From: Pseudomonadales bacterium
Lineage (GTDB): Bacteria > Pseudomonadota > Gammaproteobacteria > Pseudomonadales > Ketobacteraceae
Assembly (NCBI GenBank): GCA_002701845.1
Contig: NZXG01000038.1
Location: forward strand, 1-64,000
Length of the DNA stretch: 64,000 nt
Reading direction: 5' to 3'
Shown here piece by piece: positions 1-64,000 of the stretch. How positions within the stretch are numbered: position 1 is the first letter of the stretch; each line of letters begins with the position of its first letter. The notes under the pieces were generated by a model. That model was not told where the DNA came from. It was given only the letters and a program-made list of their open reading frames with translations, and did not search any database. The position numbers and the translations under genes are program-made.

Positions 1-41
1 CAAAGAAAGCCGAGCCGAGTAAGAAAGTATTTTGAACATGA

Positions 42-695
42 CAAAATCAAATATGCCGCTTAGCAGATATATTTGAAAGCCGGGTTAATAACGGCAACTT
101 TGCCACCAGCACCATTAATGCCGCTTCCGCCACTATCTCCGGGGTGGAGATCGATGCCACTTGGGCACCCAGCGCTAACTGGCTGCTGTCGGCCAGCTTC
201 GCTCTGGTGGGCGCTGAGTTTGATAAGTGGATCGCGGAAGTTGGAGACCCCAACAATCCAGGTCAGCTTATTTCAGTGGACGCCACCGATGACGAGTTCG
301 GCTTTACTCCAGAGCGCAGCGCAACGGCCACCGCTTCCTACACTCTGCCGGTTGACTACTCTCTCGGTGATATGACTCTGACCGGATCTATCTACTGGCA
401 GGAGGATATGGTGAATTTCGCGATCCCCTCGCAGTGTGAATTTACTGTACCGGCTGGACCACTGCGTGAAGCTGCCTACGATTCCATCGAAGTCAAATCC
501 TACTCGGTAATGAATCTGCGCTTTGACTGGCGCAATATGATGAACTCCTCTTTTGACTCTTCGCTGGCAGTGAATAACGTGACTGATAAGGAATATGTGA
601 TTGGCGGCTTTAACCAGATCGATTCACTGGGTCTGGTAGAGTTGGCCTATGGTCCGCCGCGCACCGTGGTGGACACCCTTCAATACAACTTCTAG
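42..695 (+). pseudogene. TonB-dependent receptor, C-terminal beta-barrel fragment
   Basis: The reading frame is open from base 42 and ends at 695. From about base 75 it encodes the last strands of a TonB-dependent outer-membrane receptor. The pattern NAASATISGVEID is typical of the family, as are the late NNVTDKEY segment and the terminal aromatic residue (ending LQYNF) recognised by the BAM complex. In-frame stops at 33-35 and 39-41 mean the gene does not simply run off the window. The first ~70 bases are AT-rich and do not look like receptor sequence. No plug domain or TonB box is present. It is either a decayed remnant, a frameshifted gene or an assembly junction. A GTG at 144 is the first possible start with later homology but is an implausible real start. 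The TonB2 operon that follows would energise such receptors. Confidence 0.6.
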
Positions 696-736
696 CGGGC
701 GTGCCCCTTATCAGGTCAGGGGCACTGCAACCTGTC

Positions 737-759
737 CCGCCCGGCACACTGCCGGGCGG
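737..759 (+). terminator. Hairpin after the receptor fragment
   Basis: A perfect 10-bp inverted repeat (CCGCCCGGCA at 737-746, its complement at 750-759) with a 3-base loop lies 41 bases after the receptor stop. No T-run follows, so it is a weak intrinsic terminator at best; it may instead protect the transcript end. Confidence 0.4.
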
Positions 760-836
760 AATCGGTCAGGGTTATACGTAATTTCATTATTTTGAATCAC
801 AGTTGACTCACTTACTATCTATAAGGGATAGGTTCC

Positions 837-1622
837 ATGAGAAGCATCATTACCCCCACGCGGGTACGACATTCGGTGTTTCTGGTATCCACCAGTTTTC
901 TGCTCAGCAATGCCGGGATTGCCGCCAGCGTTGACCAGGTCATGAATGAAAATAATGCCGCCAATAAAACCGCCGAGCAGTCCCAGCGCCAGATTGACTC
1001 CCTGTCTGAACAGACCGAGAAGCTGTTCAATGAATACAAGGTGGTGACCAAAGAGCTGGACGGCCTGCAGGTGTATAACCAGCAGCTGGAGCGACAAATC
1101 GAAAACCAGCAGCAGGAAATGCAATCCATCAATCAGTCCATCGACAAGGTGACAGTGATTGAGCGCCAGATTGTGCCGCTGATGCTGCGAATGATCGATG
1201 GCCTGGAGCAATTTGTGAAGCTGGATGTGCCCTTTCAGCAGGAGGAACGGGACGAGCGTATCGCCAACCTAAAACAGTTGATGGAGCGCAGCGAGGTCTC
1301 GGTGGCGGAAGAATTCCGCAAGATACTGGAAGCCTACCAGATCGAAAACGAGTATGGCCGGACCATCGAGGCTTATCGCGGCAACCTGGATATTGCCGGC
1401 AATGAACGGGAGGTCGATTTTCTGCGCATAGGCCGGGTCTCACTGTTGTACCAGACGGACGATGCTCGCTATTCCGGCATCTGGGACAAGGCCAGCGGCC
1501 AATGGACCCCGCTATCAGAGCAGTACCGCAGTGCCATCCGGGACGGTATTCGCATCGCCCGCAAGGAAATGGCGCCCAACCTTCTGAAGTTACCCGTTCC
1601 GTCCGCGGAGGCAGCCCAATGA
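837..1622 (+). CDS. DUF3450 periplasmic coiled-coil protein of TonB2 operon
   Basis: A 261-residue protein beginning with a likely cleavable signal peptide (basic start, hydrophobic core, cleavage near IAAS around residue 31). A long heptad-type coiled coil rich in Q and E follows (about residues 35-105). The C-terminal half is globular and ends with FLRIGRVSLLYQT and GIRIARK, typical of DUF3450. The family is found almost only as the first gene of TonB2-type operons and is thought to act in the periplasm with the energising complex; its exact role is unknown. The stop overlaps the next start as ATGA, suggesting translational coupling. The ATG is preceded by AAGGGATAGG. Confidence 0.85.
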   Translation: MRSIITPTRVRHSVFLVSTSFLLSNAGIAASVDQVMNENNAANKTAEQSQRQIDSLSEQTEKLFNEYKVVTKELDGLQVYNQQLERQIENQQQEMQSINQSIDKVTVIERQIVPLMLRMIDGLEQFVKLDVPFQQEERDERIANLKQLMERSEVSVAEEFRKILEAYQIENEYGRTIEAYRGNLDIAGNEREVDFLRIGRVSLLYQTDDARYSGIWDKASGQWTPLSEQYRSAIRDGIRIARKEMAPNLLKLPVPSAEAAQ

Positions 1623-3001
1623 AACAGCCGTCAATCATAGCCGCCCTGGCAATGTGCCTGGTCTGTACCTTTTCGACGCCGATCATGGCGGAACCGGCCG
1701 CCAACCTGGAGCAGCTGCTGGACATGGTGCGCCAGGGCAAGGTAGCGGAAATCAAGGAGCACAAAGCCCGGGAAGCCCGTTTTGTGAAAGAAAAAAGCAA
1801 TCAACAACAGTTACTGGCGGAAGCAAAACAGGCGCTGGCCGCTGCCGAAAAGCGCAGCGAGCAACTGGAAACCAAATTTGAGGCCAACGAACAGGAGATC
1901 GTCACCCTGCAGGACGCCCTGGACAAACGCCTGGGCTCGCTAAAAGAACTGTTCGGCGTACTGCAGCAGGTGGCCGGTGATACCACCAGCCAGTTTGAAA
2001 CATCCATTACCAGCGCCCAGTTCGAGAATCGGGGTAAGTTCCTTACTGAGCTGGCGCAGAAAATGGGTACCAGTTCGCAGTTGGCCTCCATTGAGGAAAT
2101 CGAGCGCCTGTGGTTTGAACTGCAGCGGGAGAAGACGGAATCCGGCAACGTGGTCAAGTTTGCGCATCCCGTTGTCAGTGCCAGCGGTGAACAACAACAG
2201 GCCGAGGTGATCCGGGTCGGCACCTTCAATCTGGTTGCCGACGGCAGGTATCTGAAATACGACAGCGACACCGGTAAAGTGGCGGAACTGGTGCGGCAAC
2301 CTTCAGGACGCTTTGTATCAATCGCTGAGACGCTGACTAATACGCCCCCCGGGCAACTGGTTGAATTCGGGCTGGATCCATCCCGTGGTACCCTGCTGTC
2401 GGCACTGATTAAAGAGCCCAATGTGCGGGAACGGGTGGAACAGGGTGGCCTGGTGGGCTACATCATTGTAGGCGTGGGTATTGTATCCCTGCTCCTGGCC
2501 CTGGAGCGTATCATCTCCCTGACCCTGACCCGGGCCAAAGTCAGGGCTCAGGCCAAATCCGATAAGATCAGTGAATCCAACCCCCTGGGGCGGGTGCTCA
2601 GCGTGCATGAGAAAACCCCCAAAATGGATCCGGATACCCTGGAGCTGAAACTGGCGGAAGCCATTATCAAAGAAAAGCCGAAGCTGGAGCGCTTTATCCC
2701 CTTGCTGAAAATTATCGCGGTTGCCGCGACCCTGTTGGGTCTGCTGGGTACGGTTATCGGCATGATTGTCACCTTCCAGTCCATTACCCTGTTCGGCACC
2801 GGTGACCCCAAACTGATGGCAGGAGGTATTTCCCAGGCTTTGATTACCACCGTGTTGGGTCTGTTGGTGGCGCTGCCCACCCTGTTCTTCCACAGCATCG
2901 CCAATTCCATCGCCAAGAATGTACTCCACATCCTGGAGGAGCAAAGCGCTGGATTGATCGCAGAGCGAATGGAGCACGAACACGATGTACGCACTGCATG
3001 A
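1619..3001 (+). CDS. MotA/TolQ/ExbB proton channel protein, TtpC-like
   Basis: A 460-residue protein started at 1619, where ATG overlaps the previous stop and GGAGG lies upstream. It has a signal peptide (ending near IMAEP) and a long periplasmic coiled coil (about residues 20-125). After a periplasmic domain come three membrane segments in the C-terminal third with the MotA/TolQ/ExbB signature (LLKIIAVAATLLGLLGTVIGM, GGISQALITTVLGLLVALP). This is the architecture of TtpC, the extra ExbB-like protein required by Vibrio TonB2 systems. It probably joins the ExbB/ExbD/TonB complex and couples the proton gradient to receptor opening. Function is inferred by family and gene order. Confidence 0.88.
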   Translation: MKQPSIIAALAMCLVCTFSTPIMAEPAANLEQLLDMVRQGKVAEIKEHKAREARFVKEKSNQQQLLAEAKQALAAAEKRSEQLETKFEANEQEIVTLQDALDKRLGSLKELFGVLQQVAGDTTSQFETSITSAQFENRGKFLTELAQKMGTSSQLASIEEIERLWFELQREKTESGNVVKFAHPVVSASGEQQQAEVIRVGTFNLVADGRYLKYDSDTGKVAELVRQPSGRFVSIAETLTNTPPGQLVEFGLDPSRGTLLSALIKEPNVRERVEQGGLVGYIIVGVGIVSLLLALERIISLTLTRAKVRAQAKSDKISESNPLGRVLSVHEKTPKMDPDTLELKLAEAIIKEKPKLERFIPLLKIIAVAATLLGLLGTVIGMIVTFQSITLFGTGDPKLMAGGISQALITTVLGLLVALPTLFFHSIANSIAKNVLHILEEQSAGLIAERMEHEHDVRTA

Positions 3002-3512
3002 TGCCTTCGAATCACTGCGGGTGTTTCTGGAAACCGGCGGTATTGTACTGGTTTTGATAGCCATCAATATTTTCGGCATGTGGACGCTGATCTTTGAACG
3101 AATCTGGTTCTTCCAGGTTCGCTACCGCAAAGACAAAGCCCACACCCTGGCGTTATGGGATTCCAGAAGGGAGCGCCGCTCCTGGCCGGCACAGCAAATC
3201 CGCACAGCACTGATTTCGAAAAGCCGCGAAGCATTGAACGACCGGTTGTCGTTGATTCAGACACTGATTGCCATTTGTCCCTTATTGGGATTGCTGGGCA
3301 CGGTCACCGGCATGATTGATGTGTTCGGCACCATGGCCAATTTTGGCACCGGCAATGCCAGGAATATGGCCGCCGGCGTGTCCAAAGCCACCATACCCAC
3401 CATGGCGGGTATGGTGGGCGCTCTCTCCGGCCTGTTCGCAATCACTTATTTAAAACGATTTGCCCAGCGGGAAAGTGAATTGGTTGAAGACCGATTGACG
3501 ACCGATCACTGA
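2985..3512 (+). CDS. exbB: ExbB proton channel subunit (TonB2 system)
   Basis: A short ExbB of 175 residues with three membrane segments: about 18-36, then the conserved pair LIAICPLLGLLGTVTGMIDVF and AGVSKATIPTMAGMVGALSGL. It lacks the long periplasmic coiled coil of the preceding gene. ExbB pentamers surround ExbD and use the proton motive force to drive TonB. The start overlaps the end of the upstream gene by 17 bases, so the two are very likely co-translated. Spacing to the following exbD is 10 bases with a GAGGA ribosome site. Confidence 0.9.
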   Translation: MYALHDAFESLRVFLETGGIVLVLIAINIFGMWTLIFERIWFFQVRYRKDKAHTLALWDSRRERRSWPAQQIRTALISKSREALNDRLSLIQTLIAICPLLGLLGTVTGMIDVFGTMANFGTGNARNMAAGVSKATIPTMAGMVGALSGLFAITYLKRFAQRESELVEDRLTTDH

Positions 3513-3522
3513 GGATAACCTG

Positions 3523-4554
3523 ATGAGAAAAGCTTTATCCAAACTGAATACCGAGGAAGAGGAATCCAACGTTGACCTCACGCCCGTGCTGGACGTGGTG
3601 TTTATTATGTTGATCTTCTTTATTGTGACCGCTTCCTTCGTTAAGGAATCCGGCATCGACGTCAACCGCCCGGACGCGGAAACGGCGCAGAAAAAAGAGC
3701 GCGCCAATATTCTGGTGGCCATTGATGAGCGCAATCAGATCTGGATTGACCGGCGTCAGGTGGACCCCCGGGCGGTACGGGCCAACATCGAACGCCTGCA
3801 TGCGGAAAATCCCCAGGGATCCGTGGTGATCCAGGCGGACAAGAACTCCAAAAACGAGCGGCTGGTGCAGGTGATGGACGCGGCCCGTCAGGCTGGCGTA
3901 TACAATGTCTCCATAGCCGCCAACGATAATTTAGGGCGCGTTGAGATGTACACGCGAATATTGTTTGCCACCGCCCCCGCCGCTCTGGTTACCCTGGCAC
4001 TGTTCTTTCTGATGATGTCACTGATCACCACCGCCAGGCACAAGCTGGGTGATGAAGGCGAGCGCTATGTGGTGGACTTTGTGCGCCTGAAACAGGAAGA
4101 GGCGGTAAAAACCAAAGAGCGCAAACCGGAAAAGCCGCCGGAAGCGGAAGCGCCGCCGCCGGAAACCGCCAAACCCCAGATGGAAGCGCCGCAAATCAAT
4201 CAGAACGTGGTGTCCATCGATTCAGCTCCCATCGACAGATCCCTGGATATCGCCACCGGTTTCGGTCTCAGCGGCGCTGACGGCGACTTCCTCCCCATCG
4301 TCAAGGTGCAGCCTATCTATCCACGGCGGGCCCTATCTCGGGGTATTGAAGGGTACGTTATCGTGGAGTTCACTGTCACCAAAAACGGCTCGGTGAAAGA
4401 TCCCGTGGTAGTGGAGGCCGATCCCCCCGGAATCTTCGATTCTGCGGCCGTGAAAGCCGCTCTGAAATTCAAGTACAAACCGCTCATCGTGGACGGTGAA
4501 CCGGTGGACGTTGCTGGGGTTCAAAACAAATTGAACTTCCAGATAGCTGATTAA
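3523..4554 (+). CDS. ExbD-TonB in a single reading frame (apparent fusion)
   Basis: One 343-residue frame contains two proteins that are normally separate. Residues 1-136 are a full-length ExbD: cytoplasmic tail, one membrane helix with the essential Asp (LDVVF, D24), and a periplasmic domain ending VSIAAND. Residues 142-343 are a full-length TonB2-type TonB: membrane helix (about 145-167), Lys/Glu/Pro-rich spacer (about 190-215), and TonB C-terminal domain with QPIYPRRA and GYVIVEF. The join is asn-leu (AAT TTA, TTA at 3931-3933) where ExbD normally stops; TTA is one change from TAA. An ATG at 3946, with AGGG upstream, could start TonB separately. A true fusion creates a topology problem, because TonB's helix must enter from the cytoplasm. 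The ATG at 3523 has GAGGA 8 bases upstream. Confidence 0.88.
   Translation: MRKALSKLNTEEEESNVDLTPVLDVVFIMLIFFIVTASFVKESGIDVNRPDAETAQKKERANILVAIDERNQIWIDRRQVDPRAVRANIERLHAENPQGSVVIQADKNSKNERLVQVMDAARQAGVYNVSIAANDNLGRVEMYTRILFATAPAALVTLALFFLMMSLITTARHKLGDEGERYVVDFVRLKQEEAVKTKERKPEKPPEAEAPPPETAKPQMEAPQINQNVVSIDSAPIDRSLDIATGFGLSGADGDFLPIVKVQPIYPRRALSRGIEGYVIVEFTVTKNGSVKDPVVVEADPPGIFDSAAVKAALKFKYKPLIVDGEPVDVAGVQNKLNFQIAD
3946..4554 (+). other. tonB: TonB module with possible internal translation start
   Basis: In-frame ATG at 3946-3948 begins MYTRILF, which matches how TonB2-type proteins start just before their single N-terminal membrane helix. An AGGG-like ribosome site lies at about 3933-3936. 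If used, it would yield a normal 202-residue TonB beside any ExbD-TonB fusion. This is inference from position and topology only. Confidence 0.45.
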
Positions 4555-4586
4555 CCGATGACTCAGGATACAGACACAACGTGGCT

Positions 4587-5951
4587 ATGAAAGCGAAGCG
4601 AAACCGTTATTTCACACACCAGGGCTCTGCCGGAAACCAGCGGAAACTGAGCCGCACTGTGGCCAGCCTGGCCTTGGTGCTGACCGTCGCAGCCTTCAGT
4701 CCGACCCCGCTGGCGGCGCAGGATCAGGCCAGGTCACAGACGCAGGAGCGTAAAACCGTCAAGACCCCGGCCCTGCGGGGAAAAATCTACCAGGTGCTGT
4801 CCGAGGCGCAGGCCAAAGCCGAGGAAAACAAACCCAAGGAAGCGCTGGCGATTCTGGACGGGCTGCGCCGCCGGTCGAAACTGAACAGCTACGAAGCTGC
4901 CATGATGTGGAAGTTCTACGCCTACATCCACTACTCTCAGGACAACTACCCTGAGGCCATTAATAGCTACGAACAGGTGCTGGCGCAAGATGCCCTGCCC
5001 CAGGCGCTGGAATCCGAAGCGCTATACAGCACCGGTCAGCTTTACTTTATTCAGGAAAATTATCGCCAGGCCATCAGTTATTTGAACCGTTGGTTTGCGC
5101 TGGTGGAAACCCCCAAACCCCAGGCCTACATCATGCTGGGTCAGGCGTACTATCAACTGGAACAACTGGATAAGGCCCGCAAGCCCATTGAAACAGCCGT
5201 TGCAATGACTGAACGCAAAGGCAAGATCCCCAAGGAAAGCTGGTATTTACTGCTACGGGCGCTTTATTTCGAGCAGAACGACTATGCCCGTGCTGCTGAC
5301 GTGCTGGAAAAGCTGGTGCGCCACTACCCGAAAAAAGATTACTGGGTGCAGTTATCCAGCGCCTACGGTGAAATGAACAAAGAGCGTCAGCAGTTGAATG
5401 CCATGGAAATTGCCTATCGGCAGGATCTTCTGGACCGGGAAAGCGAGTGGCTGAATCTTGCGCAACTGTTTATTTATCAGGATATCCCCTATAAGGCCGC
5501 CAGGGTTCTGGAACAAGGTATGGACCGGGGTATCGTTACCCAGAACGAACGCAATCTGAAGCTGCTGTCATACGCCTGGTCCACGGCGCAGGAAGCGCGC
5601 AAGGCGTTACCGGTGCTGGTGAAAGCCGCCGAGGCATCGGCCACCGGTGAACTCGACGTGCAGCTGGGGTCCACCTATTACCGGCTGGATGAGTGGAAAA
5701 ACGCAGTCTCTTATTTGCGTCAGGGACTGGACAAGGGGGACGTTAAGAATGTGGACAACGCCTATATGTTGTTGGGCCTGTCGCTATTCAACCTGGATCG
5801 TTTCGAAGACGCCCGCTATGCCTTCAAACAGGCGGCAAAGTACGAAGGCTCCAAAACCGTCGCCAGTCAATGGTTGAATTACGTGGACAAAGAAATGGAA
5901 CGGCGGGAGATCCTGGCCCAGACCAGAAAAGCCATGGAAGCCCGTCGCTGA
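4587..5951 (+). CDS. TPR repeat periplasmic protein of TonB2 operon
   Basis: A 454-residue protein with a long basic n-region, a hydrophobic signal core (SLALVLTVAAF) and likely cleavage after PLAAQ. Tandem tetratricopeptide repeats fill most of the mature protein (units beginning near PKEALAIL, YPEAINSYEQ, YRQAISYLNRW, YARAADVLEKL, FEDARYAFKQA). It is the last gene of the TonB2 operon, where such TPR proteins are standard. In Vibrio and Shewanella-type operons they are required for or enhance transport, presumably as a periplasmic scaffold. GTG at 4581 is an alternative start two codons upstream. A strong hairpin terminator follows the gene. Confidence 0.85.
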   Translation: MKAKRNRYFTHQGSAGNQRKLSRTVASLALVLTVAAFSPTPLAAQDQARSQTQERKTVKTPALRGKIYQVLSEAQAKAEENKPKEALAILDGLRRRSKLNSYEAAMMWKFYAYIHYSQDNYPEAINSYEQVLAQDALPQALESEALYSTGQLYFIQENYRQAISYLNRWFALVETPKPQAYIMLGQAYYQLEQLDKARKPIETAVAMTERKGKIPKESWYLLLRALYFEQNDYARAADVLEKLVRHYPKKDYWVQLSSAYGEMNKERQQLNAMEIAYRQDLLDRESEWLNLAQLFIYQDIPYKAARVLEQGMDRGIVTQNERNLKLLSYAWSTAQEARKALPVLVKAAEASATGELDVQLGSTYYRLDEWKNAVSYLRQGLDKGDVKNVDNAYMLLGLSLFNLDRFEDARYAFKQAAKYEGSKTVASQWLNYVDKEMERREILAQTRKAMEARR

Positions 5952-5987
5952 TCACCGCAGACGGGCCGCACGCACAAAAAAGGAACC

Positions 5988-6023
5988 AAAAAAAGGGCTG
6001 TCGATTGACAGCCCTTTTTTCGT
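5988..6023. terminator. Bidirectional intrinsic terminator
   Basis: Inverted repeat GGGCTGTC-GATT-GACAGCCC at about 5995-6014, flanked by an A-run on the left and a T-run on the right. It can stop both the rightward TonB2 operon transcript and the leftward tRNA-Lys transcript. Confidence 0.85.
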
Positions 6024-6033
6024 TTTTTCAATG

Positions 6034-6109
6034 TGGTGGGTCGTGCTGGATTCGAACCAGCGACCAATTGGTTAAAAGCCAACTGCTCTACCAACTGAGC
6101 TAACGACCC
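6034..6109 (-). tRNA. tRNA-Lys (anticodon TTT)
   Basis: A 76-base tRNA read on the minus strand. It begins GGGTCGTTAGCTCAG, has the anticodon loop CTTTTAA, the T-arm GGTTCGAATCC, and an encoded CCA end. It differs by only a few bases from E. coli tRNA-Lys as I recall it. All four stems pair by eye. It is the last gene of the queE-queC side of the aspS-tol cluster but appears to have its own promoter. Confidence 0.97.
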
Positions 6110-6123
6110 GTTGACGGATGCGT

Positions 6124-6151
6124 ATGTTACTGCTTAGAAATTAAATCACAA
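6124..6151 (-). promoter_or_regulatory. Probable sigma70 promoter for tRNA-Lys
   Basis: On the minus strand, TTGTGA (6146-6151) is followed after 16 bases by TAACAT (6124-6129), about 14 bases before the mature tRNA 5' end. The spacing and sequence fit a stable-RNA promoter. Confidence 0.5.
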
Positions 6152-6260
6152 GGCTTTTTTTCACTTTTATGGTCTTGAATTACAAAAGCTTTTTTGCTAA
6201 TTGAACAAATTCTATCAGTGCTATCGGAAACCACTGAATTTCCGGGTGATTTTTCCCTGC

Positions 6261-6944
6261 TTACTGATATCGGGTGGGATCAGCCAGGCCGGCCGCGAGG
6301 AACCCTTCCCTGCGCAGCCGACAACTGTCACAGCGGCCGCAGGCGCGGCCGTCCGCATCCGCCTGGTAACAGGAAACAGTCAGGCTGTAATCCACGCCCA
6401 GTGCCGCACCCTGCTGGATTATTTGAGCCTTGGAGCTGTGCAGCAACGGCGCCTTCAACTGAATTGCCCTGCCCTCCACACCGCGCCTGGTGGCCAGATT
6501 GGCCAGGTTCTGAAAAGCGTCGATAAAGGCCGGCCGACAATCCGGATAGCCGGAATAATCCACGGCGTTAACCCCAATAAAAATGGCATCGGCATCCAGC
6601 ACCTCGGCCCAGCCCAGTGCCAGCGCCAAAAACACCGTGTTGCGGGCCGGTACATAGGTCACCGGAATGCCTTCGCTGGGGGTTTCGGGTACCGCGATCT
6701 GTTTGTCCGTGAGCGCGGAGCCACCAATGTCCCCAAGATTCAGACGAATGGTTTTCAATTCCCGGGCACCCAGGTCAGCCACCAGCCGGCTGGCGGCCTG
6801 TAATTCTGATTCATGGCGCTGCCCGTAATCGAAGCTGATAGCGTAGCACTCATAGTCTTCAGCCCGGGCCAGTGCCAGGCAGGTGGCAGAATCCAGCCCC
6901 CCGGATAACAGCACTACCGCTTTTTTGACATGGGTTTCAGCCAT
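6261..6944 (-). CDS. queC: 7-cyano-7-deazaguanine synthase QueC
   Basis: A 227-residue enzyme that converts 7-carboxy-7-deazaguanine to preQ0 with ATP and ammonia in queuosine biosynthesis. It carries the N-terminal PP-loop SGGLDSAT (about residues 14-21), the DYGQRH segment, VPARNT, and the C-terminal zinc cysteines (SCY...CGRCDSC, about residues 191-209). Length is normal for the family. It begins two bases downstream of the queE stop on the same strand, so the two queuosine genes are co-transcribed. The stop is followed by about 110 bases without a clear terminator before the tRNA promoter. Confidence 0.96.
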
Positions 6945-6946
6945 CG

Positions 6947-7591
6947 TCAGCGCCCCGGCTCATCCGACCAAAGTAATTTATGTAACTGTAACTGGAATCG
7001 CACCGGCAGGCGATCATCCACCACCCAGTCCGCGAGCTCGCGGGCGTCAATTTGCCCGTAACTGGGGGAAAACAACACGTCACTGACCCGCTCCGCCAGC
7101 TTCAGGTCATCCAGTTGCAGTCGGGCCCATTGATAGTCCCGACGACTGCAGATCACGAATTTGATTTGATCCTGCCACCGCAGATGCTCAATATTACCGA
7201 GCAGGTTGCGGTGCTGTTCGCCGGAATCCGGGGTCTTCAGATCCAACACCACTATGGCGCGGGGATCCAGACCCTGAATATCCATCGCGCCGCTGGTTTC
7301 GATGGAAACCTCGTACCCCGCATCGCAGAGCGCCGCCACCAGATCCCAGCATCCGGGCTGGGCGAGCGGTTCGCCCCCGGTGACCGTCACCAAACGGGGT
7401 TGATACGCTGCCACCTGCTGCAGGATGGTTTCCCGTGATTGCAGACTGCCTCCGGAAAATGCGTATTCGGTATCACAATATTGACACCGCAAGGGACAAC
7501 CGGTGAGACGCACAAACACGGTGGGGCGGCCAATGGTACGGGCCTCACCCTGTAAGGAGTGAAAGATTTCGGTGATACGCAGCTGAGACAC
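6947..7591 (-). CDS. queE: 7-carboxy-7-deazaguanine synthase QueE
   Basis: A 214-residue radical-SAM enzyme that contracts the ring of 6-carboxytetrahydropterin in queuosine synthesis. The CX3CX2C iron-sulfur motif is visible as CPLRCQYC (about residues 32-39), followed by [10 protein letters not shown], the glycine-rich SAM-binding segment, and ETSGAMD. The start codon is GTG (7589-7591), giving [10 protein letters not shown], which matches family N-termini. It lies between cpoB and queC, the common order in Pseudomonas-type genomes. Confidence 0.95.
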
Positions 7592-7659
7592 GGATTATCC
7601 AGATCGGGAAAAGCGGGGAATGTTACCTCAAGAAGGCCGGGGAGAACAGCACCTGCCGG

Positions 7660-8475
7660 TCAGATCCGGGCCAGAAGCTCCCGGGCCAGTTTGGCCGCGG
7701 ATTTGTCAGGATGGCTTTTTATCAGCTCATTCAGGGTACTGCGGGCTTTACTGGTCTCACCCTGAGTCACATAGAGCTTGCCCAGTTTGTACATGCCGTC
7801 CGGGACCTTGACATGATCGGGATACTTTGCCAGCAGGTTGATAAAGTGACGCTTGGCCTGATCCAGGTCCACCGGATCCGCCACCATATACAGTTCACCC
7901 AGCCAGTATTCACTGTAGGGAGCATAGAGGCCGTCCGGCGCCTGTTGCAGCAGCCGCTGCAACACCTTGATGGCCTGATTGAAATCACCGGCTTTACGCA
8001 GCTCGCTGGCCTGTTGATAGAGGGCCTTGTCATCCACGTCGGAAGCCGATGCCGCCCCGCCGCCGTTGGGGGCCGGCTCGTCGTCGGCACCCCCCTGGAG
8101 CTGGTTGATGCGCATATCCAGATCCAGATAACGCTGCCGTGCCTGCTTGCGCATCTGCTCCATCTGGTGCTGCAGCTCCTCCACCATGCCCCGCAACTGA
8201 CCTATTTCCTGCTGCATTTGCTGAATCTGAGACAGGGTTTCCCAACTGCTGGAAAAACCGGGCTGGCCCTGACCACCGGTATCATCACGGGCTACTGGAA
8301 ATGGCAGTCCGTTGTTATCAGCGGTATTGTGATTATTATTGGCCGTACTTGGGGAGGCGGCGGCTCTGGAATTCTCGTTGGAGCTATTGCGATCAGGCAG
8401 AGGTTCGTAGGGGGGAACGGCCACCGCCGGAGCGGTGACCGTGATCAGTAAGGCTAGTAATAACCGATGATGCAT
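7660..8475 (-). CDS. cpoB: Tol-Pal system protein CpoB (YbgF)
   Basis: A 271-residue periplasmic protein. It starts with a signal peptide (MHHRLLLALLITVTAPAVAV), then a low-complexity N/S/A stretch (about 28-75). A coiled coil (about 85-120) of the kind that trimerises YbgF follows, with three TPR units at the C-terminus (from about residue 145: DDKALYQQASELRKAGDFNQA). CpoB couples peptidoglycan synthesis by PBP1B to outer-membrane constriction by Tol-Pal at division. It sits directly after pal, its usual place. Confidence 0.93.
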   Translation of the reverse strand: MHHRLLLALLITVTAPAVAVPPYEPLPDRNSSNENSRAAASPSTANNNHNTADNNGLPFPVARDDTGGQGQPGFSSSWETLSQIQQMQQEIGQLRGMVEELQHQMEQMRKQARQRYLDLDMRINQLQGGADDEPAPNGGGAASASDVDDKALYQQASELRKAGDFNQAIKVLQRLLQQAPDGLYAPYSEYWLGELYMVADPVDLDQAKRHFINLLAKYPDHVKVPDGMYKLGKLYVTQGETSKARSTLNELIKSHPDKSAAKLARELLARI

Positions 8476-8479
8476 TTAA

Positions 8480-9025
8480 TCAGGGTGCTTCAGCGGTGTA
8501 GTTCAACTCAGATCGGCGATTTTGTGACCAAGCAGCCTCGTCGTGGCCCAGAGCCACCGGCCGCTCTTCGCCGTAGCTGATAATTTCCAGTTGCGAGGCA
8601 GAGGCACCGTTGGCCGCCAGGAAGCTGGCCACGGCCTTGGCGCGACGCTCACCCAGTGCCATGTTGTATTCGCGGGTACCGCGCTCATCCGCATGTCCTT
8701 CCACCCGCAGCTGGGCGCCGGGATTCTCTGACAGGTACTGGGCGTGCGCCTGCAGTGTGGCCACCGCGTCAGGACGGATATTCGCCTTGTCGAAATCGAA
8801 GTACACCACCCGCTCCTGCAGCGCCGGATCGGTCATTTCCTGCTGGGCGCCATAATCGCCGCCCATGGCGCCACCGCTGACGTCATCATCGGGGCTGGAA
8901 TAATCGGTGGTGGTATCGGCAGCCATAGTGTCATCCGCCGTGGTATCTTCCGGGGTGGAACTACAGGCGGAAATAGCAAAAACAGCAATCAGGGCAAAAA
9001 GAAAATTACGATTGGACATGGGCAT
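8480..9025 (-). CDS. pal: Peptidoglycan-associated lipoprotein Pal
   Basis: A 181-residue outer-membrane lipoprotein. The lipobox is ISAC with Cys at about residue 21. A 50-residue Asp/Thr/Gly-rich flexible linker leads to an OmpA-like peptidoglycan-binding domain with YFDFDKANIRPDA, VEGHADERGTREYN, ALGERRA and GEERPVALG. Pal anchors the outer membrane to peptidoglycan and is moved by TolB/TolA during division. The first ATG (with GGAG upstream) is preferred over the Met two codons later. It is followed five bases downstream by cpoB. Confidence 0.96.
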   Translation of the reverse strand: MPMSNRNFLFALIAVFAISACSSTPEDTTADDTMAADTTTDYSSPDDDVSGGAMGGDYGAQQEMTDPALQERVVYFDFDKANIRPDAVATLQAHAQYLSENPGAQLRVEGHADERGTREYNMALGERRAKAVASFLAANGASASQLEIISYGEERPVALGHDEAAWSQNRRSELNYTAEAP

Positions 9026-9102
9026 ATTGAACTCCTAAGAGGACACTCCTGGCAGATAGTAGAGCTTCGTTAAAGTTTTTTAAACAGTGTTGCAACATTT
9101 TT

Positions 9103-10404
9103 TCACAGGTATGGAGACCAGGCCGGCTCCCGCACATTACCCACGCGGGATGGTAACTTCACCTTAACCCTGCCATCCAGGGACACAGCAGCCAGAACAC
9201 CCCGGTTATTCTCCATGGTGGCATAGATTATCATGCTGGCATTAGGTGCAATACTGGGCGATTCATCCAATTGTGTTCGGGTTAACACATTGAAAGTACC
9301 CCGCACCAAATCTTTCACCGCAATATGGAACACCCCGTTGTTCCGGTGCACCATCGCCAGGAACCGGCCATCCGGAGTCAGGGCCGGACGGGCGTTATAG
9401 CTGCCCTCGAATGTTAAGCGTTCAACCTTTCCCGAATCAAGATACTGACGATAAATTTGTGGAGATCCACCCCGTTCCGAGGTAAATATCAGGCTTTGGC
9501 CGTCCGGTGCCCAGGTGGGCTCGGTATCAATAGCGTAGTGATTGGTGATCCGGCGCAGTTTTCCGCTGCGCAGATCCATGGTGTAGATCTCCGGATTGCC
9601 GTCCTTGGACAGCACCATGGCCATTTGCCGGCCGTCCGGGGAAAACCGGGGCGCGCCGTTGAGACCACGGAAATTGGTGATCTGCTTTTCCGCGCCGGTT
9701 TTGGTATCGCGAATATAGATGGCCGGTCGGGTGCTTTTGAAGGAGACGTAGGTAATGTGGCGGCCGTTGGGGGCCCAACTGGGGGACAGAATAGGCTCGC
9801 TGGATTCCATCAGAATTCTGTCGTTATGCCCGTCCACGTCGGCCATGTAGAGCCGATAACGTTGTTTGCTGGGCCCCGCGCCCGGCTCCTGCAGGTATTC
9901 CATGGTCACATAAAGCATTTTGGTGGAAAAAGCACCACGAATCCCGGTCAGCTCCTGATACAGGACATCGCTTACATGGTGCGCCAGGGCCCGCAGATCC
10001 CCCCCGGTGGCAAACCAGCTGTTCACCTTCCGTTGCTGGAACACGTCAAACAACTCATAGTCCACCCGGTATTTGCCGTCGTCCGTACGCCCCAGACGCC
10101 CGATTACCAGATACTCGGCGCCGTTGGTTTTGGATTGCCAGTCCCGATAGAACACCTGATCCTGACGACTGGGCAAACTCAGCATCTTCGACCGCTCCAG
10201 CGGGGCAAACTGGCCGGAGCGATGCAGGTCAGCGGCCACAATGGTGGCCACATCCTCCGGCAGCCGGGGGCCACTCCAGGCGAAGGGCACAATGGCGATG
10301 GAGGTGGCATCGGTGATGCCCTCGGTGATCTCGATAATCAATTCGGCGCGCAAGCCGGTGGCGCACAACGCCAGCCAGCTCATCAACAGCAATCGTTTAA
10401 TCAT
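9103..10404 (-). CDS. tolB: Tol-Pal translocation protein TolB
   Basis: A 433-residue periplasmic protein with a signal peptide (ending near LRAEL), an N-terminal alpha/beta domain (about 22-165) and a six-bladed beta-propeller. The propeller shows the repeated signatures [45 protein letters not shown] and [13 protein letters not shown]. TolB binds Pal and is released by TolA. The length matches the family. It lies 26 bases after tolA and 77 bases before pal. Confidence 0.96.
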
Positions 10405-10430
10405 AAGTACTCTCTGACTCCATCACGGGT

Positions 10431-11165
10431 TCAATAGCGCAGATCGCTGGGTTTGAACCGCATTTTGAATTTACGGAAGTGGCGATCGAATAATTGGGGA
10501 TCCGGTGGCACACTGAAGCGTCCGGCTTTCTGCACCGCCTGCAGGGCGGCATCGTCAAAAGCGCGATTGCCACTGGATTCATCAATGCTGACCGTTCTTA
10601 CCTCGCCGCCGGGCAACAGACTGATATCCAGGGTTACCACCATATCATTACGGGCACTGGGGGGAAGCACCCAATAACGCTTCATGGTCTGCTGAATCAG
10701 CCCCCTGTACTGGGCGATTTCATCCAGCTCCTGCCGCGACTGGCTGTCGGGATCGCCTTCTACCGTCTCAGTTTTCTGCTGCTCCATGGCCTCCATTTCC
10801 TCCCGCAACAGATCGTCGAACGCTGAGCTGGATGTTTGCGTTTCCGGCTCCGGTTGCGGCTCGGGCTCCGGCCTGGGCTGTGGTTTTGGTTCCGGTTTTG
10901 GCTTCGGTTTGGGCTTGGGCTCTGGTTTTGGCTTCGGTTTGGGCTTGGGTTTGGGCTTGGGTTTCGGTTCAGGCTTGGGTTCTGGTGCCGGCTTGGGCTC
11001 GGCCTTGGGCTTCTCCACCACCACCGCGGTTACATGCCGGGGCAGGGGTTTCAACTCCACCACCTCGTCCGTATCCGGCCAGCCGAAAAACAACATGCCC
11101 ACCACCAGCACATGCACCAGGATGGCTTTCAGCAGAGCTGCGATGTCCAGTCGATGGAATGACAA
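10431..11165 (-). CDS. tolA: TolA with a Pro-Lys/Glu rod
   Basis: A 244-residue inner-membrane protein: cytoplasmic N-terminus, one membrane helix (about 14-30), spacer and C-terminal TolB/Pal-interacting domain (about 145-244, with QTMKRYWVLPPSARNDMVV and GNRAFDDAALQAV). The spacer (about 55-112) is not the Ala-rich helix of E. coli TolA but a run of KP/EP dipeptides like that of TonB, giving an extended polyproline rod and a shorter protein than the E. coli version. Function in energy transfer from TolQR to the outer membrane is inferred from position between tolR and tolB and the C-terminal domain. Confidence 0.93.
   Translation of the reverse strand: MSFHRLDIAALLKAILVHVLVVGMLFFGWPDTDEVVELKPLPRHVTAVVVEKPKAEPKPAPEPKPEPKPKPKPKPKPKPKPEPKPKPKPKPEPKPQPRPEPEPQPEPETQTSSSAFDDLLREEMEAMEQQKTETVEGDPDSQSRQELDEIAQYRGLIQQTMKRYWVLPPSARNDMVVTLDISLLPGGEVRTVSIDESSGNRAFDDAALQAVQKAGRFSVPPDPQLFDRHFRKFKMRFKPSDLRY
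10850..10995. repeat. Short tandem repeats coding the TolA KP/EP rod
   Basis: An imperfect 6/12-base repeat of GGTTTC/GGCTTG/GGTTTT type units (plus strand) encodes alternating Lys-Pro and Glu-Pro. Such arrays are prone to length change by slippage without loss of frame when whole 6-base units are gained or lost. Confidence 0.7.
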
Positions 11166-11168
11166 GAG

Positions 11169-11606
11169 CTACTCCCGGCCGTTGTCTTCGGTCACCAGGC
11201 CCACGTCATTGATCCCGGCCTCCTGCAGGGCGATCATCATCCGCATCACCAGGCCATAAGCCACCCGTTCATCACCTTCCATCAGCACCGGAGTATCCGG
11301 CTTTTCCTGCTTGAGGGCGGCCACCGAGGCAACGATGTCCGGCAATGCCTTGGGCGTCTGCTTATCTTCCGCCGTGCTCACGTAATACTGGCCATTGTGG
11401 TCCACGGACACGATCACGAACTGCTGATCCTTGGGCAGGGTCAGTGGCTCGGCGCGGGCATCCGGCAGGTCCACTTTGATCCCCGAGGTCATCATGGGGG
11501 CGGTGATCATGAATACCACCAGCAACACCAGCATCACATCGATATAAGGAACGACATTGATCTCTGACAGGGGCTTGCGTCGGACTGTGGTTCGCTTCTG
11601 AGACAT
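11169..11606 (-). CDS. tolR: Tol system proton channel subunit TolR
   Basis: A 145-residue ExbD/TolR protein: short cytoplasmic tail with the conserved PLSEINVVPYIDVMLVLLVVF membrane helix containing the proton-carrying Asp, then a periplasmic domain ending near EAGINDVGLVT. It acts with TolQ as the motor for TolA. It lies 18 bases after tolQ and 3 bases before tolA, consistent with co-translation. Confidence 0.96.
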   Translation of the reverse strand: MSQKRTTVRRKPLSEINVVPYIDVMLVLLVVFMITAPMMTSGIKVDLPDARAEPLTLPKDQQFVIVSVDHNGQYYVSTAEDKQTPKALPDIVASVAALKQEKPDTPVLMEGDERVAYGLVMRMMIALQEAGINDVGLVTEDNGRE

Positions 11607-11624
11607 AATAGGGGGCGCAACCGA

Positions 11625-12320
11625 TCAGGCTTTGGCTTCCGCTTCGCTGCTGGCATGGGCCTTGCGATGCAGAATACTGGAGAATTCGTCCATAAAGGTT
11701 TCGTAGTTATGCAGTAGCCGGTCCACATTGGCGGAAAAACGGTTGTAGCTGATCACCGCCGGGATCGCCGCAAACAAGCCAATAGCGGTGGCAATCAGGG
11801 CCTCGGCGATGCCGGGAGCCACCACCGACAGCGTGGCCTGGGTTTCATTGGCCAGCGCCAGAAACGAGTGCATAATCCCCCACACGGTGCCAAACAAACC
11901 GATATAGGGGCTGGTGGAACCCACGGTTGCCAGGAAAGGCAGATGAGTTTCCAGCTTTTCCTGTTCCCGCAGCAGGGCCACCCGCATGGAACGTTCGGTA
12001 CCGGCCATGACCGCTTCCGGGTCGCTGCCGCCACCTTTGCGCAGGCGGGCAAACTCCTTGAACCCGGCCCGAAAAATATTTTCCTGCCCACTGTAGGGGT
12101 TGGGTTCGGTGTTGACCTGCACGAACAGACGACTCAGATCGATACCGGACCAGAAGCGCTCTTCGAACGAGTGCAGGGCTTTGCCGGTTTTCGACATCAC
12201 CGCCTGACGTTTCCAGATCATGTACCAGGATATCAGCGACAGAGAAAGCAGGATCAGCATCACCAGTTGCACCACGATGGAGGCGTTGATGATCAAACCG
12301 ATGACAGACATTGATTCCAC
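11625..12320 (-). CDS. tolQ: Tol system proton channel subunit TolQ
   Basis: A 231-residue inner-membrane protein with three helices (about 10-35, 130-160 and 170-195). The conserved FLATVGSTSPYIGLFGTVWGIM and VAPGIAEALIATAIGLFAAIPA segments mark the TolQ branch of MotA/TolQ/ExbB. It forms the Tol motor with TolR. It is the first tol gene, 20 bases after ybgC. Confidence 0.96.
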   Translation of the reverse strand: MESMSVIGLIINASIVVQLVMLILLSLSLISWYMIWKRQAVMSKTGKALHSFEERFWSGIDLSRLFVQVNTEPNPYSGQENIFRAGFKEFARLRKGGGSDPEAVMAGTERSMRVALLREQEKLETHLPFLATVGSTSPYIGLFGTVWGIMHSFLALANETQATLSVVAPGIAEALIATAIGLFAAIPAVISYNRFSANVDRLLHNYETFMDEFSSILHRKAHASSEAEAKA

Positions 12321-12340
12321 GGCGGGCGGTCTCCTCTTTA

Positions 12341-12745
12341 TCAGGCCATGGTGGCGGCGAATTGTTGTTGCAGACTGGGCGGAATGGCGGTGGGCTTTAA
12401 GTTTTCCGTATCAACGCAGGCCACTTTCACCCGGGCTTCACAGAGCAGGTCTCCATCCCGGGTGATCTGCTGCTGAAACTGGATAAAACTGCGGCCCAGC
12501 CGCTCCACGCCGGCGCTCACCCGCAGTTGGTCGTCCGCCCGCGCCGGGCGATGATAACGGGCTTCCGCGCTGTGCACCACAAACTGCAGGCTCTGCCGGT
12601 ACAACGCCTCGAAGTCTGAGCCCAGACTGCGCAACAGCTCTGTGCGGGCCCGCTCCATAAATTTCAGATAATTGACGTAGTACACGATTCCCCCGGCGTC
12701 CGTATCCTCCAGATAGACCCGCAGGCTGATGAAAAATTCACTCAT
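12341..12745 (-). CDS. ybgC: Tol-Pal-associated acyl-CoA thioesterase YbgC
   Basis: A 134-residue single hot-dog fold thioesterase. The active-site region [24 protein letters not shown] carries the catalytic Asp and the family signature at about residues 10-33. YbgC hydrolyses acyl-CoA or acyl-ACP thioesters and is usually the first gene of tol-pal operons; its link to Tol is not mechanistic. Its start overlaps the end of ruvB by 8 bases. Confidence 0.94.
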
Positions 12746-13778
12746 GGGAAAACAGATCCGGGGTGGGCGGCTGCGATTGGCTGGGTGGCTTCAGTCCAAA
12801 ATGCTGATAAGCGAAACGGGTGGCAATTCGGCCCCGGGGGGTACGCATGATAAACCCCTGCTGAATCAGATAAGGCTCAATGACGTCTTCCAGGGTGCCG
12901 GCCTCCTCGCTGATGGCCGCTGCCAGACTCTCCACACCCACCGGGCCGCCATCGAATTTCTCCATGATGGTCAGCAACAGACGGCGGTCCATGGTATCAA
13001 AGCCGTGGGAATCCACTTTCAACAGATCAAGGGCCTGGGCCGCTACCTGGGCACTGATATGGCCATCGCTTTTCACCTCGGCATAGTCGCGCACCCGCCG
13101 CAACAGGCGGTTGGCAATCCGGGGGGTACCACGGCTGCGGCGGGCCACTTCCAGGGCCCCTTCCGGCGCCATGCCCACCCCGAGTATGGCGGCGGAGCGG
13201 GTGACAATACGGGCCAGTTCCTCGGTGGAATAAAATTCCAACCGTTGCACGATCCCAAACCGGTCCCGCAGCGGCGAGGTGAGCAATCCGGCGCGGGTGG
13301 TGGCCCCCACCAGGGTAAACGGCGGCAGATCAATCTTGATGGAACGGGCGGCCGGCCCCTCGCCGATCATGATGTCCAGCTGGTAATCCTCCATGGCGGG
13401 ATAGAGGATTTCCTCAACCATCGGACTGAGGCGGTGGATCTCATCCACAAACAGCACATCGCCCTGTTCCAAATTGGTGAGCAGCGCCGCCAGGTCTCCG
13501 GCTTTTTCCAACACCGGCCCGGAAGTGCTTTTCAGATTGCCATCCATTTCGTTGGCAATAATGTTGGCCAGGGTGGTTTTACCCAGCCCGGGGGGGCCGA
13601 AAATCAGGGTATGATCCAGTGCCTCACCGCGGCCACGGGCGGCGGAAATGAATATCTCCATCTGCTCACACACCGCCGCCTGGCCGGTGTACTCCGTCAG
13701 CCGGGTGGGCCGGATGGCGCGGTCGTGAGGGTCCTCGGTGTGACTCAATGGCGATATTAGGCGGTCCGATTCGATCAT
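12738..13778 (-). CDS. ruvB: Holliday junction helicase motor RuvB
   Basis: A 346-residue AAA+ ATPase that drives branch migration with RuvA. Visible: [11 protein letters not shown], Walker [10 protein letters not shown] (about 65-73), Walker [10 protein letters not shown], sensor 1 VGATTRAG, the arginine finger region [10 protein letters not shown], and the winged-helix domain ending with the [14 protein letters not shown] segment. Length is typical. It follows ruvA by 43 bases and overlaps ybgC. Confidence 0.97.
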
Positions 13779-13821
13779 AATAACTGTGTTCGTTCCCCTG
13801 AGGTTGGCGCTGGCGCAGCGC

Positions 13822-14430
13822 TCAGTTCACCATCCGCCGCAGAGCCAGGCGAATGATTTCCTCGCTGGACAGGCCCTCGCAATCGATGGCGGCGATGGCC
13901 CGACTGGCCTCCGTGGGCTTGTAGCCCAGCGCGATCAGCGCGCTTTCCGCATCGTTGGTGGCGGTCTGCAACGGCGGCCGCTGTGGTGTTTTCGCTGCGC
14001 TGCCCGGCTCTGGCAGTACCGGCACCCAGGCCCGCAGGCGATCCTGCATCTCAATCACCAGGCGCTCGGCGGTTTTCTTGCCCACGCCGGGCAATTTTAC
14101 CAGAGTCTGCGTATCGTGATCCTGTACACAGCGCACGAATTCCATCCCTTCGATGCCGGAAAGAATGGCCAGCGCCATCTTGGGGCCCACGCCATTGACC
14201 TTGATCAGCTGCCGGAACAGCTCCCGCTCCTGCTTGTCGTAAAACCCGTACAACAGCTGGGCGTCCTCCCGCACCACGAAATGGGTATGCAGGATCACCT
14301 CGCTGCCGGTGTCCGGCAACTGGTAGAAGGTGGTCATGGGAGCCTCCACTTCGTACCCCACACCGGCCACGTCGATCACCAGTAACGGCGCCTGTTTCTC
14401 GGCGATAATGCCTTTTAATCTGCCAATCAT
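13822..14430 (-). CDS. ruvA: Holliday junction recognition protein RuvA
   Basis: A 202-residue protein that binds four-way DNA junctions as a tetramer. It has the N-terminal OB fold (MIGRLKG), two helix-hairpin-helix motifs (about 70-130, with [11 protein letters not shown] and [12 protein letters not shown]), a flexible Pro-rich linker and domain III (about 155-200) that contacts RuvB. It lies between ruvC and ruvB in the standard ruvCAB order. Confidence 0.97.
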
Positions 14431-14480
14431 AATACCTTTCTATACGCTATCTATACGCGATATTTACGCCATTGACTGGG

Positions 14481-15005
14481 TCAACGCCGCAAACGTCCCC
14501 GCCGCAGCTTGCGGGCTCCGGCCATGCGGATCAGACCCTGGGTCATATGAATATGACAGACCGCCACCCCCAGGGCATCGGCAGCGTCCGCCTGAGGCGG
14601 CCGCTCCAGGCCCAGCAGCCGGCAGATCATGGCCTGCACCTGCAACTTGTCGGCGGCACCGGTACCCACCACGGACTGTTTCACCTGCCGGGCGGAATAT
14701 TCATGCACCGGCAGCTGGCGCAGGGTGCAGGCGACAATGGCCGCCCCCCGGGCCTGGCCCAGTTTCAGCGCGGAATCCGCGTTGCGGGCCATAAACACCT
14801 GCTCGATACCCACTTCCTGGGGACTGTGGCGTTCGATCAGCTCACTGATACCGCGATGGATGATATCCAGCTTTTCACTGAGGCAGGTGGCGGAATGGGT
14901 GCGAATGCAACCGCTGTCAATGTATTGAAGTCTGGATCCGGCGGCGGCAATCACTCCGTAACCGGTGACCCTGGATCCGGGATCGATGCCCAATACCACG
15001 GCCAT
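14481..15005 (-). CDS. ruvC: Holliday junction resolvase RuvC
   Basis: A 174-residue endonuclease that cuts junctions in a RuvABC complex. Catalytic acidic residues are seen in LGIDPG (Asp7), EQVFMA, and the C-terminal [13 protein letters not shown] start it at ATG 15005 (MAVVLGID), with GAGAGG upstream; an ATG 21 bases earlier is in frame but adds residues not found in the family. It is preceded by a strong terminator, so the ruvC-tol block probably has its own promoter in 15006-15095. Confidence 0.96.
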
Positions 15006-15094
15006 CAAGGCCTCTCCCGCTGGCAACTGTAGGCCGTTAGTCTAGCAGCAGTGGACGCGCGATGGACAGCGAATTAAAGCTCGCTTCGGGGATT

Positions 15095-15121
15095 AAAAAA
15101 AGCGGCATCGGGGGATGCCGC
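15095..15121 (-). terminator. Intrinsic terminator between the yebC side and ruvC
   Basis: Read on the minus strand: GCGGCATC-CCCC-GATGCCGC stem-loop (15102-15121) followed by seven T. It ends just after the 60-residue ORF, and separates aspS-yebC transcription from ruvC. Confidence 0.85.
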
Positions 15122-15130
15122 CAAGGGGGG

Positions 15131-15313
15131 TTACGCCCTTGCGGCGGGCGTTTTCTCGCGAGCACCCACGAGTCCGCTGATACCGAGGATCAACAACAGG
15201 ACCCAGCCGTGATCCGCCAGCTGGATCCAGAGGGTGGGCCGCCAGAACACGGCCGCACCCACGGCGCATAGGCACAGCGCCAGGGTCAGAAGCAGAGGTT
15301 TTAATGAGTGCAT
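15131..15313 (-). CDS. Small two-helix membrane protein, unknown function
   Basis: A 60-residue ORF with ATG at 15313 and AGGA nine bases upstream. It has two hydrophobic segments (about residues 5-24 and 37-51) joined by a short polar turn, and a basic/alanine-rich end. I do not recognise a family. Support for it being real: it lies on the same strand as its neighbours between yebC and ruvC, and its stop is only 10 bases before the terminator stem at 15121, as expected for the last gene of the aspS-yebC unit. Confidence 0.55.
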   Translation of the reverse strand: MHSLKPLLLTLALCLCAVGAAVFWRPTLWIQLADHGWVLLLILGISGLVGAREKTPAARA

Positions 15314-15466
15314 GCCGGGGTCCTGTGGTGTCGCTTACCGGGTTGGGTTACCCGCGATTGCAAGCAGTGTAGCGCGCACCCGGATTGGGGGTTATGAAAT
15401 AGTACCAGGACAATTGCTGAATTCTGCAGTGCCGGCGCTTGCGGCAACCAGCGGCGAGGGGACGGC

Positions 15467-16213
15467 TCAGCCGTCCATCTGTTCCATCAGCTCACGGGTG
15501 AAGTTGGCATTGGTATAGACGTTTTGCACGTCGTCCAGATCTTCCAGCATGTCGATCATTTTCAACACGGTGGTGGCCGTCTCCAGGTCCATATCCACCT
15601 GCACCGAGGGCGCCATATTAATTTCCGCACCGGCGGGGGTCAGTCCCGCGGCCTGCAGACCGGCATGGACCTGACTCAGATCCTCCCAGGCGGTGATCAC
15701 ATCAATACTGCCGTCATCGTGAGTGACAACATCCTCGGCACCGGCCTCCAGCGCCGCCTCCATCACCCTGTCCTCATCCACGCCGGGTTCAAAACTGATT
15801 TCGCCCCGCTTGCTGAACAGATAAGCCACGGAGCCATCGGTCCCCAGATTACCACCGAATTTGCTGAACGCGTGGCGCACTTCGGCGGCGGTGCGGTTGC
15901 GGTTGTCGGTCATGGCCTCCACCAGCACTGCCACGCCGCCAACGCCATAGCCTTCATAAGTCAGCTCGTCCAGCTGACCCTCGTCGTCACCGCCGGCGCC
16001 CCGCTTAATGGCCCGTTCGATGGTGTCCTTGGTCATGTTGGCCGCCAGCGCCTTGTCCATGGCCAGACGCAGCCGCGGATTGTCTTCCGGCGAACCTCCG
16101 GCACGGGCGGCGATGGTGATTTCCCGGATCAGACGGGTAAAAATTTTACCCCGCTTGGCATCCTGAGCCGCTTTGCGATGCTTGATATTGGCCCATTTGC
16201 TGTGACCCGCCAT
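15467..16213 (-). CDS. yebC: YebC/PmpR-family protein
   Basis: A 248-residue protein starting [14 protein letters not shown], the hallmark of the family, followed by the middle domain with [14 protein letters not shown] and the C-terminal dimer-like domain. Family members are described as DNA-binding regulators (PmpR) and, more recently, as factors that help ribosomes through difficult proline-containing stretches. It lies three bases after the aspS stop on the same strand, the usual arrangement with the Ruv genes. Confidence 0.95.
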
Positions 16214-16216
16214 GAC

Positions 16217-17983
16217 TTATTTCTCCCCCTCCTGACGCACCCGGATGCCCACTTCCCGCAACTGTTTGGGATCCACCGGTGACGGTGCCTGGGTCATCAC
16301 GCAGGCGGCGGTCTGGGTTTTGGGGAAGGCAATCACGTCGCGAATGGACTGAGCATCGGTCATCAGCATCACCAGCCGGTCCAGCCCGAAAGCCAGGCCG
16401 CCGTGGGGAGGACACCCGTATTTCAGGGCATCCAGCAGAAAGCCGAATTTTTCGTTGGCTTCCTCGTCACTGATGGCCAGGGCCCGGAACACCGCTTTCT
16501 GGGTTTCCGGCTCGTGAATACGAATGGAGCCACCGCCCAGCTCAGTGCCATTCAGCACCATATCGTAAGCCCGGGACAGCGCCGCGCCGGGATCCCGGGC
16601 CAGGCTCTCCGGATCACAGGACGGCGCGGTGAACGGATGGTGAATGGCATTCCAGCGACCACTCTCGTCCTCCTCGAACATGGGGAAATCCACCACCCAC
16701 AGCGGCGCCCAGTCACCCTGGACCAGGCCCAGATCATGGCCCAGCTTGATCCGCAGCGCCCCCATGGATTCATTCACCATGGCCGCCCTGCCGGCACCGA
16801 AAAAGACGATATCCCCGTCTTCAGCCTCCAGCCGCTGCATCATTTCCATTACCACGTTCGTCATATTCTTTACGATGGGTGACTGCAGGCCATCGATGCC
16901 CTTGGCCAGCTCGTTCACCTTGATCCAGGCCAGGCCCCTGGCGCCGTAAATGCCAACGTACTTGGTGTAATCATCAATTTCCTTGCGGCTAAGTCGGGCG
17001 CCACCAGGCACCCGCAGGGCGCAGACCCGGCCTTTGGGATCTGCTGCCGGCCCGGAAAACACCTTGAATTCCACCTGCTGCATCAGATCATTCACATCCA
17101 CCAACTCCAGGGGGATGCGCAGATCCGGTTTGTCACTGCCGAAACGGGACACGGCCTCGGCATAGCTCATGCGGGGAAACTCAGGCAGGTTGACCTCAAG
17201 CAGGTCCCGGAACAGTTTGCGCACCATATTCTCCGCCACCGCCATCACATCGCTCTCGGTGACGAACGAGGCCTCGATGTCGATCTGGGTGAACTCCGGT
17301 TGGCGGTCGGCCCGCAGGTCCTCATCCCGGAAACATTTGGCGATCTGGTAGTAGCGATCCAGGCCGGACACCATCAACAGCTGCTTGAAGAGTTGCGGAG
17401 ACTGGGGCAGCGCAAAAAAACTGCCGGGATGGGTACGGCTGGGTACCAGGTAATCCCGGGCCCCTTCCGGGGTGGCTTTGGTAAGGATCGGGGTTTCCAC
17501 ATCGAGAAAACCCTCGCCGTCTAGAAAGCCACGAATGGCGGTGGTGACCCGGGATCTAAAAGCCAGTCGGGTTTGAATTTCCGGGCGCCGCAAATCCATG
17601 TAACGATAGCGCAGCCGCACATCCTCCCCCACCTGGGTGTGCGCATCCAATTGAAAAGGCGGGGTCTCCGCAGCATTCAGTATTTCCAGCTCCTTGCCCA
17701 GAACTTCAATCAGCCCGGTGGGCATTTCAGGATTTTGTGTGCCCTCCGGCCGCATACGCACGCGGCCGGTTACCCGTACCACGTATTCGCTACGCACCCG
17801 GTCCGCCAGCGCAAATGCCGCTTCCGTGTCCGGATCCACCACCACCTGGGCGAGACCTTCCCGATCCCGCAAATCCAGAAAGATCACCCCGCCATGGTCA
17901 CGGCGCCGGTGCACCCAGCCGCAGAGGGTCACGGTCTGGTCTATATGAGACTCATTAAGGTGGCCACAGTAATGGCTTCGCAT
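16217..17983 (-). CDS. aspS: Aspartyl-tRNA synthetase
   Basis: A 588-residue class II synthetase starting [12 protein letters not shown] at ATG 17983. The frame extends 29 codons further upstream but those residues do not match family N-termini. It has the OB-fold anticodon-binding domain ([16 protein letters not shown], about 25-40), motif 1 region, motif 2 ([18 protein letters not shown]), the bacterial insertion domain (about 285-425) and motif 3 ([11 protein letters not shown]). It charges tRNA-Asp. A TATAAT box lies about 150 bases upstream. Confidence 0.96.
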
Positions 17984-18751
17984 AACTTCATACCTGTCTG
18001 ATTGCTGGAGCATGGATTCGCGCCGTGCACTGACCGGAGCCTGGCGCCCGGAGCGCAACGCATAACACACTGTTTTTCAGTACTATTTTCCCAGCGCTGC
18101 CGCTACCGTGCCGCGCCAATGCAAAAAGGGGCCACATTATAGCGGGTTGGCGGCAAATTGGCAGCCTCCCCGCACAGCGGCAAACGCCGCCGCGGCCGGC
18201 CTCTGGTTACCACCGCGTATGCCCGCAGTCATTCCGTCACCGCCTTACCGATGCCGGCAGATCATCCCCACCGGACATGGGCAGCTTTCAGCGCACCATT
18301 TGCAGGGGCGCACCGGGGCAAATTCTGAGCCGCAAAGCCAACAACGACTCACGGCACCCTGATCCGGTAGCGCAAAAAACAGGTGGACCTCAGCAGCGTC
18401 GTTGGCGTGCATCGTCAACCTTATCCGGATAACGTCATGGTGTCCGGTTGCAGTGATATTCCGGCAGCGGAATTTGTCTCAACCGGTACCCGGGTGCGAG
18501 GGTTTAACCGGGCCCGGCGTTTTGCCACTGTCATTCCCCGGCGCAAAACCGCCGCCACAACCCCGGCGAAAAATGAAAAAATGGGTTTTTTTCCGGTTTG
18601 AGCCTATAAAAACAGGCAAATTCCGGGTTTACAGGCTTGCTAGTCGGTCCATTAGCATCAATAATTATCCGCGACAGATTGTACCGATGCCGGTTTCGAG
18701 TTTGCACACTCCGCCTCGGTCCGTGTCATCAATAAAACAAAGGAAGCAATC
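17984..18751. other. Long intergenic region between aspS and the HU-like gene
   Basis: Nearly 770 bases without a convincing gene. It holds the aspS promoter at its left end and a promoter candidate for the HU-like gene at its right end (TTGCTA 18637-18642, 18 bases, ATAATT 18661-18666). The short open frames inside it have no recognisable domain. I see no repeat array or clear RNA structure in the middle 18200-18600. Confidence 0.5.
18136..18164 (-). promoter_or_regulatory. Probable aspS promoter
   Basis: A consensus -10 box TATAAT is read on the minus strand at 18136-18141. The -35 element, expected about 17 bases upstream near CTGCCA, is weak. It implies a leader of about 145 bases before the aspS start. 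Confidence 0.45.
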
Positions 18752-19186
18752 ATGCCTGCAAAGAAAAAAGCTCCCGTTAAGAAGACCGCCGCCAAGAAGA
18801 CTCCCGCTGCCAAAAAAGCCCCGGCTAAAAAGGCCACCACCGCAAAAGCCACTGCACCTCGCAAGGTAACGGCGGCCAAGGAAGCCATGACCAAGACCCA
18901 GATTCTCAATACCATCGCGGAAAACACCGACCTGAGCCGCAAACAGGTTCAGTCTGTGTTGGATGAGTTGGGTGTATTGATTGAATCCCATGTTAAACCC
19001 CGTGCCGTGGGCAGCTTTACGCTTCCCGGCCTGATGAAAATCATGGTCACCCGCAAGCCCGCCACCCGGGCGCGCAAGGGTATTAACCCCTTCACCGGGG
19101 AAGAGACCGTGTTTAAGGCCAAGCCTGCCCGCAACGTGGTTAAGGTTCGTCCCCTGAAAAAACTGAAGGATATGGCGGAAAAATAA
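18752..19186 (+). CDS. HU/IHF-family protein with histone-H1-like tail
   Basis: A 144-residue basic protein. Residues 1-45 are a disordered Lys/Ala/Pro tail built from repeated KKA/KKTPA/AKKAP units, like the tails of eukaryotic H1 and Pseudomonas AlgP. Residues about 46-140 are a single HU/IHF-type DNA-binding domain (MTKTQILNTIAENTDLSRKQ, then GSFTLPGLMKI, RKPATRARKGINPFTGE, FKAKPA). It probably binds and compacts DNA as a dimer; target genes are unknown. The ATG has AAGGAAG upstream. It is monocistronic and preceded by a long noncoding leader. Confidence 0.9.
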   Translation: MPAKKKAPVKKTAAKKTPAAKKAPAKKATTAKATAPRKVTAAKEAMTKTQILNTIAENTDLSRKQVQSVLDELGVLIESHVKPRAVGSFTLPGLMKIMVTRKPATRARKGINPFTGEETVFKAKPARNVVKVRPLKKLKDMAEK

Positions 19187-19194
19187 TATCCCCG

Positions 19195-19214
19195 GGGGGC
19201 CGCCGCCGGCCCCC
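19195..19214 (+). terminator. GC-rich hairpin after the HU-like gene
   Basis: An 8-bp perfect inverted repeat (GGGGGCCG/CGGCCCCC, loop CCGC) starts nine bases after the stop. The following TGTTCCTCC is only weakly T-rich, so termination strength is uncertain. Confidence 0.5.
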
Positions 19215-19307
19215 TGTTCCTCCCCCGCCCCTTGGCCGTAAGCCGAGACAATCCCGCTCCCTCAAAAATCCGCTTGATGAAAATACCCTGGCCTGACCCC
19301 AGGTTTG

Positions 19308-19336
19308 TTGTTTAGGGTTACAACAAGCCGTAAAAT
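19308..19336 (+). promoter_or_regulatory. Probable sigma70 promoter for proS
   Basis: TTGTTT (19308-19313), 17-base spacer, TAAAAT (19331-19336), about 46 bases before the proS ATG. Confidence 0.55.
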
Positions 19337-19382
19337 CGTGCACTGTTTTTTTAACCGCTGAACAAGCCTGGGATCTGCATCC

Positions 19383-21110
19383 ATGAAGACCACTGACTAT
19401 CTGCTCGCCACCCTGAGAGAAACCCCGACCGATGCCGAAGTCATCAGCCACCAGTTGATGCTGCGGGCGGGGATGACTCGCAAACTGGCTTCCGGCTTGT
19501 ACACCTGGTTGCCCATGGGGCTGAGGGTGTTGCGCAAGGTGGAGCGGATCATCCGCGAAGAGATGGATCACGCCGGTGCCATGGAGGTGCTGATGCCGGT
19601 GGTGCAGCCAGCGGAGTTGTGGCAGGAATCCGGCCGCATCTCAGCCTACGGACCGGAACTGCTGCGGCTGCAGGATCGCCACCAACGGGATTTTGTGCTG
19701 GGGCCCACCCACGAAGAGGTGATTACTGACCTGGTGCGCAATAATATCCAGAGTTACAAGCAGCTGCCCGCCAACTTTTATCAGATTCAAACCAAGTTCC
19801 GCGATGAAATCCGTCCCCGTTTCGGCATCATGCGAGCCCGTGAATTCATCATGAAGGACGCCTATTCCTTTCATCTGAACACGCAATCATTACAACAGAC
19901 CTACGATGTCATGCACGCCACCTACAGCCGCATCTTCAGCCGCCTGGGTCTGGATTTTCGCGCGGTATTGGCCGACACCGGCAGCATTGGCGGCAGCAGC
20001 TCCCACGAATTCCATGTGCTGGCGGATTCCGGCGAGGACGATATTGCTTTCAGCGACAGCAGTGACTACGCCGCCAACGTGGAAATGGCGGAAGCCCTGG
20101 AAATCGGCAGTCAGCGGCCGGCGCCCGCCGCCGAAATGGAACGGGTGGCCACCCCGGATCAGCACAGTATTGCCGAGGTTTGTGAGTTTCTAAAGCTGCC
20201 CCCGGAACAGGTGATAAAAACCCTGATTGTGCACGGCACCAACCCTGAGGGCAGCCCCGGGCTGGTGGCCCTGGTCCTGCGTGGGGACAAGGAACTCAAC
20301 GAGGTGAAGGCGGAAAAACACCCCCGGATCGCGGCGCCACTGACCTTTGCCAGCGAGGCGGAAGTGCTGCAGGCGGTGGGCTGCAAACCAGGTTCTATCG
20401 GCCCGGTGGGGCTGAGCCTGCCGGTGATTGCCGATCGCAGCGTGATGAATATCGCGGATTTCGTTTGCGGAGCCAACCAGGACGGGGTTCATCTGCGTGG
20501 GGTGAATTGGGAGCGGGATGCAGAATTTACCGAAGTGGCGGATCTGCGCAATGTGGTGGCCGGAGACCCCAGCCCCTGCGGTAAGGGCCACCTCAGTATC
20601 AAGCGGGGCATAGAAGTGGGGCATATTTTCCAGTTGGGCACCAAATACAGTGAAGCCCTCAAAGCCACCGTACTGGATGAGAACGGTAAGAACCACGCCA
20701 TGCCCATGGGCTGCTACGGCATCGGAGTGACCCGGGTAGTGGCAGCGGCCATCGAGCAGAACCACGATCAGTACGGCATTATCTGGCCGGAGGCCATCGC
20801 CCCCTTCCAGGTGGCCATCGTACCCCTGAACCATCACAAGTCACCGCCGGTGCAGGAAGCCGCCGACGCCCTGTACCAGGAACTGAGCGCTCTGGGGATT
20901 GAGGTGCTGTACGACGACCGCAAAGAACGCCCCGGGGTTAAATTCTCCGACCTGGAACTGGTGGGCATTCCCCATCGCGTTGTCATCAGCGACCGTGGCA
21001 TTGAGGCCGGCGCGTACGAGTACAAAAACCGGCGCGACAACGAGAAACTGGAGATCCCCGCGACCGAAGTGACGCAGTTCATACAGTCGCGGATTCAGGG
21101 GTTGAATTAA
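19383..21110 (+). CDS. proS: Prolyl-tRNA synthetase (bacterial type with editing domain)
   Basis: A 575-residue class II synthetase. N-terminal catalytic core motifs include [34 protein letters not shown] and [17 protein letters not shown] (motif 2). The INS editing domain (about 225-395), which removes misacylated Ala, is present, followed by motif 3 ([16 protein letters not shown]) and the anticodon-binding domain ([17 protein letters not shown]). It charges tRNA-Pro. It has its own promoter upstream and is followed 24 bases later by the transglycosylase gene. Confidence 0.97.
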
Positions 21111-21134
21111 CCAGGAACGGCTAAAATAGAGGGT

Positions 21135-21725
21135 ATGAAACCGATACTCCGCACCCTGACCACCATGCTACTGGCGCTCTGGCTGGTGCTGGCAGGCCAC
21201 CCGCTGCGCGCCGCCACCACCGAGCGGCCGGACGCGGAAATGCGTCAGCTACTGCAGGAAACCATCGCCAAAGCCAGCAGCTTTCAGGACCGCTTTGATG
21301 CCGAGGTCTGGCTGGTGGATATGGACCGCCGCCTGGCGCGCTATGTGCCCGATCCGGAGGAACGCCTGCTGATCCTGCATCTGGTGCATACGGAAGCCCG
21401 CCGCTTCGAACTGAAGCCGGAGATCGTACTGGCGGTGATGCATGTGGAAAGCCTGTTTGACCGCTATGCGGTGTCCCGGGTGGGCGCCCAGGGGCTGATG
21501 CAGGTGATGCCATTCTGGAAGCGGGAAATCGGCAGCACCAGCGACAACCTGACAGACATTGCCACCAATATCCGCTATGGCTGCGCCATCCTCAAAACCT
21601 ATCTGAAACGGGAACAGGGTAATCTGATGCGGGCCCTGGCCCGCTACAACGGCAGCGTAGGCAAAACCTGGTATCCGGAACGGGTGTTCAATGCCTGGGA
21701 AAAGCACTGGTTTGTGAAATATTAG
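21135..21725 (+). CDS. Lytic transglycosylase, SLT domain
   Basis: A 196-residue periplasmic murein hydrolase with a signal peptide (MKPILRTLTTMLLALWLVLAG, cleavage near LRAA) and a C-terminal SLT domain from about residue 90. The catalytic Glu is in HVESLFDRYAVS, and GAQGLMQVMPFW and ALARYNGS are the other family signatures. It cleaves the MurNAc-GlcNAc bond to form anhydro-muropeptides. No LysM or membrane anchor is visible. It is probably co-transcribed with proS. Confidence 0.92.
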   Translation: MKPILRTLTTMLLALWLVLAGHPLRAATTERPDAEMRQLLQETIAKASSFQDRFDAEVWLVDMDRRLARYVPDPEERLLILHLVHTEARRFELKPEIVLAVMHVESLFDRYAVSRVGAQGLMQVMPFWKREIGSTSDNLTDIATNIRYGCAILKTYLKREQGNLMRALARYNGSVGKTWYPERVFNAWEKHWFVKY

Positions 21726-21740
21726 GGGGACAGCGGACTG

Positions 21741-22682
21741 TTAACCCACCACCACCTGATTGCGACCCCGTTGCTTGGCGTTATACAGGGCCTCATCCGC
21801 GCGGGCGATCATCGCCTCCGCATCCGCCAGATCACTGCGATACTCCACCAGCCCCACACTGGCGGACACCGGAATGTCCCGGCGCTCGAACCGTACCGGG
21901 GTTTGTTCTATGGTCTGGCGCAATCGTTCCGCCACCACCTGCGCCCCCGGGGCATCAGTATTGGGCAGAATAATTCCAAATTCCTCGCCGCCGTAGCGGC
22001 CGGCCACATCCGGTTCCCGCAATGACTGCTGCACCAGTTGCGCCACCGCCACCAACACCGCGTCACCGGCCAGATGGCCGTACTGGTCATTGATGGATTT
22101 AAAATGGTCCAGGTCAAACAGCATCAGGCTCAGGGTGTTGCCGTAGCGCTGCGCGCGACTGAACTCCTCCATCAACCGTTTTTGCCAGTGAGCCCGGTTA
22201 TAGAGCTGGGTCAGGCCATCCACCCGACTGGCCAGTTCCAGTTTGCGCATGGCCGCCTCGTGCATGTTGCGATAAATGGCGGTGTCCGTGGTATCAAACA
22301 ACACCACGCAAACACTTTCCACTTCGCCGGCACTGTCCTTGATCGGCATCAGGGTCAGATCCTGACACATGAACTCCATGCCCCCGGTGACGGGCCGGTT
22401 GTGGTTAAAGGGAAACAGATGGGCCCGCTGCTCCCAGGAGGTGAAAGCAAAATTCTTCAGCATGAAGACGCTGTTGACCTTACGCGCGAACCAGCGCTCC
22501 GGCAGTTCCGGAAACACTTCGAACAGATTTCTGCCCTGCACCTGGGCCGCGGACAGACCACTGTGGCTGGCCATAAAGCTGTTCCACAGCAACACCTCGT
22601 GCTGGCGGTTAAGAATGAAAACCCCCACATTGATCCGGTCAATGATGAATTCCAGCAATTCCTTGGAGGCGGAAAAATTCAA
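21741..22682 (-). CDS. PAS-GGDEF diguanylate cyclase
   Basis: A 313-residue cytoplasmic protein. Residues about 8-130 form a PAS domain (IIDRINVGVFILNRQHEVLLWN) and about 150-313 a GGDEF domain with active site GGEEF and the upstream RxxD inhibitory site (REPD, five residues before). It should make c-di-GMP and be feedback-inhibited. No membrane helices are seen, so input is probably cytosolic or via partners. It is the last gene of a CheY-CheC-cyclase operon, starting 2 bases after the CheC stop. Confidence 0.93.
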   Translation of the reverse strand: MNFSASKELLEFIIDRINVGVFILNRQHEVLLWNSFMASHSGLSAAQVQGRNLFEVFPELPERWFARKVNSVFMLKNFAFTSWEQRAHLFPFNHNRPVTGGMEFMCQDLTLMPIKDSAGEVESVCVVLFDTTDTAIYRNMHEAAMRKLELASRVDGLTQLYNRAHWQKRLMEEFSRAQRYGNTLSLMLFDLDHFKSINDQYGHLAGDAVLVAVAQLVQQSLREPDVAGRYGGEEFGIILPNTDAPGAQVVAERLRQTIEQTPVRFERRDIPVSASVGLVEYRSDLADAEAMIARADEALYNAKQRGRNQVVVG

Positions 22683-22684
22683 TG

Positions 22685-23320
22685 TCAGAGATCTTCCAGC
22701 AGCCGGTCGAGGGATTGTTTTACCACGGCGATGGAGTCACCGGGCATCAGCAGAAACATGGTACAACTGAAGGAACGATCCTCCAGTGTGTAGGATATCT
22801 CCACCAACAGCGCCTGATCCCAGTTATCGCTGTTGTTTTCCAGCAGCCGGGCGATGGGTACATGCTGGCCCATGATAAACGGCGGCGAGAATCCCAGATC
22901 CGCCTCCATTTGCTCACCCACGCCATTGAGGCAGGCACCATTCAGGATATTGGTCACATCCAATAACAGTTCTTTTTCGGATTCGACGGTGAGTTCATCG
23001 TCGTAGGCCAGCAGGTCCGCCAGCTCCCGAAATGAGCTGTCGGTAAAAACCACGATGGCCTCGCCACGGATGCCGGCACCGGAATCCAGCTGATAAAACC
23101 CCTGGCTGACACCGGAAACCGCCACCTCGGCGCCACCCACGATATCCTCCAGCGCCGGGTTCAGCTGTTCGCGCATCAACAGGCGGATACGGGGCACCGA
23201 AAGGTGAATAAACACCTCTAAAAATCGTGCCAGAGAATCCCCGGCCTGCCCCATGGCCACGTTGACCACCTCCTGCAGGCAATCCCTCTGATCTTCTGTG
23301 AGCGCCAGCGAGTCGTTCAT
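22685..23320 (-). CDS. CheC-family CheY phosphatase
   Basis: A 211-residue protein with the CheC catalytic motif in full at the N-terminus: D-x3-E-x2-N-x22-P in DCLQEVVN...P (about residues 13-43). A second copy, DVTN followed by FSPP (from about residue 119), has Asp in place of Glu. CheC/CheX proteins dephosphorylate CheY-P. The start overlaps the CheY-like gene by 4 bases, so its substrate is probably that receiver. No flagellar or CheA genes are nearby. Confidence 0.88.
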   Translation of the reverse strand: MNDSLALTEDQRDCLQEVVNVAMGQAGDSLARFLEVFIHLSVPRIRLLMREQLNPALEDIVGGAEVAVSGVSQGFYQLDSGAGIRGEAIVVFTDSSFRELADLLAYDDELTVESEKELLLDVTNILNGACLNGVGEQMEADLGFSPPFIMGQHVPIARLLENNSDNWDQALLVEISYTLEDRSFSCTMFLLMPGDSIAVVKQSLDRLLEDL

Positions 23321-23682
23321 ATCAAGCCATATTTCCTAAGCACATCCTGGAGCTTATTGCTGTCCACAGGTTTTTTAATAAAGTCCAGGGCCCCAAGGGC
23401 CATCACCCGTTCTCTGGCTTCCGGCTGAATATCAGCGGAAATAACGATAATGAAGCACTTATGCCCCTCTTCCCGAACCTGTTTCAGTACTCCATAGCCG
23501 TCCAGTTCCGGCATGGTGAGATCCAGAAATACCATTTCACCCTTGCCCGCGCGAATCGCTTCCAAACCCTCCACACCATTGGTGGCCATGGTGACCTCCA
23601 CGTCCCACCCTTCCGGTAGCGAGCGTTTGACCTGTTTGCGGGCCATTACCGAATCATCGCAAATCAACAGCGGTATGGACAT
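23317..23682 (-). CDS. CheY-like single-domain response regulator
   Basis: A 121-residue receiver domain: acidic pair DDS near residue 9, phospho-acceptor Asp in VFLDLTMPELDGYGVL (about 56), Thr/Ser switch region VISAD, and conserved KKPV lysine. It has no output domain. A GGAG ribosome site lies six bases before the ATG. It heads the operon with CheC phosphatase and diguanylate cyclase, suggesting a phosphorelay whose state influences c-di-GMP. No cognate kinase is in the window beyond the Ser/Thr kinase far downstream. Confidence 0.93.
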   Translation of the reverse strand: MSIPLLICDDSVMARKQVKRSLPEGWDVEVTMATNGVEGLEAIRAGKGEMVFLDLTMPELDGYGVLKQVREEGHKCFIIVISADIQPEARERVMALGALDFIKKPVDSNKLQDVLRKYGLI

Positions 23683-23802
23683 GGTGCTCCTTCAATTACT
23701 GCCCATGAAATTTGTTAGGTTTTTTTCAGTATAGACGCTTTCCCACCGGGCGCGATACGGAGTTGCGACATTGTGACCCGGCCTCAAGCCGGTTTCAGGC
23801 AG

Positions 23803-23826
23803 GAAAAAGCCCGCGCAGGGCGGGCT
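23803..23826 (-). terminator. Intrinsic terminator of fumarase gene
   Basis: On the minus strand, AGCCCGC-CCTGC-GCGGGCT followed by five T, 16 bases after the fumarase stop. Confidence 0.85.
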
Positions 23827-23842
23827 CGCTAATGGTCCTGGC

Positions 23843-25360
23843 TCAGGCGTCGGCCAGCGGGATTTTGCCGATTTTGGCCTGCCATATTTTAGGCGCGGTA
23901 TTATGTACTGAAGTACCAGCCGCATCCACCGCCACGGTGACGGGCATGTCCTCCACGACAAATTCGTGGATCGCCTCCATTCCCAGATCCTCGAAGGCCA
24001 CGATCCGGGCCTTGCGAATGGCCTTGGACACCAGGTAAGCGGCGCCACCCACCGCCATCAGATACACCGCTCGATGGCGCTTGATGGCCTCCACCGCCGA
24101 GGGGCCGCGCTCGGCCTTGCCCACCATCCCCAGCAGGCCGGTCTGCGCCAGCATGGTTTCGGTGAATTTGTCCATCCGGGTGGAGGTGGTGGGACCGGCG
24201 GGCCCCATGACTTCATCCCGCACCGGGTCCACCGGGCCCACGTAATAAATGAACTTGCCGCGGAAATCCACCGGCAGGGGCTCGCCTTTGTTGAGCATAT
24301 CCACCATGCGTTTGTGGGCGGCATCCCGCCCAGTCAGCAAAGTGCCGGACAACAGCAGAGTATCGCCGGGCTGCCAGGACTGCACTTCCTCCGGGGTCAC
24401 CGTGTCCAGGTTCACCCGCCGGGCGCCGTCACCACCGGCCAAAGAGATCTGCGGCCAGTCATCCAGACTGGGTACCGGCAGTTCCGCCACCCCGCTGCCA
24501 TCCAGGACAAAGTGGGCATGACGGGTGGCGGCGCAGTTGGGAATCATGGCCACGGGCAGAGAGGCCGCATGTGTGGGGTAATCCTTGATTTTGACGTCCA
24601 GCACCGTGGTGAGCCCCCCCAGGCCCTGGGCGCCAATGCCCAACGCATTAACCTTGTCATAAAGCTCCAGGCGCAGCTCCTCCACCCGGTTGGCGGGGCC
24701 CCGTTTGGCCAGTTCCTGAATATCAATGGATTCCATGAGGGATTCCTTGGCCAGCACCATGGCTTTCTCCGCGGTACCGCCGATGCCGATGCCCAACATA
24801 CCCGGCGGACACCAGCCCGCGCCCATGGTGGGCACGGTTTTCAGCACCCAATCCACAATGCTGTCGCTGGGGTTCAGCATGACCATTTTGGATTTGTTTT
24901 CCGAGCCGCCGCCCTTGGCCGCCACGTGCACGTCCACCGTGTCGCCGGGCACAATCTCGTAATGCACCACCGCCGGGGTATTGTCCCTGGTGTTCTTGCG
25001 GGCCCCGGCCGGATCCGCCAGGATGGAGGCCCGCAGTACGTTGTCCGAATCCCGGTAGGCCCGGCGCACGCCCTCGTTCACCATGTCGGTAACACTCATG
25101 TCCGCATCCCACTGCACATTCATGCCCACTTTGAGGAAGACGGTAACGATACCGGTATCCTGACAGATCGGCCGGTGGCCCTCGGCACACATGCGGGAGT
25201 TGATCAGAATCTGGGCCATGGCGTCTTTGGCCGCCGGGGATTCCTCGGCTTCATAGGCCGCGGTCACCGCCCTGATAAAGTCCGGCGGATGGTAATAGGA
25301 AATGTATTGCAGACTGTCGGCAATACTCCGAATGAAATCGTCCTGGCGAATCACGGCCAT
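23843..25360 (-). CDS. fumA: Class I fumarate hydratase ([4Fe-4S])
   Basis: A 505-residue single-chain fumarase of the TCA cycle. The cluster-binding cysteines are seen in PICQDTG (Cys66), AGWCPPG and PNCAATRH. The C-terminal beta domain includes LTGRDAAHKRM and GPTTSTRMDKF. This oxygen-labile form is common in gammaproteobacteria alongside FumC. It lies 44 bases downstream of the alpha/beta hydrolase on the same strand and has its own strong terminator. Confidence 0.95.
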   Translation of the reverse strand: MAVIRQDDFIRSIADSLQYISYYHPPDFIRAVTAAYEAEESPAAKDAMAQILINSRMCAEGHRPICQDTGIVTVFLKVGMNVQWDADMSVTDMVNEGVRRAYRDSDNVLRASILADPAGARKNTRDNTPAVVHYEIVPGDTVDVHVAAKGGGSENKSKMVMLNPSDSIVDWVLKTVPTMGAGWCPPGMLGIGIGGTAEKAMVLAKESLMESIDIQELAKRGPANRVEELRLELYDKVNALGIGAQGLGGLTTVLDVKIKDYPTHAASLPVAMIPNCAATRHAHFVLDGSGVAELPVPSLDDWPQISLAGGDGARRVNLDTVTPEEVQSWQPGDTLLLSGTLLTGRDAAHKRMVDMLNKGEPLPVDFRGKFIYYVGPVDPVRDEVMGPAGPTTSTRMDKFTETMLAQTGLLGMVGKAERGPSAVEAIKRHRAVYLMAVGGAAYLVSKAIRKARIVAFEDLGMEAIHEFVVEDMPVTVAVDAAGTSVHNTAPKIWQAKIGKIPLADA

Positions 25361-25404
25361 GGCCCACTCCTCTCTGCGGTCGCTACACGGTAAACCGCCG
25401 TATG

Positions 25405-26373
25405 TTACCCCAAATGACGGGCCAGTTCATCCGCCAGCCGTTTTGCCCCCTTGGGGTGCATTTCCAGGAACTTCAATATCTTAGCGTTCACCAGATCGGG
25501 CTTTTCCAAGTGACAGAAATGGCCGGCCCCCATCAGCCGGTACAGCTCCACCCCGGCCATGAAATCCCGCTGCCACAGGGTCGGCTCAAACAGCCGGGTA
25601 TCCATACAGCCGTCCCGGGCACCGGTGATCACCAGGGACGGGACCTGACAGGGCAGAGTCAGGGCCTGGCGGCTTTTCCGATGCTGGGGATGAAGCAGGC
25701 GGGTAAGACAGCGATAGTAGGCCAGGGTAGCCTGGCGCACGGGCCGCTCCGCCAGGGTTTCCACCACGGGCTGCAACAGGGCCTCCGGGGGTTCCCAGCC
25801 GGGGGACCAGCGCCGCCAGAGCCAGCGGATGAAGGCGCCATTACCCAGGCCCAGCACCTGTTCCGGCAACCAGGGCAACTGGAACAGGCCGATATACCAG
25901 GATCGCAGCAGCTGACCGGGGTGCCGGACCACCGCCCCAAACAGACGCTTGGGCGGTGGAATGGCGATGCTGGTCATGCTGAAAAACCGGTGGGGGTGGC
26001 TGGCCACCGCCAGCCAGGCGGTGACCGCCCCCCAGTCATGGCCGATCAGATGGGCGGCCTCCTCGTCCAGGTGATCGATCCAGCCCACCAGGTGCTCCAC
26101 CAGCTGGCTGACAAAATAGTGGTCGGATGTGGCCACACTGGAGCTTTCGTAGCCGGGCATCACCGATACCAGCACCCGATAGCCGGACGCCACCAGCGCC
26201 GGCACCAAACGGTGCCAGGTGTTCACGGTGTCCGGGAAACCGTGACAACACATCACCAGCGGACCGGTACCGTCCCAGTAATAGGCGCTGAATGTGGTTT
26301 TTCCGCAGACTTTTTGCAGAATCTGCGGTTTAATGCCCGTCACGGAATGACCAAGCAATGCTGAGTTTGGCAT
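25405..26373 (-). CDS. Alpha/beta hydrolase, epoxide hydrolase/dehalogenase-like
   Basis: A 322-residue soluble hydrolase started at ATG 26373, with GAGG seven bases upstream; an in-frame ATG 39 bases earlier has no matching context. It shows the oxyanion HGFPD motif, nucleophile elbow GHDWGA (Asp nucleophile, as in epoxide hydrolases and haloalkane dehalogenases), a second acid near GARDGCMD, and the catalytic His in AGHFCHLEKPD. Substrate is unknown. It is upstream of and co-directional with fumarase. Confidence 0.85.
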   Translation of the reverse strand: MPNSALLGHSVTGIKPQILQKVCGKTTFSAYYWDGTGPLVMCCHGFPDTVNTWHRLVPALVASGYRVLVSVMPGYESSSVATSDHYFVSQLVEHLVGWIDHLDEEAAHLIGHDWGAVTAWLAVASHPHRFFSMTSIAIPPPKRLFGAVVRHPGQLLRSWYIGLFQLPWLPEQVLGLGNGAFIRWLWRRWSPGWEPPEALLQPVVETLAERPVRQATLAYYRCLTRLLHPQHRKSRQALTLPCQVPSLVITGARDGCMDTRLFEPTLWQRDFMAGVELYRLMGAGHFCHLEKPDLVNAKILKFLEMHPKGAKRLADELARHLG

Positions 26374-26574
26374 AACGTCCTCGGCCTCCTGCTGACAACA
26401 CGGGTTACACACAAAACCTGTTCACCCCATAATTATCCGCGAGGGATGCGGGATGCGCCAGTATCCACCCCCTTCCCAAGCCCCGCGGACTGTGCAAAAC
26501 TTGAACAAGCCTGACCGGTCACGGGATTTGCCCGGCCCCCGGCGCCAGAATCAACCGATCCAGGAAGGACTGCG

Positions 26575-28116
26575 ATGAACGGACCGCTGCGAGTACCCGC
26601 CACTGAAAGAATCCAGCACCTGCTGCTGGAGGCGGACAGTCGCCAGCTGCGGGATGAGATTCAGGACCTTCCCTACGTGGATATCCCCTCCGCCCTGGCC
26701 CTGGCCCACCGCCGGTTGCACGGCTTCAACCGCTTTGTTATCCCACCGGCGAAACGGCTGCAACTGGTGAGCCCGTTTCACTACGCGTTTGTGCGGTTTG
26801 TGGACCACTATCGCAATCAACTGGGCGGTAACCTGTTCGCCAAGGAAATCCGCTCGGAAGAACTGGATCAGTTGCTGGATTTTATTCAGGAGCTGGCCTT
26901 TGCCTATAAGCACATCATCAGGGATACCCTGGCCCGCAACAAGCGCCCGGCGGGCTTTGCCACCGTGCTGTACATGGCCATGCTCTATCAGTACTACCAT
27001 GGGCTGATCTCGTACAATCGCAGCCGCATGCTGAAACGCTTTCACTGGCGCGAGTTTCACTATCTGTATTTTCTGGCGGACGGCATCAACCAGGAACACC
27101 TGCTGGTAACGGACCCCGCGGGCGGCGAAGGTTCGGTGGTCAGTCTGTACAAACAGTCCATTCTGCTGGGGCTGGCGTGCCCCTATACCCTGCGGGCCGA
27201 GGATCAATGGCGCACCCATGAGTACTGCGCCCGCTTTGCGCCCCTGGTGCAGCTGGAGCCGGCTCAATCCCCGGATGCACTGGCGGACAGCTATTTTGTA
27301 ACCGCGGAGTGTCGCCATCCCGCTCATATCCCCGGGGCTTCCCCCGAGCCCGGGACCCAGGCATGGCTGCTGGATCTATCGCCCCTGCTGGATAAAGTGT
27401 GTCGGCACCTGGCCGCTATCAGGGCCGGCGAAGTGCCGCGGGTCAGTGCCCTGCAACAACTGCCCCGGCGGCGGGCATCGCAGCTGCTGGAAACCCTTTA
27501 CCAAAACTGGTCCCGCAATACTCAGCGGCTGGCGCCGCGGCGGGAAATCGATGAGCAGATCGGTCTGGTATGGGGGCTGGAGACCATCTGCGGCATGCTG
27601 GACCCCACGCAACGGCGCCGGTCCGGCGCCCCTGAACCCACCCAGGGTCGCGATAAAAGGGCCTGGTGTCGGGGCAACGACGAGAGTGACAGTGGCATCC
27701 GCGTACGCCTCACCGGGCCACCGGATCAGTTTCCGGATCCCGGTCAGGTGGTGGCCCTGATCCGGCAGCGGCCCCGGGGCAAGGTGCTGGAGCTGGGGCT
27801 GGTGCGCTGGGCCGCTATTTCCAACGACGACGCCCCTCAGTGCGGTATTTTACGGCTGGTGGGCAATGTCAATCCGGTGAGTCTGCGGGCGGGAGAGGAA
27901 CAGGCCACCGAACGCAATGCGCTGTTAATCGTGCAGCGGGCGGCGGGCAATAGGCTGTCCCCGCGTCTGCTGGCACCGGCCAGCCTGCTAAAGCGTCATG
28001 GGGAAATCACACTCACCAGCCCGGATCATCATCAACCGCTGCTGGCGCAACTGCAGGAACCGTTGCAAAGCACCCATCATGTGGAACTGTTTGCCATCCG
28101 GTTGTTGGAGGAGTAA
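26575..28116 (+). CDS. Conserved unknown protein with PilZ-like C-terminal domain
   Basis: A 513-residue cytoplasmic protein with no signal peptide or membrane helix. The N-terminal 350 residues are mainly helical (HYRNQLGGNLFAKEIRSEE, AFAYKHIIRDTLARNKR) and match no family I can name. The region of about 345-430 (GNDESDSGIRVRLTG, then FPDPGQVVALIRQRPRGKVLELGLVRWA) resembles a PilZ-type beta-barrel, with the serine/glycine segment and a following strand pattern. The arginine motif is degenerate, so c-di-GMP binding is uncertain. It stands alone on the plus strand and overlaps the convergent BrkB gene by 40 bases. Confidence 0.7.
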   Translation: MNGPLRVPATERIQHLLLEADSRQLRDEIQDLPYVDIPSALALAHRRLHGFNRFVIPPAKRLQLVSPFHYAFVRFVDHYRNQLGGNLFAKEIRSEELDQLLDFIQELAFAYKHIIRDTLARNKRPAGFATVLYMAMLYQYYHGLISYNRSRMLKRFHWREFHYLYFLADGINQEHLLVTDPAGGEGSVVSLYKQSILLGLACPYTLRAEDQWRTHEYCARFAPLVQLEPAQSPDALADSYFVTAECRHPAHIPGASPEPGTQAWLLDLSPLLDKVCRHLAAIRAGEVPRVSALQQLPRRRASQLLETLYQNWSRNTQRLAPRREIDEQIGLVWGLETICGMLDPTQRRRSGAPEPTQGRDKRAWCRGNDESDSGIRVRLTGPPDQFPDPGQVVALIRQRPRGKVLELGLVRWAAISNDDAPQCGILRLVGNVNPVSLRAGEEQATERNALLIVQRAAGNRLSPRLLAPASLLKRHGEITLTSPDHHQPLLAQLQEPLQSTHHVELFAIRLLEE

Positions 28117-29378
28117 ACCGACTCCACCGCCGGTTGGCGGCCATCGAACAGATCCGCCAGAGGGATGTTCCACTGCTCGATACAGGCATTCAGGTTGTCC
28201 CGGTACAGGCGGCTGATCCGCTCCTGCCAGCCTCCTTCCGTATTCAGATCCAGCTTGATGGTGTCGCCGAAACAATCCCGGAACAACTGTGCCAGGGTGT
28301 ATTTGTGGAGATCCCGGCTCAGGGCAATATCCCCTTCGCCGTTACGATGAGCCAACTGCCCCTGGATCAAAATGTCGGTGTAATACTCCCAATCGCGGCT
28401 GGAGATCCAGGGCATGCTTTGCAGCATGGCCACCTCGTCGACAATGGCACCCCGGGCCTGCTCCCGGTAGAGCGCTTCAAGGATGGTCAGCAGATTACCC
28501 AGGGAGGAGGTGGAGCGCTGCTTGTTCACCTTGAAGTTGGTGAAGCCCTGCACGATCTCTGCCCCCAGCAACATGATGTTCCAGCTCACCAGGACCCAGA
28601 TCAAAAATATCGGTACCGCCGCAAACGCGCCATACACCAGTTGATAGGTTGGAAACAGGCTCACGAACAGCGTCATCCCCCGCCGCGCCAGATCGAACAG
28701 CACCGCGGCAATCAGGCCTCCGGCAAGGCCATGTCGAATGGGCACCCGGGTATTGGGAATGGCGATATAGGCCAGGGAAAAGGTCAGCCCGCTCATGAAA
28801 ATCGGCAGCAGACTGAGCACCAGGGTCTGGGTACCGGGCAGGGGAACCATGTCATAGACCATTTTCAGGGACGCCAGATAGGAGGAGATGGCAAAGGCGC
28901 CACCCATCATCACCGGCCCCAGACTCAATAACGCCCAGTACAACAGAAACCCGTTGACACCCTTGCGGGCCTCGGTCACGTGCCAGATGGTATTGAAGGA
29001 GGTCTCGATCTTGCGCAGCATCAACACCGAAGTTACAAACAGCATCACCACACCGATGCTGGTCAGGTTGGAGGCCTGCTGGGCGAACTCATGCAGGTGC
29101 TCCTGCAGCTGCGAGCCGGTGGCCGGCACAAAATGCTCGAACATAAAGTCCTGCATCCGGGTTTCCATGCCCTTGAGCTCGGGCACCAACGCCAATATGG
29201 AGTACACCACTGTCATGATGGGCACCACGGCGAACAGCGAGGTAAATGCCAGATAAAAAGCCGAACGCCCATTACCATGGCGGATAAACGACTGTGCCAC
29301 ATACACCACAAAAGCCAGTGGCGGCCAGCGCTGTTGTAGCGCCTGCAACCGTTGCCGGACATTATTGATCGCGTCCAC
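28077..29378 (-). CDS. YihY/BrkB-family inner membrane protein
   Basis: A 433-residue protein with six hydrophobic segments in residues about 30-275, including the conserved GNGRSAFYLAFTSLFAVVPIMT and VYGAFAAVPIFLIWVLVSW. A soluble C-terminal winged-helix-like region follows (about 295-425, LGNLLTILEALYREQARGAI). The family was once called RNase BN but is now regarded as a membrane protein of unknown transport role. Its 3' end overlaps the convergent PilZ-like gene; the divergent arsC starts 97 bases upstream. Confidence 0.9.
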   Translation of the reverse strand: MDAINNVRQRLQALQQRWPPLAFVVYVAQSFIRHGNGRSAFYLAFTSLFAVVPIMTVVYSILALVPELKGMETRMQDFMFEHFVPATGSQLQEHLHEFAQQASNLTSIGVVMLFVTSVLMLRKIETSFNTIWHVTEARKGVNGFLLYWALLSLGPVMMGGAFAISSYLASLKMVYDMVPLPGTQTLVLSLLPIFMSGLTFSLAYIAIPNTRVPIRHGLAGGLIAAVLFDLARRGMTLFVSLFPTYQLVYGAFAAVPIFLIWVLVSWNIMLLGAEIVQGFTNFKVNKQRSTSSLGNLLTILEALYREQARGAIVDEVAMLQSMPWISSRDWEYYTDILIQGQLAHRNGEGDIALSRDLHKYTLAQLFRDCFGDTIKLDLNTEGGWQERISRLYRDNLNACIEQWNIPLADLFDGRQPAVESVYSSNNRMANSST

Positions 29379-29475
29379 AAGCTATCCTCATCCCATTTGC
29401 GGGTGATTATCAGGCGGCAACCTTATACAATAAGCGGCACGACACCTGTAACGAATAACAGCGTACCACAGACTC

Positions 29476-30786
<1,311 letters not shown>

Positions 30787-30808
30787 CACTGCTGTAAATA
30801 AAAACTGC

Positions 30809-31489
30809 ATGCTGGATACCTACCGGAAACTGGAAACGCCGGAAAACATTGATCTCGATATTCAGGTGGCCGGGCCGGTGGTGCGCATAATGGCCTTCAC
30901 CATCGACAGCCTGATCCGGCTTGGCGTACAGATCGCGCTGCTGATGCTGATGACCCTGCTGGGCAAATTCGGCATGGGAGTGTTCCTGATTTCCACCTTT
31001 GTTCTGGAATGGTTCTACCCAGTGCTGTTCGAAGTGCTGAACCGCGGTCAGACCCCGGGCAAGCGGGCCATGGGGGTGGCGGTGGTCAACGACGACAGCA
31101 CGCCAGTGGGCTGGACCGCCTCCATTGTGCGGAACTTTCTGCGCATTGTGGATTTTCTGCCCCTGGGATACCTCACCGGCCTGGTGAGCATGACCGTGAA
31201 TAAGGATTTCAAGCGCATCGGCGATCTGGCGGCGGGCACCCTGGTGGTGTACCGGGACCGGCCGGCCCCGGCGGCGCCCTGGCCGGAAAGTGTCAGCAGT
31301 CCACCCCCGGTGGCCCTCTCCCTGCCCCAGCAACGGGCGCTGCTGGCCTTCGTCGAACGGCGCAACCAGCTCACTCTGGCCCGCCAGCAGGAACTGGCCA
31401 ATCATCTGCAGCCGGTGCTGCAAAAGCAGGGCGATGAGGCGGTGAACTATCTGTACCGGGTGGCCACCTGGCTGCGAGGAGGCCGGTGA
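30809..31489 (+). CDS. RDD family membrane protein
   Basis: A 226-residue protein; I start it at ATG 30809 (MLDTYRKLETPENIDLDIQ) because the upstream in-frame ATG at 30761 overlaps the previous gene. The RDD domain (about 20-145) has membrane helices with the hallmark VVRIMAFTIDSLIR (R and D) and GQTPGKRAMGV, DFLPLGYL and KRIGDLAAGTLVV. The C-terminal 70 residues are soluble and helical. It is the first gene of the MoxR-DUF58 membrane operon and overlaps the SpoIIM start by four bases. Confidence 0.9.
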   Translation: MLDTYRKLETPENIDLDIQVAGPVVRIMAFTIDSLIRLGVQIALLMLMTLLGKFGMGVFLISTFVLEWFYPVLFEVLNRGQTPGKRAMGVAVVNDDSTPVGWTASIVRNFLRIVDFLPLGYLTGLVSMTVNKDFKRIGDLAAGTLVVYRDRPAPAAPWPESVSSPPPVALSLPQQRALLAFVERRNQLTLARQQELANHLQPVLQKQGDEAVNYLYRVATWLRGGR

Positions 31490-32460
31490 AACAGGAATTG
31501 TTTGAGCAACATCATCGCCCGCAATGGGAGGCCTTCGCCCGGCAACTGGACGCCCTGGAGCGGACCCGGCGGCGACAGCGCGACCCGGTAACCGGCTTTG
31601 CCGAAAGTTACCGCGAGCTGTGTCATCATCTGGCCCTGGCCCAGGAGCGCCGTTACAGCCCGCACCTGATTGACTATCTGAATCAGCTTGCCCTGCGCGG
31701 ACATCAGCAACTGTATCAGAGTCACCATAACGTCTGGCATTACATGGTGCAGTTTATCCTGCTGGAGTTTCCCCTTGCCTGTCGCCGTGAATGGCGGTTT
31801 ATTGCAGTGTCCGCGGTGTTGTTCTTCGGCTCGCTGTTGATCATGGCGGCGGCCACCTATCACCATCCCAGCCTGGTGTTCAGCGTCTACCCGGATACCG
31901 CGGTGGAGGATTTCACCCGCATGTACGATCCCGCCAGCAAAGCGCTGCAGGATGAGAAGCGGGATGCCGGAGACGACTTCACCATGTTCGGTTTCTACAT
32001 CAAAAATAATATTGGTATTGGTTTCCAGACATTCGCCAGCGGTTTTCTGCTGGGGCTGGGGGCTCTGTTCAACCTGCTGTTTAACGGTATCGCCATTGGC
32101 GCGGTCATGGGTTATCTCACCGAGCGGGGGTTCGGTGTTACCTTTTATCCGTTTGTAATTGGCCACGGCGCGTTCGAGCTCACCGGCATTGCCATCGCCG
32201 GCGCCGCTGGCCTGAAACTGGGCTACGGCCTGTTGAGCCCGGGCCGGCTCAGTCGCAAACAATCCCTGATCAATGCCGCCCGGGAGGCGATGCCGCTGGT
32301 GTACGGGATGTTTTTCCTGCTGTTGCTGGCCGCCTTCGTAGAGGCTTTCTGGTCCTCCAGCAGCCGGCTGCCGGATCTGGTGAAATATCTGGCCGGTTCC
32401 GGTTTCTGGCTGCTGGTGCTGGCGTACCTGGGTTCGGGAGCACGCCGTGGATCTGGATAA
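31486..32460 (+). CDS. Stage II sporulation protein M-like membrane protein (DUF95)
   Basis: A 324-residue protein with GTG start at 31486. A basic cytoplasmic N-terminal region (about 1-100) precedes five or so membrane helices. The family core NNIGIGFQTFASGFLLGLGALFNL with FVIGHGAFELTGIAIAGAAGL is present. In this setting, in a non-sporulating bacterium, SpoIIM-like proteins accompany MoxR/DUF58 genes; their molecular role is not known. The next start (32447) lies within its last codons. Confidence 0.9.
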   Translation: MKQELFEQHHRPQWEAFARQLDALERTRRRQRDPVTGFAESYRELCHHLALAQERRYSPHLIDYLNQLALRGHQQLYQSHHNVWHYMVQFILLEFPLACRREWRFIAVSAVLFFGSLLIMAAATYHHPSLVFSVYPDTAVEDFTRMYDPASKALQDEKRDAGDDFTMFGFYIKNNIGIGFQTFASGFLLGLGALFNLLFNGIAIGAVMGYLTERGFGVTFYPFVIGHGAFELTGIAIAGAAGLKLGYGLLSPGRLSRKQSLINAAREAMPLVYGMFFLLLLAAFVEAFWSSSSRLPDLVKYLAGSGFWLLVLAYLGSGARRGSG

Positions 32461-33961
32461 GATCAGTGTGGAAGTTCGCCCCCGCAATCCCTATGAAGCC
32501 ATGGACCTGGGCTTTGTCATGGCGCGTCGCTGGCTGCGGCCACTATTGCTGTTATGGCTGGTTCCGGCCCTGCCGCTGATGGGGCTCAGTTATCTGGTTT
32601 TCCATCAGCAGCCGCTGTGGGCACTGCTGTTTGTCTGGTGGCTGAAACCACTGCTGGAATCCATCCAACTCAGTTACATTGCAGAACGCCTGTTCGACGA
32701 ACAAGTGGATTGGCGCGGGCATTTACGCCGGGCCCATCGCATCGCCCTGCATCAGTGGTTCGCCAAACTGGTGACCCAACGGCTGGCCTTTTCCCGCTCC
32801 TTTAATATGCCGGTGGGGGAATTGGAAGGCCTTGCCGGCACTCAGCGCAACCAGCGTCTGAACACCCTGCACCGGGGGGCGGGCTCCCCCAGCCTGTGGC
32901 TGACCCTGGTGGGCCACAGCATCGAGGGCCTTATCGTGGTGGCGGTGTTCGGTGGCGCCTGGATGCTGGTGCCGGTGGAAATGGACATCGATTTCAGCGT
33001 GGAGACCATTCTCAACAGTCCACTATTGTTCCCCACCATTACCCTGGCGGGGTTTGCCGCCATGACCATCACCGCGCCGTTCTACGTCTGCGCCGGCTTT
33101 ATGCTCTACATCAACCGGCGCACCTGGCTTGAGGCCTGGGATATCGAGCTCACTTTCCGCCAGCTCACCCGCAATCACCTGGCCCGGGGACAAAGCCTGG
33201 TGATGGTGTTGCTGCTGGGCGCGCTGCTGGCGCCCCTGAGCGGTCCCGCCGAGGCCCGCACCCAACCCGCGGAAAGCCGCCAGGCCATTGCCGAAATTCT
33301 GGAAGGGGATGAATTTCATCAGTTGCAACAGGAGTCCAGCTGGCGCTGGAAGCAGGAACCGCCGGACCCCACCACAGAGGATGAGCAAACCCTGCTGCAA
33401 CGGCTGGGGGAATGGCTGGTGGACAAGCTGGGGGATTTTGGCCTGGGGGTGGATCCGGGGCCCGTGGCCCGGATACTGCTGGCGGTTCTGGAGGTGGCGC
33501 TGTGGGGCCTGGTGGTGGCGCTGGTGGTATACCTGGTGCTGCGTTTCCGCAGCGTGGGTCTGCCCCGTGGCAGTTCGCCCCCAGCCGATTCCCCCAGCCC
33601 ACCCAGCCATTTGTTCGGTATGGCACTGCAACAGAGCAGTCTGCCAGAGGATGTAGTGGGCGAGGCCCGGGCCCTGTGGCAGCAGCAGCAGTATCGTGCC
33701 GCCCTCAGCCTGTTGTACCGGGCGGCCCTGAGTTTTCTGGTGCACGAACGCCAGCTGCCCCTGACCAGCAGTCATACGGAACAGGAATGTCTACAGCTGT
33801 GTCTGCAACGGGAGTCCCCCCAGCGGGGGGATTACCTGCGCCGCCTGACCCGGCACTGGGTGATTCTGGCCTACGCCCACCAGCCCCTGACAGAGGCGGA
33901 GTTCGACGCCCTGTGTGCGGACTGGTGCCGGTTTTTGCAGCCGGAGGATACGGCATCATGA
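32447..33961 (+). CDS. Membrane protein with C-terminal DUF4129
   Basis: A 504-residue protein started by GTG at 32447. It has several hydrophobic segments (about 25-65, 160-185, 195-215, 242-258), a periplasmic stretch (about 265-340), another helix (about 350-372), and a cytoplasmic C-terminal DUF4129 region (about 400-500: LYRAALSFLVHERQLPLTSSHTEQE, followed by LTRHWVILAYAHQPLTEAEF). DUF4129 proteins are typical partners of MoxR, DUF58 and DUF4350. The stop overlaps the next ATG. Confidence 0.88.
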   Translation: MDLDKISVEVRPRNPYEAMDLGFVMARRWLRPLLLLWLVPALPLMGLSYLVFHQQPLWALLFVWWLKPLLESIQLSYIAERLFDEQVDWRGHLRRAHRIALHQWFAKLVTQRLAFSRSFNMPVGELEGLAGTQRNQRLNTLHRGAGSPSLWLTLVGHSIEGLIVVAVFGGAWMLVPVEMDIDFSVETILNSPLLFPTITLAGFAAMTITAPFYVCAGFMLYINRRTWLEAWDIELTFRQLTRNHLARGQSLVMVLLLGALLAPLSGPAEARTQPAESRQAIAEILEGDEFHQLQQESSWRWKQEPPDPTTEDEQTLLQRLGEWLVDKLGDFGLGVDPGPVARILLAVLEVALWGLVVALVVYLVLRFRSVGLPRGSSPPADSPSPPSHLFGMALQQSSLPEDVVGEARALWQQQQYRAALSLLYRAALSFLVHERQLPLTSSHTEQECLQLCLQRESPQRGDYLRRLTRHWVILAYAHQPLTEAEFDALCADWCRFLQPEDTAS

Positions 33962-35229
33962 AGCGACATCTGTGGCTGCTGGTCGCACTGTTGCTGGTGG
34001 CAACCCTGACCGCAGTCTGGCTGGTGGGCAAACTCGAGCGTTACACCCGCCATTGGGATGATGGCCCCACCCTGGAGGTGCTGTTCAATCCCTGGTTCGC
34101 GGCGCAGGCTTTGCTGCAACGACGGCAACAGGAATCCCATCGCTCATTCAGTTTGCAGCCGGTGCTGGATCGACTGGCCCCCTATGATGCTCTGGTGCTG
34201 CTGACAGATGGCCCCATCGGCGATCCCACTACCCGTCAACAGCTACTGGACTGGATGCACGGCGGCGGACATCTGATCGTCGCGGCGCAAACGGAATGGG
34301 ATTTCGACAACGAAGCCGCGGATCCGCTGCTGGACAGTTTCGGGGTGCGTTTGTATTCGCTGCAGGCCGATGAGGAGGAGGCAGTAACCGGGGACGAATC
34401 GCCGCAGGAGGACACAGGCCCAACCGGCCAACCGGAGCAGGAGCCGGCGGCGGCGGACAACCCGGAAGCCACCGCCGACCCGGCGGCCGGGGACACCGCC
34501 GAAGCGGCCGCCCAAACCTGTTTTTTCTCGGATTACAACAACCTGTTTTTGCTGGAATGGCAGGGGCAACGGCTGCAGATACAGGGGCTGGAAGACTACA
34601 CCCTGGATGACGAATACGGTGAAGCCATCGCCAGCGGCGGCTTTTGGCCCAATCCTCTACTGCAATACCGGGCCGGGGCCGGCAAACTGACGGTACTGAT
34701 GGACCCCGGCATCTGGCGCAACCAGCGCATCGGGGAGTTTGATCACGCCCATCTGTTGTGGGTATTGACCCGGGAAGACGCCAAAGTCTGGTTCGTCAGC
34801 AGCCACGCCAGTGAAAACCTGTTGGCCAAACTGTGGCGTACCGCGCCCTACCTGCTGGTGGGATTACTTACTCTGTTGCTGGCCTGGGGCTGGCGACGGG
34901 GAGCACGGTTCGGGCCGCTGCAGCCGGACCCCGACACTGAGCACCGCCAGTTACTGGAACATATAGAAGCTGCCACCCGTTTCGACTGGAATCATCAGCA
35001 GGCCGAAGCCATGGTGGATGCTCTGCGGGAGGATATCCGGCAGCAGGTGAGCCGGATTCACAACCTGGATCTGGAACAGAATGAGCAGCGCTGGCTGACA
35101 CTGGTGAGCCAATGCAGCACGCTTTCCGAAACCCAGATCCAGCAGGCCATGACCCAGCCACCACCACGGCGGGAGCAGCCCTGGACCGATTTGATTGCGC
35201 AACTTCAAACCATAAGGAACGCCCTATGA
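33958..35229 (+). CDS. DUF4350 membrane-anchored protein
   Basis: A 423-residue protein with ATG at 33958 overlapping the previous stop. It has an N-terminal helix (HLWLLVALLLVATLTAVWLV), then a periplasmic DUF4350 domain with DALVLLTDGPIGDPTTRQQLLDW and GGGHLIVAAQ, interrupted by an acidic Pro/Ala/Glu-rich insert (about residues 140-182). IWRNQRIGEFDHAHLLWVL follows, then a second helix (about 297-313) and a cytoplasmic helical tail. The domain resembles intraflagellar-transport/GldG-type modules. Probably an envelope component controlled by the MoxR ATPase. Confidence 0.88.
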   Translation: MKRHLWLLVALLLVATLTAVWLVGKLERYTRHWDDGPTLEVLFNPWFAAQALLQRRQQESHRSFSLQPVLDRLAPYDALVLLTDGPIGDPTTRQQLLDWMHGGGHLIVAAQTEWDFDNEAADPLLDSFGVRLYSLQADEEEAVTGDESPQEDTGPTGQPEQEPAAADNPEATADPAAGDTAEAAAQTCFFSDYNNLFLLEWQGQRLQIQGLEDYTLDDEYGEAIASGGFWPNPLLQYRAGAGKLTVLMDPGIWRNQRIGEFDHAHLLWVLTREDAKVWFVSSHASENLLAKLWRTAPYLLVGLLTLLLAWGWRRGARFGPLQPDPDTEHRQLLEHIEAATRFDWNHQQAEAMVDALREDIRQQVSRIHNLDLEQNEQRWLTLVSQCSTLSETQIQQAMTQPPPRREQPWTDLIAQLQTIRNAL

Positions 35230-36206
35230 CAGAGTCAAGCGGAGTGAATTCCCCCACCGAGGCCATGGACCGCATTCAACGCATGCGTCAGGAAATCGCG
35301 CGGGTGGTGGTGGGCCAACAGGGGGTTATCGACCAGGTGCTGATGGCCTTGCTGGCCTCCGGCCATGTGCTGGTGGAAGGCGTGCCGGGACTGGGGAAAA
35401 CCCTGCTGGTGAAGGCACTGGCCCAGTGTTTTCAGGGGCAGTTCGGCCGCATCCAGTTCACGCCGGACCTGATGCCTTCCGATGTCACCGGTCACGCGCT
35501 GTATGATATGAAAACGGAACAGTTCAAGATCCGCAAGGGGCCTGCCTTCTGCAATCTGCTGCTGGCGGACGAAATCAACCGGGCGCCGGCCAAAACCCAG
35601 GCGGCCCTGCTGGAAGTGATGCAGGAACGGCAGATCACCATCGAAGGCAAACCGTTTCCCGCCTTGTCTCCTTTTATGGTGCTGGCCACCCAGAACCCCA
35701 TTGAACAGGAAGGCACCTATCCCCTGCCGGAAGCCGAATTGGATCGTTTCATGCTGAAAGTACTGATTGACTATCCGGAGGAGGCCGAGGAGCAGGCCCT
35801 GGTTAAACAGGTCACCACCGGCCAGGTCCAGGACACCCTGAGCGTGGCCGCCATTACCCCGGTGGTGGCGGCCGCGGATATTCCGCGCCTGCAGGCGGTA
35901 ACGGCGGAGATCCAGGTGGATGCGGCCGTATTCGACTATGCGGTGCGTATCGCCCGCGCCTCCCGCCAGTGGCACAGCTTCGCCCACGGCGCCGGCCCCC
36001 GGGCCAGCATCGCCCTGATCCGCACCGCCCGGGCCGCAGCGCTTCTGGATGGCCGCCAGTTCGTAACCCCGGACGATGTGAAATCCGTGGCATTACCGGT
36101 AATGCGGCACCGGGTGGCGCTCACTGCGGAGATGGAAATCGAAGGCCTCAGAACCGATCAGGCACTGCAGCAGTTGCTGCAGGAAGTTGAAGCCCCCAGG
36201 CTATAA
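35226..36206 (+). CDS. MoxR-family AAA+ ATPase
   Basis: A 326-residue ATPase with ATG at 35226 (ATGA overlap with the preceding stop). Walker A is GVPGLGKT, Walker B is LLLADEINRAP followed by AKTQAALLEVMQERQ, sensor 1 is LATQNPIEQEGTYPLPEAELDRF, and a C-terminal lid domain includes GPRASIALIRTARA. MoxR ATPases act as chaperone-like remodelers, usually on a vWA-domain partner; here DUF58, five bases downstream, is the obvious candidate. Confidence 0.95.
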   Translation: MTESSGVNSPTEAMDRIQRMRQEIARVVVGQQGVIDQVLMALLASGHVLVEGVPGLGKTLLVKALAQCFQGQFGRIQFTPDLMPSDVTGHALYDMKTEQFKIRKGPAFCNLLLADEINRAPAKTQAALLEVMQERQITIEGKPFPALSPFMVLATQNPIEQEGTYPLPEAELDRFMLKVLIDYPEEAEEQALVKQVTTGQVQDTLSVAAITPVVAAADIPRLQAVTAEIQVDAAVFDYAVRIARASRQWHSFAHGAGPRASIALIRTARAAALLDGRQFVTPDDVKSVALPVMRHRVALTAEMEIEGLRTDQALQQLLQEVEAPRL

Positions 36207-36211
36207 GGTCA

Positions 36212-37558
36212 ATGATGCGCCCTACTCCGCGTTTGCTGTGGTGGTTACTGGCCTGGACCGGGCTGGGCTTGTTGCTGGCACTGAACCAATGGTTGCCGGC
36301 GGGCTGTAGCCTGCCAGAGTGGCAACCACAGCTGACGCAGCTGTGGCGGGTGACCACTACCGCGTTGCTGATACTGGCCCTGTTTGACATCCTGGCCTTG
36401 CGCCGGCTGCCCCTGCCACAGTTGCAGCGCATACACAACGATGCCCTGGCCCTGGGGGTCTGGACCCCGGTGCAATTGCAGATTCGCCACCAGTTGCGAC
36501 GGCCGCAACCCGTTGTGGTGTTCGATCATTATCCGCCGCGCTGCCAGGCCCGTCACAGTTGCCAGCAGGTTACCCTGCAACCGGGTCAGGGGCTGGAGCT
36601 GGGCTATGAGGTCAAGGCCCTGGTGCGGGGCAATCATCGCTTCGGCGGCACCGATCTGTTGCTGCAGTCGCCCCTGGGATTATGGCAACGGCGCGTTATC
36701 CCCGGCAGTCCCAGCACAATCAAAGTTTTTCCCAACTTCGCCGCGGTGGCCAATTACGCCATGATGTCCATGGAACAACAGGCTTCCCAGTTGGGTATCC
36801 GGCTGCAACAGCGCCGGGGTGAAGGCATGGAGTTCCAGCAGCTGCGGGAGTTTCGTCAGGGGGACAGCCTGCGCCAGATCGACTGGAACGCCACCGCCCG
36901 TCAGCGCAAACTGATCTCCAAGGAATACCAGGACGAAAGGGATCAGCAGATTCTGTTTCTGGTGGACTGCGGCCGGCGCATGCGTTCCAAGGATGGCCCC
37001 CACAGCCATCTGGATCATGCCCTGAATGCCATGCTGTTAATGAGTTACGCGGCCCTCAAGCAGGGGGACGCCGTGGGTCTGATGTGTTTCGGGGGGGCCG
37101 ACCGCTGGCTGCAGCCGATCAAGGGCGTGGCCAATCTGTCGCGGATTCTGAACTGCGTCTATGATATGGACGCCACCACCCGGGCCAGCGATTACCACGC
37201 TGCCATCCGTCAGTTGATGAGCCGGCACAGCAAGCGGGCCCTGGTGGTTCTGCTGTCCAATATCCGCGACGAAAACGTGGAGGAACTGAAACCCGCCCTC
37301 AAACTGCTGCAGAAAAAACACCTGGTGATGATCGCCAACCTGGAAGAACCGGAACTGCAACAGGTACTGACGCAACCGGTGCACCAGTTCCGTGACGCAT
37401 TGCAATATGCCGGCAGCAAGCAGTATCTTGACCGCCGCCAGCGGGTGACCCGCGGCTTTAACCGCGAGGGTCTGCACACGGTTAATGCCACCCCGCAAAT
37501 GATGCCGGTGGCGCTGATCAATCAGTACTTTGAGATCAAACGGGAGGGCCTGTTGTAA
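36212..37558 (+). CDS. DUF58 protein (vWA-like, MoxR partner)
   Basis: A 448-residue protein with two N-terminal membrane helices (about 7-25 and 44-60), a beta-rich domain, and the DUF58 signature GEGMEFQQLREFRQGDSLRQ-IDWNATARQRKL. A von Willebrand A-like fold follows, with FLVDCGRRM (MIDAS-like DxGxS is altered to DCGRR), LLMSYAALKQGDAVGL and LVVLLSNIRDENVEEL. It is expected to be tethered at the inner membrane and acted on by MoxR. It is the last gene of the overlapping operon. Confidence 0.92.
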   Translation: MMRPTPRLLWWLLAWTGLGLLLALNQWLPAGCSLPEWQPQLTQLWRVTTTALLILALFDILALRRLPLPQLQRIHNDALALGVWTPVQLQIRHQLRRPQPVVVFDHYPPRCQARHSCQQVTLQPGQGLELGYEVKALVRGNHRFGGTDLLLQSPLGLWQRRVIPGSPSTIKVFPNFAAVANYAMMSMEQQASQLGIRLQQRRGEGMEFQQLREFRQGDSLRQIDWNATARQRKLISKEYQDERDQQILFLVDCGRRMRSKDGPHSHLDHALNAMLLMSYAALKQGDAVGLMCFGGADRWLQPIKGVANLSRILNCVYDMDATTRASDYHAAIRQLMSRHSKRALVVLLSNIRDENVEELKPALKLLQKKHLVMIANLEEPELQQVLTQPVHQFRDALQYAGSKQYLDRRQRVTRGFNREGLHTVNATPQMMPVALINQYFEIKREGLL

Positions 37559-37587
37559 ATCCGGCTGGGGGATGTGCATTATTACGT

Positions 37588-37617
37588 TTTACAAAATCCG
37601 GCCCATTGGCCACTATA
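37588..37617 (+). promoter_or_regulatory. Candidate promoter for lipoprotein-sensor-kinase genes
   Basis: TTTACA (37588-37593), 18 bases, ACTATA (37612-37617), 54 bases before the lipoprotein ATG, in the first sizeable gap after the DUF58 operon. Confidence 0.45.
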
Positions 37618-37670
37618 TAAAAGGTGCCGGCTATGCCAGCGCTTCCTGTTTTCCTCACCGGATCAACAAA

Positions 37671-38555
37671 ATGAACCAGTTATATCTTGCCGGCGCGGGT
37701 CGGTGGCCGCTGTTGCTGGTGGCGATGGCATTGATAGGCTCCGTGCTGGGTTGTGCCGGGGTCAATCCCTATGGCTCCGCTTCCGCTGCGGACAGGCAAT
37801 CACCCCCGGTGTCGGCGGAGCCCACCGCTTCGCCCCCGAGAGAACCCGTGGCGGCACCGGCGCCAGGTGAGCCGCAGACAGCCGCTTCCCAAACGCCGGC
37901 GGAAACGCCCAAAGCCATTCCCTTTACCGAGGTATTGCGCCGGGAGCAGGAGCAGAAAGCCCGCCGCACTTCGCCGCCGGTGATCAACCCCAGCACGCCG
38001 CTGCAACCGCCTCCGGCGGCGCCGCGACCGGAGCCGGCAGCACCCGCATCAGAGCCGGAAGCGGAACTCACATCGGAACCGGACACAACGCAGCAGGCCG
38101 CCCCGGTGACTTTCACTCTGGAGCAATTACCCATCACTATAGGGGGACACTGGATTCTCAGTGCCAACGGCCAGCGTTGCAACCTGCGCTCTAAGCCCGT
38201 GCCCCTGGCGGACAGCGCCGGAGGTACTCAAGCGACACTGGTGGTGAGCACTGACCAGTGGCGCCTGGACACGGGCTCGGATATCGATCTCAGCTACCCG
38301 GGGACCGGTTTGACCCTGGACAGCGGCCGGCAATTTACATTTTCTGGGCTGCAAGGGGCCACCAACGTGGTAATCCAGGCTCCCCCCGGAGAGCTGGTCC
38401 AGGCATTGTCCGGCGCCGGCAGTCTGCAAGTGGCACTGGGCTTCTGGCCCACCTGGCCCCAGACCGAAACCCACAGCGCGAGTATTCCGATAGCGGACTT
38501 TCCCCGGGCATACGCCAGCTGGAAACTCTGTCAGCAACGTCTTAACCCCAATTAA
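37671..38555 (+). CDS. Proline-rich lipoprotein of unknown function
   Basis: A 294-residue predicted lipoprotein starting at ATG 37671. The signal peptide ends in lipobox SVLGC (Cys about residue 28). A low-complexity Pro/Ala/Glu linker (about 35-145) is followed by a 150-residue beta-rich domain (TFTLEQLPITIGGHWILSAN, WRLDTGSDIDLSYPGTG, GFWPTWPQTETHS) that I do not recognise. Residue +2 after Cys is Gly, not Asp, so outer-membrane sorting is likely. It precedes the heme sensor by 18 bases and may be its operon partner. Confidence 0.8.
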   Translation: MNQLYLAGAGRWPLLLVAMALIGSVLGCAGVNPYGSASAADRQSPPVSAEPTASPPREPVAAPAPGEPQTAASQTPAETPKAIPFTEVLRREQEQKARRTSPPVINPSTPLQPPPAAPRPEPAAPASEPEAELTSEPDTTQQAAPVTFTLEQLPITIGGHWILSANGQRCNLRSKPVPLADSAGGTQATLVVSTDQWRLDTGSDIDLSYPGTGLTLDSGRQFTFSGLQGATNVVIQAPPGELVQALSGAGSLQVALGFWPTWPQTETHSASIPIADFPRAYASWKLCQQRLNPN

Positions 38556-38573
38556 TCCAGCACGGAGTCAGTC

Positions 38574-39455
38574 ATGGGATTACGCCTTAAATTCAACCTG
38601 GTGCTATTCATTACCACAGTGATCGGCGTACTGGTGTCCGGCCTGGTCAGTCACAAGATTCTGCAGGACAATGCCCGGGAGGAAGTGCTGGACATGGCGC
38701 GGATGATGATGGAAAGCGCCGTGGCGGTACGCTCTTACACGGTCAACGAAGTGCGGCCTCTGCTCAAGGTACAACAGCGGCGCCAGTTCATCCCCCAGAC
38801 AGTCCCCGCCTATGCCGCCGCCCGGTACATCAAAACCCTGCAGCAGTCGCACCGGGATTACAGTTATAAAGAAGCCACACTCAATCCCACCAACCCGGCC
38901 AACCGCGCCAGCGAATGGGAGGCGGATATCGTCAATTGGTTCCGCAATCATTCCGACCAGGAGGAACTGATCGGTGAACGGGATACCCCCACCGGCCCCC
39001 AGCTGTATCTGAGCCGGCCCATCACCATTACCAACCCCGGTTGCCTGGCCTGCCACAGTACCCCGGCGGAGGCACCACAGACGCTGATTAATACTTACGG
39101 TTCCAGCAACGGTTTCGGCTGGAAGCTGAATGAAACCATCGGCGCCCAGGTGGTGTCCGTACCCATGTCCCTGCCCCTGGCGCGGGCGGATCAGACCTTT
39201 ATCACCTTTATGAGTGCCCTGGTTGGCATTTTTCTGTTGATCGCGGTGATTCTTAACCTGATGCTACACTTTATTGTGATCAAGCCGGTGCGGGCCATGT
39301 CCAACAAGGCGGACGAAATCAGCCTGGGCAATCTGAACGTGGACGAACTGGTAATCACCGGCAACGACGAGATCTCCTCCCTGGGCCGCTCCTTCAATCG
39401 CATGCACCGCAGCCTGAGTAACGCGGTGCAAATGCTGGATGAAACCATTGACTGA
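38574..39455 (+). CDS. DUF3365 heme-binding membrane sensor with HAMP, no output domain
   Basis: A 293-residue inner-membrane protein. TM1 (about 6-26) is followed by a periplasmic DUF3365 (Tll0287-like) domain that contains a c-type heme site CLACH (Cys157, Cys160, His161). TM2 (about 209-235) is followed by a HAMP domain (IKPVRAMSNKADEISLGNL, DEISSLGRSFNRM). The chain ends 10 residues after HAMP with no kinase, cyclase or methyl-accepting domain. Such proteins are thought to sense redox state or ligands through heme. Its stop shares one base with the start of the Ser/Thr kinase, implying that the kinase supplies the output. Confidence 0.9.
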   Translation: MGLRLKFNLVLFITTVIGVLVSGLVSHKILQDNAREEVLDMARMMMESAVAVRSYTVNEVRPLLKVQQRRQFIPQTVPAYAAARYIKTLQQSHRDYSYKEATLNPTNPANRASEWEADIVNWFRNHSDQEELIGERDTPTGPQLYLSRPITITNPGCLACHSTPAEAPQTLINTYGSSNGFGWKLNETIGAQVVSVPMSLPLARADQTFITFMSALVGIFLLIAVILNLMLHFIVIKPVRAMSNKADEISLGNLNVDELVITGNDEISSLGRSFNRMHRSLSNAVQMLDETID

Positions 39456-40840
39456 TGATGCAGGATAACCCGTCACCGCTCCGCCAGATCGCCAAATATG
39501 CCGTGGAAGGTATCCTCGGCAGTGGCGCCATGGGGGTGGTGTACAAAGCCATGGATCGGCAAATCGAGCGGCCGGTGGCTATCAAGGTGCTGCACCAGCA
39601 CCTGCGCAATGGCGAACACGGCGCCGATCTGGAGCTGCGCTTTCTGCAGGAGGCCAGGGCGGCGGCCCGCTGCCTGCATCCCAACATCGTCACCATTTTT
39701 GATTTCGGCAGCGACCAGCAGCCCTATATCGTCATGGAGTTCGTGGAGGGCATCGAACTGAAAGCGCATCTGCGCAGTGACACATTTATTTCCCTGCCCT
39801 CGGCCACGGATATCTGTATCCAGGTGCTGGAAGCCCTGAACCATGCCCATGACAAAGGCATCGTGCATCGGGATATCAAACCCGCCAATATCATCCTGCT
39901 GGAAAACGGCAACGTCAAGGTATCCGACTTCGGAGTGGCCCGACTGGATACATCTGACCTCACCAGTACCGGATTCATGGTGGGCACGCCCAATTATATG
40001 TCACCGGAAGGCTTGCAGGGTCGGCCGGTGGACGCGCGCTCGGACCTTTACAGCGTGGGTGTGCTGTTCTATGAACTGCTGACCCGGGAACGACCGGCGC
40101 GGGAGCGGGATCTGGAAGGCAATATGGAGCGACTGAGTCAGGTGAGCCACCTCAGCGGCCAGAACGTGCGCTCCATCAAACATGTTCTGGGCCGGGCCCT
40201 GCAACCGGACCCGGCCCAGCGGGTGGGTTCCGCCGCGGAATTTATCAGCCTGCTGAAAGCCATCGACGACATGGACCTGACCCAGGCCACCACCGCCCAT
40301 TTTCCGCGCCCGGCGGATTATCAGGCGCCCACGGTGGTGGAACCCGGAGCCTACTCATCCAGTCAGTGGAATGACGACCTGTTACTTTCGCTGGAGCACT
40401 CCCTGGCCCGCTATGTGGGCCCCATGGCCCGGCTGTTGGTGCGCAAAAGCAGCCGCAGCGCCACCAGTCTGGAGCAACTGATGGCCAGTCTGACCCGCCA
40501 CATTCCCAATGCGGACGAGCGCAGTCAGTTTATGCAGGCGGTGGAGCAATCCGGTGTGTCCCAGGCCACCGGCACGGGTTTTTCACCCCCGAGCGCACCG
40601 AACTCCGCCATCGGCAACGGCAGTCAATCGCCACCGGCACCCGTGGTTATCAGCGAGCAAACCCAGCAGCAACTGAGTGAGCTATTGGCGTTCCATATCG
40701 GGCCCCTGGCCAGTCGGCTGGTGAAGAAACTGGCGCGCCAGCATGGGGATGTGCCGGCATTGGTGGAGGCACTGGCCCGACAGATTCCGGACCCGAAGGA
40801 GCGCAATCAATTCCTGCTCCGGGCCGGAAAACTAAGCTGA
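39455..40840 (+). CDS. Ser/Thr protein kinase with two C-terminal DUF8082-like repeats
   Basis: A 461-residue soluble Hanks-type kinase. Residues about 14-275 hold the catalytic domain, with GSGAMGVVYKA (P-loop), AIKVL (ATP lysine), HRDIKPANI, DFGVA and GTPNYMSPEG, all intact. Two repeats of about 55 residues follow (about 312-368 and 405-459), sharing the pattern GPxAxxLVxK, then IPxxxERxQF. I read these as DUF8082-type domains. There is no membrane helix, so recruitment must come from a partner such as the HAMP sensor encoded just upstream. Substrates are unknown; the glycogen cluster begins immediately downstream on the other strand. Confidence 0.92.
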   Translation: MMQDNPSPLRQIAKYAVEGILGSGAMGVVYKAMDRQIERPVAIKVLHQHLRNGEHGADLELRFLQEARAAARCLHPNIVTIFDFGSDQQPYIVMEFVEGIELKAHLRSDTFISLPSATDICIQVLEALNHAHDKGIVHRDIKPANIILLENGNVKVSDFGVARLDTSDLTSTGFMVGTPNYMSPEGLQGRPVDARSDLYSVGVLFYELLTRERPARERDLEGNMERLSQVSHLSGQNVRSIKHVLGRALQPDPAQRVGSAAEFISLLKAIDDMDLTQATTAHFPRPADYQAPTVVEPGAYSSSQWNDDLLLSLEHSLARYVGPMARLLVRKSSRSATSLEQLMASLTRHIPNADERSQFMQAVEQSGVSQATGTGFSPPSAPNSAIGNGSQSPPAPVVISEQTQQQLSELLAFHIGPLASRLVKKLARQHGDVPALVEALARQIPDPKERNQFLLRAGKLS

Positions 40841-40853
40841 GCGCAGAACCCAT

Positions 40854-40881
40854 ACCGCTGCCGCCAGGGCAGAGCAGCGGT
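40854..40881. terminator. Hairpin between convergent kinase genes
   Basis: ACCGCTGC (40854-40861) and GCAGCGGT (40874-40881) form an 8-bp stem between the convergent Ser/Thr kinase and PfkB genes. There is no T-run on either side, so it may be only a processing or Rho-associated structure. Confidence 0.3.
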
Positions 40882-41864
40882 TACAACGGCTCCCGTTCGA
40901 TGCGCCGGCTGATGCTCTGGGCCTGAGCATAAAGCTCCTCCCGGGACAGCAGTTTTTCCTTGGCCCCGCGATATTGTAATACCGACTCGGCGTTGGTCAT
41001 GGCCAGATGGATGGCCTGCTCCAGGGGCTCCTCCAGCAAACAGGCGGCGGTAAAAGTGGAGGCGAAGGCGTCACCGGCGCCGGTGGTTTCCTGTACCTCC
41101 AGCGCCTCCCGGGGCCAGGCCTGGTAGTAATGCTTGCGATCATACACATGGACGCCTTTGGGGCCATCGGTGATCACCAGAATTTTGGGTGGCAGCTCCG
41201 CCATCTTCTGCAGCAGTGTTTTCGCCGCCGGCCGCTCCTGGTACATCAGGCCCATGAACTTACAGGCCTCTTCCAGGTTCATCACCAGAATCTCCACTTT
41301 CTCCAGTAACGGCTGCAGGGCTTTATGCCCCAGTTCCGCCTGGTAATTGCTGGGATTGAAAGCCACCCGGTAGTCGTGCTCCGCCAGCAGGGATACCACG
41401 GTATCAAAACTTTGCCCCAGCATGCTGGCCAGGTACACCCAGCGGGTGGTGAACGGCTTGATCTCTTTCAATCCCAGTTCGTTATTACAGCCTTTATAGG
41501 CCAGGATGGTGCGGTCGTGGGCGAAACTGTTGAGTATGACCGAGATGCCGGTGGTACCACCCCGGGGCCCGATAAACTGAATATGCTCTTTCTGCAACGT
41601 ACGAATCACGAAATCCCCATTGCCGTCGTGCCCCACTTTGCCCAGGTAACCGGTACGCAGGCCAAGGCGAGCGAAGGTCACCGCGCAGTTGGTACCACCA
41701 CCGCCCACCGCCAGGGTCAGCTCTTTCACCAGAATCTTGCTGCCCAGGGGGAAGGCAATGAGCTTTTCCTTGGTGGTGGGGGTATCGATGCGGATCAGTT
41801 CCGAGTCCGTGTCCGCAAACTGGTCCACGGTCGCACTGCCGATAGCCACAATGTCGAAAGACAT
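40881..41864 (-). CDS. PfkB-family carbohydrate kinase
   Basis: A 327-residue ribokinase-fold sugar or nucleoside kinase. The N-terminal signature VGGGGTNCAVTFARLG and the C-terminal active-site motif TTGAGDAFASTFTAA (catalytic Asp) are intact. The substrate cannot be told from sequence; sugar or adenosine is possible. It lies four bases downstream of glgA in the glgB-glgA-pfkB unit, so a link to glucan metabolism (for example recycling of a hexose or adenosine) is inferred from context. Confidence 0.9.
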   Translation of the reverse strand: MSFDIVAIGSATVDQFADTDSELIRIDTPTTKEKLIAFPLGSKILVKELTLAVGGGGTNCAVTFARLGLRTGYLGKVGHDGNGDFVIRTLQKEHIQFIGPRGGTTGISVILNSFAHDRTILAYKGCNNELGLKEIKPFTTRWVYLASMLGQSFDTVVSLLAEHDYRVAFNPSNYQAELGHKALQPLLEKVEILVMNLEEACKFMGLMYQERPAAKTLLQKMAELPPKILVITDGPKGVHVYDRKHYYQAWPREALEVQETTGAGDAFASTFTAACLLEEPLEQAIHLAMTNAESVLQYRGAKEKLLSREELYAQAQSISRRIEREPL

Positions 41865-41868
41865 GCAC

Positions 41869-43311
41869 CTACTCCTGTTGATACGTCGTTAAATAATCGT
41901 GGGCACTCCGCTCCCAGTCGAAGCGCTGTGCCATGGCGGTGAGCTGCATCTGCCGCCAGAGCCCAGGCTCGGCGTAGCGGCTGATGGCCCGCCGCAGGGT
42001 TCGGGTCAGGGCTTCCGCCGTGGGCTCAGAGAACACGAAGCCGGTGGCGGTACCGGCCGCCAGGGCCGAGTCACTGGCGTCGTTCACCGTGTCCGCCAGC
42101 CCCCCGGTGTGCCGCACCACCGGCAAAGTACCATAGCGCAGGCTGTAGATCTGATTCAGGCCGCAGGGCTCGAAGCGGGACGGCATGGCAAACAGATCAC
42201 TGCCCGCCTCAATGCGGTGCGCCAGCGTTTCATCATACCCGATAATCACCGCCATGGTCTTGGGGTTACGGCGGGCCAGTTGTTGCAGTTGCTGCTCAAA
42301 CTCAGGCCGGCCGCTGCCCAGAATCACCCACTGCACCGCCTCCCCCTGCAGCGCTTCCATGGCTGCCAGCAACCAGTCCACGCCCTTCTGCTGTTCCAGC
42401 CGACCCACCATTCCGATTAACGGGGTGGTTTTCGTCAGCCGCAGTCCCAGTTGGCGTTGCAGGTCCAGTTTGTTGTTCAGCTTCTCCGGCAACCGGTCAG
42501 CATCGTAATGGAACCGAATGCAGGGGTCGTCCGCCGGATTCCAGACGCTGTAATCGGCGCCATTCAGTATTCCCGACAGCTTTGGCGCATGATGTTGCAA
42601 CAGACCGGCCATGCCACAACCCAGGGGCTCATGCAGAATTTCCTCGGCATAGGTGGGGCTGACCGTGGTCACCCGGTGACTGAACACAATCCCCGCCTTC
42701 ATAAAGGAAAACCGGCCAAAGAATTCCAGGGCTTCAATGTGCCACCACTCGGGGGGCAGTTGCAACTGCTGGAAAGTGGCATGATCAAAAATACCCTGAT
42801 AGGCCAGGTTATGGATGGTAAACAGAGTGGTCTGGGGCAGGCCCGCCTGCCGCACCAGCCCCGGGATCAAGCCCGTCTGCCAGTCGTTGCAATGCACCAC
42901 CTCATAACCGGAAGCGAGCCCTTCGGCCCTGCCCGCCAGCACGCAGACCACGGCGCGACAGAATTGGGCGAAGCGCTCAGCGTTGTCCGGCCAGGGTTCC
43001 GCCGTCGCGGTGGCATAGGGCCCACCGTCCCGCTCGTACAACGCCGGACACTCCACCAGTAACAGCGGCAGACCGGATTGCGGGCAGCGGTAGCGGGCCA
43101 GACCAACGTCCGTACGCAGATAGTCATCCTGTAGCGGGTAGCGCTGCTCCGGTTGCCCCAATTTGCTGAGCACCGCGCCGTAGCCCGGCAATATCAGGGT
43201 CACCTGCGCCCCCGCCCGGGCCAGCGCCGCGGATAACCCCTGGGACACATCCGCCAGACCGCCGGTCTTGATCAGAGGATAGAGTTCACTGGTGGCAAAC
43301 AAGACTTTCAT
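41869..43311 (-). CDS. glgA: Glycogen synthase (ADP-glucose, GT5)
   Basis: A 480-residue glucosyltransferase that adds glucose from ADP-glucose to glycogen. It has the N-terminal KTGGLADVS ADP-glucose motif (about residues 15-23), IHNLAYQG, the GT5 domain linker region GILNGADYSVWNP, and the C-terminal Rossmann domain with PSRFEPCGLNQIYSLRYGT, which carries the catalytic Glu. Length is normal. It follows glgB by five bases and precedes the PfkB kinase. Confidence 0.96.
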   Translation of the reverse strand: MKVLFATSELYPLIKTGGLADVSQGLSAALARAGAQVTLILPGYGAVLSKLGQPEQRYPLQDDYLRTDVGLARYRCPQSGLPLLLVECPALYERDGGPYATATAEPWPDNAERFAQFCRAVVCVLAGRAEGLASGYEVVHCNDWQTGLIPGLVRQAGLPQTTLFTIHNLAYQGIFDHATFQQLQLPPEWWHIEALEFFGRFSFMKAGIVFSHRVTTVSPTYAEEILHEPLGCGMAGLLQHHAPKLSGILNGADYSVWNPADDPCIRFHYDADRLPEKLNNKLDLQRQLGLRLTKTTPLIGMVGRLEQQKGVDWLLAAMEALQGEAVQWVILGSGRPEFEQQLQQLARRNPKTMAVIIGYDETLAHRIEAGSDLFAMPSRFEPCGLNQIYSLRYGTLPVVRHTGGLADTVNDASDSALAAGTATGFVFSEPTAEALTRTLRRAISRYAEPGLWRQMQLTAMAQRFDWERSAHDYLTTYQQE

Positions 43312-43316
43312 GGCTT

Positions 43317-45533
43317 TCAGTGATTACCCCCAGACAACTGATGCACCGGCGCCAGCACGATCCCCCCCAGCGGCGGCAGTGTGATGCTGATACTGTAGGG
43401 CTGCTGCATCAAGGGCTCATTCCGCACCTGAATCCAGGTGCCATTGGACACATTGCTGCCACCGTAATATTCCGAGTCGGAATTAAAGATCTCTCCATAG
43501 CCATCCCGCTCGGGGACACCGATGCGATAGTCATGGCGCACCACCGGAGTAAAGTTCAGCACCACCACCAGGTGCCCGGCGTCCCCCTGGCGCAGATAGC
43601 TGACCACCGACTGGGAACTGTCATGACAGTCAATCCAGCGAAAGCCCTGCTCCTCGAAATCGAACTGGTGCAAGGCGGGCCACTGACGGTATAGCCGGTT
43701 CAGATCCCGCACCAGCTGCTGGGTGCCCCGCTGCCATGGATATTCCAGCAGATGCCAGTCCAGCTGACCGTCGTGAGACCATTCCCGACCCTGGCCGAAC
43801 TCACCCCCCATAAACAACAGCTTCTTGCCAGGATGGGTGAAAAGATAGGTGAACAGCAGCCGCAGATTGGCAAACTGCTGCCAACCGTCACCGGGCATTT
43901 TCTGCAGCAGAGAACCTTTGCCATGCACCACCTCGTCGTGGGACAGGGGCAGCACAAAGTTTTCGGAGAAGGCGTACAGCAAACTGAAAGTGAGGTTCTC
44001 GTGATGGTACTGGCGATGCACCGGATCCTGGTTGAAATAACGCAGGGAATCGTTCATCCAGCCCATGTTCCATTTCATGCTGAAACCCAGCCCCCCCAGG
44101 TACACCGGCCGTGAAACCTGGGGCCAGGCGGTGGATTCCTCCGCCACCATCAACACCCCGGGAAAGTCCTGGTGGATACACTCGTTGGCCCGGCGCAGAA
44201 AATGGATAGCCTCCAGGTTCTCGTTGCCGCCATACTGGTTGGGGGCCCAGTCACCAGGCTCCCGGGAGTAATCCAGATACAGCATGGAGGCCACCGCGTC
44301 CACCCGCAGCCCATCAATATGAAATTCGTCCAGCCAGAAGCGGGCGCTGGACACCAGGAAGTTCCGCACTTCGTTGCGACCGTAGTTGAAGATCAAGGTG
44401 CCCCAATCCCGGTGTTCCCCGCGCTGTGGATTGTCGTGCTCATACAGACAGGTGCCATCGAACCGGGCCAGGGCGTGGGCGTCCTTGGGAAAGTGGGCCG
44501 GGACCCAGTCCAGAATCACCCCGATACCATGGCGGTGACAGTGGTCCACAAAATACTTGAAATCATTGATATCGCCAAAGCGACTGGTGGGGGCGAAAAA
44601 ACCAGTGACCTGATAACCCCAGGAGCCATCAAACGGAAACTCGGTGACCGGCAGCAGCTCCAGGTGGGTAAAGCCCATATCCAGCACGTAGTCCACCAGC
44701 TGGTGGGCCAGCTCCCGGTAATTGAGAAATTCATCGCCCCGCCGCCGCCAGGATCCCAGATGCACCTCATAGATGGCGTGGGGTTGATGCAGCCAGTCCG
44801 CCCGCGCCCACTTTTGCAACCACAGATCATCCTGCCATTGGTACTCGGCGGGTGCGGCATAGCAGCTGGCGGTGTTGGGCCGCAGTTCGAAACTGCGGCC
44901 ATAGGGGTCGGCCTTGGTGACGACCTCTCCGCTGTCCCGATTACGAATTTCGTATTTATACAGGGTCTGTGGCATCAAGCCCGGTAAAAACAACTCCCAC
45001 ACACCGCTGCTGCCGCGGCTGCGCATGGCATGGACCCGGCCATCCCACTGATTGAAATCCCCCACCACACTGACCCGTTCCGCATTGGGCGCCCACACCA
45101 CGAACAACGCACCCGCCACCCCGTCCGCTACCCAGGGACGCGCCCCCATCACCCGGTAGGCGTCGAAGCACTCACCGGTGTGGAACCGGTCCAGCCACGC
45201 CTGACTCAACTGGGGCCAGAAGCTGTAGGGATCCATGAACTCCTGCTGCGCGGCGCCACGCTGTTCGATCAAAGTGGGATGGGCGCTCCAGTGCGCCGGA
45301 TCACCCTCCAGTTCAAACACGCCCTCGGGCCGCTGCCGCTTCAAAGCGGTGCGCCCCTGATCGGTAATGACCCAAACAGCGTCAGCCAGAGGTCGAAACA
45401 CCCGCAGGCAGCCCTTCTCCCCGGCGCCATGAACCCCCAGCACCGTGAACGGATCGTGGTGGCGGGCGTCGAGCACCCGGTCCAATTCCTGGTTAAAGTA
45501 CAGGTTGTCTTGTGCTAGCCTGTTCGGAGGCAT
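43317..45533 (-). CDS. glgB: 1,4-alpha-glucan branching enzyme (GH13)
   Basis: A 738-residue enzyme that makes the alpha-1,6 branches of glycogen. N-terminal CBM48 modules ([25 protein letters not shown]) precede a GH13 barrel with [30 protein letters not shown] (nucleophile Asp) and MVAEEST (acid/base Glu), PLSHDE, and a C-terminal beta domain. I chose ATG 45533 ([10 protein letters not shown]); an ATG four codons upstream is also possible. It is first in the glgB-glgA-pfkB unit, divergent from glgC. Confidence 0.95.
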
Positions 45534-45844
45534 AACGAATTCCATCCCGTGGCAAAAGCAAAGCGTTATTTGACACTGGTTTTGTAAAAGATGCCAGGAC
45601 CACAACGGGTTTTCAGCCAGGCGCACCCGGGTCAGCGGACATTTATATAACTCACAGTTATTTTGCTGGGCTGGAAACGCTCCACCCGTTTATCGGCAAA
45701 ACGCGGCGGGCAAGTCGGAAACTTGATGTGGATCATTTAATGCATACAACTTGTCTTGAGGCTGTCATCTAAGATCCACATTATTAAGATACAGATGTGT
45801 GAATTTAGTGACACTACACCCAATACAACTTTCATGGATACGGC
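45534..45844. other. Divergent regulatory region between glgB and glgC
   Basis: About 310 bases without a gene, more AT-rich than its surroundings. It must contain promoters for both glgB (left) and glgC (right). A good candidate for glgC is TTGAGG (45756-45761), 17 bases, CATTAT (45779-45784), about 60 bases before the ATG. I saw no clear glgB promoter or operator. Confidence 0.55.
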
Positions 45845-47107
45845 ATGCAGGGCGCAACGACTTCCAACTACGCAACCCTTAAAAACACGCTGGCACTGAT
45901 TCTGGCAGGAGGCAGCGGAACCCGACTGCGATCCCTGACCCGCTGGCATTCCAAACCGGCGGTGCCCTTTGGCGGCAAATTCCGCACCATCGATTTCCCC
46001 CTGTCGAACTGCATTAATTCCGGCATTCGGCAGATCAGCATTCTCACCCAATATAAGTCCCACTCTCTGAATACCCATATTCAGCGGGGCTGGAGCTTTC
46101 TGCGGCCGGAGCTGGGTGAATTCGTGGAGCTGCTGCCGGCGCAGCAACGGGTGCGGGACTCCTGGTACACCGGCACCGCAGACGCCGTGTTTCAGAACCT
46201 GGATATCATCGACACCGTCCATCCCGACTACGTGCTGATTCTGGCCGGTGACCACATCTACAAAATGAACTACGCACTGATGCTTGAGCAGCACGTGGCC
46301 AGTGGCGCGGACATCACCGTTGGCTGTATCGAGGTACCGGTGAAGGCGGCACGGGAATTCGGGGTGATGTCCGTGGATGCGGACAACCGGATTCTGGAAT
46401 TCAATGAAAAGCCGGCCCAGCCCAAGACCATGCCCGGCAGCTCCAGTTTGAGCCTGGCCTCCATGGGTATCTATGTGTTCCCCAAACCGTTGCTGGAGGA
46501 ATTGCTCACCGCCGACAGCGACCTGACCGACAGCGCCCATGATTTCGGTAAGAATATCATTCCCCGGGCGGTGAAAAGCCTGAAAGTGATGGCCTATCCG
46601 TTTCGGGATGAGAATACCGGGGACACCGCCTACTGGCGTGATGTGGGCACCATTGACAGCTATTACGACGCCAACATGGATCTGCTCTCCGTTACCCCGC
46701 AACTGAACCTGTACGATCAGAGCTGGCCCATCTGGACGCACCAGGAGCAGTTACCCCCGGCCAAATTTGTGTTTGATGACGATAACCGTCGGGGTATGGC
46801 GGTGGACTCTCTGGTGTCTGCCGGTTGTATTGTCTCCGGCAGCAAACTCAGCCACTGCCTGTTATCCAATAACGTCCGCGTCCACAGTTACTCGGAAATC
46901 CAAGACGCCGTGATTCTGCCCAATGTGGACATTGGCCGTCATTGCCGGTTGCGCCGGGTGATCATCGACCGGGATTGCCAGATTCCCCCGGGTACGGTGA
47001 TTGGCTATGATCCGGAAAAGGACGCGCGCCAGTTCCATGTGTCGCCTAACGGCGTAGTACTTGTATCCGCAGAGATGCTAAGGAAAGCGCTGTCACATGT
47101 CGCCTAA
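45845..47107 (+). CDS. glgC: Glucose-1-phosphate adenylyltransferase
   Basis: A 420-residue ADP-glucose pyrophosphorylase, the committed and usually allosteric step of bacterial glycogen synthesis. The nucleotidyltransferase core has LILAGGSGTRLRSLT, KPAVPFGGKFRTIDFPLSNC, GTADAVFQN, LAGDHIYKM, FNEKP and YWRDVGTIDSYYDANM. A left-handed beta-helix domain follows (about 320-420). It lies at the head of the plus-strand glgC-GH57-malQ unit; the GH57 start overlaps its last codons. Confidence 0.97.
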   Translation: MQGATTSNYATLKNTLALILAGGSGTRLRSLTRWHSKPAVPFGGKFRTIDFPLSNCINSGIRQISILTQYKSHSLNTHIQRGWSFLRPELGEFVELLPAQQRVRDSWYTGTADAVFQNLDIIDTVHPDYVLILAGDHIYKMNYALMLEQHVASGADITVGCIEVPVKAAREFGVMSVDADNRILEFNEKPAQPKTMPGSSSLSLASMGIYVFPKPLLEELLTADSDLTDSAHDFGKNIIPRAVKSLKVMAYPFRDENTGDTAYWRDVGTIDSYYDANMDLLSVTPQLNLYDQSWPIWTHQEQLPPAKFVFDDDNRRGMAVDSLVSAGCIVSGSKLSHCLLSNNVRVHSYSEIQDAVILPNVDIGRHCRLRRVIIDRDCQIPPGTVIGYDPEKDARQFHVSPNGVVLVSAEMLRKALSHVA

Positions 47108-48797
47108 GGATGATCACCCGCCTATCAATGTCGTACTTTGCTGGCACATGCACCAGCCCCAGTATCAGGATCAGTTCACCCGCCAGGTGCGTCTGCCCTG
47201 GACCTACCTGCACGCCATAAAAGACTACGCCGATATGGCGGCGGTGGTGGAACAGGTTCCCCGGAGCAAGGTGGTGGTTAACTTTACTCCGGTGTTGCTG
47301 GACCAACTGGATGATTATATCCAACAGTTCGACCGGTTTTTCAATCACGGGGAATCCTTCACCGATCCGTTGCTGGCCACGCTGGCCCAGACCACCATCG
47401 GCCCCACCGAATCCCTGCGCCACTTTATCGTGAAACAATGTGTAAGGGCCAACGAACAACGGCTGGTGAACCGCTTTGCACCCTATCGGGACCTGGTGCA
47501 GCTGGCCCGCCAGGCGCTGGAAAAATCCGGCTACCTGGCCTATCTGGATGAACAGTTCTTTTTTGATCTGCTGGTGTGGTACCACCTGGTATGGATGGGG
47601 GAGACTGTCCGTCATGAAAACGCCAGTGTTCAGCGGCTGATCCGTAAAGCCCGGGGCTTTAACGCCCAGGATCGCCGGGAGCTGTTGGCGGTGATCGACC
47701 AGTTGATGCGCAATGTGGTGCCCCGCTACCGGCATTTGGCGGAAAGCGGCCAGATGGAGTTGTCGGTTACCCCGGACAAGCACCCCATCATTCCCCTGCT
47801 GCTGGACTTTAACAGCACTCTCGAAGCCATGCCGGACGCCCCGTTGCCCCATCGTCTCCACTATCCCGGCGGCCGGGAACGGGCCTTTGAGCATGTCGAG
47901 CAGGGTCTGGCCAGCTTTGAGCGCCACTTCGGCTTCCGGCCAGTGGGGTGTTGGCCATCGGAGGGGGCTGTCAGTGAAGCGACTTTTGAACTACTGGCCG
48001 AGGCCGGTTTCCAGTGGGCCGCCAGCGGCGGTGGTGTACTGGCAAACTCCATCAAAGCCAGCCATCTGAAGCACGTGTGTATTCACCACGGTTTTCAACT
48101 GCGGGATGTGCCCCTGGCCGGATTTTTCCGGGACGACAACCTGTCGGATCTGATCGGTTTTACTTATTCCGGCTGGAACGAAAATGACGCCGTAAACAAC
48201 ATGGTGCATCACATCGAAAATATTCGTGCCGCCTGCAAATATCGTCCGGATACCATCGTGCCCATCATTCTGGACGGGGAAAACTGCTGGGAATACTATC
48301 CCCATAATGGATATTTTTTCCTCAAGCAACTCTATTCCAAACTGGTGGACCATCCCCATATCAACCTCACCACCTTCCGTGACTATCTGAAAACCCATCA
48401 GCAACAGACCCGCCTGAACACCCTGGTGGCAGGCAGCTGGGTTTACGGTACCTTTTCCACCTGGATCGGGGATCCGGCCAAGAACCTGGCCTGGGATCTG
48501 CTGTGCCAGGCCAAGGACGATTTTGACCGGGTCATCGCCAGTGGCAAGCTGGCGCCGGAAATCGAGCAACGGGCCCGGGAGCAGATGGCCATCTGTGAGG
48601 GTTCAGACTGGTTCTGGTGGTTTGGCGACTACAATCCGGCAGAGGCGGTGTCTGACTTCGACCAACTGTACCGGGCCCACTTGAAAAATCTGTACCGGTT
48701 CCTGGATGAGCCGGCCCCGGAGGCGTTGGAGCAGGTCATCAGCCGTGGTGGCGGCAGTGCAGAGAACGATGGTGTCATGCGGAGAGGTCAGGGTTAG
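47097..48797 (+). CDS. Glycoside hydrolase family 57 (alpha-glucan-active)
   Basis: A 566-residue enzyme of the GH57 retaining family. Conserved region 1 is WHMHQPQYQD. The nucleophile Glu is expected in CWPSEGAVSEATFELLAEAGFQW and the acid/base Asp in FFRDDNLSDLIGF. GH57 includes alpha-amylases, 4-alpha-glucanotransferases and branching enzymes; the sequence does not settle which. Since glgB and malQ are both present, an amylase-type role on glycogen is the likeliest. It starts inside the end of glgC and ends four bases before malQ. Confidence 0.9.
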   Translation: MSPKDDHPPINVVLCWHMHQPQYQDQFTRQVRLPWTYLHAIKDYADMAAVVEQVPRSKVVVNFTPVLLDQLDDYIQQFDRFFNHGESFTDPLLATLAQTTIGPTESLRHFIVKQCVRANEQRLVNRFAPYRDLVQLARQALEKSGYLAYLDEQFFFDLLVWYHLVWMGETVRHENASVQRLIRKARGFNAQDRRELLAVIDQLMRNVVPRYRHLAESGQMELSVTPDKHPIIPLLLDFNSTLEAMPDAPLPHRLHYPGGRERAFEHVEQGLASFERHFGFRPVGCWPSEGAVSEATFELLAEAGFQWAASGGGVLANSIKASHLKHVCIHHGFQLRDVPLAGFFRDDNLSDLIGFTYSGWNENDAVNNMVHHIENIRAACKYRPDTIVPIILDGENCWEYYPHNGYFFLKQLYSKLVDHPHINLTTFRDYLKTHQQQTRLNTLVAGSWVYGTFSTWIGDPAKNLAWDLLCQAKDDFDRVIASGKLAPEIEQRAREQMAICEGSDWFWWFGDYNPAEAVSDFDQLYRAHLKNLYRFLDEPAPEALEQVISRGGGSAENDGVMRRGQG

Positions 48798-48800
48798 TTC

Positions 48801-50261
48801 ATGCCGGCAGAACTTCTTGAGAAGCGGACATCCGGGGTGGTACTGCACCCCACCTCGTTACCCGGTCGACAGTTTCAGGGTAGCTTCGGGACAGATGCCT
48901 ATCGCTGGGTGGACTGGTTGCAGGGCGCTGGCTTCGGCATCTGGCAGATACTGCCGCTGTGCCCGGTAGCCGATGGTTCTCCCTACAACAGCTATTCCGC
49001 CTTTGCCGGCAACCCGGATTTCATCGACCTGGAGCAACTGCAGCAGTGGGGCTGGCCCGGCAAGCTGGACTCCCGGATAGATCGCCGCCAACTGCGGGAG
49101 GGACTGACCGCGGCTTGTCACTGGCTGCAGCAGAACCAGGCCCATCCCCTGTACCGGGAATACCAACAGTTTCTGGCCCAGTCCCCCTGGTTGACCGACA
49201 CTGTGCGCTTTATGGTGTTAAAGCAGCTGCACCCGGAGCCCTGGACTCAGTGGCCCCAGCCCCTGCGACAACGGGACAACGACGCCCTGGCCAGCTTCGA
49301 CAGCGAACAGGAAGAAGCCCTGGCGCAACAGAAATTGATTCAGTTTCTGTTTCATTACCAATGGCACCAATTGAAAGCCTACGCCAATGAGCGCGGAGTC
49401 AGGCTGTTTGGCGATCTGCCCATATTCGTATCCCATAACAGTGCCGATGTTTGGGCCAATCAGGCCCTGTATAAGCTGGATCCGGACGGCACTCCCCAAG
49501 TGGTGGCGGGCGTGCCTCCGGATTATTTCTCGGCCACCGGTCAACGTTGGGGCAACCCGCTGTATTTATGGGATGGCCACCGGGCATCCGGCTTCAAATG
49601 GTGGCGTGACCGCCTCAATCACAGCCTGCAACTCTATGACGCCGTGCGCATCGATCACTTTCGCGGTTTTGTGGCCAGTTGGGAAATCCCGGCGGAGGAA
49701 CCCACGGCCATTCAGGGCCAATGGGTGGAGGCGGCGGGGGATGAATTATTCCGGGCCCTGTTGCAGGAGCGGGATGACCTGCCACTGATTGCCGAAGACC
49801 TGGGTATCATCACTGAAGATGTGGTGGCCCTGCGGCGAAAGTACGGGCTGCCCGGGATGAAAATTCTGCAGTTCGCGTTCGACAGTGACGGCTTCAATCC
49901 CTATCTGCCCCACAATCATACGGCGGACACGGTAATCTACACCGGTACCCATGACAACAACACCACCCTGGGCTGGTACCGACACCTGAACGACCACGTG
50001 CGCAATCGGGTCCGTGACTACTACTGCGCGCCGACTGAACCCATGCCCTGGCCCTTGATCCAAAGCGCCCTGGCCTCCCCCGCCCGCTGGGCCATGGTAC
50101 CGCTACAGGATCTGCTGGAACTGGGAGAGGAGGATCGTATGAATACCCCTGGCACCACCGAGGGCAATTGGGGCTGGCGGTTTCAATGGTCGCAGTTCCC
50201 GGAAGGGCTTGCCGGCCGCATGCGGTACCTCAATCAGCTGTACAACCGGCAGCCGGCATAA
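48801..50261 (+). CDS. malQ: 4-alpha-glucanotransferase (GH77)
   Basis: A 486-residue amylomaltase/disproportionating enzyme. It begins with RTSGVVLHPTSLPG, a GH77 hallmark, and carries FGLD-like LFGDLPIFVSHNSADVW, YDAVRIDHFRGF (nucleophile Asp), IAEDLGIITEDV (acid/base Glu) and TGTHDNNTTLGWY. It recycles maltodextrins released when phosphorylase and GH57 act on glycogen. It is convergent with glgP, with only 15 bases between stops. Confidence 0.96.
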   Translation: MPAELLEKRTSGVVLHPTSLPGRQFQGSFGTDAYRWVDWLQGAGFGIWQILPLCPVADGSPYNSYSAFAGNPDFIDLEQLQQWGWPGKLDSRIDRRQLREGLTAACHWLQQNQAHPLYREYQQFLAQSPWLTDTVRFMVLKQLHPEPWTQWPQPLRQRDNDALASFDSEQEEALAQQKLIQFLFHYQWHQLKAYANERGVRLFGDLPIFVSHNSADVWANQALYKLDPDGTPQVVAGVPPDYFSATGQRWGNPLYLWDGHRASGFKWWRDRLNHSLQLYDAVRIDHFRGFVASWEIPAEEPTAIQGQWVEAAGDELFRALLQERDDLPLIAEDLGIITEDVVALRRKYGLPGMKILQFAFDSDGFNPYLPHNHTADTVIYTGTHDNNTTLGWYRHLNDHVRNRVRDYYCAPTEPMPWPLIQSALASPARWAMVPLQDLLELGEEDRMNTPGTTEGNWGWRFQWSQFPEGLAGRMRYLNQLYNRQPA

Positions 50262-50276
50262 CTCCCGTGATCATTG

Positions 50277-52835
50277 CTACAGCCAGATCATGGCGCCGGC
50301 CTCAAAGCGCTGGCCCAGCTCCGGATGATAGGGGTAGACCCGCAGCTTGTAACACTGCTTGCCACTTTCCGCCAGGTTAACGGTTAATTCATACAGCGCC
50401 CGCCCGTCTTCCAGCGCGCCACTGTGCACCAGTTGAAAACAGGAATGGCGTTCAAACTGCCCGTCCCGGTCCAGGGTGCCCACCAGGCAATCCACGGTAA
50501 CGTCCTCGGGCGCCAGACCCGCCAGATTCACCGCCACCCGCACTGCGAAAGTATCATCCCGGAACAGGGATTCAGCGGGTTCATCCAGCCGCTCCACACT
50601 GACATGGGGCCAGCATTCCCGCACCTGTCGTTTCCAGGTTGCCAAGGCCCGGGCATGCTCGAATTCATTGTTCCACAGCTGACGACCGTGACGAATGGCG
50701 GGGTTGTAGAAATCCCGTAGATAGTCCATCACCATACGCTGGGCGTTGAACGCGGGAATCAGTGATTCCATGGCGTTCTTGCTCATTTCGATCCAGTCCA
50801 CGGAAAAACCATGACCGTCACGGGCGTAATACAAAGGAACAACATCGTTCTCCAGCATATCCATCAGCTCATTGGCTTCCTCGCGATCGCGGAAGTCCGG
50901 GGAAAACTGGGGGCCGTGGGGGGTGATGGCCCACCCGTTCTTACCGTTGTAGCCCTCATCCCACCAGCCGTCCAGCACACTGAGATTGAGCACGCCGTTA
51001 AGCCCCGCCTTCTGCCCGGAGGTGCCGCTGGCTTCCAACGGATACGCCGGGTTATTGAGCCACACGTCCACCCCGGTCACCAGTTTACGCGCCAGTGCCA
51101 TATCATAATCCTCCAGCAACACGATACGGCCCTCGAATTCCGGATCGTGGGCGAAGTGATGAATCTGACGGATAAATTCCTGCCCCGGATGATCGCTGGG
51201 GTGAGCCTTGCCGGCAAAGATCAGCACCACCGGACATTCCGGATCGTTCAGCAGACGGGACAGGCGGGCGCGGTCGGAGAAGATCAGGGTGGCCCGCTTG
51301 TAAGTGGCAAAGCGCCGGGCAAATCCGATAGTCAGAATATCCGTTTTGCGGGGTTTGATGTAACGGGTCAGGCGCCGGATCTGGGATTCGCTGATACCAT
51401 TGCGACGGTTTTGCTCCACGCTGCGCTCATGCACCGTCTCCAGCATTTTGGCCTTGAGGGATTGGCGCACACTCCAGAAACTGTGAAAGGGAATATCCTG
51501 AATCTTGCTCCAGAAACCGGGGTTCAATAATTCCGTACGCCAGCCGCCACCGAACTGCAGGTCAAACATGTTCATCCATTCATTGGCCAGGAAGGTGGGT
51601 ACGTGAACACCATTGGTAACATAGCGCACCGGATTTTCTTCGGGTTCGATCTGCGGCCAGATGTAGCGTTCCATCTCCGAGGCCACATGACCGTGAATCC
51701 GGCTGACGCCATTATGGAAACGGGAGCCCCGCAGGGCCAGCGCGGTCATATTGAAGCCATGGCTGTTCACCGGGCTGGCCCCCAGGCTCAGGAAGTGCTC
51801 CATATCAATACCCAGCTCGCCGATATATTCTGAAAAGTAATATTCGATCAGGCGATGATCGAATATATCGTGGCCCGCCGGTACCGGGGTATGGGTGGTA
51901 AATACCGTATTGCCCGCCACTGCCTCCAGAGCGGTGGCAAAGTCCAGCCCCGACTGCACCATTTCCCGGCAGCGTTCCAACACCTGAAACGCCGCATGGC
52001 CTTCATTCATATGCCACACGGTGGGCTGCAGCCCCAACGCCCGTTTGGCCCGGACGCCGCCGATACCCAGAATCATTTCCTGCAACAGGCGGTTGGTGGC
52101 ATCACCGCCGTACAGCTGATAAGTGATGCGGCGATCCTCATCGGCGTTGCTGGCCAGGTCGCTGTCCAGCAGATAGAGATTGTTGTGGCCCACCCGGGCC
52201 ACCCAGACCTGCAGATCAATGGTGCGCCCGGGCACCTGAATACTGACCCGAACCGAATTGCCTTCCGCATCCCGCGCCGGCTGCAATGGCAGATCCTGAA
52301 ACCGGGACGGGTTATACTGCGCCACCTGATTGCCGTGACTGTCGATCTGCTGGGTGAAGTAGCCCTGCCGATAGAGCATGCCAATGGCGGCGAACGGGAG
52401 CCCCAGATCACTGGCGGCCTTGCAGTGGTCGCCGGCCAGAATACCCAGGCCCCCGGAATAAATGGGCACACTTTCGTGCAGACCGAATTCAGCGCAGGAA
52501 TAGGCGATCAGATCCGCCTGGGGATCCAGCAACTTGCGCACCACCTTGCTGGGTTTGGTCTTCAGATAGGCGTCATAGGTGGAAACGACCTTGGCGTAAT
52601 CCTGCATATAGGCCGGATCTTCCGCCGCCTCCTCCAGTTTGCGTTGCTCGATGCGACGCAGGAATAATTTCGGGTTGTGGCCGGTTTGTTCCCACAGTTC
52701 CCGATCCATGCGGAAAAACAAGCCACGGATCTGCCGGTCCCAACTGTAGATCATGTTGTTGGCAAGCTCTTCCAGCCGTTGCAGCGACTGCGGGATCTCG
52801 GGTTGCACTTCGACACTGTATAAGGTTCCGGGCAT
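50277..52835 (-). CDS. glgP: Alpha-glucan phosphorylase (GT35)
   Basis: An 852-residue phosphorylase of the branch that differs in its N-terminus from E. coli GlgP/MalP. It releases glucose-1-phosphate from glycogen. The PLP lysine lies in GTSGQKAGLNGVLNLSVLDGWW. The N-terminal glucan-binding half has YSGGLGILAGDHCKAASDLGLP and WHMNEGHAAF. The catalytic fold is complete, and about 120 C-terminal residues form an extra beta-rich domain (from about residue 735). It is on the opposite strand to malQ and divergent from glk. Confidence 0.93.
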   Translation of the reverse strand: MPGTLYSVEVQPEIPQSLQRLEELANNMIYSWDRQIRGLFFRMDRELWEQTGHNPKLFLRRIEQRKLEEAAEDPAYMQDYAKVVSTYDAYLKTKPSKVVRKLLDPQADLIAYSCAEFGLHESVPIYSGGLGILAGDHCKAASDLGLPFAAIGMLYRQGYFTQQIDSHGNQVAQYNPSRFQDLPLQPARDAEGNSVRVSIQVPGRTIDLQVWVARVGHNNLYLLDSDLASNADEDRRITYQLYGGDATNRLLQEMILGIGGVRAKRALGLQPTVWHMNEGHAAFQVLERCREMVQSGLDFATALEAVAGNTVFTTHTPVPAGHDIFDHRLIEYYFSEYIGELGIDMEHFLSLGASPVNSHGFNMTALALRGSRFHNGVSRIHGHVASEMERYIWPQIEPEENPVRYVTNGVHVPTFLANEWMNMFDLQFGGGWRTELLNPGFWSKIQDIPFHSFWSVRQSLKAKMLETVHERSVEQNRRNGISESQIRRLTRYIKPRKTDILTIGFARRFATYKRATLIFSDRARLSRLLNDPECPVVLIFAGKAHPSDHPGQEFIRQIHHFAHDPEFEGRIVLLEDYDMALARKLVTGVDVWLNNPAYPLEASGTSGQKAGLNGVLNLSVLDGWWDEGYNGKNGWAITPHGPQFSPDFRDREEANELMDMLENDVVPLYYARDGHGFSVDWIEMSKNAMESLIPAFNAQRMVMDYLRDFYNPAIRHGRQLWNNEFEHARALATWKRQVRECWPHVSVERLDEPAESLFRDDTFAVRVAVNLAGLAPEDVTVDCLVGTLDRDGQFERHSCFQLVHSGALEDGRALYELTVNLAESGKQCYKLRVYPYHPELGQRFEAGAMIWL

Positions 52836-52983
52836 GATGCTGTTCCTGGCAGAAATTGTTAATCTAGTGATCTGATTGGACGGGCTTGTATCTGCTTAAT
52901 CATTGCAGAGCCTGTTATACCAATCAATACATCAATACACCATGCAATAATCGGTGCATCCATAGCAATAGTGGAGACTAATC

Positions 52984-53940
52984 ATGACGGCGTTGGTGGC
53001 GGACGTGGGCGGAACCAAGAGTCAGCTGCGTCTGATTTCCGAAAGTGGTACTCCGATTCATGAAATAACGGTATTGAACCGGGACTTCCCCAGTTTCGAG
53101 GATCTGCTGGGCCGGTTTATGCAAAAACAGCCGGCAGTGCGCTATGGCGTCATTGCCGTGGCCGGCCCGGTGGACCACGGGAAGCGCTGCCAGATGACCA
53201 ACCTGCCCTGGATCCTGGATGCCGACAACCTGTGCCGGGAATGTGGTTTCCACCAGGTTATGCTGCTGAACGACCTGCAGGCCACCGCCTGGGGCATGAC
53301 GGATCCTGACATCCAGCACCAACTGGCGATACTGCGGGGTACCGGGTTAAATTTCAAGCAGCCGGTGGTGGTGATCAGCCCCGGCACCGGTCTGGGAGAG
53401 GCCTGTATTCTGCCCCACCCCACGGGTTTCGTCATCAGCGCCACCGAGGGCGGGCACAAATCCGTAGCGCCCTTCAATGCCCGCAGCGCAGAACTGGTGC
53501 ACCAACACTGGCAACAGCACGATTTCCCCCCCAGCTGGGAGAACTGGTTTTCCGGGTCGGGGTTTGCGGATCTGTATCGGGCCCTGTACCCGGAGCTGCC
53601 GGTGCCGGACAATGCCACCCTGGGGCGTGAGGCCCTGGCGGACACCACATCGCCGGCGGGCCAGTGCATGCAGTTATTCGCCGAGGCGATCTATGCGGAA
53701 GCCGGCAATCTGGTATTACAGTATCTGGCCTGGGGCGGCATCATCGTTGCCGGCGGCATTCCCCCCAAACTGGAGCATTTCTTTCAGCAACCGGCCGCCA
53801 TCGACTACGTGCACAAAAAAAATGAATACGTGGATCGACTGGCCCGGGTGCCGGTGGCCCTGTGCCGCCTGACCGAGATCCCCCTGGCCGGTGCCGCCCG
53901 CTTTTTACAGGTGAATTTGCAGAACCCGGGGGTCTTCTGA
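52984..53940 (+). CDS. glk: Glucokinase
   Basis: A 318-residue bacterial-type glucokinase (ROK-unrelated, Glk family). It has the N-terminal phosphate motif LVADVGGTKSQLRL, NLPW, LNDLQATAWG (catalytic Asp), ISPGTGLGEA and ATEGGHKSVAPF. It phosphorylates free glucose, for example that freed by MalQ or GH57, to glucose-6-phosphate. GTGGAG lies just before the ATG. It is divergent from glgP with a 148-base intergenic region. The bases around its stop are tandemly duplicated. Confidence 0.95.
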   Translation: MTALVADVGGTKSQLRLISESGTPIHEITVLNRDFPSFEDLLGRFMQKQPAVRYGVIAVAGPVDHGKRCQMTNLPWILDADNLCRECGFHQVMLLNDLQATAWGMTDPDIQHQLAILRGTGLNFKQPVVVISPGTGLGEACILPHPTGFVISATEGGHKSVAPFNARSAELVHQHWQQHDFPPSWENWFSGSGFADLYRALYPELPVPDNATLGREALADTTSPAGQCMQLFAEAIYAEAGNLVLQYLAWGGIIVAGGIPPKLEHFFQQPAAIDYVHKKNEYVDRLARVPVALCRLTEIPLAGAARFLQVNLQNPGVF

Positions 53941-53953
53941 CGGGGTCTTCTGA
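53928..53953 (+). repeat. Short tandem duplication spanning the glk stop codon
   Basis: GGGGTCTTCTGA occurs twice in a row around the glk stop (about 53929-53940 and 53942-53953, one base between). Each copy contains a TGA, so the second provides a backup-like repeat outside the coding frame. Confidence 0.7.
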
Positions 53954-54073
53954 ATCGGCAACTTCGGAACAGGCAACGTCTGAATAAGTTCCAATGGCTG
54001 GTACCGGGAGGCATCACAGATCCCCGGGTGCCTTCAGTTCACCGGCCCGGCTTGATATGCTTGACAGGTCCTA

Positions 54074-55780
54074 ATGTGCCGACGCTTGAGGGGACACCGC
54101 TTGTCTTACGCCGCTACCAACTGGCCCCGGTGGGATCATCACTTTCTCCCCTGGGACCCCACCCTTGCTGAGCAATTGCTGCGTCAACGCCAGCCCACTC
54201 CTTTTCGCCCTGATTGGCTGCTGCAGGGGCTGGTGACGTTGCAATTCAGTTTTGGCCAGGTATCAGCAGCAGCACAGCTCTGGCTTGCCAATCACTGCGG
54301 TGTGGCGATCACCGATGTACGGGCGCTGATGTCTTTCTATCACTTCCTGAGGGAATCTGAGCCTCCCCGTTATCAGCTGTATTTCGCCAATAATATCGTG
54401 GAGCAACAGAACGGGCTGGAACCCATATTGAACCGCTTACGCAGCAAGCTGGCGAGCGCTGACTGCCGCCTGGAAACCACTTCCTGCATAGGCCAGAGTG
54501 ACCGTCCGCTGTCAGCCCTGGTGAACGGCTTGCCGGTGGTGGGTATCAACCAGGACAACCTCGACGAACTGTGCCAGTTGCTGAACTCCGGGGTGCCGGT
54601 TGGACGCTGGCCCGAGCACTGGTTTCCCCCCGCGGATGATCTACGTCACGCCGGCCCCATGACCCGCTACGATTACCATCCGGGAATGGCCCTGCGACAC
54701 TGCCAGAAGCTGAGCAGCGAGGCAATCATCGGCCTCATCAGCCAGGCCGGACTGCGGGGTCTGGGGGGCGCCGGCTTTCCCACCGCGTTAAAGTGGCTCG
54801 GCTGTCAGCACCAGCCCGCCGCCACCCGCTATTTAATCTGCAATGCCGATGAGGGTGAACCCGGCACCTTCAAAGACCGCTATTATCTGCGCCAGCAAAC
54901 CGACCCGGTGATCGAGGGCATGCTGATTGCCGCCCGGGCCATTGGTGCCAGCCAGGGCTTTATTTATCTGCGGGCGGAGTATCTGTATCTGTATCACCAC
55001 CTGCAGCAGCGACTGGAAGAATGGCGCCGGCAGGGATACCTGGGCCGCGATTTTGATATCGAAGTCCAGGTGGGGGCCGGGGCCTATATCTGTGGCGAGG
55101 AATCCGCGCTGATCAATTCGCTGGCGGGGCAACGGGGTATTCCCCGCCCCAAGCCCCCGTTCCCCGGGGAACGGGGTTTGTTCGACAAACCCACAGTGGT
55201 CAATAACGTGGAAACCTTTGCCGCTGTCACCTGCATCATCCAGCAGGGACCGGCGGCGTTTCGGGAACAGGGCAGCGACACTTCACCGGGGACCCGGGTA
55301 CACAGTGTGTCCGGCGACTGCCCGCGGCCGGGTCTGTACGAACTGGCGCAGGGCACGCCGCTGCGGCGTCTGCTGCAACTCTGTGGCGGGGAGCAGGCCG
55401 GCTGCGTCCAGGTGGGGGGCCCTTCCGGGGCTTTGTTGTTCCCGGAACAATTCGATTCCACTCTGGACTTTGACAGCCCCGGCCGCGGCGGCGCGATAAT
55501 GGTATTCGATCAAACCCGTTCGGTGGCCGATATCGCCGGTAACTTCACCCGCTTCTTTCGCTATGAAAGCTGCGGCTTCTGTACGCCCTGTCGCGCTGGC
55601 ACCGTGGCTCTGGAGCATTTGCTGAAGCGACTGCAGCAACAGCCGGAGCGCCGTTTGCAGGCGATGGAGGATATTATGGAATTAAGCGAGCTGATGGCGG
55701 AGACCAGTCACTGCGGATTGGGTAAAACCGCCGCCCTGCCGGCCCGCAATCTGATCAGCCGTTGGGTGGCCCATGACTGA
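54074..55780 (+). CDS. hoxF: NAD-reducing hydrogenase diaphorase subunit HoxF
   Basis: A 568-residue flavoprotein that exchanges electrons between NAD(H) and the hydrogenase (group 3d). The N-terminal 150 residues are NuoE-like but lack most [2Fe-2S] ligands (only SCIGQSD keeps a Cys). The NuoF-like part has the FMN/NADH motifs GLRGLGGAGFPTALKW, NADEGEPGTFKDR and GAGAYICGEESALI, and the [4Fe-4S] site ESCGFCTPCRAGT...HCGLG. ATG 54074 has a weak ribosome site. TTG 54101 has a strong GAGGG seven bases upstream and may be the true start (MSYAATNWP). No separate hoxE is present. Confidence 0.94.
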   Translation: MCRRLRGHRLSYAATNWPRWDHHFLPWDPTLAEQLLRQRQPTPFRPDWLLQGLVTLQFSFGQVSAAAQLWLANHCGVAITDVRALMSFYHFLRESEPPRYQLYFANNIVEQQNGLEPILNRLRSKLASADCRLETTSCIGQSDRPLSALVNGLPVVGINQDNLDELCQLLNSGVPVGRWPEHWFPPADDLRHAGPMTRYDYHPGMALRHCQKLSSEAIIGLISQAGLRGLGGAGFPTALKWLGCQHQPAATRYLICNADEGEPGTFKDRYYLRQQTDPVIEGMLIAARAIGASQGFIYLRAEYLYLYHHLQQRLEEWRRQGYLGRDFDIEVQVGAGAYICGEESALINSLAGQRGIPRPKPPFPGERGLFDKPTVVNNVETFAAVTCIIQQGPAAFREQGSDTSPGTRVHSVSGDCPRPGLYELAQGTPLRRLLQLCGGEQAGCVQVGGPSGALLFPEQFDSTLDFDSPGRGGAIMVFDQTRSVADIAGNFTRFFRYESCGFCTPCRAGTVALEHLLKRLQQQPERRLQAMEDIMELSELMAETSHCGLGKTAALPARNLISRWVAHD

Positions 55781-56531
55781 GAAGCGCAGTTTTACTCTGG
55801 ACCAGCAGGAAATACCGTTTCAGCCGGGGGACAGCATTCTGCAGGCGGCCCAGCGGGCCGGGGTCTATGTGCCGCATCTGTGCTTCCATCCGGATTTCTC
55901 CGCCAACGGCAGTTGCCGGTTATGCGTGGTCAGCATCGCAGGTAAAACCGTGGCCGCCTGCCATTATCCGGCCCGCAGCGGGCTGCAGGTAACCATGAAC
56001 AATTCGCGCCTGCAACAACAACGTCTACGACTACTGCAACTGCTGTTTGCTGAAGGCAACCATTTTTGCCCCAGTTGCGAAGTGAGTGGCAGTTGTCAGT
56101 TGCAGGCCCTGGCCTACGATCTGGGCATGACCCATTATCACTACGACCCCTTTTATCCCCAGCGTCCCCGCGATGGCAGTCACCCGGATTTTTTCATTGA
56201 CACGGACCGCTGTATCTTCTGCGATCTGTGTGGCCGTGCCGGCACAGAGCAGGATCACAAGCCCGTATACCGGTTGGGGGGCCGGGGTGAGCAGACCCGG
56301 CTGCTGATTTACAGCGCCAGCGGCAAGCTGGGGGATTCCCGGGCAGCGGCGGATGACAAGGCCGCCCATGTGTGTCCGGTGGGCTGCATTCTGCCCCGGG
56401 AGGGTCATTACCGGGACCCCATCGGTGAGCGTGTGTATGACGCCAGCCCCATTCACTGGGTGGGCAACCGGCGGCGGGATCAGCACGCTGCGCCGGCCGC
56501 CGATAGCGCAGGAGACCCATCCCATGACTGA
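55773..56531 (+). CDS. hoxU: NAD-reducing hydrogenase diaphorase subunit HoxU
   Basis: A 252-residue iron-sulfur protein equivalent to the NuoG N-terminus. A [2Fe-2S] ferredoxin domain (LCFHPDFSANGSCRLCVV...CHYPAR) is followed by a His-Cys type [4Fe-4S] site (HFCPSCEVSGSCQLQ) and a further cluster region CIFCDLCGRAG...HVCPVGC. It relays electrons between HoxF and HoxY. The start overlaps the hoxF stop by eight bases. The C-terminal 20 residues are Ala/Asp-rich and atypical but short. Confidence 0.95.
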   Translation: MTEKRSFTLDQQEIPFQPGDSILQAAQRAGVYVPHLCFHPDFSANGSCRLCVVSIAGKTVAACHYPARSGLQVTMNNSRLQQQRLRLLQLLFAEGNHFCPSCEVSGSCQLQALAYDLGMTHYHYDPFYPQRPRDGSHPDFFIDTDRCIFCDLCGRAGTEQDHKPVYRLGGRGEQTRLLIYSASGKLGDSRAAADDKAAHVCPVGCILPREGHYRDPIGERVYDASPIHWVGNRRRDQHAAPAADSAGDPSHD

Positions 56532-57066
56532 GCCCCGGGTAAAAGTGGCCACCTGCTCCCTGGCCGGATGTTTTGGCTGTCATATGTCATTTCTGGATAT
56601 GGACGAAGCCATCGTGCCGCTGATTCAGCGCATCGAATTCGACCGTTCCCCCCTCACCGATATCAAACAAATCGGGCGTTGCGATATTGGCCTGGTGGAA
56701 GGCGGCCTGTGCAATACGGAAAATCGCGAGGTACTGCATCAGTTTCGCGCGCATTGCAATATTCTGGTGGCGGTGGGGGCCTGCGCCATCAATGGCGGTG
56801 TGCCCGCCATGCGCAATCATTATCCGCTGGCGGAATGCCTGGCGGAATCCTATCTCAACGGCGTCAATGTGGTGAATCCGCAGATTCCACGGGATGCGGA
56901 ATTGCCGCCGCTGCTGGAGCAGGTGATCCCCATTGGTCAGGAGGTGCGGGTGGATTACTTCCTTCCCGGTTGCCCGCCACCGGCGGCGGCGTTCATGGAA
57001 ATTGTCAGCGCGGTGCTGGAACAACGGGAGCCGCAACTGGAATACCAGCAACGGAGGTTTGACTGA
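56524..57066 (+). CDS. hoxY: [NiFe]-hydrogenase small subunit HoxY
   Basis: A 180-residue small subunit with ATG at 56524 overlapping the hoxU stop. It carries only the proximal [4Fe-4S] site typical of group 3d: CSLAGCFGCHMSFLD, VGACAINGGVP and LPGCPPP supply the ligands. There is no Tat signal, so the enzyme is cytoplasmic. It pairs with HoxH; the two genes overlap by one base (TGATG). Confidence 0.95.
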   Translation: MTEPRVKVATCSLAGCFGCHMSFLDMDEAIVPLIQRIEFDRSPLTDIKQIGRCDIGLVEGGLCNTENREVLHQFRAHCNILVAVGACAINGGVPAMRNHYPLAECLAESYLNGVNVVNPQIPRDAELPPLLEQVIPIGQEVRVDYFLPGCPPPAAAFMEIVSAVLEQREPQLEYQQRRFD

Positions 57067-58514
57067 TGAGCCGGCGGGTTGCCATTGACCCGGTCACCCG
57101 GGTGGAGGGTCACGGCAAGGTGACGCTGATGGTGGACGACGACAACCGCATCACTGAAGCCAGACTGCATATTGTTGAGTTTCGTGGCTTTGAAAAATTC
57201 ATCCAGGGTCGGCCTTACTGGGAACTGCCCCTGGTGGTGCAGCGCTTATGTGGTATTTGTCCGGTGAGCCATCATCTGGCCGCCGCCAAGGCCATTGACC
57301 AGATCGCCGGTGCCACCGAGTTAACGCCGGCGGCGTTGAAGCTGCGCCGGCTGATGCATTTCGCCCAGGTATTGCAATCCCATGCCCTGCACTTTTTTCA
57401 TCTGGCGGCGCCGGATCTGGTGTTCGGCTTTGACAGCGATGTCAGTCGCCGTAATCTGGTGGCGCTGATCCAGCAGCACGAGGCCCTGGCGCTGCAGGGC
57501 GTGCGAATCCGCAAATTCGGCCAGCAGATCATTGAGGCCATCTCCGGCAAGCGGATTCATGGCATTGCCGCCATACCCGGCGGCATGAACGCTGCTCTGG
57601 ACCCGGGAGCGGTACGGGAATTCCAAGATCGTGTTGGCGACATCAAGACCTGGTGTGAGCAAACCGTGCGACTGGTGCGCAAGTTGTATTTGCAGAACCG
57701 GCCGTTTCACGAGGCTTTTGGCCACACTGATGCGTCGTCCCTCAGCATTGTGGGCGGCGCGGATCAGCTGGAACTCTATGATGGCGATTTTAAGGTCATT
57801 GACGCCGACGGTGCCCTGCTGCACCGGCATCCGGCACGTCAGTATCACAGTCTGTTGCGGGAACAGGTAAAATCCTGGAGTTATATGAAATTTCCCTTTC
57901 TGGCTGACCACTCCCCCGCCACCGGCTGGTACCGGGTGGGCCCCCTGGCCCGGCTGAATACCTGTTGCGGCATTCCCACCCCGCTGGCGGAACAGGCCCG
58001 GGTGGATTATCTCACCACCCTTGGCAGCCCGGTGCAGTCGCCGCTGGCGTTTCACTGGGCCCGGATGATTGAAGCCCTGCACTGCGCCGAAGCCATTGGC
58101 AGCCTGTTGTCGGACCCGGATCTGAGCAGTGACGAGCTGCGGGTGCAGGGCGATAAATGTCACGAAGGTATTGGCGTGATCGAGGCGCCCCGGGGCACGC
58201 TGATTCATCACTATCAGATTAATGACGATGATCAGGTAACAATGGCCAACCTGATTGTCTCCACTACCCACAATAATCAGGCCATGAACGAAAGCATACG
58301 CCAGGTGGCGGCTCAGCATCTGGACGGCAGATCCCTGACTCCGGAGCTCCTGAATCTGGTGGAGGTGGCAATTCGGGCCTACGACCCCTGTCTGTCCTGC
58401 GCCACCCATGCCATGGGCAAAATGCCTTTGCTGCTGGCGCTGCAATCAACTTCGGGCAACCTGTTGCAATCCCTTAGCCGTGACGCGGACGGTCATATCC
58501 AATATGCGGATTAG
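57066..58514 (+). CDS. hoxH: [NiFe]-hydrogenase large subunit HoxH
   Basis: A 482-residue catalytic subunit that reversibly converts H2 to protons and electrons. The four Ni-Fe ligating cysteines are intact: LCGICPVSHH (about 62-71) and DPCLSCATHAMGK (about 440-452). The roughly 30-residue extension after the C-terminal motif is the peptide removed by HoxW after nickel insertion. The gene overlaps hoxY by one base and hoxW by 11 bases, so all are co-translated. hyp maturation genes are not in the window. Confidence 0.96.
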   Translation: MSRRVAIDPVTRVEGHGKVTLMVDDDNRITEARLHIVEFRGFEKFIQGRPYWELPLVVQRLCGICPVSHHLAAAKAIDQIAGATELTPAALKLRRLMHFAQVLQSHALHFFHLAAPDLVFGFDSDVSRRNLVALIQQHEALALQGVRIRKFGQQIIEAISGKRIHGIAAIPGGMNAALDPGAVREFQDRVGDIKTWCEQTVRLVRKLYLQNRPFHEAFGHTDASSLSIVGGADQLELYDGDFKVIDADGALLHRHPARQYHSLLREQVKSWSYMKFPFLADHSPATGWYRVGPLARLNTCCGIPTPLAEQARVDYLTTLGSPVQSPLAFHWARMIEALHCAEAIGSLLSDPDLSSDELRVQGDKCHEGIGVIEAPRGTLIHHYQINDDDQVTMANLIVSTTHNNQAMNESIRQVAAQHLDGRSLTPELLNLVEVAIRAYDPCLSCATHAMGKMPLLLALQSTSGNLLQSLSRDADGHIQYAD

Positions 58515-59085
58515 CGTGCTCTGTTTTGGCAACTCAGCCCGGGGCGATGACGGCCTGGGGGAATTGGTGTACCAATGGCTCCAGCAACAGCGCCGGCAAT
58601 CCCAGGGGTTACCGGCAGCCCTGCAACTGGAACTGCATTGTGAAATGCAGCTGGCGCCGGAACAGATTTACGATATCGAGCAGGCCGACTGCGCCATTTT
58701 CGTGGATTGTCACACCGGCCTGGGGCAACCCTTCTGCTGGCAGCGGCTGGCAGCGGGGAACCGCCTGCAGTTCAGCAGTCACGCCCTGGATCCGCCCAGC
58801 CTATTGTTTCTGTTCCGGCAAACCCTGAAACGCCCACCCCCGCCCTGCTTTCTGCTGGGCATTGGCGGCCACCAGTTTGGCCTGGGCGCTGGGCTGTCTG
58901 CCGGCGGCCGTGAACATCTGCAACTGGCGCAAAGGTTTCTGATGCAGCAGCTGCGGCGTCTCACGGCGGGCGCCGGGTCAAGCGCCGGCAGTGAGCCTCC
59001 ACCGATGGATACGCTTACCCACCGCGACGCAAGCGGGGTGCATTCGGCTCCTCCCAGATTTCCTCAAAAGGTACCGGTCGACTGA
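58504..59085 (+). CDS. hoxW: Hydrogenase maturation endopeptidase HoxW
   Basis: A 193-residue nickel-sensing aspartic-type protease that trims the HoxH C-terminus. It has FGNSARGDDGLGE (metal-binding Asp), VDCHTGLGQP and SSHALDPPSLL (His), in the spacing of the HycI/HoxW family. ATG at 58504 overlaps the end of hoxH. The protein is longer than most HoxW by about 30 residues, and its last 71 coding bases overlap the 3' end of the convergent GGDEF-EAL gene, so the tail is probably not functional. Confidence 0.9.
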   Translation: MRISVLCFGNSARGDDGLGELVYQWLQQQRRQSQGLPAALQLELHCEMQLAPEQIYDIEQADCAIFVDCHTGLGQPFCWQRLAAGNRLQFSSHALDPPSLLFLFRQTLKRPPPPCFLLGIGGHQFGLGAGLSAGGREHLQLAQRFLMQQLRRLTAGAGSSAGSEPPPMDTLTHRDASGVHSAPPRFPQKVPVD

Positions 59086-61927
59086 TGTGATAGCCCTGAG
59101 CGTAATCCACGCCCAGCTCCTGCAGAATCTCGAGAATCTCCTGATCCTCAACAAATTCGGCGACGGTTTGCAGCTCGAAGACTTTCGCCACTTCCACCAC
59201 CGCCCGCACCAGAGCCCGGTCCTCCGCCTCCGAGGCCAGATGACGAATAAAGGAGCCATCAATTTTGACCAGGTCGATGGGCAGTTGTTTGATGTGATAC
59301 AGGGATGAAAAGCCGACCCCAAAATCGTCCAGGGCGAATTTACATCCCAGGCGCTTGATGGCCCGCATTTTTTCCGCGGTTGAGACGGAGTCCTCCACCG
59401 CCGCAGTTTCGGTGATTTCGAAGATAATCTCGTCGGGGTTGACCTCGTAGAATTTCAGCTTACGGGCGACTTCGGCATGCAGATGTGGGTTGCGGAAGGA
59501 GATGCCGGACAAATTAATGGCAAATACCGCGTCCACGCCCTGTCGCTCCAGGTTCTGTTTATACCTCAGCACCTTGTCCACAATACGCAGATCCACTTCC
59601 TGGATCAGCCCCGAGGCTTCCGCTGACTGGATAAACTTAAACGTGGGCAAGGGTTTGCCATCATCGTCCGCCACCCGCAGCAGCGCCTCGAAGTGGGAAA
59701 GCTCCTGTCGCTCAATATCCTGGATCGGCTGAAACACCACCCCCAGGCTGTCGGTGGACAAGGCTTCTTTCACTTTTTCGTTCCAGTACACCCGTTCCTG
59801 AGTGCGTTCCCGATCCTGGTCCTCCGGCGAATAAATATGCCAGCCATTACGACCGGAGGCCTTGGCCTGGTACATGGCAATATCGGCATTGGCCACCAGA
59901 TCGTCCACATATTCCCCATGATGGGGAAACAGCGCCACTCCTATACTGGTGGAAACCCGGTGCACCCGGTTGTTACCAACCACCTCCACGCCATTTAAGG
60001 CGTCGCAAAGCCGCGCGGCCACGACGGCCGCCTCGCTGGCATCCACCTCCTGTACCAGCATGGCAAACTCATCCCCCCCGAGGCGGAAGATCAGATCCGT
60101 CTCCCGGGCCTCTATCCGCAGGCGCTCCGATACCCGGCGCAGCAGATCGTCACCCACTTTGTGGCCACTGGTATCGTTGACGTCTTTAAACTGGTCCAGA
60201 TCGAAGAACAATACCGCGCCACTGCGATCATAGCGTTTGGCGTTGGAAATGGATTTCTGCAGCTCCTCGCTGAAGCGGCGACGGTTGAACAAACCGGTCA
60301 GAGTGTCATGGGAGGCAAGCCAGCCCAACCGTTCTTCCGCTTCCTTACGTTCACTGATGTCCAGGGCGATGCTCAATACCTGATGCCCATCCCGGGCACC
60401 GGGCAGCAGGGAATGGTACCAGGCCATGTACAGGCTACTGCCATCCTTGCGTACCACCGCGGATTCGTGGTGCAGTTCGTGGCGCAGACCACTGGCCAGC
60501 TCGTGCAACTGGAATTGCAGATCCGGGAGCTGTTCACTTTGCGGCAACAGCCAGAAGAAGGACTTGCCTGTCAGTTCACCGGTGTCATAGCCGGTGATCC
60601 AGTTACAGTGCTGATTCACCATGGCGATACAACCCGCGCTGTCCTGGGTCAGGATCAGGGCGTGGGCGGTATCCAGGATACCCTGTGCGAAATGTTTTTC
60701 CGCCTCCAGATCGACGGTTTTTTTCTCCAGCTGTTCGGCCCGGCTGTGCAGCTCCTGCTGCAATTCCTCCAGCAAGTGGGACAGACGCATGGCGGATTGA
60801 TTGAGAATATCACTCTCGTCAGCGAATGGCATATCTCGATACAGGCTCTGCAATTCCTGACGGATGTGGGTAAATTTCTGCGTGGCCAGCATCGGTAGCA
60901 CCGAGGCCATTTCCCGCAACCGATTGAGGGGCCCCCACAGGGTCAGCAGCAGGATGAGTTCGGCAAATATAAGACCCACGGTACCGAACACCAGTCCGTC
61001 GCGCTGGGCGCCGTAGTGGCGGTTCATCTCGGCGGTAACGTCGCTCACCAGATAAATCTCCCCCTGACGGGGAAACACAGCCCCCCGCAGGGGCCGCAAT
61101 ACCACCTCGTAATAACGGTCATCCTGCTGCACCAGAATGCCGTTGAACACTTCCGCCCGCGAGTGGTGGCGGGACAGCTCCTGTAACATGGGCATTAATT
61201 CCCGCTCGGCGGTGGCGAACACCACTTCGCTGCCCCATCCCCGCAGTCCGGCGTCCACCGCATCCTCTTCGCCGGCGCGGCGCACCGCCAGTGCCAGCTG
61301 GGCCCCGGATAGCTGATGCAGCTGCCGCATCACCTGACGCAGAGTGGCGCTGATCACCACCATGCCACGACCCCAGCCAGGGAGCTCCATGCTGGCCACG
61401 CCATACATCTCACACTCAGCGAAACAACTGAGCGCGACGCGATCCGTTCTATCCTGCTGAAAGGTTTCCAGCAGATCCGGTGGTATACTGGGCTCACCCT
61501 GCCACAGCAGAATTTCATCCCGGGGCGAGAAAATCACCAGAGACCGGGCCGCAGTGGCCTGCTCCAGACGACCCCAGAAGGCATCCAGACTGGCGCTGAT
61601 AAGGTCGCTGTCACCGCTACGGATGGCGGCCGCCACCCCTTCAAAATTGATCAGCCCCTGGGCCAGCATCAGCATGCGTTCGGCTTTCATATCCAGCAGC
61701 GACTGCAATTGCTCCACGTAGCGCTGGGTTCGCTGTTTGCCCTGCTCCTCCAACTCCGCTTCCGAGGCATACCGGCCCGCCACCATAAACAGCGTGAACA
61801 CAATCACCAGCAGCGAGCTGGTGAGAGCGAGGGCGCGCCATTTGAGGCTGATAAAGCGCTTGCCTTCAGACTGTGCGGGGCTGTTCATGAACTGTGAATT
61901 CGACTCAGATTGCTGCACCTGTATCAA
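59015..61927 (-). CDS. Membrane PAS-GGDEF-EAL c-di-GMP regulator
   Basis: A 970-residue protein. TM1 (about 30-52) and TM2 (about 313-335) flank a large periplasmic sensor region of CACHE-like size. A coiled coil, a PAS domain (about 418-540), GGDEF (about 550-710) and EAL (about 720-960) follow. The GGDEF site (LGGDEF) is intact with an RxxD inhibitory site (RETD). EAL residues FEALLR, NLSG, EITE, LDDFGVG, KIDG and AEFVE are all present, so both making and breaking c-di-GMP are possible. It is convergent with the hox operon. Confidence 0.93.
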   Translation of the reverse strand: MIQVQQSESNSQFMNSPAQSEGKRFISLKWRALALTSSLLVIVFTLFMVAGRYASEAELEEQGKQRTQRYVEQLQSLLDMKAERMLMLAQGLINFEGVAAAIRSGDSDLISASLDAFWGRLEQATAARSLVIFSPRDEILLWQGEPSIPPDLLETFQQDRTDRVALSCFAECEMYGVASMELPGWGRGMVVISATLRQVMRQLHQLSGAQLALAVRRAGEEDAVDAGLRGWGSEVVFATAERELMPMLQELSRHHSRAEVFNGILVQQDDRYYEVVLRPLRGAVFPRQGEIYLVSDVTAEMNRHYGAQRDGLVFGTVGLIFAELILLLTLWGPLNRLREMASVLPMLATQKFTHIRQELQSLYRDMPFADESDILNQSAMRLSHLLEELQQELHSRAEQLEKKTVDLEAEKHFAQGILDTAHALILTQDSAGCIAMVNQHCNWITGYDTGELTGKSFFWLLPQSEQLPDLQFQLHELASGLRHELHHESAVVRKDGSSLYMAWYHSLLPGARDGHQVLSIALDISERKEAEERLGWLASHDTLTGLFNRRRFSEELQKSISNAKRYDRSGAVLFFDLDQFKDVNDTSGHKVGDDLLRRVSERLRIEARETDLIFRLGGDEFAMLVQEVDASEAAVVAARLCDALNGVEVVGNNRVHRVSTSIGVALFPHHGEYVDDLVANADIAMYQAKASGRNGWHIYSPEDQDRERTQERVYWNEKVKEALSTDSLGVVFQPIQDIERQELSHFEALLRVADDDGKPLPTFKFIQSAEASGLIQEVDLRIVDKVLRYKQNLERQGVDAVFAINLSGISFRNPHLHAEVARKLKFYEVNPDEIIFEITETAAVEDSVSTAEKMRAIKRLGCKFALDDFGVGFSSLYHIKQLPIDLVKIDGSFIRHLASEAEDRALVRAVVEVAKVFELQTVAEFVEDQEILEILQELGVDYAQGYHISRPVPFEEIWEEPNAPRLRRGG

Positions 61928-61946
61928 ATAAGTATAGATGAGGGAA

Positions 61947-62651
61947 CTACCAGCCCATGACCTTTTTCACAAAAGGGATGGTAACCACCCGTTTTTGCTG
62001 CAGCGACAACTCATCCAGCCGCTCAATGACCTGTTTCAACGCAGCCATGGTGCGGTCGGAGCGCGCCATGATAAAAGCCACCAGCTCCTCGGACAGGTGG
62101 AATCCCCGCTGCCGGGCCAGCCAGCGCAGCGCCCGGGCTTTCTCCGTATCATTCAGGGGCTGCAGGTGATAAACCTCCATCGCCTGCAGCCGGGAACGCA
62201 GATCTAACAGACCGGTTTGCAGGCGGCCTGGCGGCGCCGTGGCGGAGACCACCAGAACTCCACCCATGTCTTTGAATTTATTATACAAATGAAACAGAGA
62301 CTCGGCCCAATCGGGGGCCTCCATCAGCCACTGGATATCGTCGATCACCAGCAGCTGAAAATCATGAAGATTCTCCGTCAGCGCGGGCGACAGGGCGCGC
62401 GCCTCCGCCGCTGCCAGATAAAAAGCCCTTTGCTCATGCTCCTGCGCCAACTGGGTCAGGGCCTGCAACAGGTGACTGCGGCCGCTTTGCTCCGGCCCCC
62501 ACAGGTACAGCCAGGGATGGACCTCGCCCCGGGCCAGGGCCTGCAGGCGGGATACCAGCTGTACATTGGCACCGGCAAAAAAACTGTCGAATTCCATGGC
62601 CGGCCGTTGCGCCAGACTCAAGGTCAGCTGGGCGAATCCGTCTTCAACCAC
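61947..62651 (-). CDS. hda: DnaA regulatory inactivator Hda
   Basis: A 234-residue DnaA-like AAA+ protein that, with the beta clamp, stimulates ATP hydrolysis by DnaA to prevent re-initiation. The N-terminal clamp-binding motif QLTLSL is present. The P-loop is degenerate-looking but in place (GPEQSGRSHLL), with LLVIDDIQWL as Walker B and a lid domain. The start is GTG (MVEDGFAQL), overlapping the preceding phosphatidyltransferase gene by eight bases. Confidence 0.93.
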   Translation of the reverse strand: MVEDGFAQLTLSLAQRPAMEFDSFFAGANVQLVSRLQALARGEVHPWLYLWGPEQSGRSHLLQALTQLAQEHEQRAFYLAAAEARALSPALTENLHDFQLLVIDDIQWLMEAPDWAESLFHLYNKFKDMGGVLVVSATAPPGRLQTGLLDLRSRLQAMEVYHLQPLNDTEKARALRWLARQRGFHLSEELVAFIMARSDRTMAALKQVIERLDELSLQQKRVVTIPFVKKVMGW

Positions 62652-63216
62652 GGTTCACCTCCGCTGGCCGCCGCCGGCGCAGACCGCGCACGCCCAACAG
62701 GGTGTACTGCACCATATTGATTGGACAGAGAATCAGTACCAGTCCCGTCAATCCCTGCAACAGTAATTCAGGCACGGGCGGCCAGATCAGATCACCCAAC
62801 GCCAACAGCCCCAAAATCACCAGAGCGCAAGTACAGGCTTTGCTCAACAGTGTGGGCTGGCCCTGGTAGTGACCCACGATGAACCAGTAGGCCAGGGCGC
62901 CACCGAAGATATAGGCATCGCGCAACACCACCACCGCCACCAGCCACCAGGGCAGCTGCCCGCTGAGGCCCAGCATCACAAAAGCGGTCACCAGCAGGCA
63001 TTTGTCCGCCACCGGATCGGCGATGGATCCAAACTGGCTCTGCCAGTGGTAACGGCGGGCAAGAAAACCATCCACACCATCACTGACACCGGCTACCAGC
63101 AGCGTCCACAGGGCCCGGTCATACTGGCCCTGAGCCATCCACCAGGCGAAAGGGACCACCAGCGCGATTCTCATCAGAGTGATTAGGTTGGGTAACTGCC
63201 GCAGGCTCTGGCTCAT
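62644..63216 (-). CDS. CDP-alcohol phosphatidyltransferase family membrane protein
   Basis: A 190-residue membrane enzyme; start at ATG 63216 (MSQSLRQLPNLITLMRI). The catalytic motif D-G-x2-A-R-x8-G-x3-D-x3-D is complete in DGVDGFLARR followed by GSIADPVADK. About five membrane helices are visible. It is related to PgsA and cardiolipin synthase-type enzymes, so a phospholipid head-group transfer reaction is expected, but the acceptor is not clear. The position between DUF2066 and hda is standard in Pseudomonas-like genomes. Confidence 0.92.
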   Translation of the reverse strand: MSQSLRQLPNLITLMRIALVVPFAWWMAQGQYDRALWTLLVAGVSDGVDGFLARRYHWQSQFGSIADPVADKCLLVTAFVMLGLSGQLPWWLVAVVVLRDAYIFGGALAYWFIVGHYQGQPTLLSKACTCALVILGLLALGDLIWPPVPELLLQGLTGLVLILCPINMVQYTLLGVRGLRRRRPAEVNRG

Positions 63217-63226
63217 GGCTGCCGCG

Positions 63227-64000
63227 TCATCCGTTCCAGCGGTAGTGGAGCACTGGTGGCTCGGGCGCTTTGGCTGGCTCTGGGGCTGGTGCCAGACCGG
63301 ACCCGGTGCCAGCAGCCGCAGCCGGCATTGAGCCCGCCGCCCCGGCAGCGGGTGGCCCCGCCGGCATCGGCCCCGCATCCTGAGCCCCAGTCACTGCTGA
63401 CGCCCCGTCTGCGGTGCCGACCGCCGCTGCATCCAGTTCGGGGCCGGCACCGGAGCGGGCGGGCTGGAAAATGTCCTGACCCGGGTCCGGTGCGGCGCGG
63501 GGTATCAGCTTGCGATCCAGGCGCAGACTCTGTTCCAGGGCCTCCCGGGTGGTGTCCAGTACAATCCGATACTGATGCCGGGGCCCCTGCACCTGCAACA
63601 GGTGCCAGGCCCGCACCGACAAAAGTCCGTCCAGGTAGTCCTCCAACGCGGCATAATCCTGCAACCGCTCCAGTCCGGCCACGTCCAGAGTCACCAGCTC
63701 CCCTTGCGCCGCTGACATTTGCACCGCGTACCGTTCACCCACCCGGTCCGCCAGTTGATCCATAAAATCGGTAAGGGCCTGGTCCATATCCGCGGCGGAG
63801 AGCTCCCACCACTGCTGATGCTGGTCAATGCTCAGGGCCGCACTGATATAAACGCTGCCGCCGGTGTGCTGAATCTTGGCCACCACCACTGTATCCGCGT
63901 TATAGCGCCCGGAGGCCGCCACAATGGGATCAACGAACATCCCCCAGATATCCCCGGCCTGAACCTGACGCCGGTCCTGGCGATCATAAGCGGGAAACAG
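63227..64000 (-). CDS. DUF2066 protein, cut by the window end
   Basis: The frame stays open to base 64000, so the gene continues beyond the window; 258 C-terminal residues are seen. The visible part has DRQDRRQVQAGDIWG, ASGRYNADTVVVAKI and LAARV-like strands typical of DUF2066 (periplasmic, function unknown). The last 90 residues are a Pro/Ala/Gly low-complexity tail unlike the conserved core. In related genomes purM and purN lie upstream on the other strand. Confidence 0.85.
   Translation of the reverse strand: MFPAYDRQDRRQVQAGDIWGMFVDPIVAASGRYNADTVVVAKIQHTGGSVYISAALSIDQHQQWWELSAADMDQALTDFMDQLADRVGERYAVQMSAAQGELVTLDVAGLERLQDYAALEDYLDGLLSVRAWHLLQVQGPRHQYRIVLDTTREALEQSLRLDRKLIPRAAPDPGQDIFQPARSGAGPELDAAAVGTADGASAVTGAQDAGPMPAGPPAAGAAGSMPAAAAGTGSGLAPAPEPAKAPEPPVLHYRWNG

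Follow-up and report, generated by a model that had tools for sequence, protein, structure and literature searches.

The window analyzed here, a 64,000-nt stretch that begins at base 1 of contig C1 of a Pseudomonadales genome, carries on the (+) strand a run of genes in the order probable receptor gene end, DUF3450, TtpC, ExbB, ExbD-TonB, and TPR. The first of these (144..695) is cut by the contig end and has no Pfam match. Read from the sequence of its counterpart in genome G005, where the frame comprises 844 codons, and with 55–66% identity over 182–185 residues to the genes upstream of three orthologous operons, it is probably the C-terminal end of a TonB-dependent receptor gene, whose product would be the putative receptor energized by the operon. 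Downstream lie the genes for a DUF3450 protein (TtpB-like; 837..1622; PF11932, E = 3.6e-94; 74–75% identity to three orthologues), a TtpC-like long MotA/ExbB protein (1619..3001; PF01618 at residues 333–440; 78–79% identity), ExbB (2985..3512; PF01618, E = 4.3e-22; 85–87% identity), the joined ExbD and TonB, and a TPR protein (TtpD-like; 4581..5951; TPR families; 64–67% identity). The probable start of the TtpC-like gene overlaps the DUF3450 stop by 4 bases (ATGA, 1619–1622).

Pfam matches of five consecutive proteins thus cluster the long MotA/ExbB protein (TtpC) with a second ExbB, ExbD, and TonB, with DUF3450/TtpB (PF11932) as the first gene and TPR/TtpD as the last. To judge from this content, the locus is an ordinary TtpC-type (TonB2-like) TonB energizer operon, i.e., one of a known type, and the order from DUF3450 to TPR is identical in the five other loci compared (L161–L164 and L166). 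In the Vibrio TonB2 operon, the four middle genes are ordered TtpC2, ExbB2, ExbD2, and TonB2. As described in part of PMC6957404, the Vibrio TonB2/TtpC energizer comprises six genes (ttpB2, ttpC2, exbB2, exbD2, tonB2, and ttpD2); compared by that description, the window operon likewise opens with a DUF3450 protein of ~260 residues and closes with a TPR protein, with TtpC, ExbB, ExbD, and TonB in between. The same passages have the Vibrio tonB3 operon opening with an outer-membrane receptor gene, as the window operon probably does (PMC6957404). However, while six genes are described for Vibrio, no stop separates exbD from tonB in the window (PMC6957404, in part).

Elsewhere in the window, a complete-looking Tol-Pal cluster (TolQ, TolR, TolA, TolB, Pal, and CpoB-like) occupies 7660–12320 on the (−) strand and adjoins genes for QueC and a QueE-like protein; we assigned TolQ, Pal, CpoB, and QueE by interpreting MotA_ExbB, OmpA, TolA-binding, and radical-SAM matches, respectively. 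A tRNA-Lys (TTT) gene at 6034–6109 (−) is the sole tRNA gene that ARAGORN found in the window.

One reading frame for ExbD and TonB

The open frame at 3523–4554 (+) runs for 343 codons from ATG to the TAA at 4552 and is laid out as ExbD (residues 1–136; 3523..3930), five spacer codons (3931..3945), and a full TonB (residues 142–343; 3946..4554). The ExbD half matches PF02472 over residues 12–134 (E = 1.6e-31), and the TonB half matches TonB_C (PF03544) over residues 263–340 (E = 1.7e-19). This bears out two observations of the first-pass annotation, namely that ExbD and TonB have one reading frame in common and that the TonB within it is complete. The former intergenic spacer now reads TTA GGG CGC GTT GAG, with TTA as codon 3931–3933 and four more codons between it and the ATG at 3946. 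Only two hydrophobic stretches were found in the joined frame (about residues 15–45 and 144–172; 19-residue mean hydropathy, threshold of 1.6), each of which, by its predicted hydropathy, suits one membrane helix.

Among solved structures, 19 distinct chains matched the window protein in sequence (E ≤ 0.01), each at the ExbD or the TonB domain (e.g., 2k9k [TonB2], 7ajq [ExbD], and 6tyi [ExbD]), and none spans both, the best stretch lying in one domain for 19 of 19 chains. A structure model of the joined chain likewise has ExbD and TonB as distinct domains (mean pLDDT, 68.6), with a pTM of 0.29, and therefore the arrangement of the two domains in the model is not meaningful.

A stop codon between exbD and tonB in relatives

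Of the five other genomes in the genus, three (G003, G004, and G005) have an orthologous operon with the same gene order; the whole operon is conserved in them, with ExbD 92–95% and TonB (from its first Met) 76–81% identical to the window. At the codon matching TTA 3931–3933, all three have TGA, which ends exbD; in G003 and G005, a second TGA follows two codons on. The tonB start in all three aligns with the ATG at 3946 (Met, residue 142). The first-pass annotation had proposed that ExbD normally ends at this TTA and, as one option, that TonB starts separately at ATG 3946, both of which agree with the three orthologues; relatives with a stop and separate genes, which it had named as refuting its case, are found in all three. 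It had also placed the TTA one base from TAA, which is true, except that the relatives' stop is TGA (TTA is one base from either). Since all three orthologues have TGA and a tonB starting at the same Met, the ancestral state in the genus would most simply be two genes with a TGA stop.

exbD and tonB are in frame in two of the three orthologues and out of frame in G003, and therefore the frame relation of the two genes is not conserved in the genus. In the G003 locus (L163, around 6528–6543), the exbD-tonB spacer is one base shorter than in G005. The remaining two genomes of the genus, G001 and G002, have no close match (best ExbD, 63–64% identical; best TonB, 38–39%), and the operon may therefore be accessory in the genus.

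We then compared ExbD-TonB junctions more widely. From 135 loci, after loci without both genes and repeat junctions were dropped, 101 gave 104 pairs with distinct junctions; 80 of the loci are the top 80 among at least 577 relatives, and three (L073, L078, and L111) give two pairs each. An exbD stop is present in 103 of the 104 pairs (TAA, 44; TAG, 34; TGA, 25), with the window as the sole exception. The loci with two pairs, from a metagenome-assembled genome (MAG) labelled Proteobacteria (L073), a Woeseiaceae MAG (L078), and Seongchinamella sediminis (L111), have two exbD-like genes before one tonB, which possibly encode paired ExbD subunits.

Two surveys with the window protein as the query gave the same picture. 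In the survey of the order (390 genomes; E ≤ 1e-60; at most five candidates scored per genome), 71 genomes gave 74 matches, 72 of which span both genes (two G003 matches, to its separate exbD and tonB, were left out), and all 71 one-frame matches other than the window contain a stop. In the survey of the phylum (398 genomes; E ≤ 1e-40; at most five candidates per genome), 29 genomes gave matches, 21 of them spanning both genes (the window and 20 others), and all 20 others contain a stop. Such a query favors one-frame pairs and would miss distant fusions, and the sets overlap in part (G070 is in both surveys; G004, G005, and G008 are in both the pair set and the order survey). We found no report of a natural ExbD-TonB fusion in the open PMC literature; in the passages of PMC12204202 on how these systems evolved, fusions of TolB-Pal and CpoB-TolB-Pal are mentioned and none of ExbD-TonB.

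A conserved ExbD-TonB fusion family was considered and rejected, the frame being open in 0 of 3 orthologues, 0 of the 103 other pairs, and 0 of 71 and 0 of 20 survey matches. As a conserved kind, the new two-helix energizer offered by the first-pass annotation is unsupported for the same reason: the relatives have a stop and separate genes, in all three orthologues and in every other pair examined.

Topology of the joined chain and translation of tonB

In the parts of the literature that bear on topology, ExbD has an N-proximal anchor and a body that extends into the periplasm (PMC11658791), and TonB carries a single helix at its N-terminus, with a C-terminal domain that spans the periplasm (PMC9022066). 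Both bodies are thus periplasmic, each after a single helix, and the topological conflict that the first-pass annotation raised for a fusion stands on these descriptions (PMC11658791; PMC9022066). The ExbD part of the long chain would insert as usual and the following TonB helix would then run back into the membrane, so that, unless the chain were cut, the TonB domain would end up cytoplasmic. That annotation overlooked the converse problem: a start within the frame can supply TonB but no tail-free ExbD. Without the stop, all ribosomes that start at exbD make the long product, and therefore a separate TonB start cannot restore free ExbD, which the joined frame can yield only by cutting.

Another copy may bear on this point. 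A second operon in this genome, on contig C64 (L164), has DUF3450, TtpC, ExbB, ExbD, TonB, and TPR in identical order; its exbD has a TAA stop and its tonB is read in another frame, unlike the single frame without a stop in the window; in total, the genome has 8 ExbD/TolR and 6 TonB_C matches. The C64 operon may cover for a lost free ExbD. Such a backup is only an assumption because the two operons are just 61% (ExbD) and 36% (TonB) identical.

The 343-residue chain could itself be a working energizer, with its TonB helix inverted and serving a new function, or arranged in a non-textbook topology. The frame is open, both domains are intact and constrained, and the charges flanking the TonB helix favor neither orientation clearly (2 Lys/Arg in the 15 residues before it and 3 in the 15 after; net charge of 0 on both sides). 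However, such a chain is seen in no relative examined, and in the model, at a pTM of 0.29, the TonB helix (residues 137–174) begins only four residues after the last ExbD strand (129–132). With a reported stoichiometry of ExbB5:ExbD2, a 1:1 ratio of ExbD to TonB would also tie two TonB chains to each motor (PMC9022066, in part), and the disordered region of TonB is reported to bind between two ExbD chains, at their periplasmic bodies (PMC10771500, in part), a site that an inverted TonB could not occupy. We consider this explanation highly improbable. Equally little credence is given to a single-chain energizer whose tethered or inverted TonB is accompanied by free TonB from the internal start, i.e., tailed ExbD plus normal TonB.

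The likely tonB ribosome site of the three orthologues (TGAGG) includes the TGA stop, and the spacer of the window carries a weaker putative site, TTAGGG. Specifically, the duplex energy with the 16S tail is −4.7 kcal/mol in the window versus −6.1 to −6.8 kcal/mol in the relatives. Energies at least as strong as −4.7 kcal/mol occur at 19 of the 35 ATG starts of window frames chosen by length alone. They also occur at 131 of the 353 internal in-frame ATGs in the window, and a start at 3946 is therefore plausible and not proven. TonB can probably still start at 3946, from a ribosome site that looks weaker. No signal of an mRNA hairpin was found at the tonB start (z-score of 0.57 in the window versus −0.44 to −1.56 in the relatives).

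The lost stop could also matter through coupling. According to the relevant passages of PMC10666635, termination-reinitiation coupling falls steeply with distance and is almost lost at about 20 bases, and a small E. coli group lies near +10. In G004 and G005, the first stop is 12 bases before the tonB ATG; given this distance and the reported decay, the stop could have aided tonB or had no effect on it, and any such help is gone with the stop.

A lost stop or a wrong base

The main competing explanation is a base-call or assembly error, in which case the organism has the stop and two ordinary genes. Draft assemblies do contain substitution errors, though rarely. The open frame is unique among all pairs examined, the TTA is one substitution from the orthologues' TGA, both genes otherwise look constrained, and the site was singled out for being anomalous, all of which argue for an error. 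Against it, the 69-contig genome has scores of 99.98% completeness and 1.63% contamination, the site lies about 3.9 kb inside a 340-kb contig, the joined frame is otherwise intact, and one error leaves several other spacer differences unexplained. Across the 18 bases before the tonB ATG, there are 8 differences between the window and G005, 11 between the window and G004, and 4 between G005 and G004. These several differences, in place of one isolated change, allow an older event, and the divergence appears to point away from a single isolated wrong base, without settling the matter.

Selection is consistent with either explanation. Rough dN/dS ratios for ExbD are 0.015–0.027 between the window and the three orthologues and 0.008–0.019 among those three, and for TonB 0.046–0.075 and 0.020–0.094, respectively; on these values, both appear strongly constrained, with ExbD slightly less so than among the other three genomes. 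The pN of this genome against the others is slightly larger (ExbD, 0.026–0.045; TonB, 0.111–0.135) than among the others (0.014–0.037 and 0.066–0.121, respectively), which would fit earlier branching and also mild relaxation. For DUF3450, the dN/dS ratios that were computable are 0.098 and 0.160 for this genome versus 0.056–0.074 among the others. Since synonymous sites are near saturation (pS of 0.56–0.78 over four genes, with dS not computable for two pairs), these ratios are all approximate and would not register a recent change; they fit error, recent change, or tolerated change alike. A dead TonB under relaxed selection, also considered, left no clear sign in the TonB ratios (0.046–0.075, likewise rough).

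Taken together, we favor, at a probability of roughly 0.6, an ordinary TtpC-type operon in which the exbD stop has been lost in one genome, joining two normally separate genes. By judgment and not by computation, we place a stop loss present in the organism at about two to one over a base-call error, which is thus a serious though less probable explanation. With the stop lost, ribosomes starting at exbD would make the 343-residue ExbD-spacer-TonB chain, while some would start afresh at ATG 3946 and yield a normal 202-residue TonB, probably in smaller amounts than before the stop was lost, given the missing adjacent stop and the weaker ribosome site. ExbD function would then depend on whether the tail is tolerated, on cutting by a protease, or on the genome's other operon of this type.

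If it is an error, the locus is a warning that one wrong base between in-frame neighbors can place a spurious fusion protein in databases. If the loss of the stop is real, this operon would be a natural test both of the load tolerated at the periplasmic end of ExbD and of whether translation of tonB needs the adjacent exbD stop.
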